Shown piece after piece: positions 1 through 64,000 of a stretch of DNA of 64,000 bases. Every line of letters starts with the position of its first letter. The first letter of the stretch is position 1. The position numbers and the translations under genes were made by a program. This stretch comes from Armatimonadota bacterium (lineage in GTDB: Bacteria; Armatimonadota; Chthonomonadetes; Chthonomonadales; Chthonomonadaceae): assembly GCA_028871815.1 (NCBI GenBank), contig JAGWMJ010000001.1, positions 648,715 through 712,714 on the forward strand, written 5' to 3'. Below the pieces are notes generated by a model. That model saw only the letters and a list, made by a program, of their open reading frames with translations, made no database searches and was not told the DNA's origin.

Positions 1-3000
1 ATCCGTTTACTCTGGAAAACGATGGCAACATCAATGCATTCGACCTTCGTGTGGCAAAGCTTACCGGACCGGTTGGCGCCGGGTTGGATGCAACAACGGT
101 TTCACTGACGCCCGGCGCCAACAAGGCAGCGTCGGCGATCCTCGGCAGCGACCAGGTCGATGACCTTGCGATCACGCCGCTCATCGCAGATCCGTTTGGT
201 GGAATCGGCGAACTGTACGGTCAGGGATTCTCGTGGGGACTTGGCAACATTGGCCTGGTCTCGTCGTTCGACCACCCCAGTACCAATGCGCCGTACCTCT
301 CGAGGCGTGGCGCCGGCAACACGCACGTCTACTTCAACGAGCACCCGGTGTGGCCGATACCCGACAATTATGTAAGCCTGCCATCCGGTTGGACGCAGCT
401 GCCGCAAGTGGCTTTCGAGCAGGGTCCTACAGACCTCCTGATGAGCTGGGCGAATGGCTTCGAGCCACAGCCAACCCTGCACAAGCCGGAGGTCGGCGAC
501 GCGCAGCCCACTACGGCCACAGTTCCCGACGTACCGCACAATGCCGCGTACGACAGCCTGATCAATCCGTTCCTGAACACAACGGGAACCACTCAGGTGA
601 CGACCACGCCGAGGCTCGGCTTCGCCATACCCATCGGCACGCCGTCCGGATCGTACTACAACCCGGTGTATGTGTACGACGACAACACGCCAATGCAGTG
701 GCGGGAGTGGTTGACGCAATCGAATCCAAACGCGCCTCTCGCCGGAAGCACGGATCCCAGCCATGACGGAATCCTGAACACCGGCCCTTCAGGCACGCCA
801 ATCGAGACGCGCGCCGATCCCACAATGCTGGTGAAAGCAACGGTGCGTGATACGCGCCTCACCGGCGGCGTCACCTACGGCTCACCGGTACAGATCGGTT
901 CGAACGTAGAAACGCCTGGAGGCGGCACCATCAACTCGATCGGCTCCGACGTTCTGCCGGCCGTCCAACGGATCAACTCCGTAGGTGAGTCGAATCTGTT
1001 CGTCTACTGGTCCACCGACCGCCAGCCAATCGCCGGCGTTCCTGGACCGGGATCGCCCTGGAGCCTGGCGTGGTCGGAGTTGCTGAGCGCCGATGGTGAC
1101 TTCCGCTTTGCAAACCCCGGCACGGCCGCCGGCGCGCAAGATGGCGAGTTGTGGGGCACGGCGCCCTACGGGATGACGCTTCATCCAGACCCCACCGCAT
1201 TTCCGGTAACCACGCTCTTCCCAAGCACCGCGCCGGGCACCGCCGGCAACCCGCTCAACCTACCGGCGCTGCCAGGTACGCCAAACCCAACCACGGTACG
1301 GCATACCACACCGGCAATCGCCACCCTGCTGGTAGTCCGCAACAGCGGAGCGATCATCACATCCACAGAGACCTGGCTTTTCTGGCAGGGTTCCGTGCAG
1401 AAGACCGCGCCGGATGGCATCACACAGATCAACGACAGCCGCACCTTCTACGAGCCGTTATTTGGAAATGGCGTGATCGTAGGACAGCCGAGCAATCAGA
1501 TATCCGCCTTTCTGAATGATCCGCAGATGCCCAAGCTGGGCGTGAAGCCGCTTGAGTTCCAGCTCTCCGGAAACAACCAGGTGCCGACAACGCGGTATAT
1601 GTACCTCTTCTGGTACACCGGCAGCCCGGGCCACTACACGCTCTATTACAACGTCAACGTCAGCCGAACCGGCAGCTTCCCGGTAGCCGGCTGGGGTGTG
1701 CTCGGCGACCAGAAGCTGCCGCTGCCCGGCACGCTCGCATGGGCCAGTGACCCGTATCCAATCTACCGCGTAGCGTGGGTGAACGGAGCGCTTCAGCACT
1801 GCATCGACGTGGTGTACGACGGCGTCTTCCGTAACCATCGGAAGTCGGAGGTTCTGCTCTCGCGGTTCGTCGTGAATCGGACCGCCATCAAAAACGGACC
1901 CGCTGCAGGCACGCTGTCACTGGTAAGTCTGCCGCAGAGTCGTGAGGAGACACTGAGCCGAGACGGCGCTACCAACACCTGGATTGCCCGTGATGCAGGC
2001 TGGAATATGAGCCTCGCGGATCCCGGCTCGGTAACAATCTTTGTGATGCATAACGGCCAGCTGATGCCGGTGAACACCCGTTCCGATGGCAATCCGCAAA
2101 TAGGAACCTTCGATGCCGCTTCGGGCCTCGTCTACTATGCTTCGCAAGGCCGTGACTTCACCGGGAACCCGGTGACGGGGGCAAACGCCTTTGGCGGCGG
2201 CCAAGTGGTGGTCGATCCGCAGTTCGGCAGCGTCAGCTTCCCGAACGTACCGCCCGGCGTGAATGACACGGTGCTGGCCACCTACACACCAACCGTAATG
2301 CGACTCAACGCGTCGCGGGACGATCGACTGGTGTTCCGGGATTCGCCTTCCAACTTCAGCACAAACTGGTCGAATGACGGCGCCTTTACGCCGCGTCCGG
2401 CCCAGATGGCGCCCGGTGATAACACGAATCCGGTGGTAGTGCTGGATCGTACGCCAAACCCGAGAGCGGCGCTGCTCGATCCTGCCGTGGTCTTTAATAC
2501 CGTGGGCACCACCGTGCCGCCGGTTGACCGGCTCTGGGTGCTCTATCAGAAGACGGACAACAGTGGCGTGGCCAAGAACAGCATCTACTACAAAGCGATG
2601 CGCCTTATGATCAAGCTGCCGCGGCCGGTGCTGCTGACGCCTCCGGATGCAAATGGTAATCAACAGATATCCGGTCCAATAACGATAACGCCCGACGCAA
2701 CACTGGGCCACGCGATCGGACCGTACGAAATCGACTGGGTGCGCGGTCGCATCTACTTCACCGAAGCCGATGAAGGCAACGTGATACACGTCAACTATCC
2801 GTACGCGCGGAACGGCGGCCAGGTGGTGACAACCGGTGACCTGGAGTACACCGTGGGCTGGGAAGACGAGATAAGCGCGGCCGGGCAGCCAAGCAGTTCC
2901 GGGCAGCCGTTCTACGATCTCACCACGCCCGAGCAGCCGATGCCAACCACCAGTTCGGTGAACGAGGGGCAGGTAGCGGCATGCCTCGATCCGTTCACGG

Positions 3001-3191
3001 AGAAGATGTGGGTCTTCTGGTCCAGTAACAGGGCCAAGTCAGCCACCAACAGCAACTCGCCGTTTGCCGACCGGTTCTTCCAGTTCCCGCCGGACGGACA
3101 GCCAACGGGTGATCCTGCGCTTGCCGAGTCGAACCTGTTCTACCAGGTGCTGGCGCCGCAGTTCTATCCCGATGCAACCAACGCACACTAG
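1..3191 (+). CDS. Large repeat-containing protein of unknown function, 5' end outside window
   Basis: The reading frame is open from base 3 to the TAG at 3189-3191 and has no stop upstream of the first in-frame GTG (51), which lacks a ribosome binding site. The gene therefore starts before the window, and at least 1,062 residues are visible. I do not recognise a domain. Short strands ending in an aromatic pair recur: VYWSTDR near 1000-1020, LFWQGS near 1377-1394, LFWYTG near 1605-1622 and VFWSSNR near 3012-3032. Each is followed by polar loop residues, which suggests repeated beta blades as in sialidase-like propellers. The sequence is rich in Pro, Gly, Thr and Asn, has few Cys and shows no membrane segment, as expected of a large exported or surface protein. 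Function is unknown and the propeller idea is inference. Confidence 0.8.
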   Translation, partial: PFTLENDGNINAFDLRVAKLTGPVGAGLDATTVSLTPGANKAASAILGSDQVDDLAITPLIADPFGGIGELYGQGFSWGLGNIGLVSSFDHPSTNAPYLSRRGAGNTHVYFNEHPVWPIPDNYVSLPSGWTQLPQVAFEQGPTDLLMSWANGFEPQPTLHKPEVGDAQPTTATVPDVPHNAAYDSLINPFLNTTGTTQVTTTPRLGFAIPIGTPSGSYYNPVYVYDDNTPMQWREWLTQSNPNAPLAGSTDPSHDGILNTGPSGTPIETRADPTMLVKATVRDTRLTGGVTYGSPVQIGSNVETPGGGTINSIGSDVLPAVQRINSVGESNLFVYWSTDRQPIAGVPGPGSPWSLAWSELLSADGDFRFANPGTAAGAQDGELWGTAPYGMTLHPDPTAFPVTTLFPSTAPGTAGNPLNLPALPGTPNPTTVRHTTPAIATLLVVRNSGAIITSTETWLFWQGSVQKTAPDGITQINDSRTFYEPLFGNGVIVGQPSNQISAFLNDPQMPKLGVKPLEFQLSGNNQVPTTRYMYLFWYTGSPGHYTLYYNVNVSRTGSFPVAGWGVLGDQKLPLPGTLAWASDPYPIYRVAWVNGALQHCIDVVYDGVFRNHRKSEVLLSRFVVNRTAIKNGPAAGTLSLVSLPQSREETLSRDGATNTWIARDAGWNMSLADPGSVTIFVMHNGQLMPVNTRSDGNPQIGTFDAASGLVYYASQGRDFTGNPVTGANAFGGGQVVVDPQFGSVSFPNVPPGVNDTVLATYTPTVMRLNASRDDRLVFRDSPSNFSTNWSNDGAFTPRPAQMAPGDNTNPVVVLDRTPNPRAALLDPAVVFNTVGTTVPPVDRLWVLYQKTDNSGVAKNSIYYKAMRLMIKLPRPVLLTPPDANGNQQISGPITITPDATLGHAIGPYEIDWVRGRIYFTEADEGNVIHVNYPYARNGGQVVTTGDLEYTVGWEDEISAAGQPSSSGQPFYDLTTPEQPMPTTSSVNEGQVAACLDPFTEKMWVFWSSNRAKSATNSNSPFADRFFQFPPDGQPTGDPALAESNLFYQVLAPQFYPDATNAH

Positions 3192-3215
3192 AACCTGATC
3201 CTGGCAAGAGTCTAT

Positions 3216-3248
3216 GGTCCGGCGGCGGCTTTACTACGCTGCCGGACC
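3216..3248 (+). terminator. Stem-loop after the first gene
   Basis: GGTCCGGC at 3216-3223 pairs perfectly with GCCGGACC at 3241-3248, 25 nt after the stop of the large gene. No T-tract follows, so it may be only a weak or Rho-assisted terminator. Confidence 0.35.
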
Positions 3249-3375
3249 GTTCAGGGTATCGTGGTTGAGGCGGTTCCGTTGTGAGCGTGGTGACCATGGG
3301 CCAACGAGTCTCCTGACAGCGCCGGCGTCCGTTTTGACATCGGCCCGGCGTTCAGGTAAACTGCCTCTCGCTCGC

Positions 3376-3452
3376 GGCGGAGTAGCTCAGCTGGTTAGAG
3401 CATACGGTTCATACCCGTAGTGTCGAGGGTTCGAGTCCCCCCTCCGCTACCA
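3376..3452 (+). tRNA. tRNA-Met (anticodon CAT), CCA encoded
   Basis: A full cloverleaf can be folded. The acceptor arm GGCGGAG pairs with CTCCGCT, leaving a G1-U72 pair common in elongator tRNA-Met. The D-arm is GCTC/GAGC, and the anticodon stem TACGG/CCGTA encloses loop TTCATAC, giving anticodon CAT at 3410-3412. The T-loop is TTCGAGT, with one A-C mismatch in the T-stem. The discriminator A and a genomic CCA follow. The anticodon stem lacks the three G-C pairs of initiator tRNA, so this is elongator Met, or Ile2 if the C is lysidinylated. An integrase remnant starts 166 nt downstream, so this tRNA is the likely integration site of the following island. Confidence 0.95.
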
Positions 3453-3617
3453 TCATCCTGTCTGCTGACACCTGCGGACAGTTGGACAAATCCCTGGTTT
3501 CCGCCAGGTTATGGGCATTCGCTGCTCGTTGGCGATTGCCCCTCCTTGCCTGCACGTGCGCCCGATGGTTCCTAAGCAGGGGGCTTTGTAGCGCCCGGCA
3601 GAATCGGGACTGCAATC

Positions 3618-3782
3618 ATGCTGGCAGACACCGCCATCCGCAACGCCAGGTGCAGAGAACAACCTTACCAGGCGTGGGACTCGCAGGGCCTGTACCTGCC
3701 GGTCGATCCAGGAGGCAGTGAGCTGTGGCGCGGCACGCTCTCCCCTATTGCATCGCCGCTTGCCGCCGCCAAGGGCCGTTGA
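3618..3782 (+). pseudogene. N-terminal fragment of a P4-type tyrosine recombinase (integrase)
   Basis: From ATG 3618 the frame reads MLADTAIRNARCREQPYQAW, then LYLPVDPGGSELWRG. This matches the start of the arm-DNA-binding domain (DUF4102) of P4-family integrases, whose usual consensus runs LTDxAIRNAKPxxKPYKL then GGLYLLVxPxGxKLWR. Only about 40 residues are homologous. The frame then runs into a TGA at 3780-3782, and the core-binding and catalytic domains (R-H-R-Y) are missing; they were probably lost in a deletion joining this end to the relaxase remnant. The fragment lies 166 nt beyond a tRNA 3' end, the classical position of an integrase gene in this kind of element. Upstream, 3453-3617 holds no recognisable gene. 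Confidence 0.72.
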
Positions 3783-3822
3783 GAGCGCATCGGCGCAGGC
3801 TGAACGGTCTGGCTTGGGCTGG

Positions 3823-5026
3823 AGTGCTGCGCAGCGCACCGCAGGCGAGCGGCTCTTGATCAGCCGCAACAGCACCACCACCTTGCAGGGCCACCCAGGC
3901 GCCGCGAAGACCACGACGGTTCTGGCGAGATTTGCCCGCGAAGCCGAAGCGCAAAACGTTTCTACCGCCGCGCTTGCGCCAACTGCATCGTCCGCGATGG
4001 TGCTGGCCGAGGCGCTGTGCGCGCGGAGCGACACCATTGCCCGCCATTTGTTGTCACTTGACCAGTCCCATCAGGGGCAATCCGCCCGGTGGATCGTGGA
4101 CGAGGCGTCTCTGTGCTCGGCGCGCGATACTACCCGGCTATTCGACCTGGCCGAGATGCAAGACGCCTGCGTCGTTCTTATTGGTGACGCGAAGCAGCCT
4201 GGATCGGTCGAGGCGAGCCGCGCCCTTTCTCATCGAGCCGTCACGGGAAGCGGGCGATGCGCTGGACGGCGATACTCGCGGCGCACTCTGCCAATCGGGT
4301 GCGTTGTCCGGCCCCGCCGTCACGATGCAAAGCCTTGCCAACAAGGGGCTTACCCGTGCCGAGGGCCGCGAGCCATTGAGCCACAACAAAGGCGATGTTA
4401 TCTGGTTCGCCCGCGATGGTGCCGACAAGGGAGTTACACCCGGCGAAGCCTACCACGTGGAGTCAGACGAACCGGCAAAAGCCGCCGTGACGATCAAATC
4501 CGAGGACTGGTGGGCGGTGGATTGGCGGTTGCGGCAATGGGGCGCGGGCTACATCGAGGCATTTTCGCGGCAATCGCTCAAACTCAAGACCGAACGCAGC
4601 ATCCGATTCACGCGGAACGACCGGGAAGCAGGCCGGACCAATGGTGCTCGCGGCGAGGTGACCGCAATTGACGAACAGGCCCACGTTGCCATCGTCCGTA
4701 ATCCGCGCGACTAGACGCAGACATTGAACCTTGATGAAGCCCGCGACCGGCACACTGCCTATGCTTATGCTAATACCACTTAGGCCGCCCTTGGCGGCGC
4801 CGCCCATCATGTGATGACCCGGGCGGACAGCAAGGCGACAAATCTTGTCAATGAGAGGTCATACTATGTAGGGGCTTCGCAAGCCAAGGAGTCGGTCGCC
4901 ATCTTCACCAATGACCGCGGCAAACTGGTGTCCGCGATCAACGAACGGGCAGAGCAGGCCCACACCGCGATCGCTAGGGCCGACATGCCCACGCCCACTG
5001 CCGACCAGGCAGCAGGGCCGGGGTGA
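3823..5026 (+). pseudogene. TraI/TrwC-like conjugative relaxase helicase domain, broken
   Basis: Frame 1 (about 3823-4225) encodes a helicase start: LQGHPGAAKTTTV (Walker A), LAPTASSA, WIVDEAS (Walker B) and VLIGDAKQPGSVEA, the motif series of the AAA_30 helicase half of TraI/TrwC relaxases. Similarity then passes to frame 2 near 4220-4230, marking a frameshift, and continues through KGDVIWFARD and the oligonucleotide-binding-like middle part. In-frame TAG codons interrupt it at 4712-4714 and 4781-4783, after which YYVGASQAKESVAIFTND matches the C-terminal helicase motif with YVxxSRA spacing. The relaxase nickase domain is absent. One frameshift, two nonsense codons and a missing N-terminus make it non-functional. 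It identifies the island as a former conjugative or mobilisable element, probably of proteobacterial type (inference). Confidence 0.8.
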
Positions 5027-5160
5027 GGTGAAGGCACGGTGCGAGCGAGGTTGTCCGCACTGTTCAAGGGCAATCATCACCGGATCCTGTGCAAAGGCGG
5101 GTGACGGCGTTGGTCTGGGCGTTAGGTTGGGTGGCTCTACAGAACTGATCCGAGGGGGCG

Positions 5161-7059
5161 ATGCTGAAAGGGCAGTGGGAAATATCCGGACGCGGACTGT
5201 CGTTACTCGATCCGGTGGGAAATCGGATTCAACCGTCGGCAATAGATGTTTACCGCGCGCTTGTGGAAGGCCGCCCGTCTGAGTCCTGGATCCCCACCGT
5301 TGCCGATGGCCTGCGGGCCTCGCGCTATCCGCTATCGCCAACCCTGACCATTGTTGAGAGCGGCGAAGGCATCCCCGCCTATGCCATTTTTGGCAGTGCC
5401 AGGGGTGTGACGCTTGAGCTTGACGTTGCCGACCTTGAGCGGGGCTACACGGTCGCCAATGGCGTGTGGCATCCGGTCGAACCGGCAGCGACCCAGGAAG
5501 TCCTTGAACTGCTGCGCAACACTGGCGCACATATCGGCCGGGCCTGCTCGCTACGCGCCTTTCTTGCGGTGCGCAGGGCGGGCGCCGCGGGCGGTGCGGT
5601 CGATGACCAGATGACCGACGAGGCGATTTCACCGCTCGTTTTTGCCCCACCTGCCGATGAAGTTCCCGCCGGAGTCGATGCCGTGCTCTATTCGTACCAG
5701 TTGGCAGGCTGGCGCTGGCTCAAGTTCCTGCTGGCGGAAGGTATCGGCGGACTGCTGGCCGATGAAATGGGCCTCGGCAAAACGTTGCAAGTCATTGCCG
5801 TGCTCAGCGATTCCGGCGGCGGGCCACTGCGACCGGCCCTGATTATCGCCCCCGGCTCGCTGCTGGAAAACTGGCGGCGCGAAATAGCAAGGTCTGCGCC
5901 GCACCTGCGCGTGCTGAAACACAACGGCCCGCTGCGCACGGGCCGTCCCGCAGAATTGCAGGGCTATGACGTGATTATCACGTCCTATGACAACGCGGTG
6001 GGCGACAACAGCCTGCTCAACATGATCCGCTGGAGAGTCGTCGTCCTCGATGAGGCGCAGTTCATCCGCGACCCGAACGCGCAGCGCACGAAGGCGGTCA
6101 AGCGCCTGCACCGCGAAGCTGGCTTGGCTATGACCGGCACCCCGGTTGAAAACCGCCTGCTCGATCTGTGGTCGATCATGGACTTTGTGCTTCCCGGACA
6201 CCTTGGCGATGCCAAGGCCTTCGAGTCGCAGTTTCCCGATGACATGGACGGCGCGGCCCGGCTGGAACCGCTGGTGTCACCGCTCATGTTGCGCAGGCGT
6301 GTCGCTGAGGTGGCGAGTGACCTGCCGCCGCGTATCGATATTCCCCAAGTGCTTGAGCTGGATGGCCAAGAGGCTGCCGGCTACGATGCCGAGCGCGAGC
6401 GTATCATGGTGGAATACGGAGATGGCGCAACCCTCGTTGCACTCACGTCGTTGCGCCGCTTCTGCGCCCATCCAAGCCTCGTGAACGGCACCTCGGCCAT
6501 GTGCGATCCCATGGTGTTTTCCAAGTTCCGTCGCCTTGACGAGATCGTGGAGGAGGTATTCGCGCGAGGCGAAAAGGTCATCATCTTCACGTCCTTCACG
6601 ACGATGGCCGACATGATTGCCCGGCACATCGAAACCCGCTTTGGCGCTTTTGCAGGAGTCATCGACGGTCGCCTTGCGATCGATGACCGCCAGCCGCTAA
6701 TAGACCGTTTCAGCGCCGTCCGGGGCGGTGGCGCCCTTGTTCTCAATCCCAGGGCAGGCGGTTCTGGCCTCAATATCACCGCCGCCAACCACGTTATCCA
6801 CTACAATCCCGAATGGAACCCGGCCTTGGAGGACCAGGCTTCCGCCCGCGCACACCGGCGCGGGCAGGATCTGCCGGTGACTGTCCATCGCCTTCTGGTT
6901 GGCGATACTGTCGAGGAAGTCGTGGACGAGCGCCTGACGCGCAAACGTGCGCTGTCCGATACCGCCGTTATTGGAATTGAAGGGAAAGAAGACGACTATA
7001 GCGATATTGTTGCGGCGCTGAATCGTTCACCATCCAGGCGGGTCGCAAGTAGAACATGA
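5161..7059 (+). CDS. SNF2-family DNA helicase/translocase
   Basis: This 632-residue superfamily 2 ATPase is first in a four-gene operon. Residues 1-170 form a family-specific N-terminal region. The SNF2 core follows: the YQLAGWRWLKFLL lead-in, Walker A DEMGLGKT at 201-208, DEAQ (instead of DEAH) at 297-300, motif III MTGTPVENRL near 325, and a C-terminal helicase lobe with SGLNITAA and motif VI ARAHRRGQ. Such proteins translocate on duplex DNA and here probably power a restriction complex. The ATG has a good GAGGGGG ribosome site. The stop overlaps the next start (ATGA at 7056-7059), so the two are translationally coupled. SNF2 enzymes next to MORC-like ATPases and nucleases are known from restriction-type neighbourhoods, and antiphage function is inferred from that context. 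Confidence 0.93.
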   Translation: MLKGQWEISGRGLSLLDPVGNRIQPSAIDVYRALVEGRPSESWIPTVADGLRASRYPLSPTLTIVESGEGIPAYAIFGSARGVTLELDVADLERGYTVANGVWHPVEPAATQEVLELLRNTGAHIGRACSLRAFLAVRRAGAAGGAVDDQMTDEAISPLVFAPPADEVPAGVDAVLYSYQLAGWRWLKFLLAEGIGGLLADEMGLGKTLQVIAVLSDSGGGPLRPALIIAPGSLLENWRREIARSAPHLRVLKHNGPLRTGRPAELQGYDVIITSYDNAVGDNSLLNMIRWRVVVLDEAQFIRDPNAQRTKAVKRLHREAGLAMTGTPVENRLLDLWSIMDFVLPGHLGDAKAFESQFPDDMDGAARLEPLVSPLMLRRRVAEVASDLPPRIDIPQVLELDGQEAAGYDAERERIMVEYGDGATLVALTSLRRFCAHPSLVNGTSAMCDPMVFSKFRRLDEIVEEVFARGEKVIIFTSFTTMADMIARHIETRFGAFAGVIDGRLAIDDRQPLIDRFSAVRGGGALVLNPRAGGSGLNITAANHVIHYNPEWNPALEDQASARAHRRGQDLPVTVHRLLVGDTVEEVVDERLTRKRALSDTAVIGIEGKEDDYSDIVAALNRSPSRRVASRT

Positions 7060-7469
7060 CGGATCAGCAGATTGTCAAGGTGCTGAGCGCCAATGATACG
7101 GGCGAAACGGGCGGCCACCAAGCCGGAATCCTTGTGCCGAAAGACCCGGCGTTGCTGTCATTCTTTCCGAAGCTCGACGCGAGCCTCTACAATCCGCGCG
7201 TTCACCTGCGCTTTGTCGACGATGGCGGGACAATGTGGGAGTTTGCGTTCATCTACTACAACAACGCCCTGTTTGACGGCACCCGCAACGAGTATCGACT
7301 GACCCGGATGACGAAGTATATCCGCAAGGCCGCTCTTTCCGTCGGCGACGAGGTGATCCTGTCGAAAGGCGGTGCCCGCTACACGGTTTCACATGCGCGC
7401 AGGCAGCAGCCGAAGGTCACCGGAGGCGTCCTGCAGCTCGGCACCCGCTGGCGAGTAATAAAGCTTTAA
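7056..7469 (+). CDS. Stand-alone EcoRII N-terminal (effector DNA-binding) domain protein
   Basis: This 137-residue protein corresponds to the EcoRII-N domain alone. Its VLSANDTGETGGHQAG, YYNNALFDGTRNEYRLT and central FP and NP positions align with the N-terminus of the full EcoRII-type enzyme encoded at 9940-11172, which has RLSGNDTLANGSHQAG and YYNNALFGGTRNEARLT. In EcoRII this domain binds a second copy of the recognition sequence and allosterically controls cleavage. No nuclease domain is present here: the protein ends about 40 residues after the conserved block. It sits between an SNF2 ATPase (ATGA overlap) and a GHKL ATPase (13 nt gap). The likely role, by inference, is to give the helicase/ATPase/HNH complex sequence specificity for the same methylation-sensitive site that the neighbouring restriction enzyme recognises. 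Confidence 0.85.
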   Translation: MTDQQIVKVLSANDTGETGGHQAGILVPKDPALLSFFPKLDASLYNPRVHLRFVDDGGTMWEFAFIYYNNALFDGTRNEYRLTRMTKYIRKAALSVGDEVILSKGGARYTVSHARRQQPKVTGGVLQLGTRWRVIKL

Positions 7470-7482
7470 AGGAGGAGGAATT

Positions 7483-9093
7483 GTGAGCATAACTCAGCAG
7501 TTCGAGCTGCCGCCAGACCCAGAACGGGTAATGGCCGGCCTGCGTGATACCGGCTACGAGTTCGAGACCGCCGTGGCGGACATCGTGGACAACTCGATTG
7601 CCGCCAACGCAAAGAAGGTCCAGCTTTTCCTTGCCGCCGACGTCCACGGCGACATCCGCCTGCTGATCGCCGATGATGGCGAGGGCATGGACCAGGAGGG
7701 CCTTATCAATGCCATGCAGTATGGCTCGAAGGTGCGCCCAAGCGTCGCCAGCCTAGGCAAGTATGGTCTCGGCCTCAAGACCGCCTCAACTGCGTTCTGC
7801 AAGCGACTCTCGGTCATTTCACGCGCAGACGGTACGGTGCCCGCCCTGATGGCGACGTGGGACCTGGACCACGTTGCAAAGGTTAACAAGTGGTCGCTGC
7901 TCCTCAGCGATGATTGTGATGCGGAAGCGGTGGAACTGCTGGACGAAGTGGCTCCCGGCAAATCCGGTACCGTCGTTCTGTGGGAGAACGTGGACCGGCT
8001 CATCAAGGACTACTCCAGACCAACCGGATCGGCCGCGAAAAAGGCGCTCCAGGCGAAAGAACTTGCGCTGCGCCGCCATGTGGCAATGGTCTATCAGCGG
8101 TTCCTCGATCCAGCGGACGACCGCGCGCCTAATGTCGCCATCGAGGTGAACAGCGAGCCTGTCGAGCCGTGGGACCCGTTCCAGCGCGACCTGTCGGAGC
8201 TGGTTGCCGAGGACTCGGTCACGACAAACCTTGACGCTCAGCGCGACGCGTCATTTGTCATTCGCGCCTATATCCTGCCACGGCGGGAGGAGTTCCCTAA
8301 CGACAAACTTGCGCAGGCTGCGCTGCTGTCCAACGACCGGCAGGGCATCTACATTTACCGTGAAAACCGACTGATCCACGACGCCGACTGGCTTGGCCTC
8401 TACCAGAAAGAGCCTCACCTGACGCTGCTGCGCGTCGAGTTCTCGTTCGATCACAAGCTGGACGACGCTTTCCATCTCGACATCAAGAAATCGCAGATCA
8501 TCCTCAACGATGACTTGGCCGCCTGGCTGGAATCCGAGTTCCTGCCCGCGCCCCGGCGCGAAGCCAACCGGCGCTCGCGTGAAGGCCAGCAGAAGGCCAT
8601 TTCCAAGAAGGGCGAAGGCGCGCACGACACCTCGAACAACAACATACGCAACCGCGAGGCGGCTGCTGGCGGCCCGGAGGTCAATGACGTCAATCCCACC
8701 ACGGGCGAAGCCACCGTTCAAAATAAGCATGGCAGGGTCCGCCTGAAACTCACCATCACCTCAGCCAAACGGCCCGGCGAAGTGTTCGTTCAGCCGGTTG
8801 ACGGGATCACCAACGGGCTGCTGTTCCAGCCCGCGCTGATCGAGCAGCACAAGGCCGTGCAGATCAACACGAGCCATCCCTATTACCACAAGGTCTATGT
8901 CCCCAACCTCAACCGCAGCGTGACCATGCAGGGCCTCGACTCGCTTATGTGGGCGCTGGCGGTGGCGGAACTGTCGTCCGTGCAGGACAGCACTGCGGAA
9001 ATGTTCCGTGACATGCGCTACGAAGTGTCACGCATCCTGGAGAAGCTGGTCGAAACCCTCCCGGAGCCGGACGTGGAGGAGAATGTCGCCTGA
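7483..9093 (+). CDS. MORC-like GHKL ATPase
   Basis: The 536-residue protein has the three ATP-binding motifs of the GHKL (gyrase, Hsp90, histidine kinase, MutL) fold: an N-box with VADIVDNSIAA at 31-41, G1 DDGEGMD at 64-70, and G2 GKYGLGLKTAS at 92-102. A long S5-like and C-terminal region follows, with a polar, basic linker around residues 360-400 (REANRRSREGQQKAISKKGE). This arrangement matches prokaryotic MORC/paraMORC proteins, which occur in restriction-modification neighbourhoods with SF2 helicases and nucleases and are thought to clamp or loop DNA in an ATP-dependent way. The start is GTG at 7483 behind a strong AGGAGGAGG site. The HNH gene begins within its last codons. It is not MutL: there is no endonuclease or mismatch-repair context. 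Confidence 0.88.
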   Translation: MSITQQFELPPDPERVMAGLRDTGYEFETAVADIVDNSIAANAKKVQLFLAADVHGDIRLLIADDGEGMDQEGLINAMQYGSKVRPSVASLGKYGLGLKTASTAFCKRLSVISRADGTVPALMATWDLDHVAKVNKWSLLLSDDCDAEAVELLDEVAPGKSGTVVLWENVDRLIKDYSRPTGSAAKKALQAKELALRRHVAMVYQRFLDPADDRAPNVAIEVNSEPVEPWDPFQRDLSELVAEDSVTTNLDAQRDASFVIRAYILPRREEFPNDKLAQAALLSNDRQGIYIYRENRLIHDADWLGLYQKEPHLTLLRVEFSFDHKLDDAFHLDIKKSQIILNDDLAAWLESEFLPAPRREANRRSREGQQKAISKKGEGAHDTSNNNIRNREAAAGGPEVNDVNPTTGEATVQNKHGRVRLKLTITSAKRPGEVFVQPVDGITNGLLFQPALIEQHKAVQINTSHPYYHKVYVPNLNRSVTMQGLDSLMWALAVAELSSVQDSTAEMFRDMRYEVSRILEKLVETLPEPDVEENVA

Positions 9094-9937
9094 CCCTCGT
9101 TCACTCGCAAAGCGGGTATCGGCGGAAACCGGCCTCGCGTTCACCGGCACCGAGGGACGCGACAGCGACGGCAGCCGCTGGCTGGAATTGCGGCCAGCGG
9201 GACATCCCCCTGGCCAGACCTTCGCACTGCGCACCGTAATCGGCTGGCGGCGGATCGACGTGGAGTTCCGCCCCGGCAACTTTGCCGGGGAGCTTGTGGA
9301 AGCAATGGGCCGCGCCGATGAGAGCGGACGCCAAACCTTCCGCGCGGTGCTTGCCGCCTGCCGTGACGCCGGTGCCGATGTTGCGCTGGCCGTGAACGGC
9401 ATCGCAACCAATCCCGAGGACGACGCGATATGGTCCGCACCGTGGCGCAGCCTCGACCTCACCATCCGGCGCGGGATGCTCGCCATCAACGAGGGCGATG
9501 CCGATGCGGACATGCGCCAGATCGAACTTTGGACCGTGCGCGCGGCGGCGGCTGTGCTGGCGTTGCTGCCGCTTGAGATCGACAGCGAGGAGTCCGGGGA
9601 AGTCGCGCCCGATTTTGCGGGGCTGCCCGAAGGGACAGAAGCCCGCATCGACGTGAACCGCTATGAGCGCGACCGCCGCAACCGTGCCGCCGCGCTCGCC
9701 ATCCACGGCTATTTCTGCAAGGCCTGCGACCTCGACATGGGCGAAAGATACGGTCCCGCAGCGGCGGGCCTGATAGAGGTCCATCACGTCACGCAGGTAT
9801 CCGAAGTGGGACCGGGCTATATCATCGACCCGAAAAGCGACCTGATGCCGCTCTGTCCGAACTGCCACGCCGTCGCGCACCGGCGCTCGCCGCCGTTCTC
9901 GGTCGATGAACTCCGCGAGATGCAGCGCCCGTCCTGA
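9083..9937 (+). CDS. HNH endonuclease with an unassigned N-terminal domain
   Basis: The ATG at 9083 follows GGAGGA at 9075-9080 and overlaps the end of the GHKL gene by 11 nt, so I prefer it to upstream in-frame starts. The 284-residue product has a C-terminal HNH fold: C212-x2-C215, the HH pair at 234-235 (IEVHHV), the LMPLCPNCHAVAH segment with C258-x2-C261, and H266. These supply the zinc knuckles and the catalytic His of the family. Residues 1-165 form a separate domain that I do not recognise, containing WRRIDVEFRPGNF and WRSLDLTIRRGM. It may bind DNA or the ATPase partners. As the only nuclease in the operon, it is the likely cutting subunit of the SNF2/MORC complex. The stop lies 2 nt from the stop of the convergent EcoRII gene. 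Confidence 0.9.
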   Translation: MSPDPRSLAKRVSAETGLAFTGTEGRDSDGSRWLELRPAGHPPGQTFALRTVIGWRRIDVEFRPGNFAGELVEAMGRADESGRQTFRAVLAACRDAGADVALAVNGIATNPEDDAIWSAPWRSLDLTIRRGMLAINEGDADADMRQIELWTVRAAAAVLALLPLEIDSEESGEVAPDFAGLPEGTEARIDVNRYERDRRNRAAALAIHGYFCKACDLDMGERYGPAAAGLIEVHHVTQVSEVGPGYIIDPKSDLMPLCPNCHAVAHRRSPPFSVDELREMQRPS

Positions 9938-9939
9938 TC

Positions 9940-11172
9940 CTACGGCGAGACAGTCAGCAGCCGCACATCGCCGATGAAACTCTCAAGGGTCTGTAGGTGC
10001 GGCTGCACCTCCTTAGGGAAGGATGCCACGCGTTGCGCCGGAACCACAAGCTGCACACCCGCACCGCTCATTTCCGCGAACTGCGACACCGACACGCCCT
10101 CCTGGAGCGTCAGCAAGTGCTTGTTGGGAATACGGTCGGCCTCATTGAGAATCTGCCGCCAGCGATCCTTGCAGGTCGTCTTGACCGCGAGCATCCGCAG
10201 GCCGGAGGCGGGAAAGCTTACGTCCTGATAGGCCCCCTGTGACGGAAAGAGAAAGTCGGGCTTCTTCGTTCCTTCCGAAACAGGCTGGTATGAGAAATGC
10301 TGATTCTCGACCAGCCGCTCCTCAATGAAAATCTCGCGCGCGTGCAGTTCCAGCGACCGCCCCGCGCGCATCCTGCGCCGTTGCAGCACCGTCTGCGCCC
10401 GGTGCACGAAATCGTCGACCGTTTTAAACCCGGCGAGGATATGCGGCAGTTCTACCGCATCTTCGATGCTGCGGAACAGCTCGAACTCACATTCGCGCCG
10501 CTGCATGAGCCGCTGGTCGGGCGGCAGCGTCGGCAGCGGGCGCAACTCGACCGCCTTGTGCACAATTTCTGCCGCGGCAGGAAAATCCGAGAGCCACGCG
10601 GGTGGCATGTCGGCACGTTCGAGCCAGCAGCTTGTATGGGGTGGTGCGTCCGGCTGTGCGAGGTTCGCGGGCGCCTTGACGGGCGACCAGATCAGGAACC
10701 TGCCCGGATCGACTGGTCCAACCCGGTCCTCAACAAGATCCTCCTCAGTTTCGTGCTGACAGACCCACACATGGCAGTCGATTGCCGGGCCCGCGCTGTC
10801 GAGCCGGAACGCGAACACGGTGAGCGCGCCAGTGCTGTCAGGATCGAGAAGCGCCGAACTCTGTCCGCCTAAATTCGTCAGCCGCGCTTCGTTGCGTGTG
10901 CCGCCGAACAGCGCGTTGTTGTAATAGACCGCCCGGACCTTGCGGTGATCCACGCCGGAATCGACGTAGAGATCAAACCACACATTGGGATTCTTGATGT
11001 CGGTCCTGTTGACCGCTGGGAACACCTGGAACATGAACTCGCGCGGCACATACGGCCCCGCCTGGTGCGAGCCGTTGGCCAGCGTGTCGTTGCCTGACAG
11101 CCGTTTCACATACCAGACAGTATCCGGGCTGGCGAAGTCATCCAGCCAGTCCGAAACGTCAGCAATGGCCAC
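9940..11172 (-). CDS. EcoRII-type (Type IIE) restriction endonuclease
   Basis: The 410-residue enzyme has both EcoRII domains. The N-terminal effector domain lies at about 17-150 (RLSGNDTLANGSHQAG, YYNNALFGGTRNEARLT). The C-terminal PD-(D/E)xK-like nuclease domain lies at about 225-405 (SLELHAREIF, KKPDFLFP, LAVKTTCKDRWRQ, NKHLLTLQEGVS). D306, Y315, K331 and R337 sit at a constant offset of seven from the EcoRII residues I recall as catalytic or cleft residues (Y308, K324, R330), so the enzyme looks active. EcoRII needs two copies of its site (CCWGG in the prototype); the specificity of this homologue is not certain. Its start overlaps the vsr end by 14 nt, so methyltransferase, vsr and nuclease form one operon. 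Placing the nuclease last favours methylation first. Confidence 0.93.
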   Translation of the reverse strand: MAIADVSDWLDDFASPDTVWYVKRLSGNDTLANGSHQAGPYVPREFMFQVFPAVNRTDIKNPNVWFDLYVDSGVDHRKVRAVYYNNALFGGTRNEARLTNLGGQSSALLDPDSTGALTVFAFRLDSAGPAIDCHVWVCQHETEEDLVEDRVGPVDPGRFLIWSPVKAPANLAQPDAPPHTSCWLERADMPPAWLSDFPAAAEIVHKAVELRPLPTLPPDQRLMQRRECEFELFRSIEDAVELPHILAGFKTVDDFVHRAQTVLQRRRMRAGRSLELHAREIFIEERLVENQHFSYQPVSEGTKKPDFLFPSQGAYQDVSFPASGLRMLAVKTTCKDRWRQILNEADRIPNKHLLTLQEGVSVSQFAEMSGAGVQLVVPAQRVASFPKEVQPHLQTLESFIGDVRLLTVSP

Positions 11173-11635
11173 GCGGCGACTCCCCCCTCAGCGTCCCCTC
11201 ACCTATAGCACCGCTGGTGATCCAGTCCGCGGCCCTGTCGAGCGTCGTATTGCGATCGGCGTCCGTTCTGCCTCGGAAGGCACATTCCCATATCGTCAGA
11301 ACGCGCCAGCCTCTTTCGTTTAGGAGTTCCGCCGCCCTGTGGTCACGCGCGCGGTTGCCCGCAATCTTCTCGCGCCAGAAATCTTCGCGCGTGCGCGGCC
11401 AGCGAAACAGCGGGCAGTCGTGGCCGTGCCAGAAACAGCCGTGCACGAAGATCGCTGCATGGTAGCGCGGCAGGATTAGGTCCGGGCGTCCCGGCAGGCT
11501 GCGATCATGCAGCCGGAATCGGAATCCCCTGCGATGCAGTCCACGGCGCACGAGCATTTCCGGTTTGGTATCCTTGCCATGGATACCGGCCATCATGCGG
11601 CGGCGCGTGGCGGCATCTACAATGTCAGACCACAA
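11159..11635 (-). CDS. vsr: Very short patch repair endonuclease (Vsr)
   Basis: Vsr nicks 5' of the T in T:G mismatches left by deamination of 5-methylcytosine, and so offsets the mutation cost of the neighbouring methyltransferase. This 158-residue protein matches the family length and motifs: the start region MMAGIHGKDTKPEMLVRR, LPGRPDLIL with the catalytic Asp, FVHGCFWHGHDC with the catalytic His and zinc ligands, and TIWECAF with the last zinc Cys. The start is probably the TTG at 11635, because the family's conserved N-terminal helix lies before the first ATG. It overlaps the methyltransferase stop by 11 nt, and its own end overlaps the EcoRII gene, so all three are translationally coupled. 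The last ~35 residues after the core are not conserved. Confidence 0.93.
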   Translation of the reverse strand: MWSDIVDAATRRRMMAGIHGKDTKPEMLVRRGLHRRGFRFRLHDRSLPGRPDLILPRYHAAIFVHGCFWHGHDCPLFRWPRTREDFWREKIAGNRARDHRAAELLNERGWRVLTIWECAFRGRTDADRNTTLDRAADWITSGAIGEGTLRGESPRGHC

Positions 11636-12890
11636 GCGGCAGTCTCCGCTGCTTCATTTCCACGTCTGTGCGTGCCGTCAGCCATGGGGCCATGTGCTCC
11701 GCCACAGCTTCCACTGCCGGCACAACCACGGCGTTGCCGAACTGGCGATAGGCTTGGGTGTCGGAGACCCGAATGACGAAGTCGCTGCCGTTGGGCCCGT
11801 CGAAGCCCATAAGCCGCGCGCACTCACGCGGCGTCAGGCGGCGGGGATTGCCCCGCCCGCGCGAGACAAGGATTTCCGAACCGTCTTTGAAATACCTGGC
11901 GGACAGGGTGCGCGCCACATCAGTCTTGCCGACCAGGCCGAAGCCGAAGCCGTTACCGCGCTGGCGGTGTTTCGCGGCATAGTCCTGAAGATACCGCCAG
12001 AGGTGATCGGTGAGCACATAGCGATCCGACACCGTGCGCATATTCCCGACCGTGTAATGACCGTCCGCTCCTTCGCTGCCGTCGCCTGGATGAAGGATGC
12101 TACCGAGCTTTGGCCCTTTCAGTGGATCGGGAATCAGGAAATCTGAAAATGTGAAATCGTTGGGATCGCGGAAGCCCACGATGAAAATGCGCTCGCGGTG
12201 TTGCGGCACCCACGAGCGAGCATCGATGACCTTCCAGTGGACGTGATAGCGGAGTTCCTGCGTGAGCGTACGGTGGATGATTTCAAAGGTCCGCCCGCGA
12301 TCATGGTTTACGAGGTTCTTGACGTTTTCGAGCAGAAACGCACGCGGGCGGTGATGTTCGATAATCCGCGCTACATCAAAGAACAGTGTTCCCTGCGCCT
12401 CGCAGCGGAAACCGTGCGCGCGCCCGAGCGCATTTTTCTTTGACACCCCCGCAATCGAAAACGGCTGGCAAGGAAAACCCGCTAGCAGCAGATCATGTTC
12501 AGGGATGGAACTAACCGGCACCTCTGTAATGTCGCCCGTTACTTCATGGTCGCAGCCGTAGTTCGCCTTGTACGTCAACTGGCAGTAGCGGTCCCGTTCG
12601 CTGGTGAACACACACTCGCCTCCCAAAGGATCAAAGCCGCGTCGCATTCCACCGATCCCTGCAAACAGGTCGATGAACCGGAAAGCGCTGCCTTGCCCGT
12701 TCCTGGCACGGCGTTCGTCGATGATCCTCTGCAACAGTTCGACCGCCGCCGTGCGAGGATTCGTCTCGCCGCGCTCCCACCGATACACGGTGCTGGCGGA
12801 ATAGCCGCCAAGTTCCCCGACTTGCTCGATGCTCAGTCCAGCCAGCGTGCGAAGCTGGGAAAACGCGGATGTGGCGATGGCTGACTGCAC
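11625..12890 (-). CDS. DNA (cytosine-5) methyltransferase with N-terminal XRE-type HTH
   Basis: The enzyme adds a methyl group to C5 of cytosine in the restriction site and protects the host from the EcoRII-type nuclease. Motifs in order: I FIDLFAGIGGMRRGF, IV GFPCQPFS with the catalytic Cys, VI ENVKNL, VIII QHRERIFIVGF, IX RRLTPRECARLMGF and X QFGNAVVVPAVEAV. The first ~60 residues form an XRE-type helix-turn-helix (LSIEQVGELGGYSASTVYRWERG), as in methyltransferases that repress their own transcription. I choose GTG 12890 (421 residues) because AGAGGGGGG lies just upstream; an ATG at 12977 would add 29 low-similarity residues. It heads the operon with vsr and the nuclease. Dcm-like specificity is plausible from the EcoRII and Vsr partners but is not shown. 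Confidence 0.93.
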   Translation of the reverse strand: MQSAIATSAFSQLRTLAGLSIEQVGELGGYSASTVYRWERGETNPRTAAVELLQRIIDERRARNGQGSAFRFIDLFAGIGGMRRGFDPLGGECVFTSERDRYCQLTYKANYGCDHEVTGDITEVPVSSIPEHDLLLAGFPCQPFSIAGVSKKNALGRAHGFRCEAQGTLFFDVARIIEHHRPRAFLLENVKNLVNHDRGRTFEIIHRTLTQELRYHVHWKVIDARSWVPQHRERIFIVGFRDPNDFTFSDFLIPDPLKGPKLGSILHPGDGSEGADGHYTVGNMRTVSDRYVLTDHLWRYLQDYAAKHRQRGNGFGFGLVGKTDVARTLSARYFKDGSEILVSRGRGNPRRLTPRECARLMGFDGPNGSDFVIRVSDTQAYRQFGNAVVVPAVEAVAEHMAPWLTARTDVEMKQRRLPLVV

Positions 12891-12990
12891 GGGATGCCCC
12901 CCTCTGGGAAACTCTTTGCCATTCTGACACGTGGAGTCCCGGCATAGCAAGAACGAAGCTGGACATTTCCCGCCCATAGCGCGCTTTTTC

Positions 12991-13002
12991 GGCTGATCAG
13001 CC
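12991..13002. promoter_or_regulatory. Perfect 12-bp palindrome upstream of the methyltransferase operon
   Basis: GGCTGATCAGCC is fully symmetrical, has no loop and lies about 100 nt upstream of the methyltransferase GTG. The fused XRE-type HTH of that enzyme, a dimeric operator binder by family, is an obvious candidate ligand. The rest of 12891-13088 holds no gene; a second imperfect hairpin lies at about 13022-13042. Confidence 0.35.
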
Positions 13003-13067
13003 CCGGGTGAACAGACCGTCAGCCGCGCAAAAGCGCGACGGCGGGCAGCACCGTCACTAGCGCCTCG

Positions 13068-13081
13068 CTCCGCTATCCATC
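13068..13081. repeat. Possible right attachment site (imperfect copy of the tRNA-Met 3' end)
   Basis: CTCCGCTATCCATC here compares with CTCCGCTACCATC at 3442-3454, covering the last acceptor-stem bases, discriminator and CCA of tRNA-Met, with one inserted T. It falls exactly between the last island gene and the first apparent core gene. The match is short and could be chance. Confidence 0.3.
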
Positions 13082-13088
13082 GAGCGCC

Positions 13089-14276
13089 TCACCCGGCTCT
13101 GTCGCCGCCTTCCGGCGCTGACCACGCAACCTCGCCGGCGCGAATCGCGGCTTTGATGTGGAGTTGACCCTCGCCGCCCAGCGTGAACAAGGTCAGATCG
13201 GCATCGTACCCGGGGACCACGGCGCCTTTGCGCTTGTTGGCGCCTATGATGCGTGCCGGCGTTTCGGTCACGGTGGCAATCGCTTCGGCGAGCGGCATCT
13301 GGGTGCAGCGCAGGAGGTTTTCGAGGCCGGTGTTCAGCCGCTGCGCTGCGCCGGCAAGGTAGGGCGTGCCGGCCAGGTTCAGTCCGCCATCGCTCTGCAC
13401 CTCGTACACACCATTCGCATAGAGGCCGGCCGGCATCCCGGCAAGCGACATCACGTCGCTTACCAGAGCCATCCGCCCTCGCGCTTTCACGCGCGCAATA
13501 ACCTGGATCACCTCGGCCGGCAGATGCCGCCCATCGGCGATGATTGTGGCGGTTAGCCGGTCATCCGCCAGCTGCTGCCAGATGTAGTTGGGGTGGCGCG
13601 GTAAAACGGCGTGAGCGCCATTGCCGAGGTGGGTGCTTACGGTAGCCCCTGCTGCCGCCGCACCGCGAATGTCGGCCCGCGATGCCGCGGTGTGGCCCAC
13701 GGCAACGGAAATACCGGACTCCACCAGTCGCTCAATGAACGGCAACGCGCCCGGAAGCTCCGGCGCCAGCGTCACCAGCCTTATCGCTCCACCGGCCGCA
13801 TCCTGCAGCATCTCGAAGTCGGACCATGCCGGCAGGCGAATGCAGTTGGCGGGATGAGCGCCGCGCGGGCCATCCTCGCCCGATATCCACGGTCCCTCCA
13901 CATGAATACCGATGGTCGCGCCCGCCAAATCCGGATGCGCATCCATGTTCGCAGCAATCACTGCCACTCGCTCCCGCATGGAGTGCAGTGGCGCGGTGGT
14001 GATCGTAGGCGCGAATGTGGTGACGCCTGCCGCCGCCATTCCGGTGGCTATTTCGGCGTGGCCGCGGGCATCTGCTTGGTGAGCGCCCCAGGAGTCGCCA
14101 TTGAAATCCCAACCGGCCCAGCCATTCACCTGGAGATCGATGAACCCCGGCGCCAGCCAGCAATCCGCAGCCTCCTCCGCCGCTTCAGCAACGGAATGGA
14201 TGCGGCCGTTCCTGCAGTGCACGGTCACGGGCAGTCCGGTGGTGACGAGGCGCCCCGAGTACCGCGTTTCGGGCAT
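13089..14276 (-). CDS. nagA: N-acetylglucosamine-6-phosphate deacetylase-like amidohydrolase
   Basis: The enzyme removes acetate from GlcNAc-6-phosphate, feeding amino sugars into glycolysis. Seen in the sequence: APGFIDLQVNGW near the start of the barrel, GIHVEGPWIS with the metal-binding Glu, VGHTAA and STHLGNGAHAV with metal His residues, LVSDVMSLAG with the catalytic Asp, and the C-terminal G-x3-PGYDADLTL typical of the composite amidohydrolase domain. The product has 395 residues, close to the usual 380-400. The ATG at 14276 overlaps the TGA of the PHP gene by one base, so the genes are coupled. No nagB or sugar transporter lies nearby, so a related N-acyl sugar substrate cannot be excluded. 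Confidence 0.85.
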   Translation of the reverse strand: MPETRYSGRLVTTGLPVTVHCRNGRIHSVAEAAEEAADCWLAPGFIDLQVNGWAGWDFNGDSWGAHQADARGHAEIATGMAAAGVTTFAPTITTAPLHSMRERVAVIAANMDAHPDLAGATIGIHVEGPWISGEDGPRGAHPANCIRLPAWSDFEMLQDAAGGAIRLVTLAPELPGALPFIERLVESGISVAVGHTAASRADIRGAAAAGATVSTHLGNGAHAVLPRHPNYIWQQLADDRLTATIIADGRHLPAEVIQVIARVKARGRMALVSDVMSLAGMPAGLYANGVYEVQSDGGLNLAGTPYLAGAAQRLNTGLENLLRCTQMPLAEAIATVTETPARIIGANKRKGAVVPGYDADLTLFTLGGEGQLHIKAAIRAGEVAWSAPEGGDRAG

Positions 14277-15142
14277 CACGGCGTTATCCACACAGGCTGG
14301 CACCAGGCCATGGCCGCGCCGGCGCCGAAGCACTCGGCGCGAACGCAGCAGCCCTCCTCGCCGGTGATCTCGTACTCGGCGTGCGCGCCATTGACATATC
14401 GGCACTCAATACCGGCAGCGCCGATGAACCGGATACGCTGTGCGTTTGGAGCCACGATTCGAAGGAGTCTACCTTGCAACTCTATCGAATCGATCTGCAC
14501 GCCAGTGCTGGCGTAGAACCTTCCGTGCACCAGAGCATCGATGATCGCGGCCGGCGAGCGATCTGCAGCTTGCGCCACGTTCCAGCCGCGCTCCATATCG
14601 ATTTCGAAGTGTTTGTCGTCGTTCGCGAATCCCCACACCCGTTTGCCCTGTCCCAGCAGCCAGTCCCACCGGTCGGTGGCCATGGCCGCACCGTGCTGGC
14701 GCTCGACGATGCCGTTGTAGATCTCAATGCCGGCGTAACCCGTCAGCTCCAGCATCTGAGCGTTGGTAAAGTGCGAAAACTGCCGCTGCCAACTGGGATG
14801 GTTCAGAATCGTAAAGCCGCCCATTTCGGCGGTCTCGTCCAGCACCTTCTGGCGGTTGGGCGATGGATCGACCACGGCCGTTATTCCAACTGCGCCGATG
14901 TGAGAACCGTTCGCCGACACCTCGTCGGCGGGCAGGAGCGTCATCGCGGTTCGGGACTGGTAGTCGGCCGGGTCCACGAGGCTATCGTGGTCGGATATCG
15001 CCAGAAAGTGGTATCCAAGCGCCTCGTAATCGGCAATCGTCTGCTCGGGTGGCTTTTCACCGTCACTCACGGTAGTGTGCGTGTGCAGATTTCCCCGCAG
15101 CCATTGGAAACCGGAGCCCAGGTAGGGCGAGTCAAGTTGCAT
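14276..15142 (-). CDS. PHP-domain metal-dependent phosphoesterase
   Basis: This 288-residue protein has the PHP metal-binding signature: NLHTHTTVSDG near residue 18, then AISDHDSLVDP, a mid-protein His (ILNHPSW) and FANDDKHFEID near the end of the barrel. PHP proteins hydrolyse phosphate esters using two or three metals. The terminal ~70 residues after VHGRFYASTG form a beta-rich extension common in PHP proteins linked to carbohydrate genes. The start ATG lies directly after the rhamnosidase TAG, with AAGGAG inside the last rhamnosidase codons, and the end overlaps nagA. Its position between a glycosidase and NagA suggests a role in sugar-phosphate metabolism; the substrate is unknown. Confidence 0.8.
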   Translation of the reverse strand: MQLDSPYLGSGFQWLRGNLHTHTTVSDGEKPPEQTIADYEALGYHFLAISDHDSLVDPADYQSRTAMTLLPADEVSANGSHIGAVGITAVVDPSPNRQKVLDETAEMGGFTILNHPSWQRQFSHFTNAQMLELTGYAGIEIYNGIVERQHGAAMATDRWDWLLGQGKRVWGFANDDKHFEIDMERGWNVAQAADRSPAAIIDALVHGRFYASTGVQIDSIELQGRLLRIVAPNAQRIRFIGAAGIECRYVNGAHAEYEITGEEGCCVRAECFGAGAAMAWCQPVWITP

Positions 15143-17776
15143 CTAAGTTACTACTCCTTCAAACGTATGAGTTGTTGTTTCGGACGGCCGCCATCGAAGC
15201 CGCCATTTGCCGGCCGGCAGGCACTGGCCGTCGACGCTCTCACCCCGCCCTCCGGCTGATTCTGCAATGCGGCACTCCGGAATCGCGATCTCCGCCTCCG
15301 TGCCTACGGGTACCTGCAGTTCGGCTTCCACCTGCCCACTACGCCGCTCCCACGCCATGTGTATCTCTCCAAACGGCGTGGGTACGCGGCTGCGCACCCA
15401 CGCCAGTTCAACGGGGCAACACGGCGCCACGCGAAAGCGTTGGAATCCCGGCGCTGCCGGCGTTATGCCGGCCAGCGCGCGGTAGAACCAGGCGCTGATG
15501 TCGCCAAACATGATGTGACACCGGGAATCGACCCCCTGCCAGCTCTCCCACAGCGTCGTTGCTCCTTGCTCCATCCACCAGGCCCAGCCGGGATAGCCGC
15601 GCTGAGTGATCACGCGCCACGCGATCTCCCAATGGCCGGCATCCAAAAGCGCGTTGAGGAGGTATTTGGCGCCCAGTATTCCGCAATCCGGGTGGAAGCC
15701 CGCGTGGTGGACCGCATCCACCAGACGCGCAGCGGTTTTGCCGCGCGTCTCGCGCGGAAGCATCTCCTGGTAGAGTGCGCACGAGAGCGCCGTCTGACTG
15801 CCGTTGGCAACCTGCCCCGTTGTGTGGTTGACAAACGCGCGGCAGAATGCGGCGCGGACGCTTGTGGCGAGTTTGCGGTAACGGACTGCATCGGCCGGGT
15901 GACCCGTCAACGCAGCTACTTGCGACAGAAGGTCGGCATCCACGGCGAAATAGGCCGTAGAGGTAACCTCAACCGGCGTATCGGTATCAGGATGCACCCA
16001 GTCGCCGAGGCCAATGGAGAGGATTCCGCCCTCGGCAACACCGGCGAGGTACTCCACGTACCGCTTCATCGCGGCATAGTGCCGTTCTAGCGTTTTGCGG
16101 TCCGCACGGTACCACCAGAGGTACCAGGGGATCAGCAGAAGCGCGCTGTCCCACGCCGGCCCATTTCCCCAGCGGTATCCCCAACCGCTGGTGGGGATAA
16201 TCGCGGGAAGCTCGCCGCTGGGCCGCTGTTCGTCCTCAAAGCTCTGAATCCAGTCCCGATAGAGCGCCGTCGGCTCAAAGTTATAGAGCGCCTGTTCGGC
16301 GGCCAGGTGCGCGTCGCCCGTCCAGCCGTTCTTTTCACGGTGCGGACAGTCGGTCGGAATCGATACCAGGTTGGCCAAATACGCGGCTCGTGTCGCGTGC
16401 TGAATCTGGTTGATCAGCGGCAGCGAGCACTCGAACTGTCCTGCGGGTTCCACATCGGCATGTACGAGTCGTGCCTCGAGATCCCGGCGCTTCGGCGGCC
16501 TGCGACAGCCCTGCATCTGCACATACCGGAAGCCATGCCATGTAAAGCTGGGCTCCCAGCGCTGCTTGCCGCCGCACCCAATATAGGTATCCAACTGAAA
16601 CGGCTGTGCGCCATCTTCCGAATGCACCCAGGTTGCAATGTTACGGTTATCCAGCGTTCCGTCATCACCGAGGCGCTCGCCAAACTCCATGCTGATCCCT
16701 TCGCCCGGCGCAGCCTCCGTAGTAAGGCGCGCCCATCCGGCCAGAACCTGTCCAAAATCGAAGAGCCAACAACCCGGCCTGGGCTCGGTAAGTTCGACTG
16801 CTGGCAGCGTCTGCGTCACGGTGACCGCAGGGGCAATTTGCGCCGCCAGCCGGCCGCCAGGCGGAGGTACGCGAAGAGCTGGGCGCCACCCGTCGGGGTT
16901 CGCACCCGGTTGGGACCAGTGCGGATCTACCAGGCGGGCGTCGAACGTTTCGCCACCGTAGACGCAGTTCCGCGTAATCGGCCCGGTACGTGTTTGCCAC
17001 TGCGGCCCTGTTTCGCACAGAGTGACTCCCTCACCATCCACCAGGATGGCCGACAGACGTGGGGAGGCGCGCCATGGCGCTTCGTGAAACCGCCATACCG
17101 CACGAGTCTGAACGTTGTACCAGCCGTTGCCCAGCACGACGGCCAGCACGTTTTCGCCCTCATGCAGCAAGTTCGCAACATCCATCACGCAGTAGAGCGC
17201 GCGCTTGTCGTAGCGGGTAAAGCCAGGGTTGAGAACGCTGGCGGTCACCGGCTTGCCGTTGATTTCAGCAGCGAACCAGCCAAGCCCGCAGATTGCCAGC
17301 CAAGCCTCCGGTGGCTTCGATCGCAGCTGGAAACCTGTACGAAGGAGCGGCGAGTCGGTATTGTTGGTATCGGTTGTGGCGGCAATCCAGGGGCTGTGCC
17401 AGCGTCGTGGCGGGATCAGGCCGGTAACAAAGCGTGCGGACTCGCTGACATCCGAAGTATTGCCGCGTTCGTCCCAGGCGCGAACATGCCAGTGGTAGGC
17501 GGTGAGTGAACGCAGCTGCGGGCCGGCGTAGTCCAGCTGCGGTAAGCCATACATGGGGACCCGGCCAGAGTCCCAGAGCGGGCTGCCTGGTCCATTTCGT
17601 TCCGGCCAAACCACAACCTGCGCGGCCGCGCATTGCGCGCCGGTACGGGTACTCTGGCACACCCACGAAAAGCCAGGGCAACGGAGGTCAACTCCGAGCG
17701 GGTTGGTGCGCCGTTCGCAGGCAAGACCGGAAACCGACAAGCGATCCGCCGCCCCGTCGCGGCTTCGCGGCGACAA
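15143..17776 (-). CDS. Alpha-L-rhamnosidase (GH78)
   Basis: GH78 enzymes cut terminal alpha-L-rhamnose from plant or microbial glycans with an inverting mechanism. The order matches the family: an N-terminal fibronectin-like part (NPLGVDLRCPGFSW), jelly-roll domains with NPGFTRYDKRALY and GGETFDARL, then the (alpha/alpha)6 barrel with CPHREKNGWTGDAH (general acid region), NGPAWDSALLLIPWYLWWY, SIGLGDWVHP, MEQGATTLWESWQG (catalytic base region) and HIMFGDISAWFYRALAGI, and a C-terminal beta-sandwich. About 877 residues is typical. There is no signal peptide, so it probably acts in the cytoplasm on imported oligosaccharides. The start is uncertain: TTG at 17776, directly after the previous gene's stop, or TTG at 17740. 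Confidence 0.92.
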   Translation of the reverse strand: MSPRSRDGAADRLSVSGLACERRTNPLGVDLRCPGFSWVCQSTRTGAQCAAAQVVVWPERNGPGSPLWDSGRVPMYGLPQLDYAGPQLRSLTAYHWHVRAWDERGNTSDVSESARFVTGLIPPRRWHSPWIAATTDTNNTDSPLLRTGFQLRSKPPEAWLAICGLGWFAAEINGKPVTASVLNPGFTRYDKRALYCVMDVANLLHEGENVLAVVLGNGWYNVQTRAVWRFHEAPWRASPRLSAILVDGEGVTLCETGPQWQTRTGPITRNCVYGGETFDARLVDPHWSQPGANPDGWRPALRVPPPGGRLAAQIAPAVTVTQTLPAVELTEPRPGCWLFDFGQVLAGWARLTTEAAPGEGISMEFGERLGDDGTLDNRNIATWVHSEDGAQPFQLDTYIGCGGKQRWEPSFTWHGFRYVQMQGCRRPPKRRDLEARLVHADVEPAGQFECSLPLINQIQHATRAAYLANLVSIPTDCPHREKNGWTGDAHLAAEQALYNFEPTALYRDWIQSFEDEQRPSGELPAIIPTSGWGYRWGNGPAWDSALLLIPWYLWWYRADRKTLERHYAAMKRYVEYLAGVAEGGILSIGLGDWVHPDTDTPVEVTSTAYFAVDADLLSQVAALTGHPADAVRYRKLATSVRAAFCRAFVNHTTGQVANGSQTALSCALYQEMLPRETRGKTAARLVDAVHHAGFHPDCGILGAKYLLNALLDAGHWEIAWRVITQRGYPGWAWWMEQGATTLWESWQGVDSRCHIMFGDISAWFYRALAGITPAAPGFQRFRVAPCCPVELAWVRSRVPTPFGEIHMAWERRSGQVEAELQVPVGTEAEIAIPECRIAESAGGRGESVDGQCLPAGKWRLRWRPSETTTHTFEGVVT

Positions 17777-17777
17777 C

Positions 17778-19154
17778 CTAAGGGCCGTACTTGATCAGCA
17801 GGTAATCGTACTGGGCGGTTGGCCCACCATCGGAGTAGCTGGCGACGTAGAGGTCTCCAGTGGCCGGATCTACGGCCGCTGCCGTGGCCACATCATCGGC
17901 GCTCGCGGCGCCGTTGTACCGGTGTTTCCAGCGAACCTGGCCTGTCGGCGTAAGTTTTATGGCTAGTGTGTTGAAGCCCTGGAGGCCGGCATCGGAGTAA
18001 CCTGCCACCAGAACGTTGTTGGCAGCGTCCACGGCGATGCAGGTCGGCTTGTCGTCCAGGTTGTTGGCGCTGTTGTAGACGTTCAACCACTTCGTGACGC
18101 CGTTCGGGCTCAGCTGCAGCGTGGCGATATCAAAACCCCGCGCCGGTGAGGTGTACGTGCTTCCGGTTACGTCGATGTTGCCGCTGCTATCGATAGCGAT
18201 GGCTGCGGCCTTGTCGGTGGAGTTGGAGGCGCTGTTCCAGCGCTTCGCCCACAGCCGGCTGCCGGCAGAGCTGTACTTGATAATCTCGTAATCGTAACCG
18301 GTGGTGGTGCCTCCGTACGAGAACCCCGCTACAACGGCGTCGCCGGAGCCGTCGAGAGCAACGCACGTGGCTTCATCGGTGCTGTGCCCGGATCCGTCGT
18401 ATCGCTGCTTCCACAGCACTGTGCCGTTTGCCGAATACTTGATGGTCGCAAAATCTTCAGCGGTGGATGTGCCCACCGAGTAGCCGGTGACCACCACGGA
18501 GCTATCGGACCCGGCTGCTATCGCTGTAGGAATATCGGCGCCGCCCGCCGGGCCGGTGTAGCGGCTCTGCCATATCTCCACGCCCGCGGCGTTGTAACCA
18601 ATCGTTTCGTAATTCAGGCCGCCGGCAGCGCCTGCGGAGCTTCCTGTAACTACGACCCCACCGTTCGGCAGGGCGGCAATCGCAGTTACGGCGTCATCGC
18701 CATTGCCCGGACCGTTGTAGGTCCTTACCCACTGGCGTACACCGCTGGAACTGTATTTCACGGTGACAAAGTCGTAGCCGTGGCCGCCGCTTGCGGGATC
18801 ACCGGTATAGGTCTTGCCGCCCACGTACACATTGTTTGCGCCGTCCAGCGCAAGGCAGGCGCCGTCATCCTCCATGCTGGCTGCGCCGTTGTAGCGCTGC
18901 TGCCACAAGATTGAGCCGCCCGATGAGTACTTTACGGTAAGGATGTCGAGGCCAGCTGTGGCTCCGGCATAGCTGGTGCCAGTTACCACGAGGTCGCCTG
19001 CGGTATCCACACGGCAAGCGGCTGGTATATCGTCGCCGCCCGAACCGCCATCGAGCCGGCGGGTCCACAGCGCCTGGGCAGTGGCTGCGCCCGGCAGCAG
19101 AACGAGTGCGAGGCAAACTGCGATCAGCCAGCCTGATGCGCGGTAATTCGGCAT
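17778..19154 (-). CDS. Secreted SBBP-repeat (beta-propeller) protein
   Basis: The protein starts with a signal peptide (WLIAVCLALVLLPGAATAQA, cleavage probably after ATA). It then consists of about eight repeats of ~45-50 residues, each with a DDxPxxxAxDxxGxVxVTG-type strand and an aromatic FxTxKYSxxGxxLWxxRYNG strand. These are SBBP (seven-bladed-propeller-like) repeats found in exported proteins of environmental bacteria. The repeats fill the whole length to YLLIKYGP, with no anchor or sorting signal after them. I place the start at ATG 19154 because GGAGAAG is well spaced before it; an ATG 12 nt further upstream overlaps that site. The stop is 2 nt from the rhamnosidase start, so they may be cotranscribed, but a functional link is not evident. 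Confidence 0.85.
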   Translation of the reverse strand: MPNYRASGWLIAVCLALVLLPGAATAQALWTRRLDGGSGGDDIPAACRVDTAGDLVVTGTSYAGATAGLDILTVKYSSGGSILWQQRYNGAASMEDDGACLALDGANNVYVGGKTYTGDPASGGHGYDFVTVKYSSSGVRQWVRTYNGPGNGDDAVTAIAALPNGGVVVTGSSAGAAGGLNYETIGYNAAGVEIWQSRYTGPAGGADIPTAIAAGSDSSVVVTGYSVGTSTAEDFATIKYSANGTVLWKQRYDGSGHSTDEATCVALDGSGDAVVAGFSYGGTTTGYDYEIIKYSSAGSRLWAKRWNSASNSTDKAAAIAIDSSGNIDVTGSTYTSPARGFDIATLQLSPNGVTKWLNVYNSANNLDDKPTCIAVDAANNVLVAGYSDAGLQGFNTLAIKLTPTGQVRWKHRYNGAASADDVATAAAVDPATGDLYVASYSDGGPTAQYDYLLIKYGP

Positions 19155-19236
19155 TATCTTCTCCATCGGTACGCGCGTTTTTGCGGTCGGGCCCGACCCC
19201 GCCGGAAATCCGGACCAGAGGCTGACGGGTTGCCTG

Positions 19237-19887
19237 CTAGCCCGAAAAGGCGCCGTAAAACGCGGTATTCTGGCCGTTATCTGTCCAGTTGGCGCCGATT
19301 GCGGGCTCGTGCATCCCGCTGGTGCGTGTGTAACCCACGCGGCGGTTGTTCAGCTTTACAAGCGGCTGATACCATACCAGGTTCGGCTGCTTGCAGCATT
19401 CGTGGTTCGGCATGGCGTCTACAACCAGCCGTGTGATGCCTTCGGCGGAGACGGTATAGTGCTCGCGAGTTACCGCGAACTCTATGGGCGCCCGCTTGAT
19501 GGCCATCAGGTTACCAAATGCAGCACCGCATGTTGCCTTGAGGGCGTCGGCGAGGGCGGCGGCCTGCTTGTTGGTAGCGCGACTATCGATGTACAGCACC
19601 GATTTGCGCGGAGCGGAGGCCGACTTCAGGTTGCTGGTACACACCACGGCTGCCAGCGCGTTCAGGCCGCTTACATCAACGCCACGCCATACGCCGCGCG
19701 TGACGTGCCACGCCATTTCTGCCTTGCGGCCCGTTGTGGTGACCTCGCCGCCGTAGTGGCATGCGCCGGCGAAAACGCTGGCGGTGCGCGCTTCCACGTA
19801 CTGTGCCGATATTCCGTTACCGGGCGCCGCCATGGCGGCCGTTGCGCACGCCGCCAGGACGGCGGCGGTGCATGCTGCAAGCTTCAT
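19237..19887 (-). CDS. Exported DUF1326-like protein
   Basis: A signal peptide (MKLAACTAAVLAACATAAMA) leads into a ~195-residue domain resembling DUF1326: GNGISAQYVEARTASVFAGAC, then WHVTRGVWRGVDVSGLNALA, SVLYIDSRATNKQAAALADALK and APIEFAV. The C-terminal part has a CCKQP pair of cysteines. DUF1326 has no known function. The ATG at 19887 is preferred since GGGGAG lies 8 nt before it; a GTG 9 nt upstream is too close to that site. The gene follows the small Cys-rich gene and the molybdenum hydroxylase genes on the same strand, so it may belong to that operon; this is inference from spacing only. Confidence 0.72.
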   Translation of the reverse strand: MKLAACTAAVLAACATAAMAAPGNGISAQYVEARTASVFAGACHYGGEVTTTGRKAEMAWHVTRGVWRGVDVSGLNALAAVVCTSNLKSASAPRKSVLYIDSRATNKQAAALADALKATCGAAFGNLMAIKRAPIEFAVTREHYTVSAEGITRLVVDAMPNHECCKQPNLVWYQPLVKLNNRRVGYTRTSGMHEPAIGANWTDNGQNTAFYGAFSG

Positions 19888-19892
19888 CACTC

Positions 19893-20177
19893 TCACTCCC
19901 CTGTCTCCAACGCGCTCCCGGTACGATCGGGCACGGGCGATGCCTCAAAAACGGACCGATAGCAGGTGCGTCCCGGGCGGCACGTTTTCGGAAGAACCAT
20001 GCTGCCATCCGGTCCAACAACCTGCATGGTGCGGTAGCACCAGCAGTGGTTGCTTCCATCCAGCAACTCATGCTCCTCCACGGGAACGCTCTTTAGAAAG
20101 TAGAACTTCTTGCTGCGGATTTCCCGGCAGAAAGTGCTTTCCGGCAGTTTTACGGCCCCATGGTTCTCGTGCGGCAT
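19893..20177 (-). CDS. Small Cys-containing conserved-looking protein, unknown function
   Basis: The 94-residue product has six cysteines in a compact pattern: TFCREIR, HCWCYRTMQ, KTCRPGRTCYRS. A tryptophan lies between the central Cys pair and basic residues surround it. This spacing suggests a metal-binding or redox-structured fold rather than a shadow frame. There is no signal peptide. AAGGAG lies 8 nt before the ATG at 20177. It starts 40 nt after the FAD subunit gene of the molybdenum hydroxylase and overlaps the next gene's potential GTG, so it appears cotranscribed. I do not recognise the family; a role in enzyme maturation is possible but not shown. Confidence 0.6.
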   Translation of the reverse strand: MPHENHGAVKLPESTFCREIRSKKFYFLKSVPVEEHELLDGSNHCWCYRTMQVVGPDGSMVLPKTCRPGRTCYRSVFEASPVPDRTGSALETGE

Positions 20178-20217
20178 AACCCCTGCTCCTTGCACGGCCG
20201 TGCCCGATTCTACCGGT

Positions 20218-21207
20218 TTAGGCCGCGGCCTGTCGAATCGCGCGCTTCAGTATGGTTCTGGTCAATGGTACCTTGTATCCATTATGCTCCAGTGGCTGGG
20301 CATCCTTCAGCGCGGCGGCGGTCGCGATGTCGATGGCGGCCGTTGTGAGCCTCTTTCCGCGCAGCGCAGCTTCGGCGGCTTCGGCGCGCCACGGCACCGG
20401 CGCCACGCCTCCCAGCGCCAGGCGGCACTCTGCAACCACTCCGTTATTCATCTCCAGGGCGGCCGCGGCGGCAGACATGGCAAAATCCATACTCTCCTTC
20501 TCACGAAACTTGATGTACGCGCTGTGCGCATTCATCGGTGCGTTGGGAATGTGAATCTCCGTGAGTATCTCGTCCGGGCGGAGCACCGTCTCTTTACGCA
20601 CATCCACGGTCGGCAGGGCATAGAACGACTGCAGGGGGATGGTGCGGGCGCCCTTGGCGCTGACCAGGGTGACTCGGGCGTTGAGCGCGATAAGCGCCGG
20701 CGCCGTGTCGGAAGGATGGACGATATACGAGGGTCCGCCGCCCAGTATCGCGTGGTATTTGTTCTCGCCGACGGCCGCGTAACAGCGGTCACCGCCCTTC
20801 TTCAGGCAGATGATATTCTCGTTGCGGTAGTACCAGCACCTGGGCCGCTGGCACAGGTTGCCGCCAAGTGTGCCGATATGGCGGATCTGCGGTGATCCCA
20901 CGACGGCGGCGGCCATCGCCAGTGCCGGTGCGTGACGCTGTACCAGTGGATGGACCGTCAACGCATCAATGGTTGCCAATGCACCGATCAAGAGGCCGTC
21001 GCGGTCACTCCAGGTAATGTGGTTCATCCCAGGGAGATGCTTGAGGTTGACTACCGTGGCCGGCTCTGCGAGGTGCGACTTCATCTCCGTCAGAAGGTCC
21101 TGCCCGCCGGCCATCAGCTTGACGCGATGTCCCAGTGTGTCGGTGGCATCCAACAACTGGATCGCTTCCTTCAGGGCTGCTGGATTGTGCAGTTCAAAGG
21201 CTTTCAT
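20218..21207 (-). CDS. FAD-binding subunit of a molybdenum hydroxylase (PaoB/YagS-like)
   Basis: The 329-residue subunit carries FAD and passes electrons to the acceptor. Visible: KLMAGGQDLLTEMK (FAD pyrophosphate loop), IRHIGTLGGNLCQ (second FAD motif), and the CO-dehydrogenase flavoprotein C-terminal domain from about 225. Between them, QRPRCWYYRNENIICLKKGGDRCYA supplies Cys ligands of the extra [4Fe-4S] cluster found in PaoB-type subunits. The position following (GGGPSYIVHPSD) has Ser where I recall Cys in close relatives, which may matter for the cluster. The ATG at 21207 overlaps the molybdenum subunit stop by 4 nt (ATGA). It works with the two upstream subunits in a periplasmic aldehyde or N-heterocycle oxidase. 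Confidence 0.9.
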   Translation of the reverse strand: MKAFELHNPAALKEAIQLLDATDTLGHRVKLMAGGQDLLTEMKSHLAEPATVVNLKHLPGMNHITWSDRDGLLIGALATIDALTVHPLVQRHAPALAMAAAVVGSPQIRHIGTLGGNLCQRPRCWYYRNENIICLKKGGDRCYAAVGENKYHAILGGGPSYIVHPSDTAPALIALNARVTLVSAKGARTIPLQSFYALPTVDVRKETVLRPDEILTEIHIPNAPMNAHSAYIKFREKESMDFAMSAAAAALEMNNGVVAECRLALGGVAPVPWRAEAAEAALRGKRLTTAAIDIATAAALKDAQPLEHNGYKVPLTRTILKRAIRQAAA

Positions 21208-23369
21208 GATGCATGTACCTTGCCAAGCGCCTGCAGTACCTTGTCCGGTGTGATGGGCAGGTCCGTCACTCGGGCGCCGCACGCGTTGTAGACGGCGTTG
21301 GCTATCGCCGACGAGGCTGGAATGTTTGCCGGCTCCGCCATTCCAATGACCACGTTGCGCGTATCGCCGTCGTCGATAATCGGAACCAGTTCCGGCATCT
21401 CCATGGAGCCAGGCAGCTTGAACTCTTCCATATTGGCGTTCAGCATATTCCCGGTAGCCTCGTCCGCCACGGTGGTTTCCAGGAGCGCCATGCCAAGCCC
21501 CATGATCATTCCGCCGTTGATCTGGCTCTTTACCGCCAACCGGTTAAGCGGCAGGCCGCAATCCTGCACGCCAACCAGTTTGATGACCCGCACCCGGCCC
21601 GTCTCGGTATCCACCTCCACCTCGGCGAAATGCGCGCCATGAACGCCATTGCCGGAGAGGCCCGGAACCCATTCACCATGGGCAGAGAGGCCGGTTGAGC
21701 CAAGCGCCGCGCACGCCTGCTTCCAGGTAAGGCCCTTTGCTGGATCGGCCGTGACGAAGACGCGCTCGTTTGCCAGGCTCAAGGCGTCCGGGGCTGCGCC
21801 AACCACCGGAGCGACCCGGGCAAGAAACGCCACTTTTGCGTTATATGCCGCAGATTTGAGCGCCGGTGCGAGCGAGGCGGCCGTGGTGCTGCCCCCGGAG
21901 GCGTTCGCCTGGCCGTAGTTGCTGTGGCCAATTCGGGCTGTTACCGCGCTCACCGGCAGCCCGAGCTCCTCCGCAATCACCGCGGCCGTATAGGTGCGCG
22001 TGCCGGTTCCCAGGTCCTGCGTTCCCACCTGTACAACCACTGCCGAATCGGGCGTAATGAACACATCCACCTGGCATTGCGGGCCACCGCCGCCTCCCCA
22101 CGTGGCAAGTCCGCAGCCCATTCCGCGTTTGAGGGCGCCATCGGGCCCGTACCCGCTAGTGGCGCCGGGCGCCTTGTTCCGGCGCTCCCAGCCGATGGCT
22201 CTGGCGCCGGTATCCAGCTGCCGATGGTACGTTTCGTCGCCGGTGTTCTGCTTGCGAAACTCCACCGGGTCCATGTCGATCTTCGCGGCAAGGTCATCCA
22301 TCATCGATTCCATCGCGAAGCTTGGAATGGGGTGTCCCGGCGCGCGAAGAGCCACGCTGCCATCCTGATTGGTGTGGAGCGAGCTGACTTCACGGTAAAA
22401 CGTCCCCGCATTGTAAATGTAGGGCAGCCCGGCGAGTGACCCCTGGCCCAAACCGCCGAGCCGGTACATAACGGCATGCATGGCAGCAAGCTTCCCACCG
22501 CGGGTAGCGCCGCCCGTGACTTTGATGTAGCCGCCGCTGCCGTTTCCAGCCGCCAGATACTCCCCTGGGCGCGTCAGCATCAGGCGCACCGGCGCTTTCG
22601 CCATCTTGCTGAGTGTGCAGGCGATGCGGCCGGCAAGGCCGATGCCAAACTTGCTGCCGAAGCCGCCGCCCATATACTCAACAATGGCTGTTACGGCGTT
22701 GTCGCCGCCAAGCCCGAGGTCGGCCGCAGATTCGCCGGGGATAGTGAACGTGCCCTGTGTGGATGCGTACACGACGGCGGAGTTGCCGCCCCGGTAGTCA
22801 ACCACCAATCCGTGCGTCTCCAGACAGTTATGGTGCTGCTGGGTAACGGTGAACGTGTGCTCCACCACGGCGTCACACGTTTTGAGCGCCGCTGCGGCTG
22901 CATCGGAGTCACCGCTCGTGCTGCCGGGACGCAGATTTCCCTGCACACCTCCATCGGAGTCATAGACCTTCGGCGCGTTTGGCGCCAGCGCCTGCTTCCA
23001 GGTGACGGCGTGCGGCAGCTTGTTGTAACGGACTTTAATAGCCCTCAGCGCATCCTCGGCATGCTCCGGTGTGTCCGCCGCGACGGCGGCTACCGGATCA
23101 CCCTCGTAGTTCAGCCGCTTTGTACCGATGGAGTAGATCGCCTTCACACCGGGCATCGCCTTCGCAGCAGTCAGGTCCACACTTACCACGTCAGCCTTGG
23201 CATACGGTGAGTGAAGGACCAGACCAAAGAGCATGCCGGGCGGGCGCATATCGTAGGTGTATTTGGCGGATCCCGTCGCCTTTGCCGGACCATCTACGCG
23301 TTCAATGGCATGGTTCAGCAAGGTATGGCTGTTTTTGGGTCCCCATTGCGGGCCGGATTCAGGTGCCAC
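21204..23369 (-). CDS. Molybdopterin-binding catalytic subunit of aldehyde oxidoreductase / xanthine dehydrogenase family (PaoC-like)
   Basis: The 721-residue large subunit binds the molybdenum cofactor. It has the hammerhead domain (RVDGPAKATGSAKYTYDM), then Moco-binding segments ETHGLVVDY, EYMGGGFGSKFG, RAPGHPIPSFAMESMMDDLA, GTQDLGTGTRTY, and near the C-terminus IGMAEPANIPASSAIANAVY. That last motif contains the Glu expected as the catalytic base (GEP in most relatives, AEP here). The length fits PaoC/YagR (~730). It starts at GTG 23369 behind GAGGAG. The subunit has no signal of its own and is probably exported together with the Tat-tagged FeS subunit. The substrate cannot be told from sequence. 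Confidence 0.92.
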   Translation of the reverse strand: MAPESGPQWGPKNSHTLLNHAIERVDGPAKATGSAKYTYDMRPPGMLFGLVLHSPYAKADVVSVDLTAAKAMPGVKAIYSIGTKRLNYEGDPVAAVAADTPEHAEDALRAIKVRYNKLPHAVTWKQALAPNAPKVYDSDGGVQGNLRPGSTSGDSDAAAAALKTCDAVVEHTFTVTQQHHNCLETHGLVVDYRGGNSAVVYASTQGTFTIPGESAADLGLGGDNAVTAIVEYMGGGFGSKFGIGLAGRIACTLSKMAKAPVRLMLTRPGEYLAAGNGSGGYIKVTGGATRGGKLAAMHAVMYRLGGLGQGSLAGLPYIYNAGTFYREVSSLHTNQDGSVALRAPGHPIPSFAMESMMDDLAAKIDMDPVEFRKQNTGDETYHRQLDTGARAIGWERRNKAPGATSGYGPDGALKRGMGCGLATWGGGGGPQCQVDVFITPDSAVVVQVGTQDLGTGTRTYTAAVIAEELGLPVSAVTARIGHSNYGQANASGGSTTAASLAPALKSAAYNAKVAFLARVAPVVGAAPDALSLANERVFVTADPAKGLTWKQACAALGSTGLSAHGEWVPGLSGNGVHGAHFAEVEVDTETGRVRVIKLVGVQDCGLPLNRLAVKSQINGGMIMGLGMALLETTVADEATGNMLNANMEEFKLPGSMEMPELVPIIDDGDTRNVVIGMAEPANIPASSAIANAVYNACGARVTDLPITPDKVLQALGKVHAS

Positions 23370-23396
23370 CGTAATCTCCTCGCGGTCGATCAGACG

Positions 23397-24047
23397 CTAT
23401 TTGCCGGATGCGGGTTTTGCCGCAGCCAGCGCCGCGGCAAACACATGCGGGTACGTACCGCACCGGCAGATGTTTCCGGAGCACGCCTGCTTGACCTGCT
23501 CTTCGGTGGGATTCGGATTCTCGCGCAGGAGTGCTGTAATCGACGTTACAAATCCCGGTGTGCAGAAGCCGCACATCATGGCGTCCTTCTCCACAAAGGC
23601 CTCCTGGACGGGGCTCATTCCATTAGCTGCAAATCCCTCGACGGTGCTGATCTCACTGCCTACAACATCCACGGCCAGCAGCATACAGGCGTAGGCAGTC
23701 TTGCCGTTTACCAGTACCGTGCAGGCGCCACATGCGGCCTCATCGCAGACCAGCTTTGGCCCGGTGATCGGTGGATCGGCGTAATCGCGCAGCGCCGATA
23801 TCAGGGTGGTGCGCGCCTCCACATTTACGGTGACGGGCTTTCCGTTTACCCGCAGGGTTACGGGATGTGCACCCTGCGCCAAAGTCACGCCTGCGGCAGA
23901 GCCGGCCAGCGGCTCATCGGCGCCAGGCTCGTGGCGCAGCAGGGCTTCCGCTCCCAGGCTGCCGGCGCCCGCCAGCCCAACGCTGGTTATAAACTGGCGC
24001 CGGCTGAACGCCGCGCGCTGGTTCACCTTCTTCTTACGTTCAGCCAT
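23397..24047 (-). CDS. Tat-exported 2Fe-2S subunit of molybdenum hydroxylase (PaoA-like)
   Basis: The 216-residue subunit holds two [2Fe-2S] clusters: CDEAACGAC with a later Cys (YACML) for the plant-ferredoxin-type cluster, and CGFCTPG plus CSGNICRCG for the second. The N-terminus has a twin-arginine signal (SRRQFITSVGLAGAG), so the assembled enzyme should be moved to the periplasm, as for PaoABC of E. coli. The linker after the signal is longer than usual (about 30 residues). It overlaps mocA upstream by 8 nt, and the Mo subunit starts 28 nt downstream. The order FeS-Mo-FAD differs from E. coli paoABC (FeS-FAD-Mo). Confidence 0.93.
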   Translation of the reverse strand: MAERKKKVNQRAAFSRRQFITSVGLAGAGSLGAEALLRHEPGADEPLAGSAAGVTLAQGAHPVTLRVNGKPVTVNVEARTTLISALRDYADPPITGPKLVCDEAACGACTVLVNGKTAYACMLLAVDVVGSEISTVEGFAANGMSPVQEAFVEKDAMMCGFCTPGFVTSITALLRENPNPTEEQVKQACSGNICRCGTYPHVFAAALAAAKPASGK

Positions 24048-24684
24048 CCGCCCACCTCAATTCCATCCGCACTCGATATACGTCGCGCACCGCATCGAGG
24101 TCGCGCTGCGTATCCACATCCATTACCGTACCGATATCAGGTACGGATATGTACCGTACCAAACTTCTCCGCGAATCGATAAACTCCTTCAACGACGAGG
24201 CCGCTGGTATGGCCAGCACGTCGTGAAGGATGAAGGTGCCAATGACGATTGGGTGGCCGCTACGGCCATTCAACCTCGGGATGACGACTCCGTCGCGGCG
24301 CGGCCTGCGGCATAGTGCCAGAATAGTCGCAGGCAGTACCAGCGGCTGATCCCCCAGTGCAACCATGATGCCGTAGAGCGGCGTGGGTAGAGCAGCGATT
24401 CCAAGTTTGATCGAGTGGAGCATCGGCGACTCGGCGCAGCCATTTTCGGTAAAGGTCAGCTTGCGGCCCGCCAGTGCCTTACGAATAGTAAGAGCCAGTT
24501 CCGGGTCCGGCGGCAGCACCACGGCAATGCGTCTACACGCGCCACTCTCAACAATGTTATCCACTACGTGTGCAATCACGGCTTTGCCGCCAATGTCCTC
24601 CAGTTGCTTGGGCCGGCCCAGGCGGCGGGATGCGCCGGCGGCAAGCACCACGGCATCCACGTCGGTGCGAGATCGTTCCGTCAT
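24040..24684 (-). CDS. mocA: Molybdenum cofactor cytidylyltransferase (MocA-like)
   Basis: MocA adds CMP to molybdopterin to make MCD, the cofactor form used by PaoABC-type enzymes. The 214-residue protein has the nucleotidyltransferase signature LAAGASRRLGRPKQ at about 14-27, MVALGDQPLVLP (metal-binding Asp) and RNGxxGHP-type RLNGRSGHPIVIG. The length fits MocA/MobA (~195-215). LAAGxSxRxGxPK favours MocA over MobA (which has LAGGxSxRMGxDK). It is coupled to xdhC (ATGA at 24681-24684) and overlaps the FeS subunit gene, so cofactor maturation is expressed with the enzyme. The C-terminal MDVDTQRDLDAV is also typical. Confidence 0.9.
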   Translation of the reverse strand: MTERSRTDVDAVVLAAGASRRLGRPKQLEDIGGKAVIAHVVDNIVESGACRRIAVVLPPDPELALTIRKALAGRKLTFTENGCAESPMLHSIKLGIAALPTPLYGIMVALGDQPLVLPATILALCRRPRRDGVVIPRLNGRSGHPIVIGTFILHDVLAIPAASSLKEFIDSRRSLVRYISVPDIGTVMDVDTQRDLDAVRDVYRVRMELRWADG

Positions 24685-25508
24685 GCAGGCGCCTGCGTTT
24701 GCCGCGCTGAGCGAAGCTGGATGATCTCGGCGAGAATCGAGATGGCGATCTCTTCCGGCGTTTCGGCGCCAATCTCCAGTCCGATCGGGGCATGGACGCG
24801 CTGCAGCAGCTCCTCATCGGCGCCTTCCGCCCGGAGGTGCTCGAAGACGAGGTCACGCTTGCGGCGGCTGCCGATCATTCCGATATACGCACAGTCGGAT
24901 CTCAGTACGCGCCGCAATGCGGCCTCGTCGGTGGCCAGGCCCTTGCTTACCAGGGCGACCCAGGTCTGCTCATCCGGGTCCGGCAGTCCCTCCATATCGG
25001 GCGGTAGGCAGGTGACGGAGCGGACGTTTTCCCACGGAAAGGCCTCGGAGACAGCCACATCGGACCTGTCGTCGACCACATCAATTTCAAAATCCAGCCC
25101 GGCCGCCAGACGTGCCAGCGCGCGCCCGCAATGGCCGCCTCCAACAATCAGAAGTCGATCGGTTGGCATAAGAACCTCCAGAAGGACGTCGGCCCTACCG
25201 CCGCACACAGCGCCGAATGCGTGTGGTGAGGCGCCTTTGGGATTGAACGACCAGGTTCGGTGGCGGCTGTGGCGTGCTTCGAGCGCCGCCATGGCTTCCT
25301 CTTTCACCAGCGCTTCGAACAGCCCACCCCCGATACTGCCGAAAACGCTGCCGGACCCATAGATCAGCATTTTGGCTCCGATGCGGCGCGGCACCGAGCC
25401 GGTGGATCGCGCTACGGTGGCCACCACTACGGGTCTGCGCTCTTCGCGCGCCTCGGCGATTCGCCGCCACACATCGCGCGTCTCTTCACGGCCGGGCCAA
25501 TGAGGCAC
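24681..25508 (-). CDS. XdhC/CoxI-family molybdenum hydroxylase maturation factor
   Basis: XdhC-family proteins bind the cytidylated molybdenum cofactor, help sulfurate it and insert it into the apoenzyme. Seen: the N-terminal XdhC/CoxI domain with VATVARSTGSVPRRIGAKML and GSIGGGLFEALV, then the Rossmann-like C-terminal domain with LLIVGGGHCGRAL and AYIGMIGSRRKRDLV, ending in APIGLEIGAETPEEIAISILAEI, all characteristic. I choose GTG 25508 (275 residues) since GAGGAG is spaced 5 nt before it; a TTG 18 nt upstream is also in frame. It is the first gene of the molybdenum hydroxylase operon, 44 nt after queE. Confidence 0.9.
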   Translation of the reverse strand: MPHWPGREETRDVWRRIAEAREERRPVVVATVARSTGSVPRRIGAKMLIYGSGSVFGSIGGGLFEALVKEEAMAALEARHSRHRTWSFNPKGASPHAFGAVCGGRADVLLEVLMPTDRLLIVGGGHCGRALARLAAGLDFEIDVVDDRSDVAVSEAFPWENVRSVTCLPPDMEGLPDPDEQTWVALVSKGLATDEAALRRVLRSDCAYIGMIGSRRKRDLVFEHLRAEGADEELLQRVHAPIGLEIGAETPEEIAISILAEIIQLRSARQTQAPA

Positions 25509-25552
25509 AGCAACTCCTCGTTCCAACTACTTCCATACGTCGGCGCTTTGCG

Positions 25553-26326
25553 CTATAGCAGCTGCATCATTTTGTGCGTCTGCGGTATCACGCGTACATC
25601 CTGCAGCCGCCGCGCGGCGGTGGCGTGCATCTGCAGCAGCCGCTCCGGCGCCGGCGCAAACCGCTCGATTCCACATGGCGTCACGGGCTGAAGTATCAGC
25701 GGTATCGCCGGATCGACCTTCGACAGGAGGTCCACGGCGCCATTCAGCTCGTCGTCCGTAGTGCTGGGAGTAACCACCAGTTTCAGGTAGACGCTTTTGG
25801 CGCGGGCGCTCTCCAGAAACGCCTGGTGGCGTGCCTGCGTCTCCCGTGGCGTCAGGGCTGTAGCGGTCGGCGCCTTGTAATCCATAGAGATTACATCCAG
25901 CCATGGCAAAACACGCGCAAGGTGATCGGGCAGCAGCCCGTTTGTTTCCAGAAACACCGGAAGCTCGAGCTGGCGGCAGCTGGGCAGCCACGCTTCGAGA
26001 AAGCGCGCGTAGAGCAGCGGTTCGCCGCCGGTAATTGAGAGCGAGTGGTGCGGAACAGAGAGAAAGCGTCGAAGGAGCGCCGTGAGGCCGGAAACGCTCA
26101 CGGGATTGGTGATCTGTTCGATGGCGCGGTCCGGCAGTGTGACCCTGCAAAAGCCCGGGCTCGGCGTCTCCTTCAAGGTTTCGGGGCTGTCGCAGTAGGT
26201 GCATCGCAGGTTGCAGCCGTAAAACCGCACGAATACCTGCCTGCGGCCCACAAGCACGCCTTCACCCTGAATGGAGCTGAACAGCTCCACCAGGCGGGCT
26301 TCCGGAGCTGCCACGCTTGCCTTCAA
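25553..26326 (-). CDS. queE: 7-carboxy-7-deazaguanine synthase (QueE), radical SAM
   Basis: QueE rearranges 6-carboxytetrahydropterin to 7-carboxy-7-deazaguanine, an early step to queuosine and other deazapurines. The 257-residue protein has LFSSIQGEGVLVGRRQVFVR, the radical-SAM cluster motif CNLRCTYCD, the SAM-binding segment SITGGEPLL, VFLETNGLL and SMDYKAPT, and a C-terminal LILQPVTP and VRVIPQTHKMMQ, all characteristic of QueE. The insert between CTYCD and the next strand (about 35 residues) is at the long end for the family. It overlaps folP by 4 nt (ATGA). A queuosine or deazapurine DNA-modification cluster is not seen nearby. Confidence 0.93.
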   Translation of the reverse strand: MKASVAAPEARLVELFSSIQGEGVLVGRRQVFVRFYGCNLRCTYCDSPETLKETPSPGFCRVTLPDRAIEQITNPVSVSGLTALLRRFLSVPHHSLSITGGEPLLYARFLEAWLPSCRQLELPVFLETNGLLPDHLARVLPWLDVISMDYKAPTATALTPRETQARHQAFLESARAKSVYLKLVVTPSTTDDELNGAVDLLSKVDPAIPLILQPVTPCGIERFAPAPERLLQMHATAARRLQDVRVIPQTHKMMQLL

Positions 26327-27228
26327 CTGCCCGGCCAGCCGCGCACAATGGCATCTGTCACACGGGCCACGCGCACCATTTCCAACACGTCGTGCACGCG
26401 AACGATCGCAGCGCCGTTGGCGATGCAGATCGCCACGGCGGCCGCGGTACCCTCCAGGCGTTCGTCCGGTGGCAGGCCGCCCAGGGCAGCGCCGATGCTC
26501 GACTTGCGCGACGGCCCAACCAGCACCGGCAGGCCGGTGGTGGTGAACACGCGGAGCCGCTGCATCAGTTCAAAGCTCTGCGGCGCCGTCTTGCCGAAGC
26601 CGATGCCCGGGTCGATAACGATCGACCCGGCTGGAATGCCGGCAGCACTGGCACGATCCACCGCCTCGAGCAGTGCGGCCAGCACGTCGGCCACCACGTT
26701 GTTATAAACCGGGTTTTCCGGTAGGCGCATGGGCAGCCCCGGCATGTGCATCAGGCATACAGTGGCGCCGCATTCCGCCGCCATTGGCGCCATGTCGGCG
26801 TCGCCCTGCAGCGCGCTGATGTCGTTGATCATCACCGCGCCGGCGTTCAGGGCGCGCTCAGCCACCGCCGCCTTCCAGGTATCCACCGATATCGGTGTTT
26901 CGGGCGCGGCTGCCGACAGCTGACGGATGACCTCCTCCACACGGTCAGCCTCTTCGGCCGCCGGCAGCGGCTTGCCGTCTCGGAAGGTGGATGGCCGGGT
27001 TGACTCGCCGCCGACATCGAGGATATCGGCGCCCTGCGACACGATTTCGATGCCGCGCTTCACCGCCGCGTCCACGGTAAAGTGGCGGCCGCCATCGTAG
27101 AACGAATCGGGCGTGACGTTCAGGATTCCCATCACCATCGTGCGTTCGCCGGCTTTCGCCGCGCTCAGCAGTGACTGTAGGCGGCGCGACGCCGGACCGG
27201 ATTTGAGTTCAGTGTGTGTGCGGGTCAT
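26323..27228 (-). CDS. folP: Dihydropteroate synthase
   Basis: The enzyme joins 6-hydroxymethyl-dihydropterin pyrophosphate and p-aminobenzoate in folate synthesis and is the target of sulfonamides. Signatures: MGILNVTPDSFYDGGR, DILDVGGESTRP, ISVDTWKAAVAE, MINDISALQ, CLMHMPGLP, IVIDPGIGFGKT, LVGPSRKSSIG and a C-terminal IVRVHDVLEMVR. ATG 27228 gives 301 residues, slightly longer than the usual ~280 because of a basic N-terminal stretch. It is coupled to queE; both start from pterin chemistry, so the pairing makes sense. pabA/trpG lies far away in the window (52296-52889). Confidence 0.95.
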   Translation of the reverse strand: MTRTHTELKSGPASRRLQSLLSAAKAGERTMVMGILNVTPDSFYDGGRHFTVDAAVKRGIEIVSQGADILDVGGESTRPSTFRDGKPLPAAEEADRVEEVIRQLSAAAPETPISVDTWKAAVAERALNAGAVMINDISALQGDADMAPMAAECGATVCLMHMPGLPMRLPENPVYNNVVADVLAALLEAVDRASAAGIPAGSIVIDPGIGFGKTAPQSFELMQRLRVFTTTGLPVLVGPSRKSSIGAALGGLPPDERLEGTAAAVAICIANGAAIVRVHDVLEMVRVARVTDAIVRGWPGS

Positions 27229-27493
27229 AACGGTTGCATGGCTGCGGAAACGCAAATAGAGTATACGCGGCCGCGCTGGGAGGCGACGAATAGAGGCGAC
27301 GGAATCGCGCACCGCACTGCGTGGCGCACAACCACGCTGCCGCCAGCTTCGATCCGTGGTGGCCGCGAAAGCGTTGGCCGGCGCTTGCGGGCGGGATGGG
27401 CTGGATGTGACGGACGGGTCTGGTCGCTGCTGGGCCGGCGCATCGACTGTGAGGCGCCAAGGAGCAAGTTGAAGGGAAACCTACCGGCCGGCC

Positions 27494-27701
27494 GCGCAAA
27501 GCACAGCGGAGACCTAGGTTGATGTCGCTCGCTATCGCCGAAGGTGGCGCGGTTCCGCGACTGTGGTATCGCTCCTGCGCAGCGTCGTACCACGAGTCGC
27601 CGTACATCGGTTTCTCAGTACCGCCAGCAACGTTAACCCTGGCGCCACTGCAGCACGCTGCCGACCATGTCGGTGCAGCCATCTGCGTTGATGCCATAGC
27701 G
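27494..27701 (-). pseudogene. Remnant of an FGE-sulfatase (formylglycine-generating-enzyme fold) C-terminus
   Basis: On the minus strand, 27701-27636 reads RYGINADGCTDMVGSVLQW, close to RLGVSPYGCTDMAGNVWQW of the intact gene just upstream. Similarity then jumps to another frame at about 27643, where GDSWYDAAQERYHSRG and INLGLRCALR (to 27494) match the GGSWxxxxxxxRxAxR and LGFRCA end of FGE domains. A frameshift and loss of the N-terminal part make it a relic, probably of a tandem duplication. The rest of 27229-27744 holds nothing else I can support. Confidence 0.6.
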
Positions 27702-27744
27702 GACCATGCAGTTGTGACGCCGGCGTCTGAAGCCGGGATGCGGA

Positions 27745-28872
27745 CTATTGGCGCAATGCCGGAGGGGTGCGGAATGCGCAGCGGAAGCCGTAGTTTCCGT
27801 AGTAAAACGCTGGGCCGTAGTTCCGGTAGGATGCGCGGAAGTACATGGGCATGCTGTTGCCAAAGGCTCCGCCGCGCACAACCCGGGCGGGGCTCTTTCC
27901 AGGCGGCACTTGCAGGTTGACCGGGTCTAAAGCGCGCGCGCGGCCGGTTTTCCAGTAATCCATGTCGTACCAGTCCTCGCACCACTGCCACACGTTGCCG
28001 GCCATGTCTGTGCAGCCGTAGGGGCTCACGCCGAGGCGGCCAACCGGACAGGTGCCGCCGGCATCATACAGTTTTGACCGGCTGCACCAGAGCTTGCTCC
28101 CGTCGAACGTGTTTCCCCATGGATACAGCCGCCCGTCGGTGCCGCGCGCCGCTTTCTCCCATTGAGCCTCCGTTGGGAGTGAACAGCCCGCCCACTCCGC
28201 ATAGGCCGAGGCGTCGTCCCACGTTACCCGTACGATCGGATGATCCGTACGGATCCAGTCCGGATTGAAGTCCGGCGCGGGTGGCATCGCCCGGTCCATC
28301 TCCCAGGAGAACCACTCGTACTGCGCCACTGTTACCAGGTTGGCGTACATCCAGAAGCCGCTGAGGTTTATGGTGTGCGGAGGGTTGCTATCGAGGAAAC
28401 TGTCGGGGTCGCCCATCGCAAACGGGCCGGGCGGTATCCAGACCATGGTTGCCCCGTCTTTCGCGTTTGTATGCGTGGTCGGCGGGGCGTGACATTCCGG
28501 TGGCCCGGGCAACGGCGGTACCACCGGTCGTGCCTTCACGTCCGGGACGTCAGCAAACCGCTCGGTGCGGTTGCCCAGTGCGTGGAACCAGCTCAGAATC
28601 ACCCAATTGGCCACGTCACTTCGGACGCCGCTTACGCCCTCGAACAGGCCAATCGCCCTCGCAACTCGAACCGCGTCGCCGTCGCTCCTGGAGGCGCTGC
28701 GCAGCGCGGCCACGGCGCCACACTCGACCGCCTGGATGAGCAGGCTGCGCTCCCGTTCCGCGTCCGGCGCGGCATCTGCGAGCAGCGCGCGGAGCTGCTC
28801 AGGCTGTTCAATGAGTTGCCGGCCGTACCGGGCTATAAGGGATCTGAGATGGTCTCGCGCGGCGTCGTCCAT
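27745..28872 (-). CDS. FGE-sulfatase (SUMF1-fold) domain protein without the catalytic Cys pair
   Basis: Residues 1-125 form an alpha-helical N-terminal region (MDDAARDHLRSLIARYGRQL) of unknown role. The FGE-fold domain follows: MVWIPPGPFAMGDPDS, FWMYANLVTVAQYEWF, PIVRVTWDDASAYAEWAG, LPTEAQWEKAARGTDGRLYPWGN, YGCTDMAGNVWQWCEDWYD, RVVRGGAF and NYGFRCAF. True formylglycine-generating enzymes carry a catalytic Cys pair in the last ~40 residues; here the region reads FRASYRNYGPAFYYGNYGFRC without it. The protein is therefore probably a binding or variable-fold protein rather than a sulfatase activator. ATG 28872 has AAGGAG 9 nt upstream. The gene is divergent from the zinc-ribbon gene at 29019. 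Confidence 0.85.
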   Translation of the reverse strand: MDDAARDHLRSLIARYGRQLIEQPEQLRALLADAAPDAERERSLLIQAVECGAVAALRSASRSDGDAVRVARAIGLFEGVSGVRSDVANWVILSWFHALGNRTERFADVPDVKARPVVPPLPGPPECHAPPTTHTNAKDGATMVWIPPGPFAMGDPDSFLDSNPPHTINLSGFWMYANLVTVAQYEWFSWEMDRAMPPAPDFNPDWIRTDHPIVRVTWDDASAYAEWAGCSLPTEAQWEKAARGTDGRLYPWGNTFDGSKLWCSRSKLYDAGGTCPVGRLGVSPYGCTDMAGNVWQWCEDWYDMDYWKTGRARALDPVNLQVPPGKSPARVVRGGAFGNSMPMYFRASYRNYGPAFYYGNYGFRCAFRTPPALRQ

Positions 28873-29018
28873 GCCGGATGACTCCTTACGGAAAGCGGTT
28901 GCGAGATTTGCGCAATAGCAAGCCGGACTCCGGTTCAACGCGCATGCGGGCCATAATGGTATTCATGCTACAACGCATTCAGAGTATACGCGACCGCGCC
29001 GGAAAGGGTTGAGCAGAA

Positions 29019-29348
29019 TTGAGCGATTTGCGGTGTCCGCAGTGTGGCGCCAACAATCAGGATGCTGGAGAAGCCGACTCGTGCTGGAAGTGCGGCACGC
29101 TGCTGGGCGCTGAGCCGTCCGCGGCGGCTCTAAATGCCGGTTCCGAAGTTGCGGCTGAGCCCGTGGCTCCGGCGGCGCTCCCGGTTACTTTGCGGAGCGA
29201 AGCGCCGCCGGTTCCTACCGTCGCGCCGGTTCCCACTCAAAGTCTGGAGCCGCCGCCGGTGCAGCGCTCGCCAGGCATCGTGATCACGGTCGTCGTTGTG
29301 CTGGCGGCCCTCTTGATCCTGGCTCTGGTGCTCTGGCTCAACCGGTAA
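29019..29348 (+). CDS. Zinc-ribbon protein with C-terminal membrane anchor
   Basis: The N-terminus has a zinc ribbon with two Cys-x2-Cys knuckles (LRCPQCGANNQ, and SCWKCGTLLG). A flexible stretch of ~55 residues rich in Ala, Pro, Val and Glu follows, and the protein ends with one hydrophobic helix (GIVITVVVVLAALLILALVLWL) and NR. So it is a tail-anchored protein with the ribbon in the cytoplasm. The start is TTG 29019, preceded by GGAAAGGG; no ATG lies closer. Such proteins are common but their partners are unknown. 28873-29018 is the divergent promoter region shared with the FGE-fold gene. Confidence 0.78.
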   Translation: MSDLRCPQCGANNQDAGEADSCWKCGTLLGAEPSAAALNAGSEVAAEPVAPAALPVTLRSEAPPVPTVAPVPTQSLEPPPVQRSPGIVITVVVVLAALLILALVLWLNR

Positions 29349-29431
29349 CCTACAGCGCGGGAACCGCCGGATGCGGCGTGCAGGTATAATGACAAGGATT
29401 AGTGCGGCGTACGCGCCGGAGGAGGACCACC

Positions 29432-29617
29432 ATGGCAAAGAAAGATACATCCAAAACCAACGTTGCAGCCCGCGCGCTGCTGAAGCAGCAGCAGTCGGTC
29501 TGCCGGTTTTGCGGGAAGACCACGCAGGTGGTGCGGATGCTTACGCCCAACGGCAGAGCGTCGATGTTCCGCAAATGCTGCGCCGAGGCAGGGCTCGCAG
29601 CTCCGCCATCTCCATAG
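29432..29617 (+). CDS. Small basic Cys-containing protein, unknown function
   Basis: This 61-residue protein begins MAKKDTSKTNVAARALLKQQ and has CRFCGKTTQVVRML and FRKCC. The two Cys pairs are placed as in a four-Cys zinc site, on a basic, ribosomal-protein-like sequence. The ATG has an excellent GGAGGAGG site 8 nt upstream, and a strong intrinsic terminator follows at 29665-29704, so it looks like an independently and highly expressed unit. It is not an annotated ribosomal protein that I can name. A role bound to RNA or the ribosome is possible but unproven. Confidence 0.7.
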   Translation: MAKKDTSKTNVAARALLKQQQSVCRFCGKTTQVVRMLTPNGRASMFRKCCAEAGLAAPPSP

Positions 29618-29664
29618 CGTCGCCCGGCAGCCGAAGCTGCCCTGAAACGTTGAACCCACACTCC

Positions 29665-29704
29665 CGGCCCGGCTCTGCCGCTGCAGAGCCGGGCCGCTTG
29701 TTCG
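29665..29704 (+). terminator. Intrinsic terminator
   Basis: A 14-bp perfect stem (CGGCCCGGCTCTGC with GCAGAGCCGGGCCG) and a CGCT loop at 29665-29696 are followed by CTTGTTCG. It ends the small Cys-protein unit just before the GH57 gene at 29717. Confidence 0.85.
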
Positions 29705-29716
29705 TGGAGAGCTCGA

Positions 29717-31327
29717 ATGGCCTCTGCTGACCGGGAAGACAAGGGAGGCGTTGCGCTTGTATTGCATGCCCATATGCCGTGGGTGCTGGACGCGGATGCC
29801 TCGGTATGCGAATGGTTGTTTGAAGCGGCAGCGGAATGCTATCTGCCCCTGCTGGCCGCGCTTCGAGAGTTGATCAGCGAGGGAATCTCGCCGCAGATCA
29901 CCATCGGCCTCACACCGATACTGCTGGAACAGATGGAAGCGCCGGAATTCTCAGGCCGCTTCGACGCGTGGCTGATGGGCAGAATCGATGCTGCCGAAGC
30001 GGATGAGCTGGCGCTCCGGGATGAAGGCGAGCCGGAACTCGCCGCTCTTGCCACCGAGTGGCGCCAGGAGTTCTGCCACGTGCGCCGGCTGTTCGACGCC
30101 GAAGGCGGCAGTATTGTCCGCGGGTTTGCGCAGCTGTGGAGTGACGGCCACATCGACTTGATGAGCAGCGCGGCTACGCACGCATATCTGCCGCTGCTTG
30201 CGGATGACAGCCGCGTCATGATGCAGATTCAGGCCGGCATGGATGCATCCAGGCGCCACCTTGGGGCGCGACCAGGCGGCTTCTGGCTGCCGGAGTGTGG
30301 ATACGCTCCGAAGCGGTTGTGGCGACCGCCGCTCCGTGAAATGCAGGGTGAACCGCTGCGCCCTCGATGTGGTATCGGCGAACTGCTCGCCCGGTGCGGG
30401 GCAGCGTGGACGGTGCTGGACAGCGCTCAGGTCATCGGGGGTGCGCCCGGCGCCGCGTCCGATTCGTTCCGTACGCGGTCCCGTGCCGGTCCGAAGCAGC
30501 AGCCTGGCCATGCGCCGCTGCCCGTGTTTGCCCTTGAACAGCGTGGTGGCGTTGCCGCATTTTGTCGCAGCAGTCAGCTTTCGGAGTCGGTCTGGAGCGC
30601 GGACTCGGGCTATCCCGGCCACGCCGATTACCGGGAGTTCCACCGGACGCGGTTTCCTAGCCGGTTGCGTTATTGGCGCGTTACCGCTCGCGATGGCGAT
30701 TTGGCGGGTCGTATGCCGTACGTAATACCGGCTGGTCGGGCGCAGGCAGAGGCCGATGCCGCCGATTTTGTACGGCGGTGCTGTGCGCTGACGGCTACAG
30801 GTTCATCAGATGGGACGTCCGGCGTGGTCGTGGGAGCTTACGATGCCGAGCTGTTTGGCCACTGGTGGCACGAGGGAGTCGCCTTCCTGAAGGCGGTGAT
30901 CCGCGGGCTGCAGACCAGTGGAGAAGTGCGGGCGGTTACCTGCCGCAGCAGGCTGGAAGAGTACCCGCCTGCGGTGGTCGCGGCGCCGCCGGCCGGATCG
31001 TGGGGCGATGGAGGAGCGGACGCCGTGTGGATGAATCACGACACCGAATCGGTGTGGGCCGATATCTACCGCTGTGAGGGCGCATTCGAAGCGCGGCTTG
31101 CGCGCGGGCCTGGAGTGGCGACGGGATTGGAAGAGGCGAACCGTTGGCTGATGTTGATGGAGGCATCCGATTGGCCGTTCGCCATCTCCACACTCCGCAA
31201 TCCAGAGTTCGCACGCCGTACTGTGGCGGCGCTGCGCGGCAGGTTCGAGCAGGCTCTGTGCCGGGCGCCCGGCGACGCCGGCGCTGACGGCCGGATGGCG
31301 CCTTTTGCCTGGCTCAATCTGCCGTAG
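29717..31327 (+). CDS. GH57-family alpha-glucan enzyme (branching-enzyme-like)
   Basis: GH57 enzymes work on alpha-glucans such as glycogen; this form most resembles 1,4-alpha-glucan branching enzymes and DUF1957-type proteins. Visible family regions: LVLHAHMPWVLD (region 1), GLTPILLEQM, GGFWLPECGYAP with the expected nucleophile E193, ESVWSADSGYPGHADYREFHR, and GAYDAELFGHWWHEGVAFL with the expected acid/base D376. After this, helical C-terminal parts end in NPEFARRTVAAL. The length of 536 is normal. There is no signal peptide, so it acts in the cytoplasm. A glycogen debranching enzyme lies elsewhere in the window (43085-45106), fitting a glycogen cycle. Confidence 0.87.
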   Translation: MASADREDKGGVALVLHAHMPWVLDADASVCEWLFEAAAECYLPLLAALRELISEGISPQITIGLTPILLEQMEAPEFSGRFDAWLMGRIDAAEADELALRDEGEPELAALATEWRQEFCHVRRLFDAEGGSIVRGFAQLWSDGHIDLMSSAATHAYLPLLADDSRVMMQIQAGMDASRRHLGARPGGFWLPECGYAPKRLWRPPLREMQGEPLRPRCGIGELLARCGAAWTVLDSAQVIGGAPGAASDSFRTRSRAGPKQQPGHAPLPVFALEQRGGVAAFCRSSQLSESVWSADSGYPGHADYREFHRTRFPSRLRYWRVTARDGDLAGRMPYVIPAGRAQAEADAADFVRRCCALTATGSSDGTSGVVVGAYDAELFGHWWHEGVAFLKAVIRGLQTSGEVRAVTCRSRLEEYPPAVVAAPPAGSWGDGGADAVWMNHDTESVWADIYRCEGAFEARLARGPGVATGLEEANRWLMLMEASDWPFAISTLRNPEFARRTVAALRGRFEQALCRAPGDAGADGRMAPFAWLNLP

Positions 31328-31493
31328 ACCGCTGCACCACGGTTGGCATGGCGGCACTACTATTGGTACTAAAAGGGAACCATGAGCCGCGGCCAGCCGT
31401 CGAATGGTACGGCTGGTAGCTTCGCAAGAAGGCTTCCGGCTTAGCGCGGGCTCTCTCCACACGTGAGAGATGTAAAACTGGTCACCATACCAC

Positions 31494-31523
31494 TTGACAT
31501 GATGGCCGTCCGCATGCTACGCT
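31494..31523 (+). promoter_or_regulatory. Candidate sigma-70 promoter for the SLH porin
   Basis: A perfect TTGACA (31494-31499) is separated by 18 nt from TACGCT (31518-31523). The -35 is ideal, the -10 is poor. Confidence 0.4.
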
Positions 31524-31564
31524 TAAGCGGTTTTCTGCCAGTGTGGCAACCGTGCGTCGTGCGG

Positions 31565-31591
31565 ACATGGCGCCCACGTTGGGGGCCATGT
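31565..31591 (+). promoter_or_regulatory. Structured hairpin in the porin mRNA leader
   Basis: ACATGGC (31565-31571) pairs with GCCATGT (31585-31591), and an inner CCC (31573-31575) pairs with GGG (31581-31583) around an ACGTT loop. No T-tract follows, so it is an mRNA-structure element rather than a terminator. Confidence 0.4.
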
Positions 31592-31859
31592 GCGAATGGA
31601 GCGGCTGCAAAGCTACGCAGAGAACTGAAAGAGAGGACAGAACGGTGAGCGGTGAGGCGGTGAACGGATAAGAAAACCGGGCTGGATCTGGTGGTGCGAA
31701 GAAGGACACATAGGAAACTCTTCCACCGCCATTTACGATCGGGCGTTTCGAGTCTGGCGCATCCTCATTAAGCTCAACCGCTGTCCAACATGGCCGCAGC
31801 GGTCCCCTTCCGGATCGGCCGGAAGGTATCGCGGTGGCAAGACAACGAGAGGAGATCGA

Positions 31860-33824
31860 ATGAGAAAGCTACTTCCCGTTATCGGGATAGCCTGCTCAGC
31901 TCTCGCGCTGGTATGGGCGGCGCCGTCCAAGGCACAAGACCAGAAGAAATTCCAGGATGTGCCCGATACGCATTGGGCGTATCAGGCGGTTACCGACCTG
32001 CAATCCAAGGGCATACTGCTCGGATACCCGGATGGGTATTTCCGCGGCAAGCGAACTCTTACCCGGTATGAGTTTGCAGTAGCTCTTGAGCGCGCGCTGA
32101 ACAGCATTATGCCCGGCAACGGCACGCCGGGCCCGGCGGGACCCGCCGGCGCCGATGGCGCCCAGGGACCTGCAGGACCTCCCGGCATGACGCCGGACGA
32201 GATCGCGGAGATGAAGCGGCTGATGGATGAGTTCAAGAACGAACTCGCTTCCCTCGGCACCAACGTTCGCGACATGAACAACCGGCTGGATCAGCTGTCC
32301 AAGGATGTTGCGGACCTCAAGGACCGCTTCAACCACATGATCCAGTTCAACGGCGATTTCTTCGCCGGCTTTACGTCGGGCCGCTCCCGGTACGGCTTCC
32401 TGGATTACAGTGGCGCAGGCCGCTTCCCCAGCAACAGCCTGTTTGAGAACGTCAGTGCGCCGCACGACTTCCACCTCACCGCCAACGCAAACATGCGCGG
32501 CGGCGTGAAGTTCACCGGCGACTTGTTCGCCTCGAACTACCTGAGCTACGCGTCGCAGGGCGTCACCGGCAACGGTGTTGCGCTCGGCGGCAGCAACGGC
32601 GCGGCCGCCGGCCCGCTTGGTGAGCAGCTTGGTCTTGACCAGGCGCAACTCGACATTCCGCTCACCATGCTCGGCGGCAACACCACGCTCACCGTGGGTC
32701 GCTTCAAGAACAAGGTGACGCCGCTTACCTACTGGCGGCCGGATACCGATGCCTACTTCGACCTGCCGTGGTACAACGACGGCAAGTTCGTGCAGGATGG
32801 GTTCAAGCTCAGCAGCCACTTTGGCAGCGCGAAAACCGAACTGTGGGCAGGCAGCTACTCCAGCCTTACCACCAGTCAGGGCGCGGCGGGCACCATTCTG
32901 AACGCGCCGATGGTCGGCGCAGCCGGCCTCGCGGCAGGCTTCGGTACCCGCGTGACGAGTACGTTCAAGCCCTTCGGATACAATCCCGGGGCCGATCTGG
33001 ACGCCGTAGCAGCTGCTCAGAGCGCTGGCCTGCATGTGGCGCTTCCGCTCTTCCACAGGGCCGACCTCGGCTTCACCGTTGAGGACTTCTCAGCTGGCGC
33101 AGGTGGGAGCAACGGAATCTTCGGAAACGTGGCCGTATACGGCGCCAACCTGGAACTGCATCACACCGGTGCGCTCCACATCACGGCGGAAGCCGCGAAG
33201 AGCGTAACGGCGCAGGACATCAGCACCGGCGACGGTCAGAGCAACGACGACAACAACGCGTACAAAGTGAACGTGGGCTTCAAAACTCACGGCGTCAACG
33301 CGGCGTTGGGCTATCAGTACATCGATCCGCGCTTCGGCGCCCCGGGTTACTGGGACAAGATCGGTAACTGGTACAACCCCACCAACATTGCCGGGCCGTA
33401 CCTGAAGCTGGGTTATGACTTTACCCGCTCGCTCTCAGGTTACATCGGTGGCGACTTCTACACGGGAGCCCGCAACCGCAGCACCGGTAATGGCGGATTC
33501 GACATTGGCGACAGTCTTACGCGGGCAAGCGCCGGCGTTAAGTTCAACGTCAGCCACATGCTGAACCTCCGCGCCGACTACGAAGGCGTGTTCTGGAACC
33601 TGAACGCACAGTCCTCGGCTTCGGGCAATTCGTCCAAGCCGGTGGAGCAGTACATCACGCTCGGTACGGGTGTAAACCTGGCCAGCAACACTGTGCTGAA
33701 GATGGCCTACCAGATCATCAGCCTCCGCGACAACGGCGGCGGATTCGGTGGCGTGCTCGGCGGATCGCCTGACGGCGTTTCCAATGCCAGCGTGTTCACA
33801 ACCCAGATCGCGGTGCACTTCTAG
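31860..33824 (+). CDS. SLH-domain outer-membrane porin with collagen-like spacer (copy 1)
   Basis: Order of parts: signal peptide (MRKLLPVIGIACSALALVWAAPSKA), one SLH domain at about 28-85 (FQDVPDTHWAYQAVTDLQSKGI, GYPDGYFRGKRTLTRYEF) that binds cell-wall polymer, a short Gly-x-Pro/Ala collagen-like run (GTPGPAGPAGADGAQGPAGP, about 92-111), a coiled coil (PDEIAEMKRL to DLKDRFNHM), then a ~480-residue beta-barrel of porin type rich in aromatic/Gly strands and ending in an aromatic residue (TTQIAVHF). It should tie the outer membrane to the peptidoglycan and form a pore. ATG 31860 has GAGGAG upstream. A close paralogue follows at 34070. The architecture is known from Deinococcota, Cyanobacteria and Armatimonadota. 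Confidence 0.92.
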   Translation: MRKLLPVIGIACSALALVWAAPSKAQDQKKFQDVPDTHWAYQAVTDLQSKGILLGYPDGYFRGKRTLTRYEFAVALERALNSIMPGNGTPGPAGPAGADGAQGPAGPPGMTPDEIAEMKRLMDEFKNELASLGTNVRDMNNRLDQLSKDVADLKDRFNHMIQFNGDFFAGFTSGRSRYGFLDYSGAGRFPSNSLFENVSAPHDFHLTANANMRGGVKFTGDLFASNYLSYASQGVTGNGVALGGSNGAAAGPLGEQLGLDQAQLDIPLTMLGGNTTLTVGRFKNKVTPLTYWRPDTDAYFDLPWYNDGKFVQDGFKLSSHFGSAKTELWAGSYSSLTTSQGAAGTILNAPMVGAAGLAAGFGTRVTSTFKPFGYNPGADLDAVAAAQSAGLHVALPLFHRADLGFTVEDFSAGAGGSNGIFGNVAVYGANLELHHTGALHITAEAAKSVTAQDISTGDGQSNDDNNAYKVNVGFKTHGVNAALGYQYIDPRFGAPGYWDKIGNWYNPTNIAGPYLKLGYDFTRSLSGYIGGDFYTGARNRSTGNGGFDIGDSLTRASAGVKFNVSHMLNLRADYEGVFWNLNAQSSASGNSSKPVEQYITLGTGVNLASNTVLKMAYQIISLRDNGGGFGGVLGGSPDGVSNASVFTTQIAVHF

Positions 33825-33870
33825 GCAACCGCACGCTCAGCGGCTCTCTCCGCTGTGCGCAAGAAGGGAA

Positions 33871-33906
33871 AGAGGGCCCAGGCGGCAGCGCCTGGGCCCT
33901 CTTTCT
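33871..33906 (+). terminator. Intrinsic terminator after porin copy 1
   Basis: A perfect 14-bp stem, AGAGGGCCCAGGCG (33871-33884) with CGCCTGGGCCCTCT (33889-33902), has a GCAG loop and is followed by TTCT. The second porin therefore has its own promoter between here and 34070. Confidence 0.85.
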
Positions 33907-34069
33907 ATGCGGTGCGTTATCTCGGGGCCCCGCGATTGGCTTTATATGGCGTTCTCTACGCCTTTCGTGCTAATCTATGCAGCGGGCAGGCGGTCACTGT
34001 TCGCCAGTGGGCCGCCGTGATCGTACCGTTTTCTTCTAACCACGCCACTCGTTGTCGGAGGAACTGTTC

Positions 34070-36043
34070 ATGAACAGGCTCGTCGCGTACCTGGGGGCTG
34101 CAGGGATAGTCCTGGCGATTGCGTGCGCACGCCCCGCAACCGCCCAAACGCCGAAACCATTCGCAGATGTGCCGGCAGGCCACTGGGCCTACCAGGCGGT
34201 TACCGACCTGCAATCCAAGGGTATCTTGCTGGGCTATCCGGACGGCTACTTCCGCGGTCCACGCGTCCTCACCCGGTACGAGTTCGCCGTTGCCCTGGAG
34301 CGGGCGCTGAATACGATAATGCCGGGCGGCCAGGGTGCGGCCGGCCCTGTCGGACCAGCCGGAGCGGAAGGCCCCGCGGGCCCAACCGGGCCGCCCGGCG
34401 TCACACCGGAAGAGATTGCCGAAATGCAGCGGCTGGCGGATGAGTTCAAGAACGAGCTAAGCTCGCTCGGCGCCAACGTCCGCGACGAAAACGACCGATT
34501 GAACCGACTTGCCAAGGATGTGGCAGACCTGCGCGGCCGGCTCAACCGTATGATCAGTTTTGGTGGCGACTTTTTCGCTGGTTTTCGCTCCGATCGCAGC
34601 CGCTTCGCTTTTCTCGACTACAGCGGCTCGGTGCGTGCAGCCGGTAACAGCCTCTTTGAGAACGTTAGCGCGCCTCACGACTTTCACCTGACTGTGAACG
34701 GCAGCCTCCACGGAGGCGCTCGGTTTACGGGTGACCTGTTCGCCTCCAACTATGCAAGTTACACGGCGGTTCAGGGCGCGGCCATTCTTGGAGGAGAGAC
34801 TGCTGCAAACCGCAACCCGTTAGGCGAGCAGCTCGGCATCTACCAGGCGCAACTCGATATACCCCTTACTCGCCTCGGCTCCGACACGCTACTTACGGTC
34901 GGCAGGTTCAAGAATCGGTTAACCCCGCTCACGTATTGGCGACCGAACACCGATGCGTACTTTAACCTGCCCTGGTACAGCGATGGCAGTTACGTTGAAG
35001 ATGGCGTTGAGATGCAGTCGCATCTCGGACCAACGCACCTGAAGCTCTGGGCCGGCACGTACTCCGATCTTACCACCAGCTCTGGCGCCGGATCTGCGGT
35101 TCTCAACGCACCCATGGTCGGCGCTCTCATTCAGGGCTTCGACTTCGGCACACGGGTGAGCAATACGGCAAAGCCTGCCGGCCTCAATCCGGCGCTCGTC
35201 AGCGGCGCGATTCCCGCTCAGCAGAGTGTTGGCGCCCATCTTGCCGTCAACCTGATGCGCGCAGGCGCGCTCGGATTCACGATAGAGGACTTCTCGGCCG
35301 GCCCCGGCGGCGGCAACGGCGTCTTCGGCAACGTCGTGGTCTATGGAGCCGACGTAAAGCTGCACCGCATCGGTCGCATTGGCATCTCGGCAGAGGGCGC
35401 CAAGAGTGTGACGCAGGCCGACGTGAGCACTGGAGACGGCCAGTCCAACGATGACAACAACGCCTGGCGCCTTCGCGCCGAGTACAAGAGCCACGGTTTG
35501 GGTGCGGCAGCCGGTTATCAGTATGTGGATCCCCGCTTTGGCGCCCCAGGTTATTGGGATAAGATAGGCAACTGGTACAACCCAACAAACATCGCGGGGC
35601 CATTTTTGCGGCTCAGCTACAAGTTTACGCCGGCCATCTCGGGCTACATCGGCGGCGACCTGTTGAGCGGCGCACGCAACCGGTCGAATCCCTCGCCTAC
35701 GGGTTTCGGTGGCGCAGGCTTGAGCATAGCGGATAGCATCGACCGGGCACGTGCCGGCGTTCAGTGGAGCGTGAACAAGGTGGTGAGCCTGCATGCAGAT
35801 TACGAAGGCGTCTTCTGGGGCCTTACACCGGCGTCATCGGCCTCCGGCGCGCCATCGCATCCGATCGAGCAGTACCTGACGTTTGGAACGGGCCTGAACC
35901 TGGCGTCGAATACGGTGCTGAAGCTGGCATACCAGTTGATAAGCCTTCGCGACAACGGTGGCGGATTCGCCGGCGCCGGCGGCTCGCCCGATGGCGTATC
36001 CAACGCGAGCGTGCTCACCACGCAGGTGGCCATCCACTTTTAA
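34070..36043 (+). CDS. SLH-domain outer-membrane porin with collagen-like spacer (copy 2)
   Basis: This is a tandem paralogue of the preceding gene with the same order: signal peptide (MNRLVAYLGAAGIVLAIACARPATA), SLH domain (FADVPAGHWAYQAVTDLQSKGI), collagen-like run (GGQGAAGPVGPAGAEGPAGP), coiled coil (PEEIAEMQRLADEFKNEL) and a porin-type barrel ending AIHF. Several barrel segments are almost identical to copy 1, for example YWDKIGNWYNPTNIAGP, while loops differ. ATG 34070 has GGAGGAA 8 nt before it and I prefer it to an upstream GTG. The pair suggests differential expression or pore specificity. 33907-34069 between the genes holds no ORF and presumably the second promoter. Confidence 0.92.
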   Translation: MNRLVAYLGAAGIVLAIACARPATAQTPKPFADVPAGHWAYQAVTDLQSKGILLGYPDGYFRGPRVLTRYEFAVALERALNTIMPGGQGAAGPVGPAGAEGPAGPTGPPGVTPEEIAEMQRLADEFKNELSSLGANVRDENDRLNRLAKDVADLRGRLNRMISFGGDFFAGFRSDRSRFAFLDYSGSVRAAGNSLFENVSAPHDFHLTVNGSLHGGARFTGDLFASNYASYTAVQGAAILGGETAANRNPLGEQLGIYQAQLDIPLTRLGSDTLLTVGRFKNRLTPLTYWRPNTDAYFNLPWYSDGSYVEDGVEMQSHLGPTHLKLWAGTYSDLTTSSGAGSAVLNAPMVGALIQGFDFGTRVSNTAKPAGLNPALVSGAIPAQQSVGAHLAVNLMRAGALGFTIEDFSAGPGGGNGVFGNVVVYGADVKLHRIGRIGISAEGAKSVTQADVSTGDGQSNDDNNAWRLRAEYKSHGLGAAAGYQYVDPRFGAPGYWDKIGNWYNPTNIAGPFLRLSYKFTPAISGYIGGDLLSGARNRSNPSPTGFGGAGLSIADSIDRARAGVQWSVNKVVSLHADYEGVFWGLTPASSASGAPSHPIEQYLTFGTGLNLASNTVLKLAYQLISLRDNGGGFAGAGGSPDGVSNASVLTTQVAIHF

Positions 36044-36077
36044 CGAGCTACCGTGAGAGTTGGTGAGCGGCGGCCAT

Positions 36078-37226
36078 TCACACGCCGGAAGGTTTGCGGC
36101 GGGTGGCAAGATCGGCGTAGAGCGATTCATACCGAGCGGCGACCGATGTAATGCTGAAGCGCGCTTCCACGCGTGCTCGCGCAGCCAATCCTTGCTGCCG
36201 CCGCCACGACGCGCCTTTGATGAGCATTGCGTTGATGCCGGCTGCCAGCGCCGCCGCATCTCGTGCGGGCACCACGGTACCGGTGTCGCCGACCAGCTCC
36301 GCTGAGCCACCGACATCGGTGACCACGCAAGGCACACCACAGCACATCGCCTCTGCAATTGCGTTCGGAAAGCCCTCGCCCTGCGATGACGATACCGCGA
36401 CATCCAGCGAGGCGGCGATACGCGGCATGTCCAGTCGGTGTCCCAGCAGCCGCACACGCCCCGTGAGGCCGGTATCGGCAATCCACGCAGCAAGGTCCTT
36501 GTTCCCCGCTGTGACCTGGTGACCGCACAATACAAAGGCTGCTTGCGGCGTGCTGCTCGCCACAATGGCGGCAGCACGCAGAAAGTTGCTGTGGTCCTTT
36601 TGTGGATGAAACCGAGCCATTAGTCCGATCAGGAGTGCGTCCGGCGGTACACCGAGCTCCTGCCGCACGGAGACGCGGGCCTCTTCATCCGGCGCGTACT
36701 CGATCAGGTCGTAACCATTTGGCAGTACCAGCATCCTATCGGCGCTGTAGCCGAACGCGCGGTGCGATGCGGCTGTTGCTTCGGAGCAGCAGACGATGGC
36801 AGCCGGGATGCGGCGGGAGAGGCGCGCGCAAAGCCGGGCCGACAGCATGATGATGCGGCGGTTTACGGCCGGATCCAGGTTGGTCTGGCGGATGCACCAG
36901 GCAACGGGTATTCCGCCGGCCAACCGCGCTGCCAGTCCGCCTACCAGGTCGGCGTGGTACATCCAGGTCTGCACCACATCCGGCCGCGTGGAACGCAGCC
37001 ATCGCGCCAGCCACAATATGCCGCGTGGGTCCGGAACTCCGCGCTTCATGCCAAGCGCTTTGACCGGAATGCCCAGGCTCGCAATGCTGTCACCGATTTC
37101 GCCCGGTTCTGTGAGCGAAATCACGGCGTATTCAAATCGCGAGGCATCACCGTTGGCAAGCAGGCGCAGGAGCATCTTCTCTGCGCCTGCCGTATCCAGC
37201 GCGGGCATGATGTGGGTGACGCGCAC
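36078..37226 (-). CDS. Glycosyltransferase family 4 protein
   Basis: The 382-residue GT-B enzyme transfers sugar from a nucleotide-sugar to a glycan or lipid acceptor. Seen: HIMPALDTAGAEKMLLRL (N-terminal glycine/acceptor loop), DVVQTWMYHADLVGG, VLPNGYDLIEY, IGLMARFHPQKDHSNFL and the EX7E-type region SSSQGEGFPNAIAEAMCCGVPCVVTDVGG, all GT4 hallmarks. There is no membrane segment. I choose GTG 37226 after a G-rich ribosome site (GGGGGGGGCGGCAGG); upstream in-frame starts would overlap the MoaD-like gene. It lies 55 nt after that gene on the same strand. The acceptor is unknown. Confidence 0.88.
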   Translation of the reverse strand: MRVTHIMPALDTAGAEKMLLRLLANGDASRFEYAVISLTEPGEIGDSIASLGIPVKALGMKRGVPDPRGILWLARWLRSTRPDVVQTWMYHADLVGGLAARLAGGIPVAWCIRQTNLDPAVNRRIIMLSARLCARLSRRIPAAIVCCSEATAASHRAFGYSADRMLVLPNGYDLIEYAPDEEARVSVRQELGVPPDALLIGLMARFHPQKDHSNFLRAAAIVASSTPQAAFVLCGHQVTAGNKDLAAWIADTGLTGRVRLLGHRLDMPRIAASLDVAVSSSQGEGFPNAIAEAMCCGVPCVVTDVGGSAELVGDTGTVVPARDAAALAAGINAMLIKGASWRRQQGLAARARVEARFSITSVAARYESLYADLATRRKPSGV

Positions 37227-37281
37227 CCTGCCGCCCCCCCCGATTGTGTTTGCGGTGGCGCCGTCCCGGCCACGCCGCAAG

Positions 37282-37578
37282 TCACCCACCGGCAATGGCG
37301 CCGACGATCATGAACGGCTCGTCGCCGTTCGCTACAGCGGCCGGCACCTCCGTGTCGGGCGACTCCAGCGAGAGATCCTGTTGGCAGGCAAAGAAGCGCA
37401 GAAAATCACGACGGCGCAGCGTTCCGTGGTCACGGATCGTGCCTCGCAGCATCGGAAATCGTGACTCCAGCGCGTCGAGAATGCGGCGCTGCGTAACCGG
37501 CGCTTCAACCGCCAACTCCACCGGCCCTTCCACCCCAGCCAGCCGCCGGAGGTGGAAGGGCATTTCAACGCGGATCAT
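37282..37578 (-). CDS. MoaD/ThiS-like ubiquitin-fold sulfur carrier
   Basis: The 98-residue protein begins with a beta-grasp strand ([15 protein letters not shown]), has the [17 protein letters not shown] helix, and ends exactly in [14 protein letters not shown]. The C-terminal Gly-Gly is the residue pair that MoaD/ThiS proteins carry as a thiocarboxylate. The start overlaps the stop of the beta-propeller gene by 4 nt (ATGA, 37575-37578). No moaE, thiG or activating E1-like enzyme is nearby, so it is not obviously part of molybdopterin or thiamine synthesis. Pairing of a MoaD-like protein with a sialidase-like propeller recurs in bacterial genomes in my recollection; its function is unknown. 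Confidence 0.8.
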
Positions 37579-38690
37579 GCCAGCGTCTGAACTTCAACCG
37601 ATAGTACGGCCGGCAGGTCGCGCACGATCGCGTTCCAGTGGTCCCCGCCATCTGGCGACGCGTAGACCTGCCCGCCGGTTGTGCCGAAGTAGACGCCGCA
37701 CTCCTCCATCTTGTCGACCGCCATCGCCGAACGCAGAACGTTGACGTAGCAGTGGCTTTGCGGCAGGCCATGGGTGAGCGCCTCCCATTCGTTGCCGCCT
37801 GTTCGACTCCGGTAGACGCGCAGCTTGCCTTCCGGTGGGATGTGCTCCCCATCGCTTTTGATCGGCACCACATAGATGGTCTCGGGCTCGTGCGCGTGAA
37901 CGGCGATGGGAAAACCAAAGTCGCTCGGCAGGTTGCCACTTACCTCCGTCCACAGATCACCGCGGTTGTCGGAGCGCATCACGTCCCAATGCTTCTGCAT
38001 GAACAGCACGTTTGGATTTGCCGGATGCATGGCGATATTGTGGACGCAGTGGCCAGTTTCGGCCTTCGGATCGGGAATGTACTCCGATCGCAGCCCCTGA
38101 TTGATCGCCTTCCATGTTTTGCCGCCATCATCCGATCGGAAGGCGCCGGCTGCCGAAATCGCGATGTACAGCTTGTTGGCGTCGCTGGGATCCTGCAGAA
38201 TGGAGTGCAGGCACATACCGCCCGCGCCCGGCATCCATGTATGTCCGGTGCCGTGCTCGCGTAGGCCCGCCATCTCCTGCCAGCTTGCGCCGCCGTCGTC
38301 GGAGCGGAAGAGCCCGGCGTCCTCAACTCCTGCATAGACGGAGTCGGCGTTCGTAAGTGATGGCTCCAGCTGCCATACACGCTTGAACTCCCAGGGGTGT
38401 TGCGTACCGTCGTACCATTGGTGGGTGCCCGGCTCGCTGGCGTAGGCAAATTCGTTGCCTACCGCCTCCCACGTCACGCCGCCGTCGTCCGATCGCTGCA
38501 TCAGTTGGCCGAACCATCCGCTGCACTGCGATGCGTAGATCCGGTTGGGATTCACCGGTGAGCCATTCATGTGGTAGATCTCCCATCCGGTGAAGAATGG
38601 TCCTGCCACATCCCACCGATCGCGCTTGCCGTCGGCGGTAAGAATGAATGCGCCTTTGCGCGTGCCTGCCAAAACACGTACTCCGCTCAT
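37575..38690 (-). CDS. Cytosolic BNR/sialidase-like beta-propeller protein
   Basis: The 371-residue protein is built from BNR (Asp-box) repeats: [48 protein letters not shown] and [12 protein letters not shown]. Each is the SxDxGxxW turn between propeller strands. It has no signal peptide ([15 protein letters not shown]), unlike secreted sialidases. Catalytic Arg/Glu/Tyr residues of sialidases are not recognisable, so I would not call it a sialidase. ATG 38690 has GGGAGC upstream. It is translationally coupled to the MoaD-like gene, so a joint role in sulfur transfer or protein binding is likely by inference. Confidence 0.83.
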
Positions 38691-39295
38691 GATTGCTCCC
38701 TTGTTAACTGGCCCTCGCCAGATACAAACTCCGGTCGCGGAACCATACCTCTCGGCCACGAACCAGAAGTTTGCCGCAACGAAACCTGTAGCTCGAGAAT
38801 GTCGCCCTGTGACGGGCGAGCCATGCGCGCACTCACTGAACGTGATAATGGCCGAAGATACTACCGGCCACTTGATGTTGGACCAGCGAGTTCGGGCCGA
38901 ACCAGATTACCCTGCGCATCACAAAAGTAGGTTGGTTTCGCACATTGGCGCATCACCCTGGCCGATGTCAAGTCGAGGCTGCCACGTACAAACCTAACCG
39001 CAACTCAAACCGCTTGCCCCCTTTCAGGAGGATCTGTAGAGGGACCGGCACGATAACGCCGGCGGAAGCTCCGAACTTTCAAGCCCTCGCAGGTGAGGTC
39101 GCCTGTTAGGTGATGCAGGCTGCCGTTGAGACCGGCCCGCTGTCAAAAACACCGCAGATTACCACGCTCGCCATCGGAGCGGCGATGCTGTCCGACGTGG
39201 CTGTAGCACGGACGGCGGCAAAGGCACTGTGCGACAAAGCCAAAGCCGGTCACGACGCAGTTGGCATGATCGAGTCAATATAGCGATCGAAGCGG
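38691..39295. other. 600-nt region without an intact gene
   Basis: The region separates two minus-strand transcription units. Apart from a possible gene remnant at 39041-39283, I see a small hairpin (CCGGC/GCCGG near 39045-39062) and no coding sequence. Confidence 0.5.
39041..39283 (+). pseudogene. Possible remnant of an unidentified helical protein
   Basis: One frame reads GTITPAEAPNFQALAGEVAC, a TAG at 39107-39109, then GTG-ATG and MQAAVETGPLSKTPQITTLA followed by a helical tail ending MIESI at 39283. The texture on both sides of the stop is similar, so this may be the decayed end of a gene or just a 56-codon ORF. No family recognised. Confidence 0.2.
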
Positions 39296-42200
39296 TCAGG
39301 CCGGGTCGTCGGTATGTTGAACCGGCGCCGGTGCGCGCCCGACAAGCCGGTTGACAATCTGGCCGACGTCGTCGAACAGCGAGTAGAACACGGGCGTCGC
39401 CAGCAGCGTCAGCAGCAGCGACAGGGTCTGTCCGCCGATAACCGTGTACCCGATGTTCTTGTTCGTGGACGCACCGGCGCCATTGGAGAGCACCAGCGGC
39501 ACCATGCCGATGACGAATGCCGAGGTTGTCATCAGGATAGGCCGGAGCCGATCGCGATTGGCCTGAATAATGGCATCCATGCGGTTCATTCCGCGCGCCC
39601 GCAGCTGGTTCATATGGTCCACCTGCAGGATGCCATTCTTCTTGACCACGCCAAACAGTACCAGGATGCCGAGAACGGAGAAGATATTGATCGACTGGCC
39701 CGTAATGTAAATCGCGATAAGAGCGAAAGGAAGTGTCAGTGGCAGCGCCAGCAGAATGGTGATGGGGTGGACCCAGGATTCGAACTGCGCCGCGAGAATC
39801 AGATACATAAAGATGATCGCCAGGGCGAATGCCAACACAAAATTGATCAACGCCTTGACGATTTCGCGGCTGGTGCCCTGTGGCCCGAAGGTATACCCCG
39901 GCGGCATGTGCAGGTTCTGAACGATGGCTGCCAGCGCGTTGTTGACGTTCTGCTGCGAATATCCCGGGAGCACGTTGCAGGTGATCATCACATCACGCTG
40001 CCGGTTGAGCCGCGTGATCTGCGAAGGTCCGGTGTCGTAGGTGAACGTAACTACCTGCTGAAGTTTCACCGGTGATCCGCTCTGTGAAGGGACGGTAAGG
40101 TTGCCGATTACCTGAGGGCTGTTGCGATACTGCAGGTCGGCTCTCTCGTGGACTTCGTACTGCTCGCCGTTTTCGTAGTAATCGGTAACCTTGGCGCCGC
40201 CCACCGCCAGGCGCAGCGTATTGGCCACGTCGGCGACCGAAACGCCGAGGTCGGCTGCGCGGCGCCGATCGATGTGCACGCCCAACTCCGGGTTGCCGGT
40301 GATCAGGCTCGTGTCGGCATCCACCACGCCAGGCACCTTGCGCAGTTGTTGGAGCACCTGCTGCGAATACTGGGTCAGCTTGTTGAGGTCCGGGCCGCCG
40401 ATGGCGTAGGTTACGGCCGCTGCCGGTGCGCCTGTAGAGATCGTCTGCACAGGACCGACACTGACACGCAGGTTGCCGAACATCGGCATAATCTGCGTGC
40501 GCGCGCGTATCATCACATCTTCCTGCGTCAGGTTTGGGCGCTTGTCGATGTCCACCAGCTTTACGTAGATACTGGCCAGGTTCACGGTGCGCTGGCTGGA
40601 GTCACCGATGCTCATCACGGTGTAGGCCACGCCGGGCAGCTTGCGCACATCGGCCGCGATGGCTTCGGCCATTCTAGCGGTGGCTGCGAGGGTAGCGCCT
40701 TCCGGCGCACGCGCAAAAATCTGGAACTGTGACTGGTCATCCTCCGGCAGGAAGTTCTTTGGTATCGGCCCAATCACCACTAAGGTGCTGCCCAGAGCCG
40801 CAATTGCAGCGAGTACGATCACCCATCGATGGTGCATGGACCAACGGAGGAGCCAGGTGTAGACCGCGTCGATCGGCCGGAAGAGACCGCTCTGCTTGGA
40901 GCCATGACGCGCGGCGCCGTCGGCCATGCCGATGGGCATTCCTTCCGGGGCGGGCTCCCGTGCCTGCCGGGGCGCCGGACGAATCCACCGAGATGCCAGC
41001 GACGGTGTAAGGCTGAAGGAGACGATCAGCGAGATAAAGACGGCGAACGCCATCGTGACACCGAACGAGTTCATGAAGCGGCCGACGATGCCGCTCATAA
41101 ACGCCACCGGCAGAAAGATAGCGATGAGTGACAGCGTGGTGGCGAGCACGGCCAGACCGATTTCCCGTGTGCCCTCGATGGCCGCCTCAAACGGATTCAT
41201 CCCCTTCTCTTCCACGAATCGGAAGATGTTCTCCAGTACCACGATCGCGTCGTCGATGACGATGCCTACGGAGAGCGTGAGCGCCAGAAGCGTGAGGCTG
41301 TTGAGAGTAAAGCCCTCAATGTACATCAATCCAAATGTGCTGATGACCGAAGTTGGAATGGCAATCGCCGAGATGATGGTTGTTCGCCAGTTCCACAGGA
41401 ATATCAGTACCACCAGGGCGGCAAGGATACTGCCGACGATAAGGTGTTCCTGCACCGCGCTTGTGGATGCCTTGATATTGAGCGACTGATCCTGAACGGT
41501 GGTGATCTTGTAGCCGGGCGGAAGCGCCGCCTTCAGATCGGCAAGGCGTGCCTTTACCGCATCCACGGTAGCCACCGTGTTGAGGCCGCTCTGCTTTCGT
41601 ATCGTCATGAGGACCGTTGGAACGCCATCAAGGCTGGCGGACGTGGTCGCTTCCTCCATGCCATCCTGCACGCGCGCGACGTCGCCCACGTGAATCGTGG
41701 CTCCGTCCTTTTCTGCGATGGCGATATCGGCAAACTGCTGCGGCGTCTCGACGCGTCCGTGCGTACGCAGCGTGAGTTCGCGCACGCCTTCGTCTACCTC
41801 GCCGCCGGGTACCTGGATGTTCTGGGCCGCAAGAGCGTTCTCCACATCCACGGGAGAAAGGCCATACGCGGCCAGCCGGTTCGGATCGATCCAGAGGTTG
41901 ATCTGCCGCTTACGCCCGCCGAGGAGGTTCACCTGCCCAACGCCACTGATACTCTCTATTTGGCGACGCAGGACCTTGTCGGCGTACTCGGTCGTGTCGC
42001 GGATGGATCCTTTGGATGAGAGCGCTATCTCCATCACGGGAATCGCATCAAGATCCACCTTGTCCACAACGGGCTGCTTAACATCGAGCGGCAGGTTGGG
42101 CAGCGCGCTGTTCACCTTGTCGCGAACATCCTGAACTGCGGTGTCGATGTCCTTGTCCAGCTGAAACGTAACCACAACCACACCAACGCCATCGTATGAG

Positions 42201-42451
42201 GTGGAACTGAGCTCGTCGATGCCGCTGACCGTGTTTACGGAGTCCTCAATCTTGTCTACAACGTCGGTTTCAATCTCTTCGGGCGAAGCGCCGTCTTCCT
42301 GCACCGTGACGGTGACAACAGGAAAGTCGACCTTGGGAAACAGGTCAATGCCCAGCCGCAGATAGCTGAATGCGCCGGTGACCACCAGGCTGAGGATCAG
42401 CACCATGGAGAAGACCGGCCGGCGCACGCAAATATTGGCAAGCCACTGCAT
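39296..42451 (-). CDS. HAE-type RND efflux transporter (AcrB/MexB-like)
   Basis: This 1,051-residue inner-membrane antiporter exports drugs or other hydrophobic compounds using the proton gradient. It begins with the cytoplasmic end and first helix typical of AcrB-type pumps (MQWLANICVRRPVFSMVLIL, GIDLFPKVDFPVV). Two large periplasmic domains and twelve membrane helices follow; helix 4 holds GIVIDDAIVVLEN, with the paired Asp residues of the proton relay. The central cytoplasmic linker (about 495-525) is long and charged. There is no adaptor or TolC gene in this unit, so it probably shares them with other loci. A MarR regulator and a candidate operator precede it. Confidence 0.95.
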   Translation of the reverse strand: MQWLANICVRRPVFSMVLILSLVVTGAFSYLRLGIDLFPKVDFPVVTVTVQEDGASPEEIETDVVDKIEDSVNTVSGIDELSSTSYDGVGVVVVTFQLDKDIDTAVQDVRDKVNSALPNLPLDVKQPVVDKVDLDAIPVMEIALSSKGSIRDTTEYADKVLRRQIESISGVGQVNLLGGRKRQINLWIDPNRLAAYGLSPVDVENALAAQNIQVPGGEVDEGVRELTLRTHGRVETPQQFADIAIAEKDGATIHVGDVARVQDGMEEATTSASLDGVPTVLMTIRKQSGLNTVATVDAVKARLADLKAALPPGYKITTVQDQSLNIKASTSAVQEHLIVGSILAALVVLIFLWNWRTTIISAIAIPTSVISTFGLMYIEGFTLNSLTLLALTLSVGIVIDDAIVVLENIFRFVEEKGMNPFEAAIEGTREIGLAVLATTLSLIAIFLPVAFMSGIVGRFMNSFGVTMAFAVFISLIVSFSLTPSLASRWIRPAPRQAREPAPEGMPIGMADGAARHGSKQSGLFRPIDAVYTWLLRWSMHHRWVIVLAAIAALGSTLVVIGPIPKNFLPEDDQSQFQIFARAPEGATLAATARMAEAIAADVRKLPGVAYTVMSIGDSSQRTVNLASIYVKLVDIDKRPNLTQEDVMIRARTQIMPMFGNLRVSVGPVQTISTGAPAAAVTYAIGGPDLNKLTQYSQQVLQQLRKVPGVVDADTSLITGNPELGVHIDRRRAADLGVSVADVANTLRLAVGGAKVTDYYENGEQYEVHERADLQYRNSPQVIGNLTVPSQSGSPVKLQQVVTFTYDTGPSQITRLNRQRDVMITCNVLPGYSQQNVNNALAAIVQNLHMPPGYTFGPQGTSREIVKALINFVLAFALAIIFMYLILAAQFESWVHPITILLALPLTLPFALIAIYITGQSINIFSVLGILVLFGVVKKNGILQVDHMNQLRARGMNRMDAIIQANRDRLRPILMTTSAFVIGMVPLVLSNGAGASTNKNIGYTVIGGQTLSLLLTLLATPVFYSLFDDVGQIVNRLVGRAPAPVQHTDDPA

Positions 42452-42487
42452 AGGGCGTCTCCGGTCCGGCTGCTCGCCGGCGAGAAA

Positions 42488-42518
42488 TTACTACGGTACC
42501 GAAATATTCAGTCGGCAA
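42488..42518 (-). promoter_or_regulatory. Candidate promoter and MarR operator before the RND pump
   Basis: On the minus strand, TTGCCG (42518-42513) and TAGTAA (42493-42488) are 19 nt apart. Between and over the -10 lies an 18-bp imperfect inverted repeat, TACTACGGTACCGAAATA (42489-42506, 14 of 18 positions symmetric). This size and placement fit a MarR-family operator. Confidence 0.35.
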
Positions 42519-42575
42519 AGGCTCGCAAACGGATGCATTATGACCGGCTCCGGCGGCGTTTGTCTATGCGCCCGC

Positions 42576-43088
42576 TCACGCTGGCTCGCCGGCGTGAGCC
42601 AGGTTTGCCGCCATGCGTTCAAGGGCGCCGGACAGCGCGTTCAGCTCCTCTTGCGTGACGCCTACCAGTGCCTCCTGCTGCAGGCGCGTGGCGATGTCGC
42701 GCAATCGCGGTTCGATGAGGCGGCCGCTCTCCGTGAGGCGAAGCCGGATCGTGCGCCGGTCGGCTCCATCCCGCTCGCGAACGACGATGCCGGCGTTCTC
42801 AAGTTCATCCGCCAGCGCCGTGATCGTCGAGCTCTCCCAGCCGCAGCGCCGGGCGAGCTCCGACATGGTGATGCCTTCCTCTGCCGACAGCTGGAGAATC
42901 ACCGGCGCGGCGCCCGGGAAGAGTTCGGTAATGCCTTCCGCACGCATCAGCTCCAGCGCGCGCTGCCGGAATGCTTGAGCAACCTCCTTGAACAGCCGAT
43001 GGAGGTCGGACTGCGGTGCGCCGAAGCTGCATCCGTGTACGATTGCTGCAGGCAGAGGCGGTTGTGGATGGCGCTTTCGGTCGCTCAT
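42576..43088 (-). CDS. MarR-family transcriptional regulator
   Basis: The 170-residue protein has the winged helix-turn-helix of the MarR family: PGAAPVILQLSAEEGITMSELARRCGWESSTITALADELENAG (HTH and recognition helix), then the wing VVRERDGADRRTIRLRLTESG with the characteristic D-x-R-D/R-R motif, and C-terminal dimerisation helices. Such regulators usually repress efflux or stress genes and are released by small phenolic or lipophilic ligands. Its start overlaps the stop of the debranching enzyme gene (ATGA at 43085-43088), and the RND pump follows 124 nt downstream, so it most likely controls the pump. Confidence 0.9.
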   Translation of the reverse strand: MSDRKRHPQPPLPAAIVHGCSFGAPQSDLHRLFKEVAQAFRQRALELMRAEGITELFPGAAPVILQLSAEEGITMSELARRCGWESSTITALADELENAGIVVRERDGADRRTIRLRLTESGRLIEPRLRDIATRLQQEALVGVTQEELNALSGALERMAANLAHAGEPA

Positions 43089-45106
43089 GCCTGCCTCGGT
43101 TCGGTTGCGCGCTGCAGCAGCTGTTGCACCCGCAGGAGTTCAGCGATGGACCACGCCTGTGCAATGCAGCCGTTGGGCCGTCTCGGTGCATCGCCGTCAT
43201 AGATTTCGCACAAGGTACCGCTGCCACAATCGTGCATGTGCAGCAGCAGTGGCCGCAACAGCTCCAACGCCTCGGTGGCCGAGCCAGTAACGCGATAGTG
43301 CGCCTCGGCAAAAGGTCCCAGCAGCCACGGCCATACCGTCCCCTGATGATAAGCGCCGTCGCGCGATGCGGCGTCGCCCTCGTAGCGTCCGCGGTACGCG
43401 GCGTCGGAGGGCGAGAGTGTTCGCAGCCCGCAGTCGGTAAGCAGTTCGGTACGAACGGTTTCGAGGATTGCGTGAGCCAGCGCGCTGTTGGCGCTCACCG
43501 GCGCAAACGGCAGCGACAGGGCAAACAGCTGGTTGGGCCGTATGGAAGCATCCGGCTGCCGATCCGGAGGTTCGAGGAGATCGTAGAGGCCGCGTCCGTC
43601 ACGACGCGGGAAACCTGCCAGAAACGAGTTCCGGGCCAGCGTGGCCCGGTCGCGGTATTCGCTTGCGGCCGCTGCGTCCTGCTCGCTCTCGGCCACACCG
43701 GCCGCGATTTCGAGTGCCGCAATCCAGAGTGCGTTCACCTCCACCGGTTTGCCGTTTCTTGGCGTTACCGGCTGGCCGTTCACCACGGCGTCCATCCAGG
43801 TCAATTGCGTCCCGGCCTCTCCGGCGCGCAACAGTCCGTCGGCGCACGTATGTATGCCGAAGCGCGTACCGGAAACATGCCAGAGGATCGTCTCCTTGAG
43901 CATCGGCCAGAGATCGTGCCGCAGAGCGTCGGCGTCCGGGCCCGGGAAGCGTTCCATGTATCGGTGGAGCGCCACGAAAAACCAGAGGGCGCCATCTACC
44001 GTGTTGTACTCGGGATTATCGCCGGCATCTGGAAAGCGATTCGGGAGCATACCCTGGCTGCTGAATGAGGCAAACGTACGGAGGATCGGGCCGGACAGTT
44101 CCGCTCCGCGGACCGTTTCCGCCAGGCCCGCGAGGGAGATGAGCGTGTCGCGGCTCCAGTCCTCAAACCAATGGTAGCCGGCAATCACCGTGGCGCGGCC
44201 CTGCGGAACCTGTACCAGAAACTGCTCGGCGGCATGGTGCAGGCTGGTTAGCTCGTTTGGAGCGGTTGTGATCTCGGGCGGCGCCGGCGCGATGATCTCA
44301 GGCGCCGCCCCGGATCCACACCAGGCACGTAGAATCACCGAGCGTTCCGGCGCGAGACCTACCGTCAGCGTGCCTGGCGACCAGAGATCCTCCTCAAAGT
44401 CGAACCCGCGCGCCTGCTCGCAAGGATACTGAAATCGGTAGAACCAGCAGCCCTGCTCGGTGTAGTCCGCGCCGGCCCCCGTCCCTGAAGCCAGCGATGC
44501 CGCCAAGCCCATCGTGATCGGCTGCTGCCACCAGCCGGGGATCTCCGGGAACAGGCACTCAAGCGTTTCGGACGCTGACGACCAGGTGGCCGCCGGATGC
44601 TCGCCACTTGCGTGCAGCAGAGTGTGATAACCTCGGCCGGCGAGCAGCGGTGTTACCTGAATGGAAGCTACCGTATCGGCAGGGCCGTGCAGCGTGTAGC
44701 GCACCTGAACGGCGTTGGCGCCGGCCGGCATGCAGACTTCCCGTTCCAGCTCGATTCCCGGAGCGGCTTCGAAACGCCACACGACCGAATTACCCTGACG
44801 AAACTCGAGCAAACGCGAATAGCCATCCGGCCACGTGGCGTTTGGGTAGAGGTTTGTGGAGAGCGGAACCGGCGGTGAGTCCGATTCCGGGCCGATATGG
44901 AGCTGTTCCTGCAGTGAGGAGAGAAGCACGGTCCGCAGAGAGGGAGGTTGAAGCGATGCCACCAGGAGACCGTGGTAGCGCCGCACATTCGCGCCGCAGA
45001 GCGTTGAGGAGACGTAACCGCCCAGACCGTTCGTGAGCAGCCATTCGTGCGATGTTGCGAACGCGAGGTCGCGCAGCTCACCGACTGCAAACGGACTGCG
45101 GTTCAT
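43085..45106 (-). CDS. Glycogen debranching enzyme (amylo-alpha-1,6-glucosidase, GH133)
   Basis: The 673-residue protein has the N-terminal GDE_N domain (EWLLTNGLGGYVSSTLCGANVRRYHGLL) and the C-terminal (alpha/alpha)6 GDE_C domain, with IAGYHWFEDWSRDTLISLAGL, NRFPDAGDNPEYNTVDGALWF, TWMDAVVNGQPVTPRNGKPVEVNALW, YHQGTVWPWLLGPF and the end region AQAWSIAELLRVQQLL. It removes alpha-1,6-linked glucose stubs from glycogen. No signal peptide. It precedes the marR gene with overlap, an odd operon for a glycogen enzyme. Together with the GH57 protein at 29717 it supports glycogen metabolism. Confidence 0.92.
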   Translation of the reverse strand: MNRSPFAVGELRDLAFATSHEWLLTNGLGGYVSSTLCGANVRRYHGLLVASLQPPSLRTVLLSSLQEQLHIGPESDSPPVPLSTNLYPNATWPDGYSRLLEFRQGNSVVWRFEAAPGIELEREVCMPAGANAVQVRYTLHGPADTVASIQVTPLLAGRGYHTLLHASGEHPAATWSSASETLECLFPEIPGWWQQPITMGLAASLASGTGAGADYTEQGCWFYRFQYPCEQARGFDFEEDLWSPGTLTVGLAPERSVILRAWCGSGAAPEIIAPAPPEITTAPNELTSLHHAAEQFLVQVPQGRATVIAGYHWFEDWSRDTLISLAGLAETVRGAELSGPILRTFASFSSQGMLPNRFPDAGDNPEYNTVDGALWFFVALHRYMERFPGPDADALRHDLWPMLKETILWHVSGTRFGIHTCADGLLRAGEAGTQLTWMDAVVNGQPVTPRNGKPVEVNALWIAALEIAAGVAESEQDAAAASEYRDRATLARNSFLAGFPRRDGRGLYDLLEPPDRQPDASIRPNQLFALSLPFAPVSANSALAHAILETVRTELLTDCGLRTLSPSDAAYRGRYEGDAASRDGAYHQGTVWPWLLGPFAEAHYRVTGSATEALELLRPLLLHMHDCGSGTLCEIYDGDAPRRPNGCIAQAWSIAELLRVQQLLQRATEPRQA

Positions 45107-45126
45107 TTTCGGCAGGATCGGCCGAG

Positions 45127-45161
45127 TTGAACAAGGCGCGGAGGCGGCAAGCCCCCGCGCC
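45127..45161 (-). terminator. Intrinsic terminator after cytochrome c gene
   Basis: On the minus strand GGCGCGGGGG pairs with CCTCCGCGCC (10 bp, one G-T pair) around CTTGCCG, followed by TTGTTCAA. It separates the cytochrome c gene from the debranching-enzyme operon. Confidence 0.75.
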
Positions 45162-45181
45162 CTGTTGCGAAGCGTAGCAGG

Positions 45182-45637
45182 TTACTTGTGGTGGTGCTTT
45201 ACGGCCTTCTTGCCCGGCTTGTGCTTTGCCGCTGCCGGCTTGAGGGTCGTCAGGTAGGTCGCCAGGGCGGTAAGCTCCTTGCCCTGTACGCGCCCCTTGA
45301 ATGCAGGCATGCGGCCATCCGGGTTATGCGCCTTGGGGTTCGTCACCTGGACCTCAAACCACTTGACGGTATGGCTCGACTCCTGGCCCACGTCCGTGAG
45401 ATTGGGGCCGCCTCTGCCACCCGCATTTCCGATAGCATGGCAGTTGGCACAACCGCTTTTGGCATACACCTTCTTGCCAAGAGCGACCATAGCCGCCGGG
45501 GCGCCGGCGGCCTTCTTCACGCCCTTGTGCGGCTTAAGATGCTTGGGTGGCACGGCAAAAGCTGCGGTGACGAGTAGCACCGCGGCTGCGCCGAGAACCG
45601 CGACGGCAGCGCCAGCTCGATAAGACCTTAGAGACAA
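45182..45637 (-). CDS. Exported class I cytochrome c
   Basis: The 151-residue protein has an N-terminal signal (AAVAVLGAAAVLLVTAAFA), a Lys/His-rich spacer, the haem-attachment motif CANCH (residues Cys-x2-Cys-His, after GKKVYAKSG), and the axial Met in GRMPAFKG, followed by a C-terminal helix ELTALATYLTTL. The tail is very basic (KHKPGKKAVKHHHK). It should be a single-haem periplasmic electron carrier. The gene is divergent from blaI, sharing the 282-nt region 45638-45919 with it, and stands alone with its own terminator. Its partner is unknown. Confidence 0.92.
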   Translation of the reverse strand: MSLRSYRAGAAVAVLGAAAVLLVTAAFAVPPKHLKPHKGVKKAAGAPAAMVALGKKVYAKSGCANCHAIGNAGGRGGPNLTDVGQESSHTVKWFEVQVTNPKAHNPDGRMPAFKGRVQGKELTALATYLTTLKPAAAKHKPGKKAVKHHHK

Positions 45638-45866
45638 GTTTCGAAACTCCTTTCGGGCGTGGCGCCGTGCAGAGAGCGCTGCCCGTCAAACAGACCCCTG
45701 TATTTGGCGGAGCGACGCCAATGTCCGCTGGCCGCTCTTCTCTTCGGCGGTGAGGACCGGCTTTCCTGCTGCGCCCCGGCAGATAAGACACGCGCGTACG
45801 GTGCAAGTTGCGACGAAACGGTCCGGCATGCCAGATGCTACGCGCTTCAAAACGAGCGAAACCTTC

Positions 45867-45905
45867 GTCTACAAACTACGTCTAAGGTTGTGTCTACAAA
45901 CGACG
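45867..45905 (+). promoter_or_regulatory. Direct-repeat operator candidate for the BlaI-like repressor
   Basis: GTCTACAAACTACG (45867-45880) and GTCTACAAACGACG (45892-45905) differ at one base and start 25 nt apart, immediately upstream of the blaI ribosome site. BlaI/MecI operators contain TACA/TGTA cores, and both repeats carry TACA. The position fits autorepression of the blaI operon and possibly the divergent cytochrome c gene. Confidence 0.5.
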
Positions 45906-45919
45906 CCAGGAGGTATGGA

Positions 45920-46315
45920 ATGCGCAAGCCCGGTTTCTTCAGCCCGGCAGAGTGGGAGGTCCTGCAGTTTATTCTGGAAGCCAATCCGGTTGCTGCGAGG
46001 GTGGTGGCCGATCACTTTGCCGTTGAGCACGGCTGGGTTCGCACTACCGTGTTGACGCTGATTGAGCGGCTGACGCATAAGGGCTATCTGGTACGAGAGC
46101 GGTCGAGCGGCGTTCACCTCTATCGACCCAGCCGCCCTGCGGCGGAGTTGATGCGGAGTGTGGTTAGCGATTTTGTTGAAAAGGCGTTGGGCGGTTCGGT
46201 GTCACCGTTCCTTGCGTATCTCGACGGCGGCGCCACCGTGAGCGCGGAACAGCTGGCCGAACTGAAGCAGCTCGTTAAGCGGCTGGAGGAGCGGGAGGAG
46301 CATGGTGATGCATAG
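45920..46315 (+). CDS. BlaI/MecI/CopY-family transcriptional repressor
   Basis: The 131-residue protein is a winged-helix repressor: FFSPAEWEVLQFILEANPVAA, then HGWVRTTVLTLIERLTHKGYLVRERSSGVHLYRPS (recognition helix and wing) and a C-terminal dimer helix ending LVKRLEEREEHGDA. In the canonical system a BlaR1-type membrane protease triggers cleavage of the repressor. ATG 45920 lies 6 nt after AGGAGG. The gene overlaps the following M56 peptidase gene by 14 nt, so the pair is translationally coupled. Direct repeats upstream are likely operators. No beta-lactamase or penicillin-binding protein is nearby, so the regulated target is unknown. Confidence 0.9.
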   Translation: MRKPGFFSPAEWEVLQFILEANPVAARVVADHFAVEHGWVRTTVLTLIERLTHKGYLVRERSSGVHLYRPSRPAAELMRSVVSDFVEKALGGSVSPFLAYLDGGATVSAEQLAELKQLVKRLEEREEHGDA

Positions 46316-48743
46316 TCTGGCCGCGCTCTACGCAGCCGTGAGCTCGCAATGGGCGAGTGCGATGGTTCGCGCCGCCCTTCAGGGCGCTGTGGCGATCGCC
46401 ATAGCCGTTTGTATAGCTAGAATGGCCTCTCGACTTTCGCCCGCATGGCGATGCTGGTTGATGCGGCTTGCGTACGCGCGGATGCTTCTTGCCGTGGTCT
46501 GCGGAGCCGCCCTCACCTTGCCACTCTTGCCGGTACCGTCATCGCCCGGAACGCGGCGCCCACCGCCGCCGGTTCTAACGCTCCCTGAGGTGCCTGCAGC
46601 CCCCCATCCGCTGATGGCTGCCGGACCCATGATCACCACGGTTCGTTCCCTTGCGCCCTTAGTGAGGCACCTCCATCCCAGCGCTTCGCCGGCCGCAGCC
46701 GCGCCGCCGTCGGGGCCAAACCTGCCCGATTTCGCCGCCATGCCCGCAGTAGCGGGAACAAACCATCGCGTAAGCCCTGCTGAATGGCTGTTGGCCCTCT
46801 GGATTTGTGGCGCGCTCGTTTCTCTGTGGATGTTGTGGCGCGAAGCAGTGCGCGTTGGCCGGATGCGAAGGCAGGCGGTCCCCATCGATTACGGTGAACC
46901 GCTGGTCACCTTGACGCGCTTATGCTCGCGCTTTGGTATTCCGCGTACGCCGCTGCTGCTGAATTCACGCGCGGTGGAAGCTCCAATGCTGTCGGGCTGG
47001 CGCCGCCCGGCGATTCTGCTTCCCGATGGACTGGCGCGGTCGTGCTCCGCTGCGGATCTCGAACTCATCCTGGCGCACGAGCTGGCGCACGTGCGGCGAC
47101 GCGATCTGCTCTGGGCCGTGCTGCCGGCGATTGCGCGGTGCCTCTTCTACTTTAACCCGATGGTGTGGCTTGCTGAGCATGAGTGGCGTGAAGCGGTTGA
47201 GATCGCATGTGATCGCGATGTGCTGGTGCTGTCGGCGGCCTCGCCCGCACGCTACGCAGCTTCGATACTCAAGGTAGTTCAGCTGCGGAGAGCTCGTCGC
47301 TCCGCAATCATGACTGCACAGATGGCCGAATCGTACTCGAATGTCAAAAGGAGGTTGGAAGTGATGCATAACCATCAGTCTGGCTCTCGGAGCCGGCCAT
47401 TTCTCTACGGCGCGCTCATCTTTGCGGCGCTGCTTGCTACCGGTACACCCTGGCAAGTTGCAGCGCAGCAGCCCGCGCCGGCCTCGCCGGTCGTCCCGGC
47501 GCCACCAACCAGTCTGCCGGCGATCGCCGCCGCGGCAGGCGGAACGCTGGGTACATCGGCGCAGCCGGCGTCTGCGCCCGCTGCGCTCAATGCCCGTATA
47601 GGAGTTACGGAGCCGGTTCTTTCGTCGCCGCTTTCTGCACCGGCGGGCGTGCCGGCCCTAAACGCTCCGGGAGCGGTTCCAGCACCGCCAAGGCCTGAAG
47701 CTGAGGGGCTGGCCGCTCTTCCCGTGGTCGGACATCTGTTCGCACCCGGGCCTGCTTCGTCGGCTGCGACAGTCCGGCTGCTGAGCCGGCTCCCTGTCGT
47801 CGGGACGCTGTTCCAGAATCCCGTCCCCAAATCTCCGCAGCAGCCGGAATCACCGGCTCCAGGTACCGCTCCGACCGACCCAACACGGTCGCCGGCGTTA
47901 CCCGCTGTGCCAGGCCCGGTCTCAGCGGGCGTTGCGCCGGCTCAGCCTTTGCTCCCGCCCGCCGTGCAAGCGGACTCGGTGATGCAATCACAAAACCGCG
48001 CCATCTCGCTGCCTCTTGATGCCGCGCAACAGCGCCGGCTCACTGACGCCGTGATGCGCTCGGTAACCCGGCTCCTGCAGTCTTATAAGCCCGGCGCTGA
48101 GGGAGTGGACAAAGCGGCTATCGCTCGCGCAGTCGACAACGCGATCGCCGAAGCGATGAAGACCGCCGGCGCGGTTAGCCGGTACCCGCTGGGAATTGGG
48201 AGCGTGCAGCGGCAGCTACCCGACTTGGCGGGAACCAGCAGTCTGGCCACTACCATCGTGGCGCCCGCCGTGGCGCAGGCGGCACAGCAGCTCCGGAACG
48301 AGGCTCAGGCGCTGCGCACAACAGACGCCACGAAACAGCGTGATGCAAGCGGCGGTCAGACGCCCGACGTCGTGGGACCAGCCATGGAGCAGGCGGCGCA
48401 GCAACTGGCGCAAGCGGCGCGCGCGCTCCGCTCGACGGCTGTGACGCAACAAGCCATCGCCAGCCGCAATCAGGCATTCGCGATGGGAACGGCCATGACG
48501 ATGGCCCGGAAATCCATAACGGTGCCGCAGGCTCGGGTCATGGCGCTGGCTGCGCACGCCGTGAGAGCGCAAGAATCTGCTGCGTTGAGGCGAGAGCTCG
48601 CTGTCACGCTCGCCCAACTCCGTGTGCTGCTGGCACAGCTTTCGCACCTGGTTCACCAGCAAGCCGTGCATACCGTCGTGCACGCGCATCAGCGTTCGGC
48701 GCATCGGGCCCGAGCTTCCCGTCCGGCGCGGCCGCGGGACTGA
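46302..48743 (+). CDS. BlaR1-like M56 membrane metalloprotease with long low-complexity C-terminus
   Basis: The N-terminal 320 residues form the M56 module: hydrophobic helices at about 20-40, 50-75 and 165-185, and the zinc protease motif HELAHVRRRD with a downstream EIACDRDV segment that supplies the third ligand. A last helix (FLYGALIFAALLATGTPW) ends the module. BlaR1 would now have a penicillin-binding sensor domain; here there is none. Instead about 420 residues are rich in Ala, Pro, Gln and Ser, ending in Ala/Gln-rich amphipathic helices (AQAAQQLRNEAQALR, MEQAAQQLAQAARALR) and a His/Arg-rich tail. The inducer is therefore probably not a beta-lactam. ATG 46302 lies after GGAGGAGC. Confidence 0.85.
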   Translation: MVMHSLAALYAAVSSQWASAMVRAALQGAVAIAIAVCIARMASRLSPAWRCWLMRLAYARMLLAVVCGAALTLPLLPVPSSPGTRRPPPPVLTLPEVPAAPHPLMAAGPMITTVRSLAPLVRHLHPSASPAAAAPPSGPNLPDFAAMPAVAGTNHRVSPAEWLLALWICGALVSLWMLWREAVRVGRMRRQAVPIDYGEPLVTLTRLCSRFGIPRTPLLLNSRAVEAPMLSGWRRPAILLPDGLARSCSAADLELILAHELAHVRRRDLLWAVLPAIARCLFYFNPMVWLAEHEWREAVEIACDRDVLVLSAASPARYAASILKVVQLRRARRSAIMTAQMAESYSNVKRRLEVMHNHQSGSRSRPFLYGALIFAALLATGTPWQVAAQQPAPASPVVPAPPTSLPAIAAAAGGTLGTSAQPASAPAALNARIGVTEPVLSSPLSAPAGVPALNAPGAVPAPPRPEAEGLAALPVVGHLFAPGPASSAATVRLLSRLPVVGTLFQNPVPKSPQQPESPAPGTAPTDPTRSPALPAVPGPVSAGVAPAQPLLPPAVQADSVMQSQNRAISLPLDAAQQRRLTDAVMRSVTRLLQSYKPGAEGVDKAAIARAVDNAIAEAMKTAGAVSRYPLGIGSVQRQLPDLAGTSSLATTIVAPAVAQAAQQLRNEAQALRTTDATKQRDASGGQTPDVVGPAMEQAAQQLAQAARALRSTAVTQQAIASRNQAFAMGTAMTMARKSITVPQARVMALAAHAVRAQESAALRRELAVTLAQLRVLLAQLSHLVHQQAVHTVVHAHQRSAHRARASRPARPRD

Positions 48744-48850
48744 GCCGGGCTTTCCAAATCCGCGGCAGGCGCGGATCGTTGGGCCGGAATGCGGCATAAT
48801 GACCTCAGTGGCCGATGTAGGTGATCTGCACCGGCCGCTGAGGTCTGCCG

Positions 48851-49738
48851 ATGTCTTCTCCTTACGATTCCACCGAATGCGTTCTGCCGGCCGAACTCGA
48901 GTCGCGCTACGGGCGCCTGCGCCACCTGCTCCGGGAGATCGGCAGCGTTGCGGTCGGGCTCAGTGGTGGCGTAGATAGCACACTCCTGCTGCGGGTTGCC
49001 CAGGACGAACCCGGGGTACGCGTGGTTGCCGTAGTCGGCGAGTCGGAGGCGTTTCCTGCCGGCGAGGTGGAAGAAGCCGTGCGCCTGGCCGGCGAGATGG
49101 GCGCCGAGGTGGTGCGGGTGCGGACGCATGAACTGGCGAATCCGCATTTTGCGGTCAATCGCCCAGACCGGTGCTACCACTGCAAAACCGAACTCTTCGG
49201 TGAACTGAAGCGCGTGGCTGCGGATCTCGGCCTGAACGCGGCAGCCGACGGCAGCCACGCGGAGGATGGGCTGGCGGGCGATCACCGGCCAGGATTGGAA
49301 GCCGGCGCCGAGCTCCAGGTCCGCAGTCCGCTGCGAGAGGCCGGCTTTACCAAGGCCAATATCCGTGATTTGGCACGGGCGCTTGGCCTCCGGAACTGGG
49401 ACAAGCCATCGTTTGCCTGCCTCTCCTCGCGATTTCCGTACGGCACCACCATCACGGCGGAACTGCTTGCTCGTCTTGATGCCTGTGAGCAGCTACTCCG
49501 CGAGTTGGGATTTCGCCAGTTTCGCGTGCGGCATCACGATACTGTGGCCCGGATTGAGTTGGAACCCGGCGATATTCCGCGCGCCGTAGACCTGCGGGCG
49601 ACCATTGTTGCGGGGTTTCGCCGCTGTGGTTACACCTATGTCTCTCTAGACCTGGAAGGATACCGGAGCGGCAAAATGAACGATACGCTGACGCTCTTGA
49701 GCAAGCCGCCCACTCGTGCTGCAGGCGAGCACGGGTAG
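48851..49738 (+). CDS. larE: ATP-dependent sacrificial sulfur transferase LarE
   Basis: LarE converts the two carboxylates of the pyridinium intermediate to thiocarboxylates in synthesis of the nickel-pincer nucleotide (NPN) cofactor of lactate racemase and related enzymes. The 295-residue protein has the PP-loop VGLSGGVDSTLLLRVA, the CYHCK motif, and KPSFACLSSRFPYG, where the Cys corresponds to the sacrificial Cys of the single-Cys LarE type. The length fits. larB follows 8 nt downstream. larC, the nickel-inserting enzyme, and larA-like racemases are not in the window. Confidence 0.93.
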   Translation: MSSPYDSTECVLPAELESRYGRLRHLLREIGSVAVGLSGGVDSTLLLRVAQDEPGVRVVAVVGESEAFPAGEVEEAVRLAGEMGAEVVRVRTHELANPHFAVNRPDRCYHCKTELFGELKRVAADLGLNAAADGSHAEDGLAGDHRPGLEAGAELQVRSPLREAGFTKANIRDLARALGLRNWDKPSFACLSSRFPYGTTITAELLARLDACEQLLRELGFRQFRVRHHDTVARIELEPGDIPRAVDLRATIVAGFRRCGYTYVSLDLEGYRSGKMNDTLTLLSKPPTRAAGEHG

Positions 49739-49746
49739 CTGCGAAG

Positions 49747-50553
49747 GTGGACCAACAGCGTATTCGCGAGCTGCTGGAGGCTGTGCGCTCCGGTGAACTT
49801 GCGCCGGATGCCGCCCTCGATCGGCTGCGCGCGCTTCCGTTTGAGGATATCGGCTTCGCGCGTCCGGATTCGCACCGCGCCCTGCGCACCGGCTTTCCCG
49901 AGGTCGTCTACTGCGAATCGAAAACCCCGGAACAGGTATGCGCCATCCTGCGTGTACTCGCCCGTGACGCTGAGACCGTGATGGCCACGCGAGTCTCGTC
50001 GGAGACCGCCGCTCTGGTTCAGCAGGAGTTTGCGGACTGCCGCTGGCATCCTTCAGCACGCATACTCGTGTTGAGCCAGCGGGCCGGAGCTTCCCGGAAC
50101 GGCAGCAATGGCAGCGTGCTGGTCGTCTCAGCCGGCACATCGGACGAACCGGTAGCCGAGGAGGCTGCCGTTACGGCCGAGACGATGGGCGCGCGTGTGC
50201 AGCGGCTGTATGACGTCGGCGTTGCCGGTATCCACCGCCTGTTTGAGCACGTGGACCAGATCTTCGCGGCCTCGGTGATTGTGGTGGTCGCCGGCATGGA
50301 TGGGGCGCTGGCCTCGGTGATCGGCGGACTTGCCGCGTGCCCCGTCGTGGCCGTACCCACAAGCGTCGGCTACGGCGCGAGCTTCGGCGGCGTTGCGGCG
50401 CTGCTTTCGATGCTGAACTCGTGCGCCGCCGGAGTCGCGGTTGTAAACATCGATAACGGCTTCGGAGCCGGATGTCTGGCAGTCCGGATACTGCGCACTG
50501 CGGCGGAGGCATTGCCGGAGGTCGCGGTCCAAAGTCCGCCGGTTGACGGTTAG
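49747..50553 (+). CDS. larB: Pyridinium-3,5-biscarboxylic acid mononucleotide synthase LarB
   Basis: LarB carboxylates nicotinic acid adenine dinucleotide and splits it, giving the mononucleotide on which LarE acts. The 268-residue protein starts with RELLEAVRSGELAPDAALDRLR, then the AIR-carboxylase (PurE)-like domain: VLVVSAGTSDEPVAEEA, YDVGVAGIHRLF, VVVAGMDGALASVIGGLA, VAVPTSVGYGASFGGVAALLSMLNSCAAGVAVVNIDNGFGA. These are diagnostic for LarB. It starts with GTG 49747. The next gene begins 5 nt after it, but encodes a membrane protein with no known link. Confidence 0.93.
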   Translation: MDQQRIRELLEAVRSGELAPDAALDRLRALPFEDIGFARPDSHRALRTGFPEVVYCESKTPEQVCAILRVLARDAETVMATRVSSETAALVQQEFADCRWHPSARILVLSQRAGASRNGSNGSVLVVSAGTSDEPVAEEAAVTAETMGARVQRLYDVGVAGIHRLFEHVDQIFAASVIVVVAGMDGALASVIGGLAACPVVAVPTSVGYGASFGGVAALLSMLNSCAAGVAVVNIDNGFGAGCLAVRILRTAAEALPEVAVQSPPVDG

Positions 50554-50558
50554 TCTCG

Positions 50559-52262
50559 ATGCCGTTGATGCCTGAGAATCAGGGTGTTCTCGTGCGCATC
50601 GCCGCAGCGCTGCTATTCGGCGCGATATCGGGGTTGGCGCTATGGCGTACGGGATCGCGCGACCGTGCCGTTCATCGGAGATGGTTGTATGCGGCCGCAG
50701 TCACTATAATCCTCGTCGCAGTTTTCTGGACCGTCGTCTGGCTGGCGCTGGCTGCAGCCAGGCTCAGCTACCCGTTTGAGATGGAGTGGTGCGGCGGCGC
50801 CATGAAAGACACGGTGGAGCGTGCGCTGCATGGCCAGCCGATCTACGTGGCGCCGAACCCGGGGTGGTTTCCCTACGAATACATGCCGCTCTACTTCTGG
50901 GCTTCCGCGCTGCTGATCCGGCTGACGCACCTGACGGCATTTACCGGGATGCGTCTCATTTCAAGCGTTTCCACTGCAGCATCCGCCGTACTGATGGTCG
51001 TTTGGGTGCGGATGCTCAATCCGCGAACACCGGGGCGGCTCCGGTTTACCGACTGGGCGGCGCCGGCTGGGGCCGTCGGCATCTTTATGGCGGCGTACCG
51101 CATCACGGGCGCCTGGTACGACACAGAGCGCCTGGATATGCTCTACATTGCGCTGTCTCTGCTTGGCTGCGTGTGGCTGCAGCTCGCGATGACCGCCGAC
51201 ACGCGGCGAAGGTCCACCACGTATGCAGTGCTGAGTGCGGCCGCATTTGCGCTGGCATTCCTTACCAAACAGCAGGCTTCATTGTTCGTCATAGCCTGCG
51301 CGCTGGCGCTGCTCTGGCGAGGCAAGCGGCGCCTCGCCGCGCTGTTTAGCGCGGCAAGTGTGCTCCTATCCGGCGTACCACTCTGGCTGATGAACCGGGC
51401 ATCACACGGCTGGCTCTGGTACTACGCCGTCCACGTGCCGTTGGCCAATGGCACTCAGCCGTCTTTGGCGCGACTGTTTCTGTTTCGCGACGTACCGATG
51501 TTTGCGCCTTTGCTGGCGCTGATACTCGTTGGTCTGACCGTGCTGCACAGAGGCGCCGGCGAAGCGAAGTCGGGGCAATCCCTGGCGCTGGCGGCAGCCG
51601 CGGCGCTTTCCGCCGCCATCCAGAGTGGCATCAGCCGCGCTCATTTTGGCGGTTACGATAATGTGCTGATCACGGCCTGGGTCTGGACTCCTGTGCTGGC
51701 ATGCGCGGTGGCGTCAAGGCTGATCGCAGTGGATGCCAAATGGCTGGTGGCGTCGGCAGCGCCTCTGCTGCTGCAGATGCTTGCGTTAACCTATCGGCCG
51801 ACGGCGCAGCTGCCCACGCCGGCGAACTTCGCCGCGGGGATCCGGTTTGCCGCCACCGTGCGGCGGCTTGAACAGCGCGGCGCGGTGCTGGTGCTGGATC
51901 ACGGCGGTTTCTCAACGCCGGCGCATTTCCAGTTCATGGCGCTGCATGATGTGAACGCGGCCGATACCGGCGAAATCCGCTCGACCCGACAGGCCATCCG
52001 GGATGGCCGTTACGATGTTGTGATCACGGACGCCTACCCGAAGAGCACCGGCCTGCCGCCGGAGCTCGCAGCCAACTACAGCGTGGTGCAGTCGCTCGAC
52101 ATCACCACCGGCTGGTGCCTTACCGGCTACTTGACGCCGGGCCGCGGGCGGCCGGGCTGGCTGCTGATACCCAACCGGGTGCCGCGCGCCAAAGGCGGCC
52201 ACGGCTCAGGCCCCGAGGTAAGCACGAGCTCCCGGCTGCGATTGCCACCCCAACGCTCATGA
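50559..52262 (+). CDS. Polytopic membrane protein, GT-C-like glycosyltransferase candidate
   Basis: The 567-residue protein has about ten hydrophobic segments, with a first periplasmic loop ARLSYPFEMEWCGGAMKDTVERAL. An acidic residue pair in that loop is the usual catalytic position of GT-C transferases (PMT/ArnT type) that use polyprenyl-linked sugars. The region SGISRAHFGGYDNVLI also looks loop-like, and the last ~140 residues (after LTYRPTAQLPTP) form a soluble domain. I see no sequence that assigns a substrate. The ATG at 50559 is 5 nt after larB, so it is probably cotranscribed with it. The C-terminal tail is Arg/Ser/Pro-rich and extends to near the pabA terminus. Confidence 0.65.
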   Translation: MPLMPENQGVLVRIAAALLFGAISGLALWRTGSRDRAVHRRWLYAAAVTIILVAVFWTVVWLALAAARLSYPFEMEWCGGAMKDTVERALHGQPIYVAPNPGWFPYEYMPLYFWASALLIRLTHLTAFTGMRLISSVSTAASAVLMVVWVRMLNPRTPGRLRFTDWAAPAGAVGIFMAAYRITGAWYDTERLDMLYIALSLLGCVWLQLAMTADTRRRSTTYAVLSAAAFALAFLTKQQASLFVIACALALLWRGKRRLAALFSAASVLLSGVPLWLMNRASHGWLWYYAVHVPLANGTQPSLARLFLFRDVPMFAPLLALILVGLTVLHRGAGEAKSGQSLALAAAAALSAAIQSGISRAHFGGYDNVLITAWVWTPVLACAVASRLIAVDAKWLVASAAPLLLQMLALTYRPTAQLPTPANFAAGIRFAATVRRLEQRGAVLVLDHGGFSTPAHFQFMALHDVNAADTGEIRSTRQAIRDGRYDVVITDAYPKSTGLPPELAANYSVVQSLDITTGWCLTGYLTPGRGRPGWLLIPNRVPRAKGGHGSGPEVSTSSRLRLPPQRS

Positions 52263-52295
52263 CTCCTCGCGGTCGATCGTCTGCAGTCTGCTGCA

Positions 52296-52889
52296 TTACC
52301 GCGAAGGCTGGGCTGTCGGTGGCGCGGTGACGCCCAGGAAGTTGGCCATCAGCTGCTTTCCGCACGTTGTGAGAACCGATTCGGGATGAAACTGCACGCC
52401 TTCAACGGCAAATCTCGTGTGGCGGATACCCATGATTTCACCGGCCTCAGTCTCAGCGGTAACCTCCAGGCAGGAGGGCAGGGTTGCCCGCTCTACAACC
52501 AACGAGTGGTACCGGGTAGCGACGAACGGGTTGGGCAGGCCGGCGAATACGCCCGTATCGAAATGGCAGATCTTCGAGGTTTTGCCGTGCATCACGCGCT
52601 CATTGCGGATCACGCGGCCGCCGAACGCCTGTCCGATCGCCTGATGGCCGAGGCAGACGCCCAGGATCGGGAAGGTGTTGGCAAAACGCTGCAGCAGGGG
52701 CACGCAGATACCGGCCTCATTGGGGGTGCAGGGGCCGGGGGAGAGCACCACACGATCTGGAGCCAATTCTGCGACTTCGTCCAGCGTTATGCGGTCGTTA
52801 CGAATAACGCGTGGTGGCGAGCCCAACTCACCGAGGTATTGCGCCAGGTTATACGTAAAGCTGTCGTAGTTGTCGATCAGCAGGATCAT
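52296..52889 (-). CDS. pabA: Glutamine amidotransferase of anthranilate/aminodeoxychorismate synthase (TrpG/PabA)
   Basis: This class I amidotransferase releases ammonia from glutamine for anthranilate (tryptophan) or aminodeoxychorismate (folate) synthesis. Signatures: [53 protein letters not shown] with the nucleophile Cys, HSLVV, and [13 protein letters not shown] with catalytic His and Glu. The ATG at 52889 fits the family length (197 residues). The partner subunit (TrpE/PabB) is not in the window, so which pathway is served is open; many bacteria use one amphibolic protein for both. It is divergent from the decarboxylase gene, sharing 52890-53120. Confidence 0.92.
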
Positions 52890-53120
52890 CGTCTGGTTTG
52901 CAGATTGCCGGAACCCAGGGTTCCCATGCCCACAACGGTGGGTTCCTGGTCGAATCCAACGTTCATTGCGGGCCATCACCGGCAGGTAAAGTGCCTGTGA
53001 GGCGGGACCTGCATGTCGTAAACTATACCTCTCGGCGCGGCGCTCACCTCAAACGGGTTTTGCTGCGCGAACGCCACAAACCGCGCCGCCGGACGAACGT
53101 CAGTGGTGGAGAGAGAGGCT

Positions 53121-54566
53121 ATGCCGGAAGATGAAGAGGTGTCCGTGGGTGACTTGCCGCCTGAAGCGTTTCGGGCGGCCGCGCACCGCACAGTTGACTG
53201 GATAGCCGATTACCTGGCGGGCGCCGAGGCATGGCCCGTGCTCTCCAGCGTGACGCCGGGCGAGATTGCCGCGCAACTGCCGCAAAGCGCGCCGGAGAGA
53301 GGGCAGCCGCTTGAGGCGATACTGGCCGATTTCCATCGGATTGTGATGCCCGGGATTACGCATTGGAATGCACCCGGCTTCATGGCATATTTCGCAATCA
53401 GCGGTTCGGCGCCTGGGATAGTCGGTGAGATGCTGGCAGCCGCGCTCAACGTGAATGCGATGCTCTGGCGGACGTCGCCGGCTGCCACCGAGCTGGAAGA
53501 GGTGACGCTGGACTGGCTGCGCCAGTTGATCGGGCTGCAGGATCAGTACCGGGGCGTAATTACCGACACGGCATCGGTGTCGTCTCTGCTGGCGATAACC
53601 GCCGCTCGCGAGCGGCTGGGCCTCAACGCGCGGGAGGAAGGGCTGGCCGGCCGGCCCGAAGTTCCGCGACTGCGCCTCTACACGTCGGAGCAGGCCCATT
53701 CCTCCATCGACAAGGCTGCCATCATGGTGGGAATCGGGCTCAAGTCGGTGCGGAAAATCCCGGTCGACAGCGCTTTCCGGATGAAGCCTGCCGCGCTTGC
53801 GGCCGCCGTGGCGGAGGATCGTGCTGCCGGTTGGCTGCCGTTTTGCGTTGCAGCCACAACCGGCACCACCTCAACGGGCTCCATCGATCCGGTACGGGAG
53901 ATTGCGGACGTGTGCGCCGACAGCAGCCTCTGGCTGCACGTGGATGGCGCATACGGAGCATCAGCGGCGGTGGTGCCGGAGTTCCGCTGGGTGCTGGATG
54001 GCTGCGACCGCGCGGACTCTCTGGTGGTGAACCCGCATAAGTGGCTTTTCACACCGGTGGACTGCTCCGTGCTGTTTGTGCGCAACCCGCAAGACTTCAT
54101 CAGCACCTTCAGCCTGGTCCCCGAGTATCTGAAGTCGGAGACAGATGTCACAAACTATATGGATTGGGGTGTTCAATTGGGCCGCCGTTTTCGCGCCTTG
54201 AAGCTGTGGATGGTGCTGCGCGCATTTGGCGCCGAAGGGCTGCGAGCCAACATCCGGAGCCACATCGCTCTTGCCGCGGAATTTGCAGACCAGATACGCG
54301 GTTCGGAACGGTTTGAGTTGACGGCTCCGCCACGGTTGAGCGTGGTCTGTTTCCGCGCCAGGCCTGCCCGTGACTCGACGGGCGACGAGAGTGACGCGAT
54401 CAACGAAGCCATACTCGCGCGGGTCAATCAGTCGGGCGAGGCGTTTCTCTCTTCAACCCGGCTCAATGGCCGACTTACGCTGCGCCTGGCGATAGGAAAC
54501 CTCCGTACAGAGCGCCGCCACGTGATGCGCGTGTGGGAGCTTCTGCAAAGCGCAGCGGCCGGATGA
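53121..54566 (+). CDS. Aromatic L-amino acid decarboxylase (PLP, group II)
   Basis: The enzyme removes CO2 from tyrosine, DOPA, tryptophan or a similar amino acid. The 481-residue protein has the group II fold type I order: AAHRTVDWIADYL, HWNAPGFMAYF (substrate-site loop), the PLP-stacking region YTSEQAHSSIDKAAIMVG, TTGTTSTGSIDPV, the cofactor Asp in LHVDGAYGASAAV, and the Schiff-base Lys K307 in NPHKWLFTP. The C-terminal substrate-lobe follows (VQLGRRFRALKLWMVLRAFG). ATG 53121 is preceded by GGAGAGAGAG. Substrate preference cannot be read from the sequence. Confidence 0.93.
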   Translation: MPEDEEVSVGDLPPEAFRAAAHRTVDWIADYLAGAEAWPVLSSVTPGEIAAQLPQSAPERGQPLEAILADFHRIVMPGITHWNAPGFMAYFAISGSAPGIVGEMLAAALNVNAMLWRTSPAATELEEVTLDWLRQLIGLQDQYRGVITDTASVSSLLAITAARERLGLNAREEGLAGRPEVPRLRLYTSEQAHSSIDKAAIMVGIGLKSVRKIPVDSAFRMKPAALAAAVAEDRAAGWLPFCVAATTGTTSTGSIDPVREIADVCADSSLWLHVDGAYGASAAVVPEFRWVLDGCDRADSLVVNPHKWLFTPVDCSVLFVRNPQDFISTFSLVPEYLKSETDVTNYMDWGVQLGRRFRALKLWMVLRAFGAEGLRANIRSHIALAAEFADQIRGSERFELTAPPRLSVVCFRARPARDSTGDESDAINEAILARVNQSGEAFLSSTRLNGRLTLRLAIGNLRTERRHVMRVWELLQSAAAG

Positions 54567-54651
54567 TCCTTTAGCGCTGAAGTACCTCTGTAAGATCGCG
54601 AAGCGTGAACCGGTTGTCGCCAACTTCGCGCAGCCGTGTTGACGCCCGGCT

Positions 54652-55284
54652 CTAACCGGCGTTCAGCAGCCGCAGAATCTCTTGCTGCTGCGCCTTCGCT
54701 TCGGGCGAGCCGGACCCTGGTCGACCCGTATTGTGCAATGCCAGCTTCAAGGGCGTGGAGCCGCTTTTGTTGCAGATTGCCGGGTTTGCCCCAAGTTTCA
54801 TGAGGGCGCGCACCGCTTCTGCGCAGCGTGTTCGAACGGCGCGGTGCAGTGGCGTGGCGCCATCCATATTCTGGGCGTTCGGATCTGCTCCATGCTCTAC
54901 CAGCCACTCAATGGTGGCAACTTGCCCTGCAGGATCCCACCGGTGTGAGCCTGGCGAACCAACGGCGGCGGCATGCAGCGGCTCGCTGCCACGCCGGTTC
55001 CGCGCTCTTACATTGGCCCCGGCGCGGACCAACGCCTCCGCCATCCTGCATCGATACGAGGCTGCGGCGATATGCAGCGCGGTATCGCCCGCGTAGATCA
55101 CGTACCCAATCTCTTTGAGGAACAGGTGGTTGGCGCCCGGTTCCTGGCGTGTTGCCCCGAGAAAGAAGGCGGCGGTGGCAGCGTTCGGCGACGCGTGAAT
55201 CAGCGCGGTGAACTCCGGTTCGTCATCCGCCACAATCGCATCTACAAGCCGTCTGAGTGGTAGTTCTTCCGGCGCCATAACCAT
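54652..55284 (-). CDS. Ankyrin-repeat protein
   Basis: After an N-terminal helical part (ELPLRRLVDAIVADDEPEF), at least three ankyrin repeats are visible: DTALHIAAASYRCRMAEALVRAGAN, GSEPLHAAAVG with a longer loop, WLVEHGADPNAQNMDGATPLHRAV, and GANPAICNKSGSTPLKLALHN. These pack as protein-binding surfaces. There is no signal or membrane segment, so it is cytoplasmic. The ATG at 55284 or 55278 is likely; an in-frame TTG lies 12 nt further upstream. The gene stands alone between the decarboxylase (54566) and the RND operon (55327). Partner unknown. Confidence 0.85.
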   Translation of the reverse strand: MVMAPEELPLRRLVDAIVADDEPEFTALIHASPNAATAAFFLGATRQEPGANHLFLKEIGYVIYAGDTALHIAAASYRCRMAEALVRAGANVRARNRRGSEPLHAAAVGSPGSHRWDPAGQVATIEWLVEHGADPNAQNMDGATPLHRAVRTRCAEAVRALMKLGANPAICNKSGSTPLKLALHNTGRPGSGSPEAKAQQQEILRLLNAG

Positions 55285-55326
55285 GACTCTACCCAACCAG
55301 GGCTCGTTACCGGCCGAACGGATCCG

Positions 55327-58300
55327 TTACACTGCCGGGTCGCCCACCGGGGCCGCATTTCGGGCGAGTCCGTGATCCTTCTCGCGGTCGAACCAGACAT
55401 ACAGCGTGGGCAGCAGGAACCATGCGATTGGCCGTGAAAGCGCGATACCGCCGACAACCACAGCCGCAAGCGGCCTCTCAACCGTGGCTCCGATTCCGGA
55501 TGTGAGCAGGAATGGTATCAGCGCGAGCACCCCGATCAGGGCGCTCAGCAGCTCGGGGCGCAGGCGCTCAACGGCGCCGTTAACGGCCGCATCGCGCGCG
55601 GAGTATCCCTCCTTCCGCCATCGATTGATAAACGAAACCATGATGGTCCCGTTTTGGACGGTGGTGCCGAAGTTTGCGATATAGCCGATGATCGCCGGAA
55701 CCGATATCGGCAGTCCCATCAAAAGCAGAAGCACGGTGCCGCCGATGATGGCGAGCGGAATCGTTGTCAGCACGACGAGCGAATCTCGCATCGAGCCAAA
55801 GCAGGCGTAGACCAGGATGAAGATCAACAGCAGTGAGCCCGGAATCGCCCACTCCAGCGTGGCGAGAGCGTGCTGCAGCTCCTCGATGGCTCCGCCATAC
55901 TGCAGCGTTATTCCTGGTGGGATCGTCACCTGTCTGGCGATTGCCGCTTTAGCGTCTGCGACCACGCTGCCCACGGATCGGCCCTGGACGTCGGCGAGAA
56001 CGATCACCTGCCGCTGTGCATTCAGGCGGTCGATGCGCGCCATACCCTGCTTCAACTGGATGCTGGCCACGTCGACCAGCGGCACGTTCTGGCCGTTTGC
56101 AGTGGCGACCGTGAGATTCCGGATAGCGTCTACGCTGTTTCTGAACTGCTGCTGCAGCCGCACCTGGATCGCAAACTGCTGCTCTCCGTTGTAAAAGGTG
56201 GCGGCCTGGGCGCCACCGATCGCAGATTGAACCACATCCATGACGTCCGAGATGTTGATGCCGTACCGTGCCATAGCCACGCGGTTCGGAACGATGTCCA
56301 CGTTGTCGATACCGCCGGTCTGCTCGATTCCCACGTCGGCAGCGCCCGGAGTCTTCTGCAGAATCGTGGCGATTTGCTGGGCCTTCTGCAGCATGACCGC
56401 CGTGTCGTGGCCCAATACGTTGATGGTGATCGGAGTGTTGAAGCCGGAGATCAACTCGTCGTTTCGCATTTCCAGCTCCTGAGAGAACTGGAAATCGACG
56501 CCCGGGAAGTCCTTGACCAGGTTGCGCAGCTGGGATTCGAGCTGGGCTTTGCTGCTGGCTCCAACCCACTGGCGAGGGTCTTTCAGTGGCAGCGAGATTT
56601 CCACATTGCTCACCGACTCCGGATCACCGCCCAGCGTCGCGCGACCGCAGTAGCCGATAGCGTGCAGCACGTTTGGATTGGTGATGAACAGGCTCTCGAG
56701 CCGGTTTGCGATACGATCGGCTGCTGCCAGAGATATGCTGGTTGGCAGCGTACAGCGGACGCGGAAATTGTTCTCGTCCAGCGTTGGGAGGAACTCGGAA
56801 CCGGTCATGCTGAAAAGCCACACGCTCATTACGGTAACAAAAAGCCAGACGATGGTGACGCGCCATGGGTGGGCGATGGAGGTGCGCAGTGGCTGGCGGT
56901 ACCGTTCACGCGACCATGCAACCAGCCGGTTCGGCCGCTCCGACGTACCGGACCGCAGCAGCATCGCACAGAGCGCCGGCGCGATCAAAAACGCCATCAA
57001 GACGCTTCCGATCATCGAGAAGACGATGGAGAGCGCAAGCGGAATGAAGAGGCGTCCCTCGATTCCGTTGAGGGCCATGAGCGGCATGAATGCCGCTATA
57101 ACGATGAGAATTGCGAAGAAGACGGGACGCCCGATTTCCTGCGCTCCGCGCAGAACGGCAGCATCGACGTCTTCGTCGGGGTGTCGGCCTTCCGTTACAT
57201 TGCGATAGATATTCTCGGTGATCACAATGCTGGCGTCGATCATCATTCCGATGCTGATCGCCAGTCCACCCAGCGAGAGCAGGTTTGCCGAAATACCATC
57301 CCGCCACATCAGCAGAAACGCCACCAACAGGCACATGGGCACGGCAAGCGCCGCAACCAGCGCCGCCCGGAAGTTGCTCAGCAGCACGAACAGGATGAGT
57401 ATCACCAGGATTTCGCCCATGATGAGGGCGTCGCGAACCGTGGCGATACTGTGGTTGATGAGGATGGACTGGTCGTAGAGCGGCACGATCCGCACGTCCG
57501 GCGGCAGCTGTTTCTGCAGCTGTTTGAGACGCGCCTTCACCCGGGCAATGACCGCCGCTGTATTGGAACCGAGGCGCAGGATCGTGATACCGGAGACCAC
57601 TTCTCCCTTTCCGTCTTCGGTTACCGCGCCCTGGCGTACCTCGTGGCCAAGCTCCACATTGGCCACATTCTTGATGAAGACCGGTACACCGTTCCGGGAG
57701 GTGAGGACGATATCGCCAATATCCCGGATGTTGGAGACGAGCCCCACGCCGCGAACGATATACTGGAGGCCTCCGTGACTGACGAAGTTGCCGCCGGCAT
57801 TCTGGTCATTCTTCTGGATGGCATTCATCACATCATCCACACTCACGCCGTAGGCGCGCAGCTTGCCGGGATCCAGAAGCACCTGATACTGCTTGAGATA
57901 GCCGCCAAACGACAGGTTGTCGGCCACACCGGGCACGGTCTTCAGGGCCGGTGTGACGATCCAGTCCTGCATCGTACGGAGCTGCATGGCAGTTCGCTGC
58001 GGACTCTTGAGGGCGTAGATGAAGATCTGCCCTGTGCCGGTGTCGTTCGGGCCCATCGTGGGCACGATCCCGGGTGGCATACCGATGCCCTGGATCTGTT
58101 GAAAGACCTGATCGCGCGCCCAGTAGACATCGGTATTGTCGTTGAAGTAGACCGTGACGACCGAGATGCCGAACTTTGAAAGCGAACTGATCTTCTGTGC
58201 GTCGGGAATGCCTTCCAGCGCCACCTCCAGTGGGTGGGTTACCAGCTTCTCAACCTCCTCGCTGGCCATTCCGGGCGCATCCGTATCCACCTCCACGCGG

Positions 58301-58434
58301 ACAGGCGTGATGTCGGGAAACGCATCCACGTTCAAGCTGCGCAGGGCGACGATGCCGCCGGCGATAAGGAGTACTGCGATCGCAATCGCCAGGAACTTCT
58401 GGCGAAGCATGCCGGCCAGTAGTCGGTCGATCAT
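55327..58434 (-). CDS. HME-type RND efflux transporter (CusA/CzcA-like)
   Basis: The 1,035-residue inner-membrane pump belongs to the heavy-metal group of RND proteins: start MIDRLLAGMLRQKFLAIAI, SLNVDAFPDITPVRVEV, APGMASEEVEKLVTHPLEVA, SLSKFGISVVTVYF and the C-terminal GFGTT-like IANFGTTVQNGTIMVSFI. In helix 4 the relay motif reads SIGMMIDASIVITEN. CzcA/CusA have D-F-G-x3-D-G-x6-E-N, so the second Asp and the Glu are kept but the first Asp is Ser. That may alter ion coupling or substrate. It overlaps the adaptor gene by 4 nt (ATGA), and forms one operon with the adaptor and TolC-like genes. Confidence 0.92.
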   Translation of the reverse strand: MIDRLLAGMLRQKFLAIAIAVLLIAGGIVALRSLNVDAFPDITPVRVEVDTDAPGMASEEVEKLVTHPLEVALEGIPDAQKISSLSKFGISVVTVYFNDNTDVYWARDQVFQQIQGIGMPPGIVPTMGPNDTGTGQIFIYALKSPQRTAMQLRTMQDWIVTPALKTVPGVADNLSFGGYLKQYQVLLDPGKLRAYGVSVDDVMNAIQKNDQNAGGNFVSHGGLQYIVRGVGLVSNIRDIGDIVLTSRNGVPVFIKNVANVELGHEVRQGAVTEDGKGEVVSGITILRLGSNTAAVIARVKARLKQLQKQLPPDVRIVPLYDQSILINHSIATVRDALIMGEILVILILFVLLSNFRAALVAALAVPMCLLVAFLLMWRDGISANLLSLGGLAISIGMMIDASIVITENIYRNVTEGRHPDEDVDAAVLRGAQEIGRPVFFAILIVIAAFMPLMALNGIEGRLFIPLALSIVFSMIGSVLMAFLIAPALCAMLLRSGTSERPNRLVAWSRERYRQPLRTSIAHPWRVTIVWLFVTVMSVWLFSMTGSEFLPTLDENNFRVRCTLPTSISLAAADRIANRLESLFITNPNVLHAIGYCGRATLGGDPESVSNVEISLPLKDPRQWVGASSKAQLESQLRNLVKDFPGVDFQFSQELEMRNDELISGFNTPITINVLGHDTAVMLQKAQQIATILQKTPGAADVGIEQTGGIDNVDIVPNRVAMARYGINISDVMDVVQSAIGGAQAATFYNGEQQFAIQVRLQQQFRNSVDAIRNLTVATANGQNVPLVDVASIQLKQGMARIDRLNAQRQVIVLADVQGRSVGSVVADAKAAIARQVTIPPGITLQYGGAIEELQHALATLEWAIPGSLLLIFILVYACFGSMRDSLVVLTTIPLAIIGGTVLLLLMGLPISVPAIIGYIANFGTTVQNGTIMVSFINRWRKEGYSARDAAVNGAVERLRPELLSALIGVLALIPFLLTSGIGATVERPLAAVVVGGIALSRPIAWFLLPTLYVWFDREKDHGLARNAAPVGDPAV

Positions 58435-60197
58435 GCCGCCGATCCCTTCTCCGTTGCCAACTCCTGCTGTTCATTTTCAAGCAGCACGTTGCCGGAGGTA
58501 ACCACGCGGTCGCCGGGCGAGATGCCGCTGTATACGGGCACGTCACCGCTCACCGATGCTCCAACGCGCACCGCCCGCTTCACAAAGGTATCCGCCGCAA
58601 CCTCCACAAAAACAACTGTCTGTTCACCCTCCAGCAGCACAGCGTCGGCCGGAATCGCGAGCCGGCGGCTGGCCGATCTCGGATGGATACTGACGGTAGC
58701 AAACATGCCCGGACGTAAAAGCCAGTCGGGATTGCTGATCTCGGTGACCACGCCGGCGGTTCGCGTGTTCGGGTCTACCGAGTTCCCCACATACTTCACG
58801 ACGCCGGTAAAGGTGCTGTTCGGCAGCGCCGTCACGGTGGCCGTTATGGGGTCTCCGGTTGCGATCGATGGAAGATCGTGCTCGTAAACCTGGGCGTTGA
58901 CATAAACTCGCGCCAGATTCACAACCCTGGCAAGCGGTGTTGATGTATCGGTGAGCTGGCCAACCACCATATTCGGTTCGGTGAGGATGCCCTCCATGGG
59001 CGATACCACGGGCACAACCACATGGCCAGCCGCCAACTGCATCATTGCCTGGCCCGGTTGAATGCCGTAGAGGCGAAGCGTCTGCGCCGCGCCCTGAACG
59101 GCCAACTGCGCCTCGGCGTCGCTGTCTTCAGCCGTCTGAAGCGCCTGGGAGACCGGTATGCCGGATTTGTGCACCAGCTGCGCTCGAGCCAGCTCCTTCC
59201 GCGTGGCGCCCAGCGTGATCAAGTCGCTCTGATACTGATGTCGGTCTTGCTGGAGTTTGGACTCTGCAGCTTGCAGCGACGCCGTCCCGTTGAGATTGGC
59301 GCGCTGGATGCTTTTCTGTCGGGCAAGCTCCTGATTGGCCAGCGTATCCTGCACCTGATCCTGGTTGCGGGCTGAGAGAGCCGTATTGTAAGCCGTTTGG
59401 GCATCCTCGAGGTTCTGGAGCGAGAAGACGCCCGCCCTGTAGAGGGTCTTCGTGCGATCCAGATTCTGATGGGCGCTGTTGAGGGCAACAAGGGCCTGTT
59501 GGAGTGCGGCGTGTGCCTGTGCGTAGGCATTCTGGGCATCCTCCAGAGGCTTCTGCGTAATCTCGCCCAACGACACCAGCTTTTGGGTGTTATTCAGCGT
59601 AAGGCCGTCGAGCGCAAGTTGAGCCTGATCGCCTTTTACCGCTGCCTGTGCGGCGGCCTGCGCGCGCTGAGCATCCTCGACGCTCTGCTCGCTCAGCATT
59701 CCATAGGCCGCCAGCTTGCGCTGCTGCTGCAATTGGTCTGCCGTGAGATGCTCGTGGCTGAGCGCCTGCTGATACGCAGCCTCAGCATTGGCAAGGTCCA
59801 CGGAATCGACCGTGCAGAGCACCTGGCCGACGCGGACGTGGTCGCCCTTCTTCACCAGCACCGCGTTGATGCGCCCGGGCAGCCGGGAAAGCACCTGAAC
59901 GGACCCGGTATCGGTGGCTGTAATCTGGCCCGTAGGGCGGATGGTTGCTGCCAACGGATTGAGGCCGGCCACCGCCGTGCTGATGCCGGCCAGGTGCATT
60001 GCATTGGCGTCGAGCTTGAGCGCCGTACCGGTTTTGAACGCCACGAGCGTCGCTCCAGAATCGCCGTTTCCGGACGCCGGCGGCGCTGCATTTCGATGGC
60101 AGCCGCTGAGCGCCGGTGCGGCGAGCAGCGTAACCAGAACTGCGAAGGCGGATTTCCTGAGTGATTGCGAGTTGTGATTGCGAGCCTGATTGACCAT
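58431..60197 (-). CDS. Periplasmic adaptor lipoprotein of RND pump (CusB/CzcB-like)
   Basis: The product (588 residues from ATG 60197) begins with a signal ending in a lipobox (LVTLLAAPALSGC), so it is anchored to the inner membrane by lipid. Next come a lipoyl half-motif (GRINAVLVKKGDHVRVGQVLCTVD), a very long alpha-helical hairpin with repeated LxxAQxAYxxA patterns (about 150-380), the second half-motif (VVVPVVSPMEGILTEPNMVVGQL) and beta-barrel and membrane-proximal domains (RLAIPADAVLLEGEQTVVFVEV, VTSGNVLLENEQQ). The hairpin is longer than in typical CusB proteins, which should reach far toward the TolC partner. GGGAG lies 6 nt before the start. Confidence 0.9.
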   Translation of the reverse strand: MVNQARNHNSQSLRKSAFAVLVTLLAAPALSGCHRNAAPPASGNGDSGATLVAFKTGTALKLDANAMHLAGISTAVAGLNPLAATIRPTGQITATDTGSVQVLSRLPGRINAVLVKKGDHVRVGQVLCTVDSVDLANAEAAYQQALSHEHLTADQLQQQRKLAAYGMLSEQSVEDAQRAQAAAQAAVKGDQAQLALDGLTLNNTQKLVSLGEITQKPLEDAQNAYAQAHAALQQALVALNSAHQNLDRTKTLYRAGVFSLQNLEDAQTAYNTALSARNQDQVQDTLANQELARQKSIQRANLNGTASLQAAESKLQQDRHQYQSDLITLGATRKELARAQLVHKSGIPVSQALQTAEDSDAEAQLAVQGAAQTLRLYGIQPGQAMMQLAAGHVVVPVVSPMEGILTEPNMVVGQLTDTSTPLARVVNLARVYVNAQVYEHDLPSIATGDPITATVTALPNSTFTGVVKYVGNSVDPNTRTAGVVTEISNPDWLLRPGMFATVSIHPRSASRRLAIPADAVLLEGEQTVVFVEVAADTFVKRAVRVGASVSGDVPVYSGISPGDRVVTSGNVLLENEQQELATEKGSAA

Positions 60198-60222
60198 CGA
60201 AATCTCCCGAGGCCGCGGTGGC

Positions 60223-61539
60223 TTACCGCGGCGGCGGCGCTGCGCCGAAGCGCAGCTTACCGGTTGCAGCCAGAATCTCGTCACGCGCCTTGTACAGCGC
60301 GAGAAGGTTGGTAACGAATCCGTTGCGGGCGTTGCGAAGGGTGTTCTGGGCGTCTATCACCGGCAAAATGCCGGTAGCGCCCTGCTTGTAACCGGTTTCC
60401 GCCATACCCAGCAGCGTTTCAGACGGATTGAGAATGTCGGCCTGGTAACTGAGCGACTGCCGGCGTGCGGTAACGAAATCGGTATACGCCTGCGCTACCT
60501 GCTGCGCTACCTGCTGCCGGAGTTGCGTTTCCAGTGCGCCCGCCTGACGCTGGGATGCCTCGGCAGAGCGGATGCTGTGATGGATGCTGCCGAGATCAAA
60601 GAGCGGCAGGCTCACGGCAAGCATCACCGTATCCTGGCCCTGATCGAGGGAGCGGCTGTAGTTCACGCTGGTATCGGGATACTGCGACGCTCTGGCCTGA
60701 TCAACGCCGTACCGTGCAACCCGTACGGCCTGGTCGGCCGACTGGATGGCCGGCCGGTTCTGCAAGGCGAGGCGGGTGAGCTCAGGCAGCCCCGGCAAGC
60801 CCGGCAGCAAGTCCGGCGTTTGCGCGGTTTCCACAAGGCTGTCGGCCGGCATAACCGGCGCCATCGGCGGCCGCGCCAGAATGGTGTTCAGCGCCGCCAG
60901 CGCAGACTTCTCCGCGCCCTGCGCCTGAAGCACCGCCTGCTGTGCGTTGGCTACATCAATGCCGGCGCGCACCACGTCGATCTTCGGCGATGCTCCAGCC
61001 TGCAGCTGAACCTTGGTCAGATCGAAGGTCTTCTGCACGTCGCCAAGGGTCTCCATGGAGATCTGCGTCTGTCCCTTTGCAGCCACGTACGCCCAGTAGG
61101 CATCGCGGATCTGCTGGCGCAGGCCCAGAATGGTCTCCTGATACTGGTACCGCGTGCTATAGAACGCAGCGTGGGCGCCGGCGGCCTGATACCGGTGCTG
61201 GCCGCTTGTATCCAGGCTCTCGCCGACATTGAAGAAGGTGTCGGTAGAGGCGCCGCTGATGGTTGGCGACGTGCTGGTGCCGGTGGCGTAGCTCAGTGAC
61301 AGGTTCGGGTTGGGAATAGCTGCCAAAGATTGCCACGTATCGTGTGCGGCGTTCACACCGGCGAGAGCCGCTGCCGAGGCCGGGTTTGCCGCCAGGCCGA
61401 TGCGCTCGGCGTCGGCCTCCGTCAGCCGGCTCGGCATCGCAGCCGCGGTCGCCCCGGCTGGAGGCACGGTTTGTGCGCCGGCCAACGGCGCAAACGCCAG
61501 TGCTAGTGCCACACACACAGAGTTAGCCAGATTCTTCAT
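60223..61539 (-). CDS. TolC-like outer-membrane efflux channel
   Basis: The 438-residue protein has a signal peptide (NSVCVALALAFAPLAGAQT) and the two OEP repeats of TolC/CusC proteins: LTEADAERIGLAANPA to LRQQIRDAYWAYVAAKGQ, and LTRLALQNRPAIQSADQAV to AQAYTDFVTARRQSL, ending with the typical YKQGATGILPVIDAQNTLRNA. It would form the outer-membrane exit of the RND pump encoded downstream. ATG 61539 has AAGGAG 9 nt upstream. It comes first in the operon, 25 nt before the adaptor gene. No lipoprotein Cys is seen at the signal end, unlike CusC. Confidence 0.92.
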   Translation of the reverse strand: MKNLANSVCVALALAFAPLAGAQTVPPAGATAAAMPSRLTEADAERIGLAANPASAAALAGVNAAHDTWQSLAAIPNPNLSLSYATGTSTSPTISGASTDTFFNVGESLDTSGQHRYQAAGAHAAFYSTRYQYQETILGLRQQIRDAYWAYVAAKGQTQISMETLGDVQKTFDLTKVQLQAGASPKIDVVRAGIDVANAQQAVLQAQGAEKSALAALNTILARPPMAPVMPADSLVETAQTPDLLPGLPGLPELTRLALQNRPAIQSADQAVRVARYGVDQARASQYPDTSVNYSRSLDQGQDTVMLAVSLPLFDLGSIHHSIRSAEASQRQAGALETQLRQQVAQQVAQAYTDFVTARRQSLSYQADILNPSETLLGMAETGYKQGATGILPVIDAQNTLRNARNGFVTNLLALYKARDEILAATGKLRFGAAPPPR

Positions 61540-61825
61540 GGTGATCCGCTCCTTATGGGTCTGCCCTCTCAATCACGACGTCACGATTTGGTGCGGCTGT
61601 TAGGCCGCTGCCGATTCGTGACGCTTATCGCGCAATCGCGGTTAGGATAGCAGTCGCACGGGAAGGTGCGGGCAAACTTAACAGATTCTTTGGAACGGTG
61701 GATTTGCGCGAACATGCCGGGTTTCGGCACCGCGCCCCGCAACAGGAGTCACACGAAAGGCCGGTCGGCACGCTCGCTTGAACGCAGCCTGCGTCCAAAC
61801 CTGTGCCGGGGCCGAAGCGATTCCG

Positions 61826-62164
61826 TCAGGCGGCTGGAGGACCGCGCGAAGCGGCCGGGGAAAGACGCCGGGATGTCAAGCTCACGGCGCCGGCTGCGGC
61901 ACTGTTTGCCGCCGGTGGAACTACGTGGAAACGGGCGGGAGCCATTGCCGGTGATACGGCGCTGGCTTGCCACTCGCAATAAGGGCACGGTCCGATTGGC
62001 GCCTCAATGGGCGACCCGACAGCGGCTGAACCGTGGCGAGGCGGCGGTGGGGTTTTGCGCGCGAAGTCACCGTGCGTGTGCATGGCGGCTCCAACCGTGC
62101 TTAACAGCAGGTAAAGAACCGCTACAAACGCGCCGGCCGTCCGCTTTCGCCGCAGATTGTGCAT
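61826..62164 (-). CDS. Small exported His/Cys-containing protein next to the efflux operon
   Basis: The 112-residue product begins with a signal or membrane segment (AGAFVAVLYLLLSTVGAAMH), followed by HTHGDF and, after a Pro-rich stretch, GPCPYCEWQ; the rest is Ala/Pro/Ser-rich. A short protein with an exposed His-x-His and a Cys-x2-Cys is of the type often found beside metal-efflux operons, but I cannot assign a family. It lies on the same strand 286 nt upstream of the TolC-like gene; that gap (61540-61825) holds no gene and probably the operon promoter. ATG 62164 is preferred because it gives a standard signal. Codon use in this region is typical, but the sequence alone cannot exclude a chance ORF. 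Confidence 0.5.
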   Translation of the reverse strand: MHNLRRKRTAGAFVAVLYLLLSTVGAAMHTHGDFARKTPPPPRHGSAAVGSPIEAPIGPCPYCEWQASAVSPAMAPARFHVVPPAANSAAAGAVSLTSRRLSPAASRGPPAA

Positions 62165-62497
62165 AAGCCTCGCCGCAGAGCCGCGCGGATTGAATCTGCC
62201 GGCGGCGTCTGGCAGGATTATACACGATGCGCAGGCACTCCTCCTCCTTGCGCGCCGCCTCATCTGAAACCGGACCGAGGGCGCGAGTTATCCGCGGGTT
62301 TTCGAAACGAGCGGCAGAGGCGCTAACTCCACACGGGGACCCGGAGACGACTGGGGCAGTTTGTGTGGCCGATGATGCGCCGCAGATGCCCGACGGCCAG
62401 GGCGGACCAATGCTTCGGGCTACCTACTGTCCAATAGGGCCGCCGGCGCGTCTGTGCGCGCGAACGGACGCTTGGGCCACACAGCCTCATTCATTGC

Positions 62498-63301
62498 TCA
62501 GAAGGGGCTGTGCCGGCCCGGTGGCGGCGCAGATGTCAGCTCATTCGCCAGATAGAGCCTGCGTGCCGGACCGTCAAGAATGAGAACGGGCACGGAGCGC
62601 CAGAACGGCGCGTCGATCTGCGCTGCTGGATCCTTGCCGTCCGGACCTGCCATGATTGCCAACAGGTCGACCCAGTGGAAGTTGTCGACGTGCACTTCGC
62701 CCACACGTACCATCCGTCTCGGCGTTGCTCCGGCAAGCCCCCTGCGCGGCACCACCATGTGGGTACCGCCGAACGTCAAGGAAAAGCTCGCCGGCTTGTC
62801 ATCGACCGTGGCCGGATAGGAGCATCCACCGCCGTAACCGGTACGGATCGGAACCGAGTCGCGTACGCGATAGCCTCCATGAAGAAGGAACGCCCGCAGC
62901 GGTCGATTGCCGCCCCATATGGTAACGTTCTGGCGTTGGTAGTCAACCGACAGGATGACCTGCGAAAGCAAATCCCAGCCGATCGCCCCATCGCATCCGT
63001 TTGGCCACGCGGCGTGCCCCGTGACGGGCAGCCGGCCCCATGGTACGCGGAGCCCGCCGATTGACAACTTTGCAGCGCACCTCCCGGCCCAGCCGTACCG
63101 CACAAATTGCGGATCCGCCTGAACGCGCAGGTTGAGACGGCGCGCCGCTGCGCTGGTTATATACGTCGCTTCTTCGGAGGGTTCGATGGCCAGCCAGCAG
63201 CGCCGGCCCGCGATTCGTACATTGATGGCTACAAGTCCATCTTCACCGCGAATCGCATAGGGGACCGTCGCCCGCAGATGCGGCACAGCGACGCGCATCA
63301 T
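62498..63301 (-). CDS. Retropepsin-like fold protein lacking the catalytic Asp motif
   Basis: Parts of the 267-residue product match a clan AA aspartyl-protease fold: VAINVRIAGRRCWLAIEP then TYITSAAARRLNLRV, where proteases have DTGA before the helix, and a repeat lobe with GGLRVPWG, CDGAIGWDLLSQVILSVDYQRQNVTIW. The catalytic DTG/DSG is replaced by EPSEEAT, so the protein is unlikely to be a peptidase; binding is more likely. The ATG at 63301 has no clear ribosome site. Upstream in the same frame a lipoprotein-like signal is encoded but no start codon precedes it (see findings), so the true N-terminus may have been affected by a frameshift. Confidence 0.6.
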   Translation of the reverse strand: MMRVAVPHLRATVPYAIRGEDGLVAINVRIAGRRCWLAIEPSEEATYITSAAARRLNLRVQADPQFVRYGWAGRCAAKLSIGGLRVPWGRLPVTGHAAWPNGCDGAIGWDLLSQVILSVDYQRQNVTIWGGNRPLRAFLLHGGYRVRDSVPIRTGYGGGCSYPATVDDKPASFSLTFGGTHMVVPRRGLAGATPRRMVRVGEVHVDNFHWVDLLAIMAGPDGKDPAAQIDAPFWRSVPVLILDGPARRLYLANELTSAPPPGRHSPF

Positions 63302-63561
63302 GCCGTTCGACGAATAGTTCGCGCAGCCGCCGGCCGCTGCCAGCGCCGTGGCGAGGAGCCATTGCGCCCTAAGCCGCCGTGGTCTGCGAACGACGCACGC
63401 GCTCCACGACCTGGCGCGGTGGCGCTCTAGCGGCGCGTGGTTGTTATCCGTATAGGTACTCTCCGGTGCGGTTTCCTACCAAATCCTGGGTGTACGAAAT
63501 CGAGTACGGGTTCGAGCCGGTCCGCGTTTCCGACGTCAGGCGGCTTCCCTTGCCCTGACAG

Positions 63562-63984
63562 TCATCGCCCGGAATCTGGGTGCGCCAAATCGTAACGTGC
63601 CTCCGCTGCGAACCAGTAAGATTTGCTTCTTGCAACAACCACGCGTTGAGCATGTGCGGCGGCACGGTCGCCTTCGGCCCACTCCTCGTCCGCCATGGCC
63701 AGCCTGATCGCATCGTCACCTGGGCCGCCGCTCAGGTGCGCCGCCGCGAACGCAGCGGCCGCGCGATGCTCGCCGAGCACGCTCAGGTCGCCGACCACCA
63801 TCGTAATTCGTCCGGCGTCGGTTGGATCTCGATAACATGCAGCCCTGTCCGCTTCGAGAGTACGCTGCCAGTGTAGGCGCATCAGGAACATCGATGCTGC
63901 GATGTAGCCGGCAGTGACCAGGACCGCTGCGGCGGCGAAGGCTCCATACGCCCGCATGAAGCGCCGCCAAGTGTTAGAAGCCAT
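63562..63984 (-). CDS. Small membrane-anchored protein of unknown function
   Basis: The 140-residue product has one N-terminal membrane helix (YGAFAAAAVLVTAGYIAAS) and then a soluble, helical Ala-rich part (EHRAAAAFAAAHLSGGPGD, DRAAAHAQRVVVARSKSYWFAAEARYDL) with a TPR-like spacing of Ala and aromatic residues. The likely start is ATG 63984 or ATG 63957. It probably sits in the inner membrane with the helical part outside or in the cytoplasm; orientation is not clear. I recognise no family. 63302-63561 holds only the 5' flank of the retropepsin-like gene. Confidence 0.6.
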   Translation of the reverse strand: MASNTWRRFMRAYGAFAAAAVLVTAGYIAASMFLMRLHWQRTLEADRAACYRDPTDAGRITMVVGDLSVLGEHRAAAAFAAAHLSGGPGDDAIRLAMADEEWAEGDRAAAHAQRVVVARSKSYWFAAEARYDLAHPDSGR

Positions 63985-64000
63985 TGTACAGTATCCCGAA

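Follow-up and report, generated by a model that had tools for sequence, protein, structure and literature searches.

What is a 54-residue open frame doing directly behind an intact tRNA-Met gene, and which DNA arrived together with it? The question is raised by the window analysed here, a 64,000-nt stretch (positions 648,715-712,714) of a contig 717 kb long, from a genome with a completeness of 98.3%. An earlier note on this DNA had taken the frame for the arm-binding start of an integrase left at the edge of an island. We consider it highly probable that the island is a decayed IME of sphingomonad type residing in tRNA-Met, in which one deletion between copies of GGCGCG killed the integrase gene (int) and transfer and left the defence cargo open. 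The features of the locus are collected in Table 1.

Table 1. Features of the tRNA-Met island and its host flanks (window coordinates).
Feature	Position	Strand	Evidence
C-terminal part of giant host protein, left flank	51..3191	+	match in 25/31 genomes of the order (own included)
Intact tRNA-Met (CAT) with encoded CCA, integration target	3376..3452	+	ARAGORN; Rfam RF00005 62 bits
attL core, tRNA 3' end and first element bases	3437..3454		paired with 13063-13081
Element leader between tRNA and int	3453..3617	+	homologous to sphingomonad element leaders
Integrase stump, codons 1-38, arm DNA-binding start	3618..3731	+	PF13356 positions 1-35; at most 68% identity to intact integrases
Deletion joint, 6-nt microhomology GGCGCG	3727..3732		hexamer on int and mobF sides of relatives
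Wrecked helicase half of MobF/TraI relaxase	3727..5026	+	tblastn with four intact MobF proteins; Pfam AAA_30, TraI_hel_assoc_N
SNF2 helicase	5161..7059	+	Pfam SNF2-rel_dom 3.1e-53; 74-75% to six alphaproteobacterial plasmid copies
EcoRII-N domain protein	7056..7469	+	PF09217 7.2e-16
GHKL ATPase, MzaB-like	7483..9093	+	HATPase_c_3 6.2e-30; PADLOC MzaB 6.7e-44; 77-80% to six plasmid copies
HNH endonuclease	9008..9937	+	PF01844 8.6e-4, below cut-off; position of annotated HNH gene in L180, L181
EcoRII-type restriction endonuclease	9940..11172	-	PF09019 5.1e-59, PF09217 3.3e-56
Vsr endonuclease	11159..11635	-	PF03852 2.8e-30; TIGR00632 above cut-off
Dcm-type cytosine methyltransferase	11625..12977	-	PF00145 1.1e-76; TIGR00675 above cut-off
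Candidate decayed attR, direct repeat of tRNA end	13063..13081		16/19, one inserted base
Host amidohydrolase gene, right flank	13089..14405	-	E<=1e-10 match in 21/31 genomes of the order (own included)

The intact tRNA-Met with an encoded CCA (3450-3452), on which the earlier note had relied, was confirmed, and it is followed by the island between two stretches of host DNA. To the left, the window starts inside an open frame that is 2830 aa long in the genome; no Pfam family is matched by the part of it lying at 51-3191, which is conserved throughout the order. To the right, the amidohydrolase has copies 47-52% identical in eight other genomes of the order. Among twelve listed tRNA-Met genes of the same family, eleven lack an encoded CCA; because several other tRNAs of the host genome also encode one, as judged by a crude end test, an origin of this CCA from the element is a hint only, and as proof of an insertion it was rejected. 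When 28 queries from the window were searched by tblastn beside tRNA-Met in 16 stretches from relatives no match was obtained, and the gene order is therefore not shared; the search of genome contigs likewise returned no relative with the upstream protein. The G+C content is 0.60-0.64 in the element and in long host stretches alike, and because base composition does not set them apart, such islands would be found only through their stumps.

The 54-aa frame (3618-3782) starts 165 nt 3' of tRNA-Met, and its residues 2-38 match positions 1-35 of the 83 in Arm-DNA-bind_3 (PF13356), the family formerly called DUF4102, with an E value of 2.9e-4 and a score of 21.4 bits, which is below the curated cut-off of 27. 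The intact relative in locus L174 scores 93.2 bits over positions 1-83 and contains the core and catalytic domains (Phage_int_M, Phage_integrase), neither of which is matched in the window frame. In a sample of 298 Sphingomonadaceae genomes, taken from a larger set, the 38-residue stump was matched in 60 (E<=1e-6), the best relative being 68% identical over 37 residues (E 2.3e-12). The tblastn matches listed from PLSDB begin at stump residue 1 or 2 and extend to residue 37-42; for several of them the annotation names an arm-type integrase. The arm-binding start proposed earlier holds up, including by profile search, for the first part of the frame only: integrase sequence ends at residue 37/38, and residues 38-52 belong to an in-frame MobF relaxase. 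The stump is a remnant and not a working arm-type (PF13356, P4-like) tyrosine integrase. When the whole genome was searched in six frames with PF13356 (E<=1), it went unreported, which agrees with the expectation that automatic methods would miss the fragment.

The distance from the tRNA to integrase residue 2 is 169 nt in the window and 171-174 nt in most close relatives. Thirty-two int loci were examined, from the Novosphingobium organovorum genome (G291) and the 298 Sphingomonadaceae genomes, G291 being one of these; in 28 of them a same-strand tRNA lies 154-207 nt before integrase residue 2 (or the nearest matched residue), and in the four others the fetched stretch holds no tRNA, two of these four lying close to a contig start. 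The top int identity, 67.6%, is reached in four loci (L133, L134, L135 and L138), two of which are at tRNA-Met, one at tRNA-Gly and one near a contig start. A profile was built from eight leaders, each running from the end of the tRNA to the start of int; it matches 3455-3608 in register with the tRNA end (nhmmer E 7.6e-23) and has no second match within the 64 kb. In a wider control set it gave no match at E<=10, either in 16 stretches of relatives or in 30 tRNA surroundings of the same genome. Two of 14 other integrase loci obtained a higher leader score than the window, the rest scoring lower or giving no match, and mean column identity in the 12-row leader alignment (A1) is 78%. The best single leader match, L139 (75% over 153 nt), sits at tRNA-Cys and not at tRNA-Met, which counts against the reading as an IME remnant. 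Since the leader is homologous to the int leaders of relatives, the DNA directly behind the tRNA is element DNA.

A frame as short as this one, with a profile score below the curated cut-off, might be a chance open frame whose likeness to an arm domain is accidental. This explanation is refuted and retains virtually no probability: the stump reaches 68% identity with intact integrases across 37 residues, it is preceded by a homologous non-coding leader and it is directly joined to a relaxase remnant. Chance resemblance is excluded because 60 of the 298 genomes match the stump and the leader matches as it does. Profile match, leader homology, tRNA-int geometry and host flanks together bear out the earlier claim that a dead tRNA-targeting integrase marks the left end and the direction of the island.

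The leader also contains two inverted repeats (A1 columns 6-29 and 68-84) that are kept in elements at different tRNAs. In these repeats 92.8% of cells are paired, compared with 20.6-61.1% in slid versions, and no excess of covariation was found, the observed 3 pairs changed on both sides being reached in 295 of 500 shuffles. They could be protein-binding palindromes.

What adjoins the stump is the debris of a mobF gene. Positions 3729-3773 correspond to MobF codons ~405-419, with 73-87% identity over 15 residues to four intact proteins; a frameshift near 3760-3773 follows, after which the sequence reads on to codon ~575, and a second deletion near 4218-4230 has removed ~66 codons. The remnant is further interrupted by two TAG stops (4712-4714 and 4781-4783) before its natural end, TGA 5024-5026. 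Past the frameshift and to the C-terminus, identity is 56-65%, and at the DNA level the remnant is 69-74% identical to relatives. The relaxase domain and virD4 are gone from the window element and the helicase half is left. For the host's phylum 291 genomes were obtained with up to 400 requested, and one alphaproteobacterial family alone provided more than 298, which indicates that host and relatives belong to different phyla. In those 291 genomes this helicase part was matched in 38, the host's own included; the matches other than the window's own show 29-39% identity, and their open-frame lengths suggest that most are RecD2-like.

Among seven loci compared, L174, L175 and L177 have the hexamer GGCGCG on both sides, G337 has it on the int side, and L109, which has no int, has it on the mobF side; in L176 and G533 the exact hexamer is missing on both sides. 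The two joint points lie 6.6-6.7 kb apart in L174, L175 and L176 and 9.8 kb apart in G337. A single microhomology deletion would explain both stumps. The earlier statement that the rest of the integrase was deleted is correct insofar as the remainder is gone; the loss would have taken the form of one deletion fusing int to mobF and not of a simple truncation.

The attL at the left end is clear. At the other end of the island, a gapped comparison revealed an att-like repeat, CCTCGCTCCGCTATCCATC, in the intergenic stretch that separates the cargo from the right host flank. On the + strand, CTCCGCTA occurs in the 64 kb only there and at the tRNA. With a gapped scoring chosen after the site had been noticed by eye, the score of the candidate is reached in 7 of 2000 shuffles of this stretch and at 0.38% of 4530 window positions; three of these high-scoring positions include the site itself. 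A near-exact attR, with three mismatches or fewer, was sought without success in the window (25-mer) and in the genome (21-mer), and the best ungapped hit was 17/25. The candidate is shorter than the exact 23-25-nt repeats of the relatives, which also counts against the IME-remnant reading.

The in-frame fusion, the well-conserved leader and the att-like repeat on the right could together be taken to mean that the stump has been retained for a function and that the remnant is still mobilizable in cis, the int-MobF fusion peptide or the leader binding DNA and related integrases acting in trans. We regard this as very improbable: the arm domain breaks off after 35 of its 83 positions, the att repeat has decayed, a joint would be in frame by chance in one case out of three, and the six-frame PF13356 search found no arm-type integrase above the cut-off elsewhere in the genome.

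As to the kind of element that the IME remnant derives from, a search of genome contigs with the relaxase remnant returned one locus, L109 of Novosphingobium organovorum, and the same genome encodes integrases that reach 65% identity to the stump. Of the 13 loci with an int identity of at least 62%, six (G587, G503, G430, G337, G545 and G533) carry mobF on the same contig and strand, as does G358, where int identity is 59%. Their layout reads tRNA - int - small genes - virD4 - mobF - cargo. G358 and G533 are bounded by 23-25-nt repeats of the tRNA end, CCA included, placed 29.4 and 41.6 kb apart, and no bounding repeat was found within the fetched stretch of G503 and G337. In five relative elements, two of them repeat-bounded, tblastn with eight Trb mating-pair proteins gave no match while virD4 and mobF were matched in all five, and because of this their make-up is that of an IME rather than of a self-transmissible element. 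No mating-pair family appeared among the island proteins scanned. Counted against this parentage, mobF is absent from the stretches of 80 and 100 kb fetched around the two relatives at tRNA-Met. Since the stump was searched in G291, the 298 Sphingomonadaceae genomes and the PLSDB plasmids, there may be a nearer donor outside the Sphingomonadaceae.

The slot behind mobF is occupied by Dcm, Vsr and an MzaB-like ATPase in G503 and by a type IIG restriction enzyme in G337; in G545 the one protein scanned from there has no PADLOC match. Two peculiarities of these relatives deserve mention. A second, partial C-terminal piece of mobF (46 codons, 65% identity) is found ~42.2 kb behind the tRNA in G503 (L206), and in G533 (L178-L179) the interval between int and virD4, where the shorter elements have small genes only, holds an opposite-strand frame of 4012 aa.

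In the window, seven cargo genes occupy the stretch behind mobF. All are open, with no broken frame, and judged from sequence the cluster may be functional; the true start of the HNH gene probably overlaps the end of the GHKL gene. Plasmids of Sphingomonas melonis TY and Rhizobium gallicum carry these genes in the same order, and the parts that can be aligned show 70-73% DNA identity. In the annotation of the S. melonis TY plasmid (L180), GHKL is split over two frames and the EcoRII gene is shortened; this copy may thus be broken, unlike the window copy, which is open.

These plasmids bear other transfer genes, and in no fetched element is the cargo linked to the int-mobF type, nor are int or mobF among the matches listed for the three genomes, of the 298 from Sphingomonadaceae, with the closest GHKL relatives (G436, 61%; G565, 58%; G387, 42%); both observations count against the IME-remnant reading. 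The plasmid copies and the missing linkage in the fetched elements would be accommodated by two arrivals, the restriction/GHKL cluster having landed separately beside an already dead int-mobF element. We consider this unlikely, though the least unlikely of the alternatives. Between the natural end of mobF and the start of the cargo lie 134 nt, in which no other recombinase gene was recognised, other restriction genes fill exactly this slot in G503 and G337, cargo and mobF remnant show similar DNA divergence from their relatives, and the att-like repeat follows immediately after the cargo. Arrival of int and cargo in one event, from a sphingomonad or a near relative, is what we infer.

The history of the decayed IME can be pictured as follows. 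An IME of sphingomonad kind would have integrated through its integrase into the 3' end of the host tRNA-Met, the insertion restoring the tRNA and probably providing its CCA. It would have brought the seven-gene restriction and GHKL-ATPase defence cluster behind mobF. A later deletion between two GGCGCG copies would have joined int, at codon 37/38, in frame with codon ~406 of mobF, taking out virD4 and the relaxase domain; smaller lesions would then have finished mobF while the right att site decayed. Such an element would no longer be able to excise or transfer by its own genes.

The locus thus offers a base-resolution view of disarming, in which a 6-nt microhomology deletion would have removed integration and transfer and left the cargo whole, and it ties a restriction and GHKL-ATPase cluster of a thinly sampled phylum to a vehicle type of sphingomonads. 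We tentatively propose, as a possibility with the odds rather against it, that a tRNA-integrating virD4-mobF lineage keeps the slot behind mobF for methylation-linked defence and carries it between phyla, and that hosts keep the defence and lose the vehicle by microhomology deletions. If this is true, the window would be a frozen example, and its leader and att-like repeat a possible landing site for related elements.

Several known systems resemble the island in part. The cut-offs of named defence systems are not reached: NCBIfam MzaB scores 178.7 bits (cut-off 850), ZorD of Zorya 223 of 1500, DrmD of DISARM 78.8 of 950 and DpdE of Dpd 44.1 of 500. With MZA the window shares a GHKL ATPase near Dcm and Vsr, but has SNF2 and EcoRII partners instead. 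The virD4-mobF module of Blastomonas pBSY18_2 and Sphingopyxis pMC4 encodes the same MobF family (56-62% to the two main window pieces) and adjoins trb genes, whereas in the window the relaxase domain and virD4 are gone. In the parts of the literature consulted (PMC2292703, PMC5704250, PMC3516476, PMC4741004), a limited search met no description of a tRNA-site element kind with MobF and VirD4. IMEs, in the sections of PMC5704250 consulted, combine a tyrosine integrase at a tRNA 3' end, a relaxase and a coupling protein with the absence of mating-pair genes; they are reported to carry type II restriction genes, and the table notes give MobC, MobP, MobQ and MobV as canonical relaxases. The window element shares the tRNA 3'-end integrase, the relaxase gene (as a remnant), the restriction cargo and the lack of mating-pair genes, but it is dead, its host is of another phylum and its kind has MobF and VirD4. 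Its cargo fits the SWI2/SNF2-GHKL restriction-modification operons of Iyer et al. 2008 (PMC2292703), which comprise SNF2, HNH or EcoRII-like nucleases, GHKL, a cytosine methylase and Vsr; compared with the part of that account consulted, no difference was seen, the HNH match of the window itself being below cut-off.
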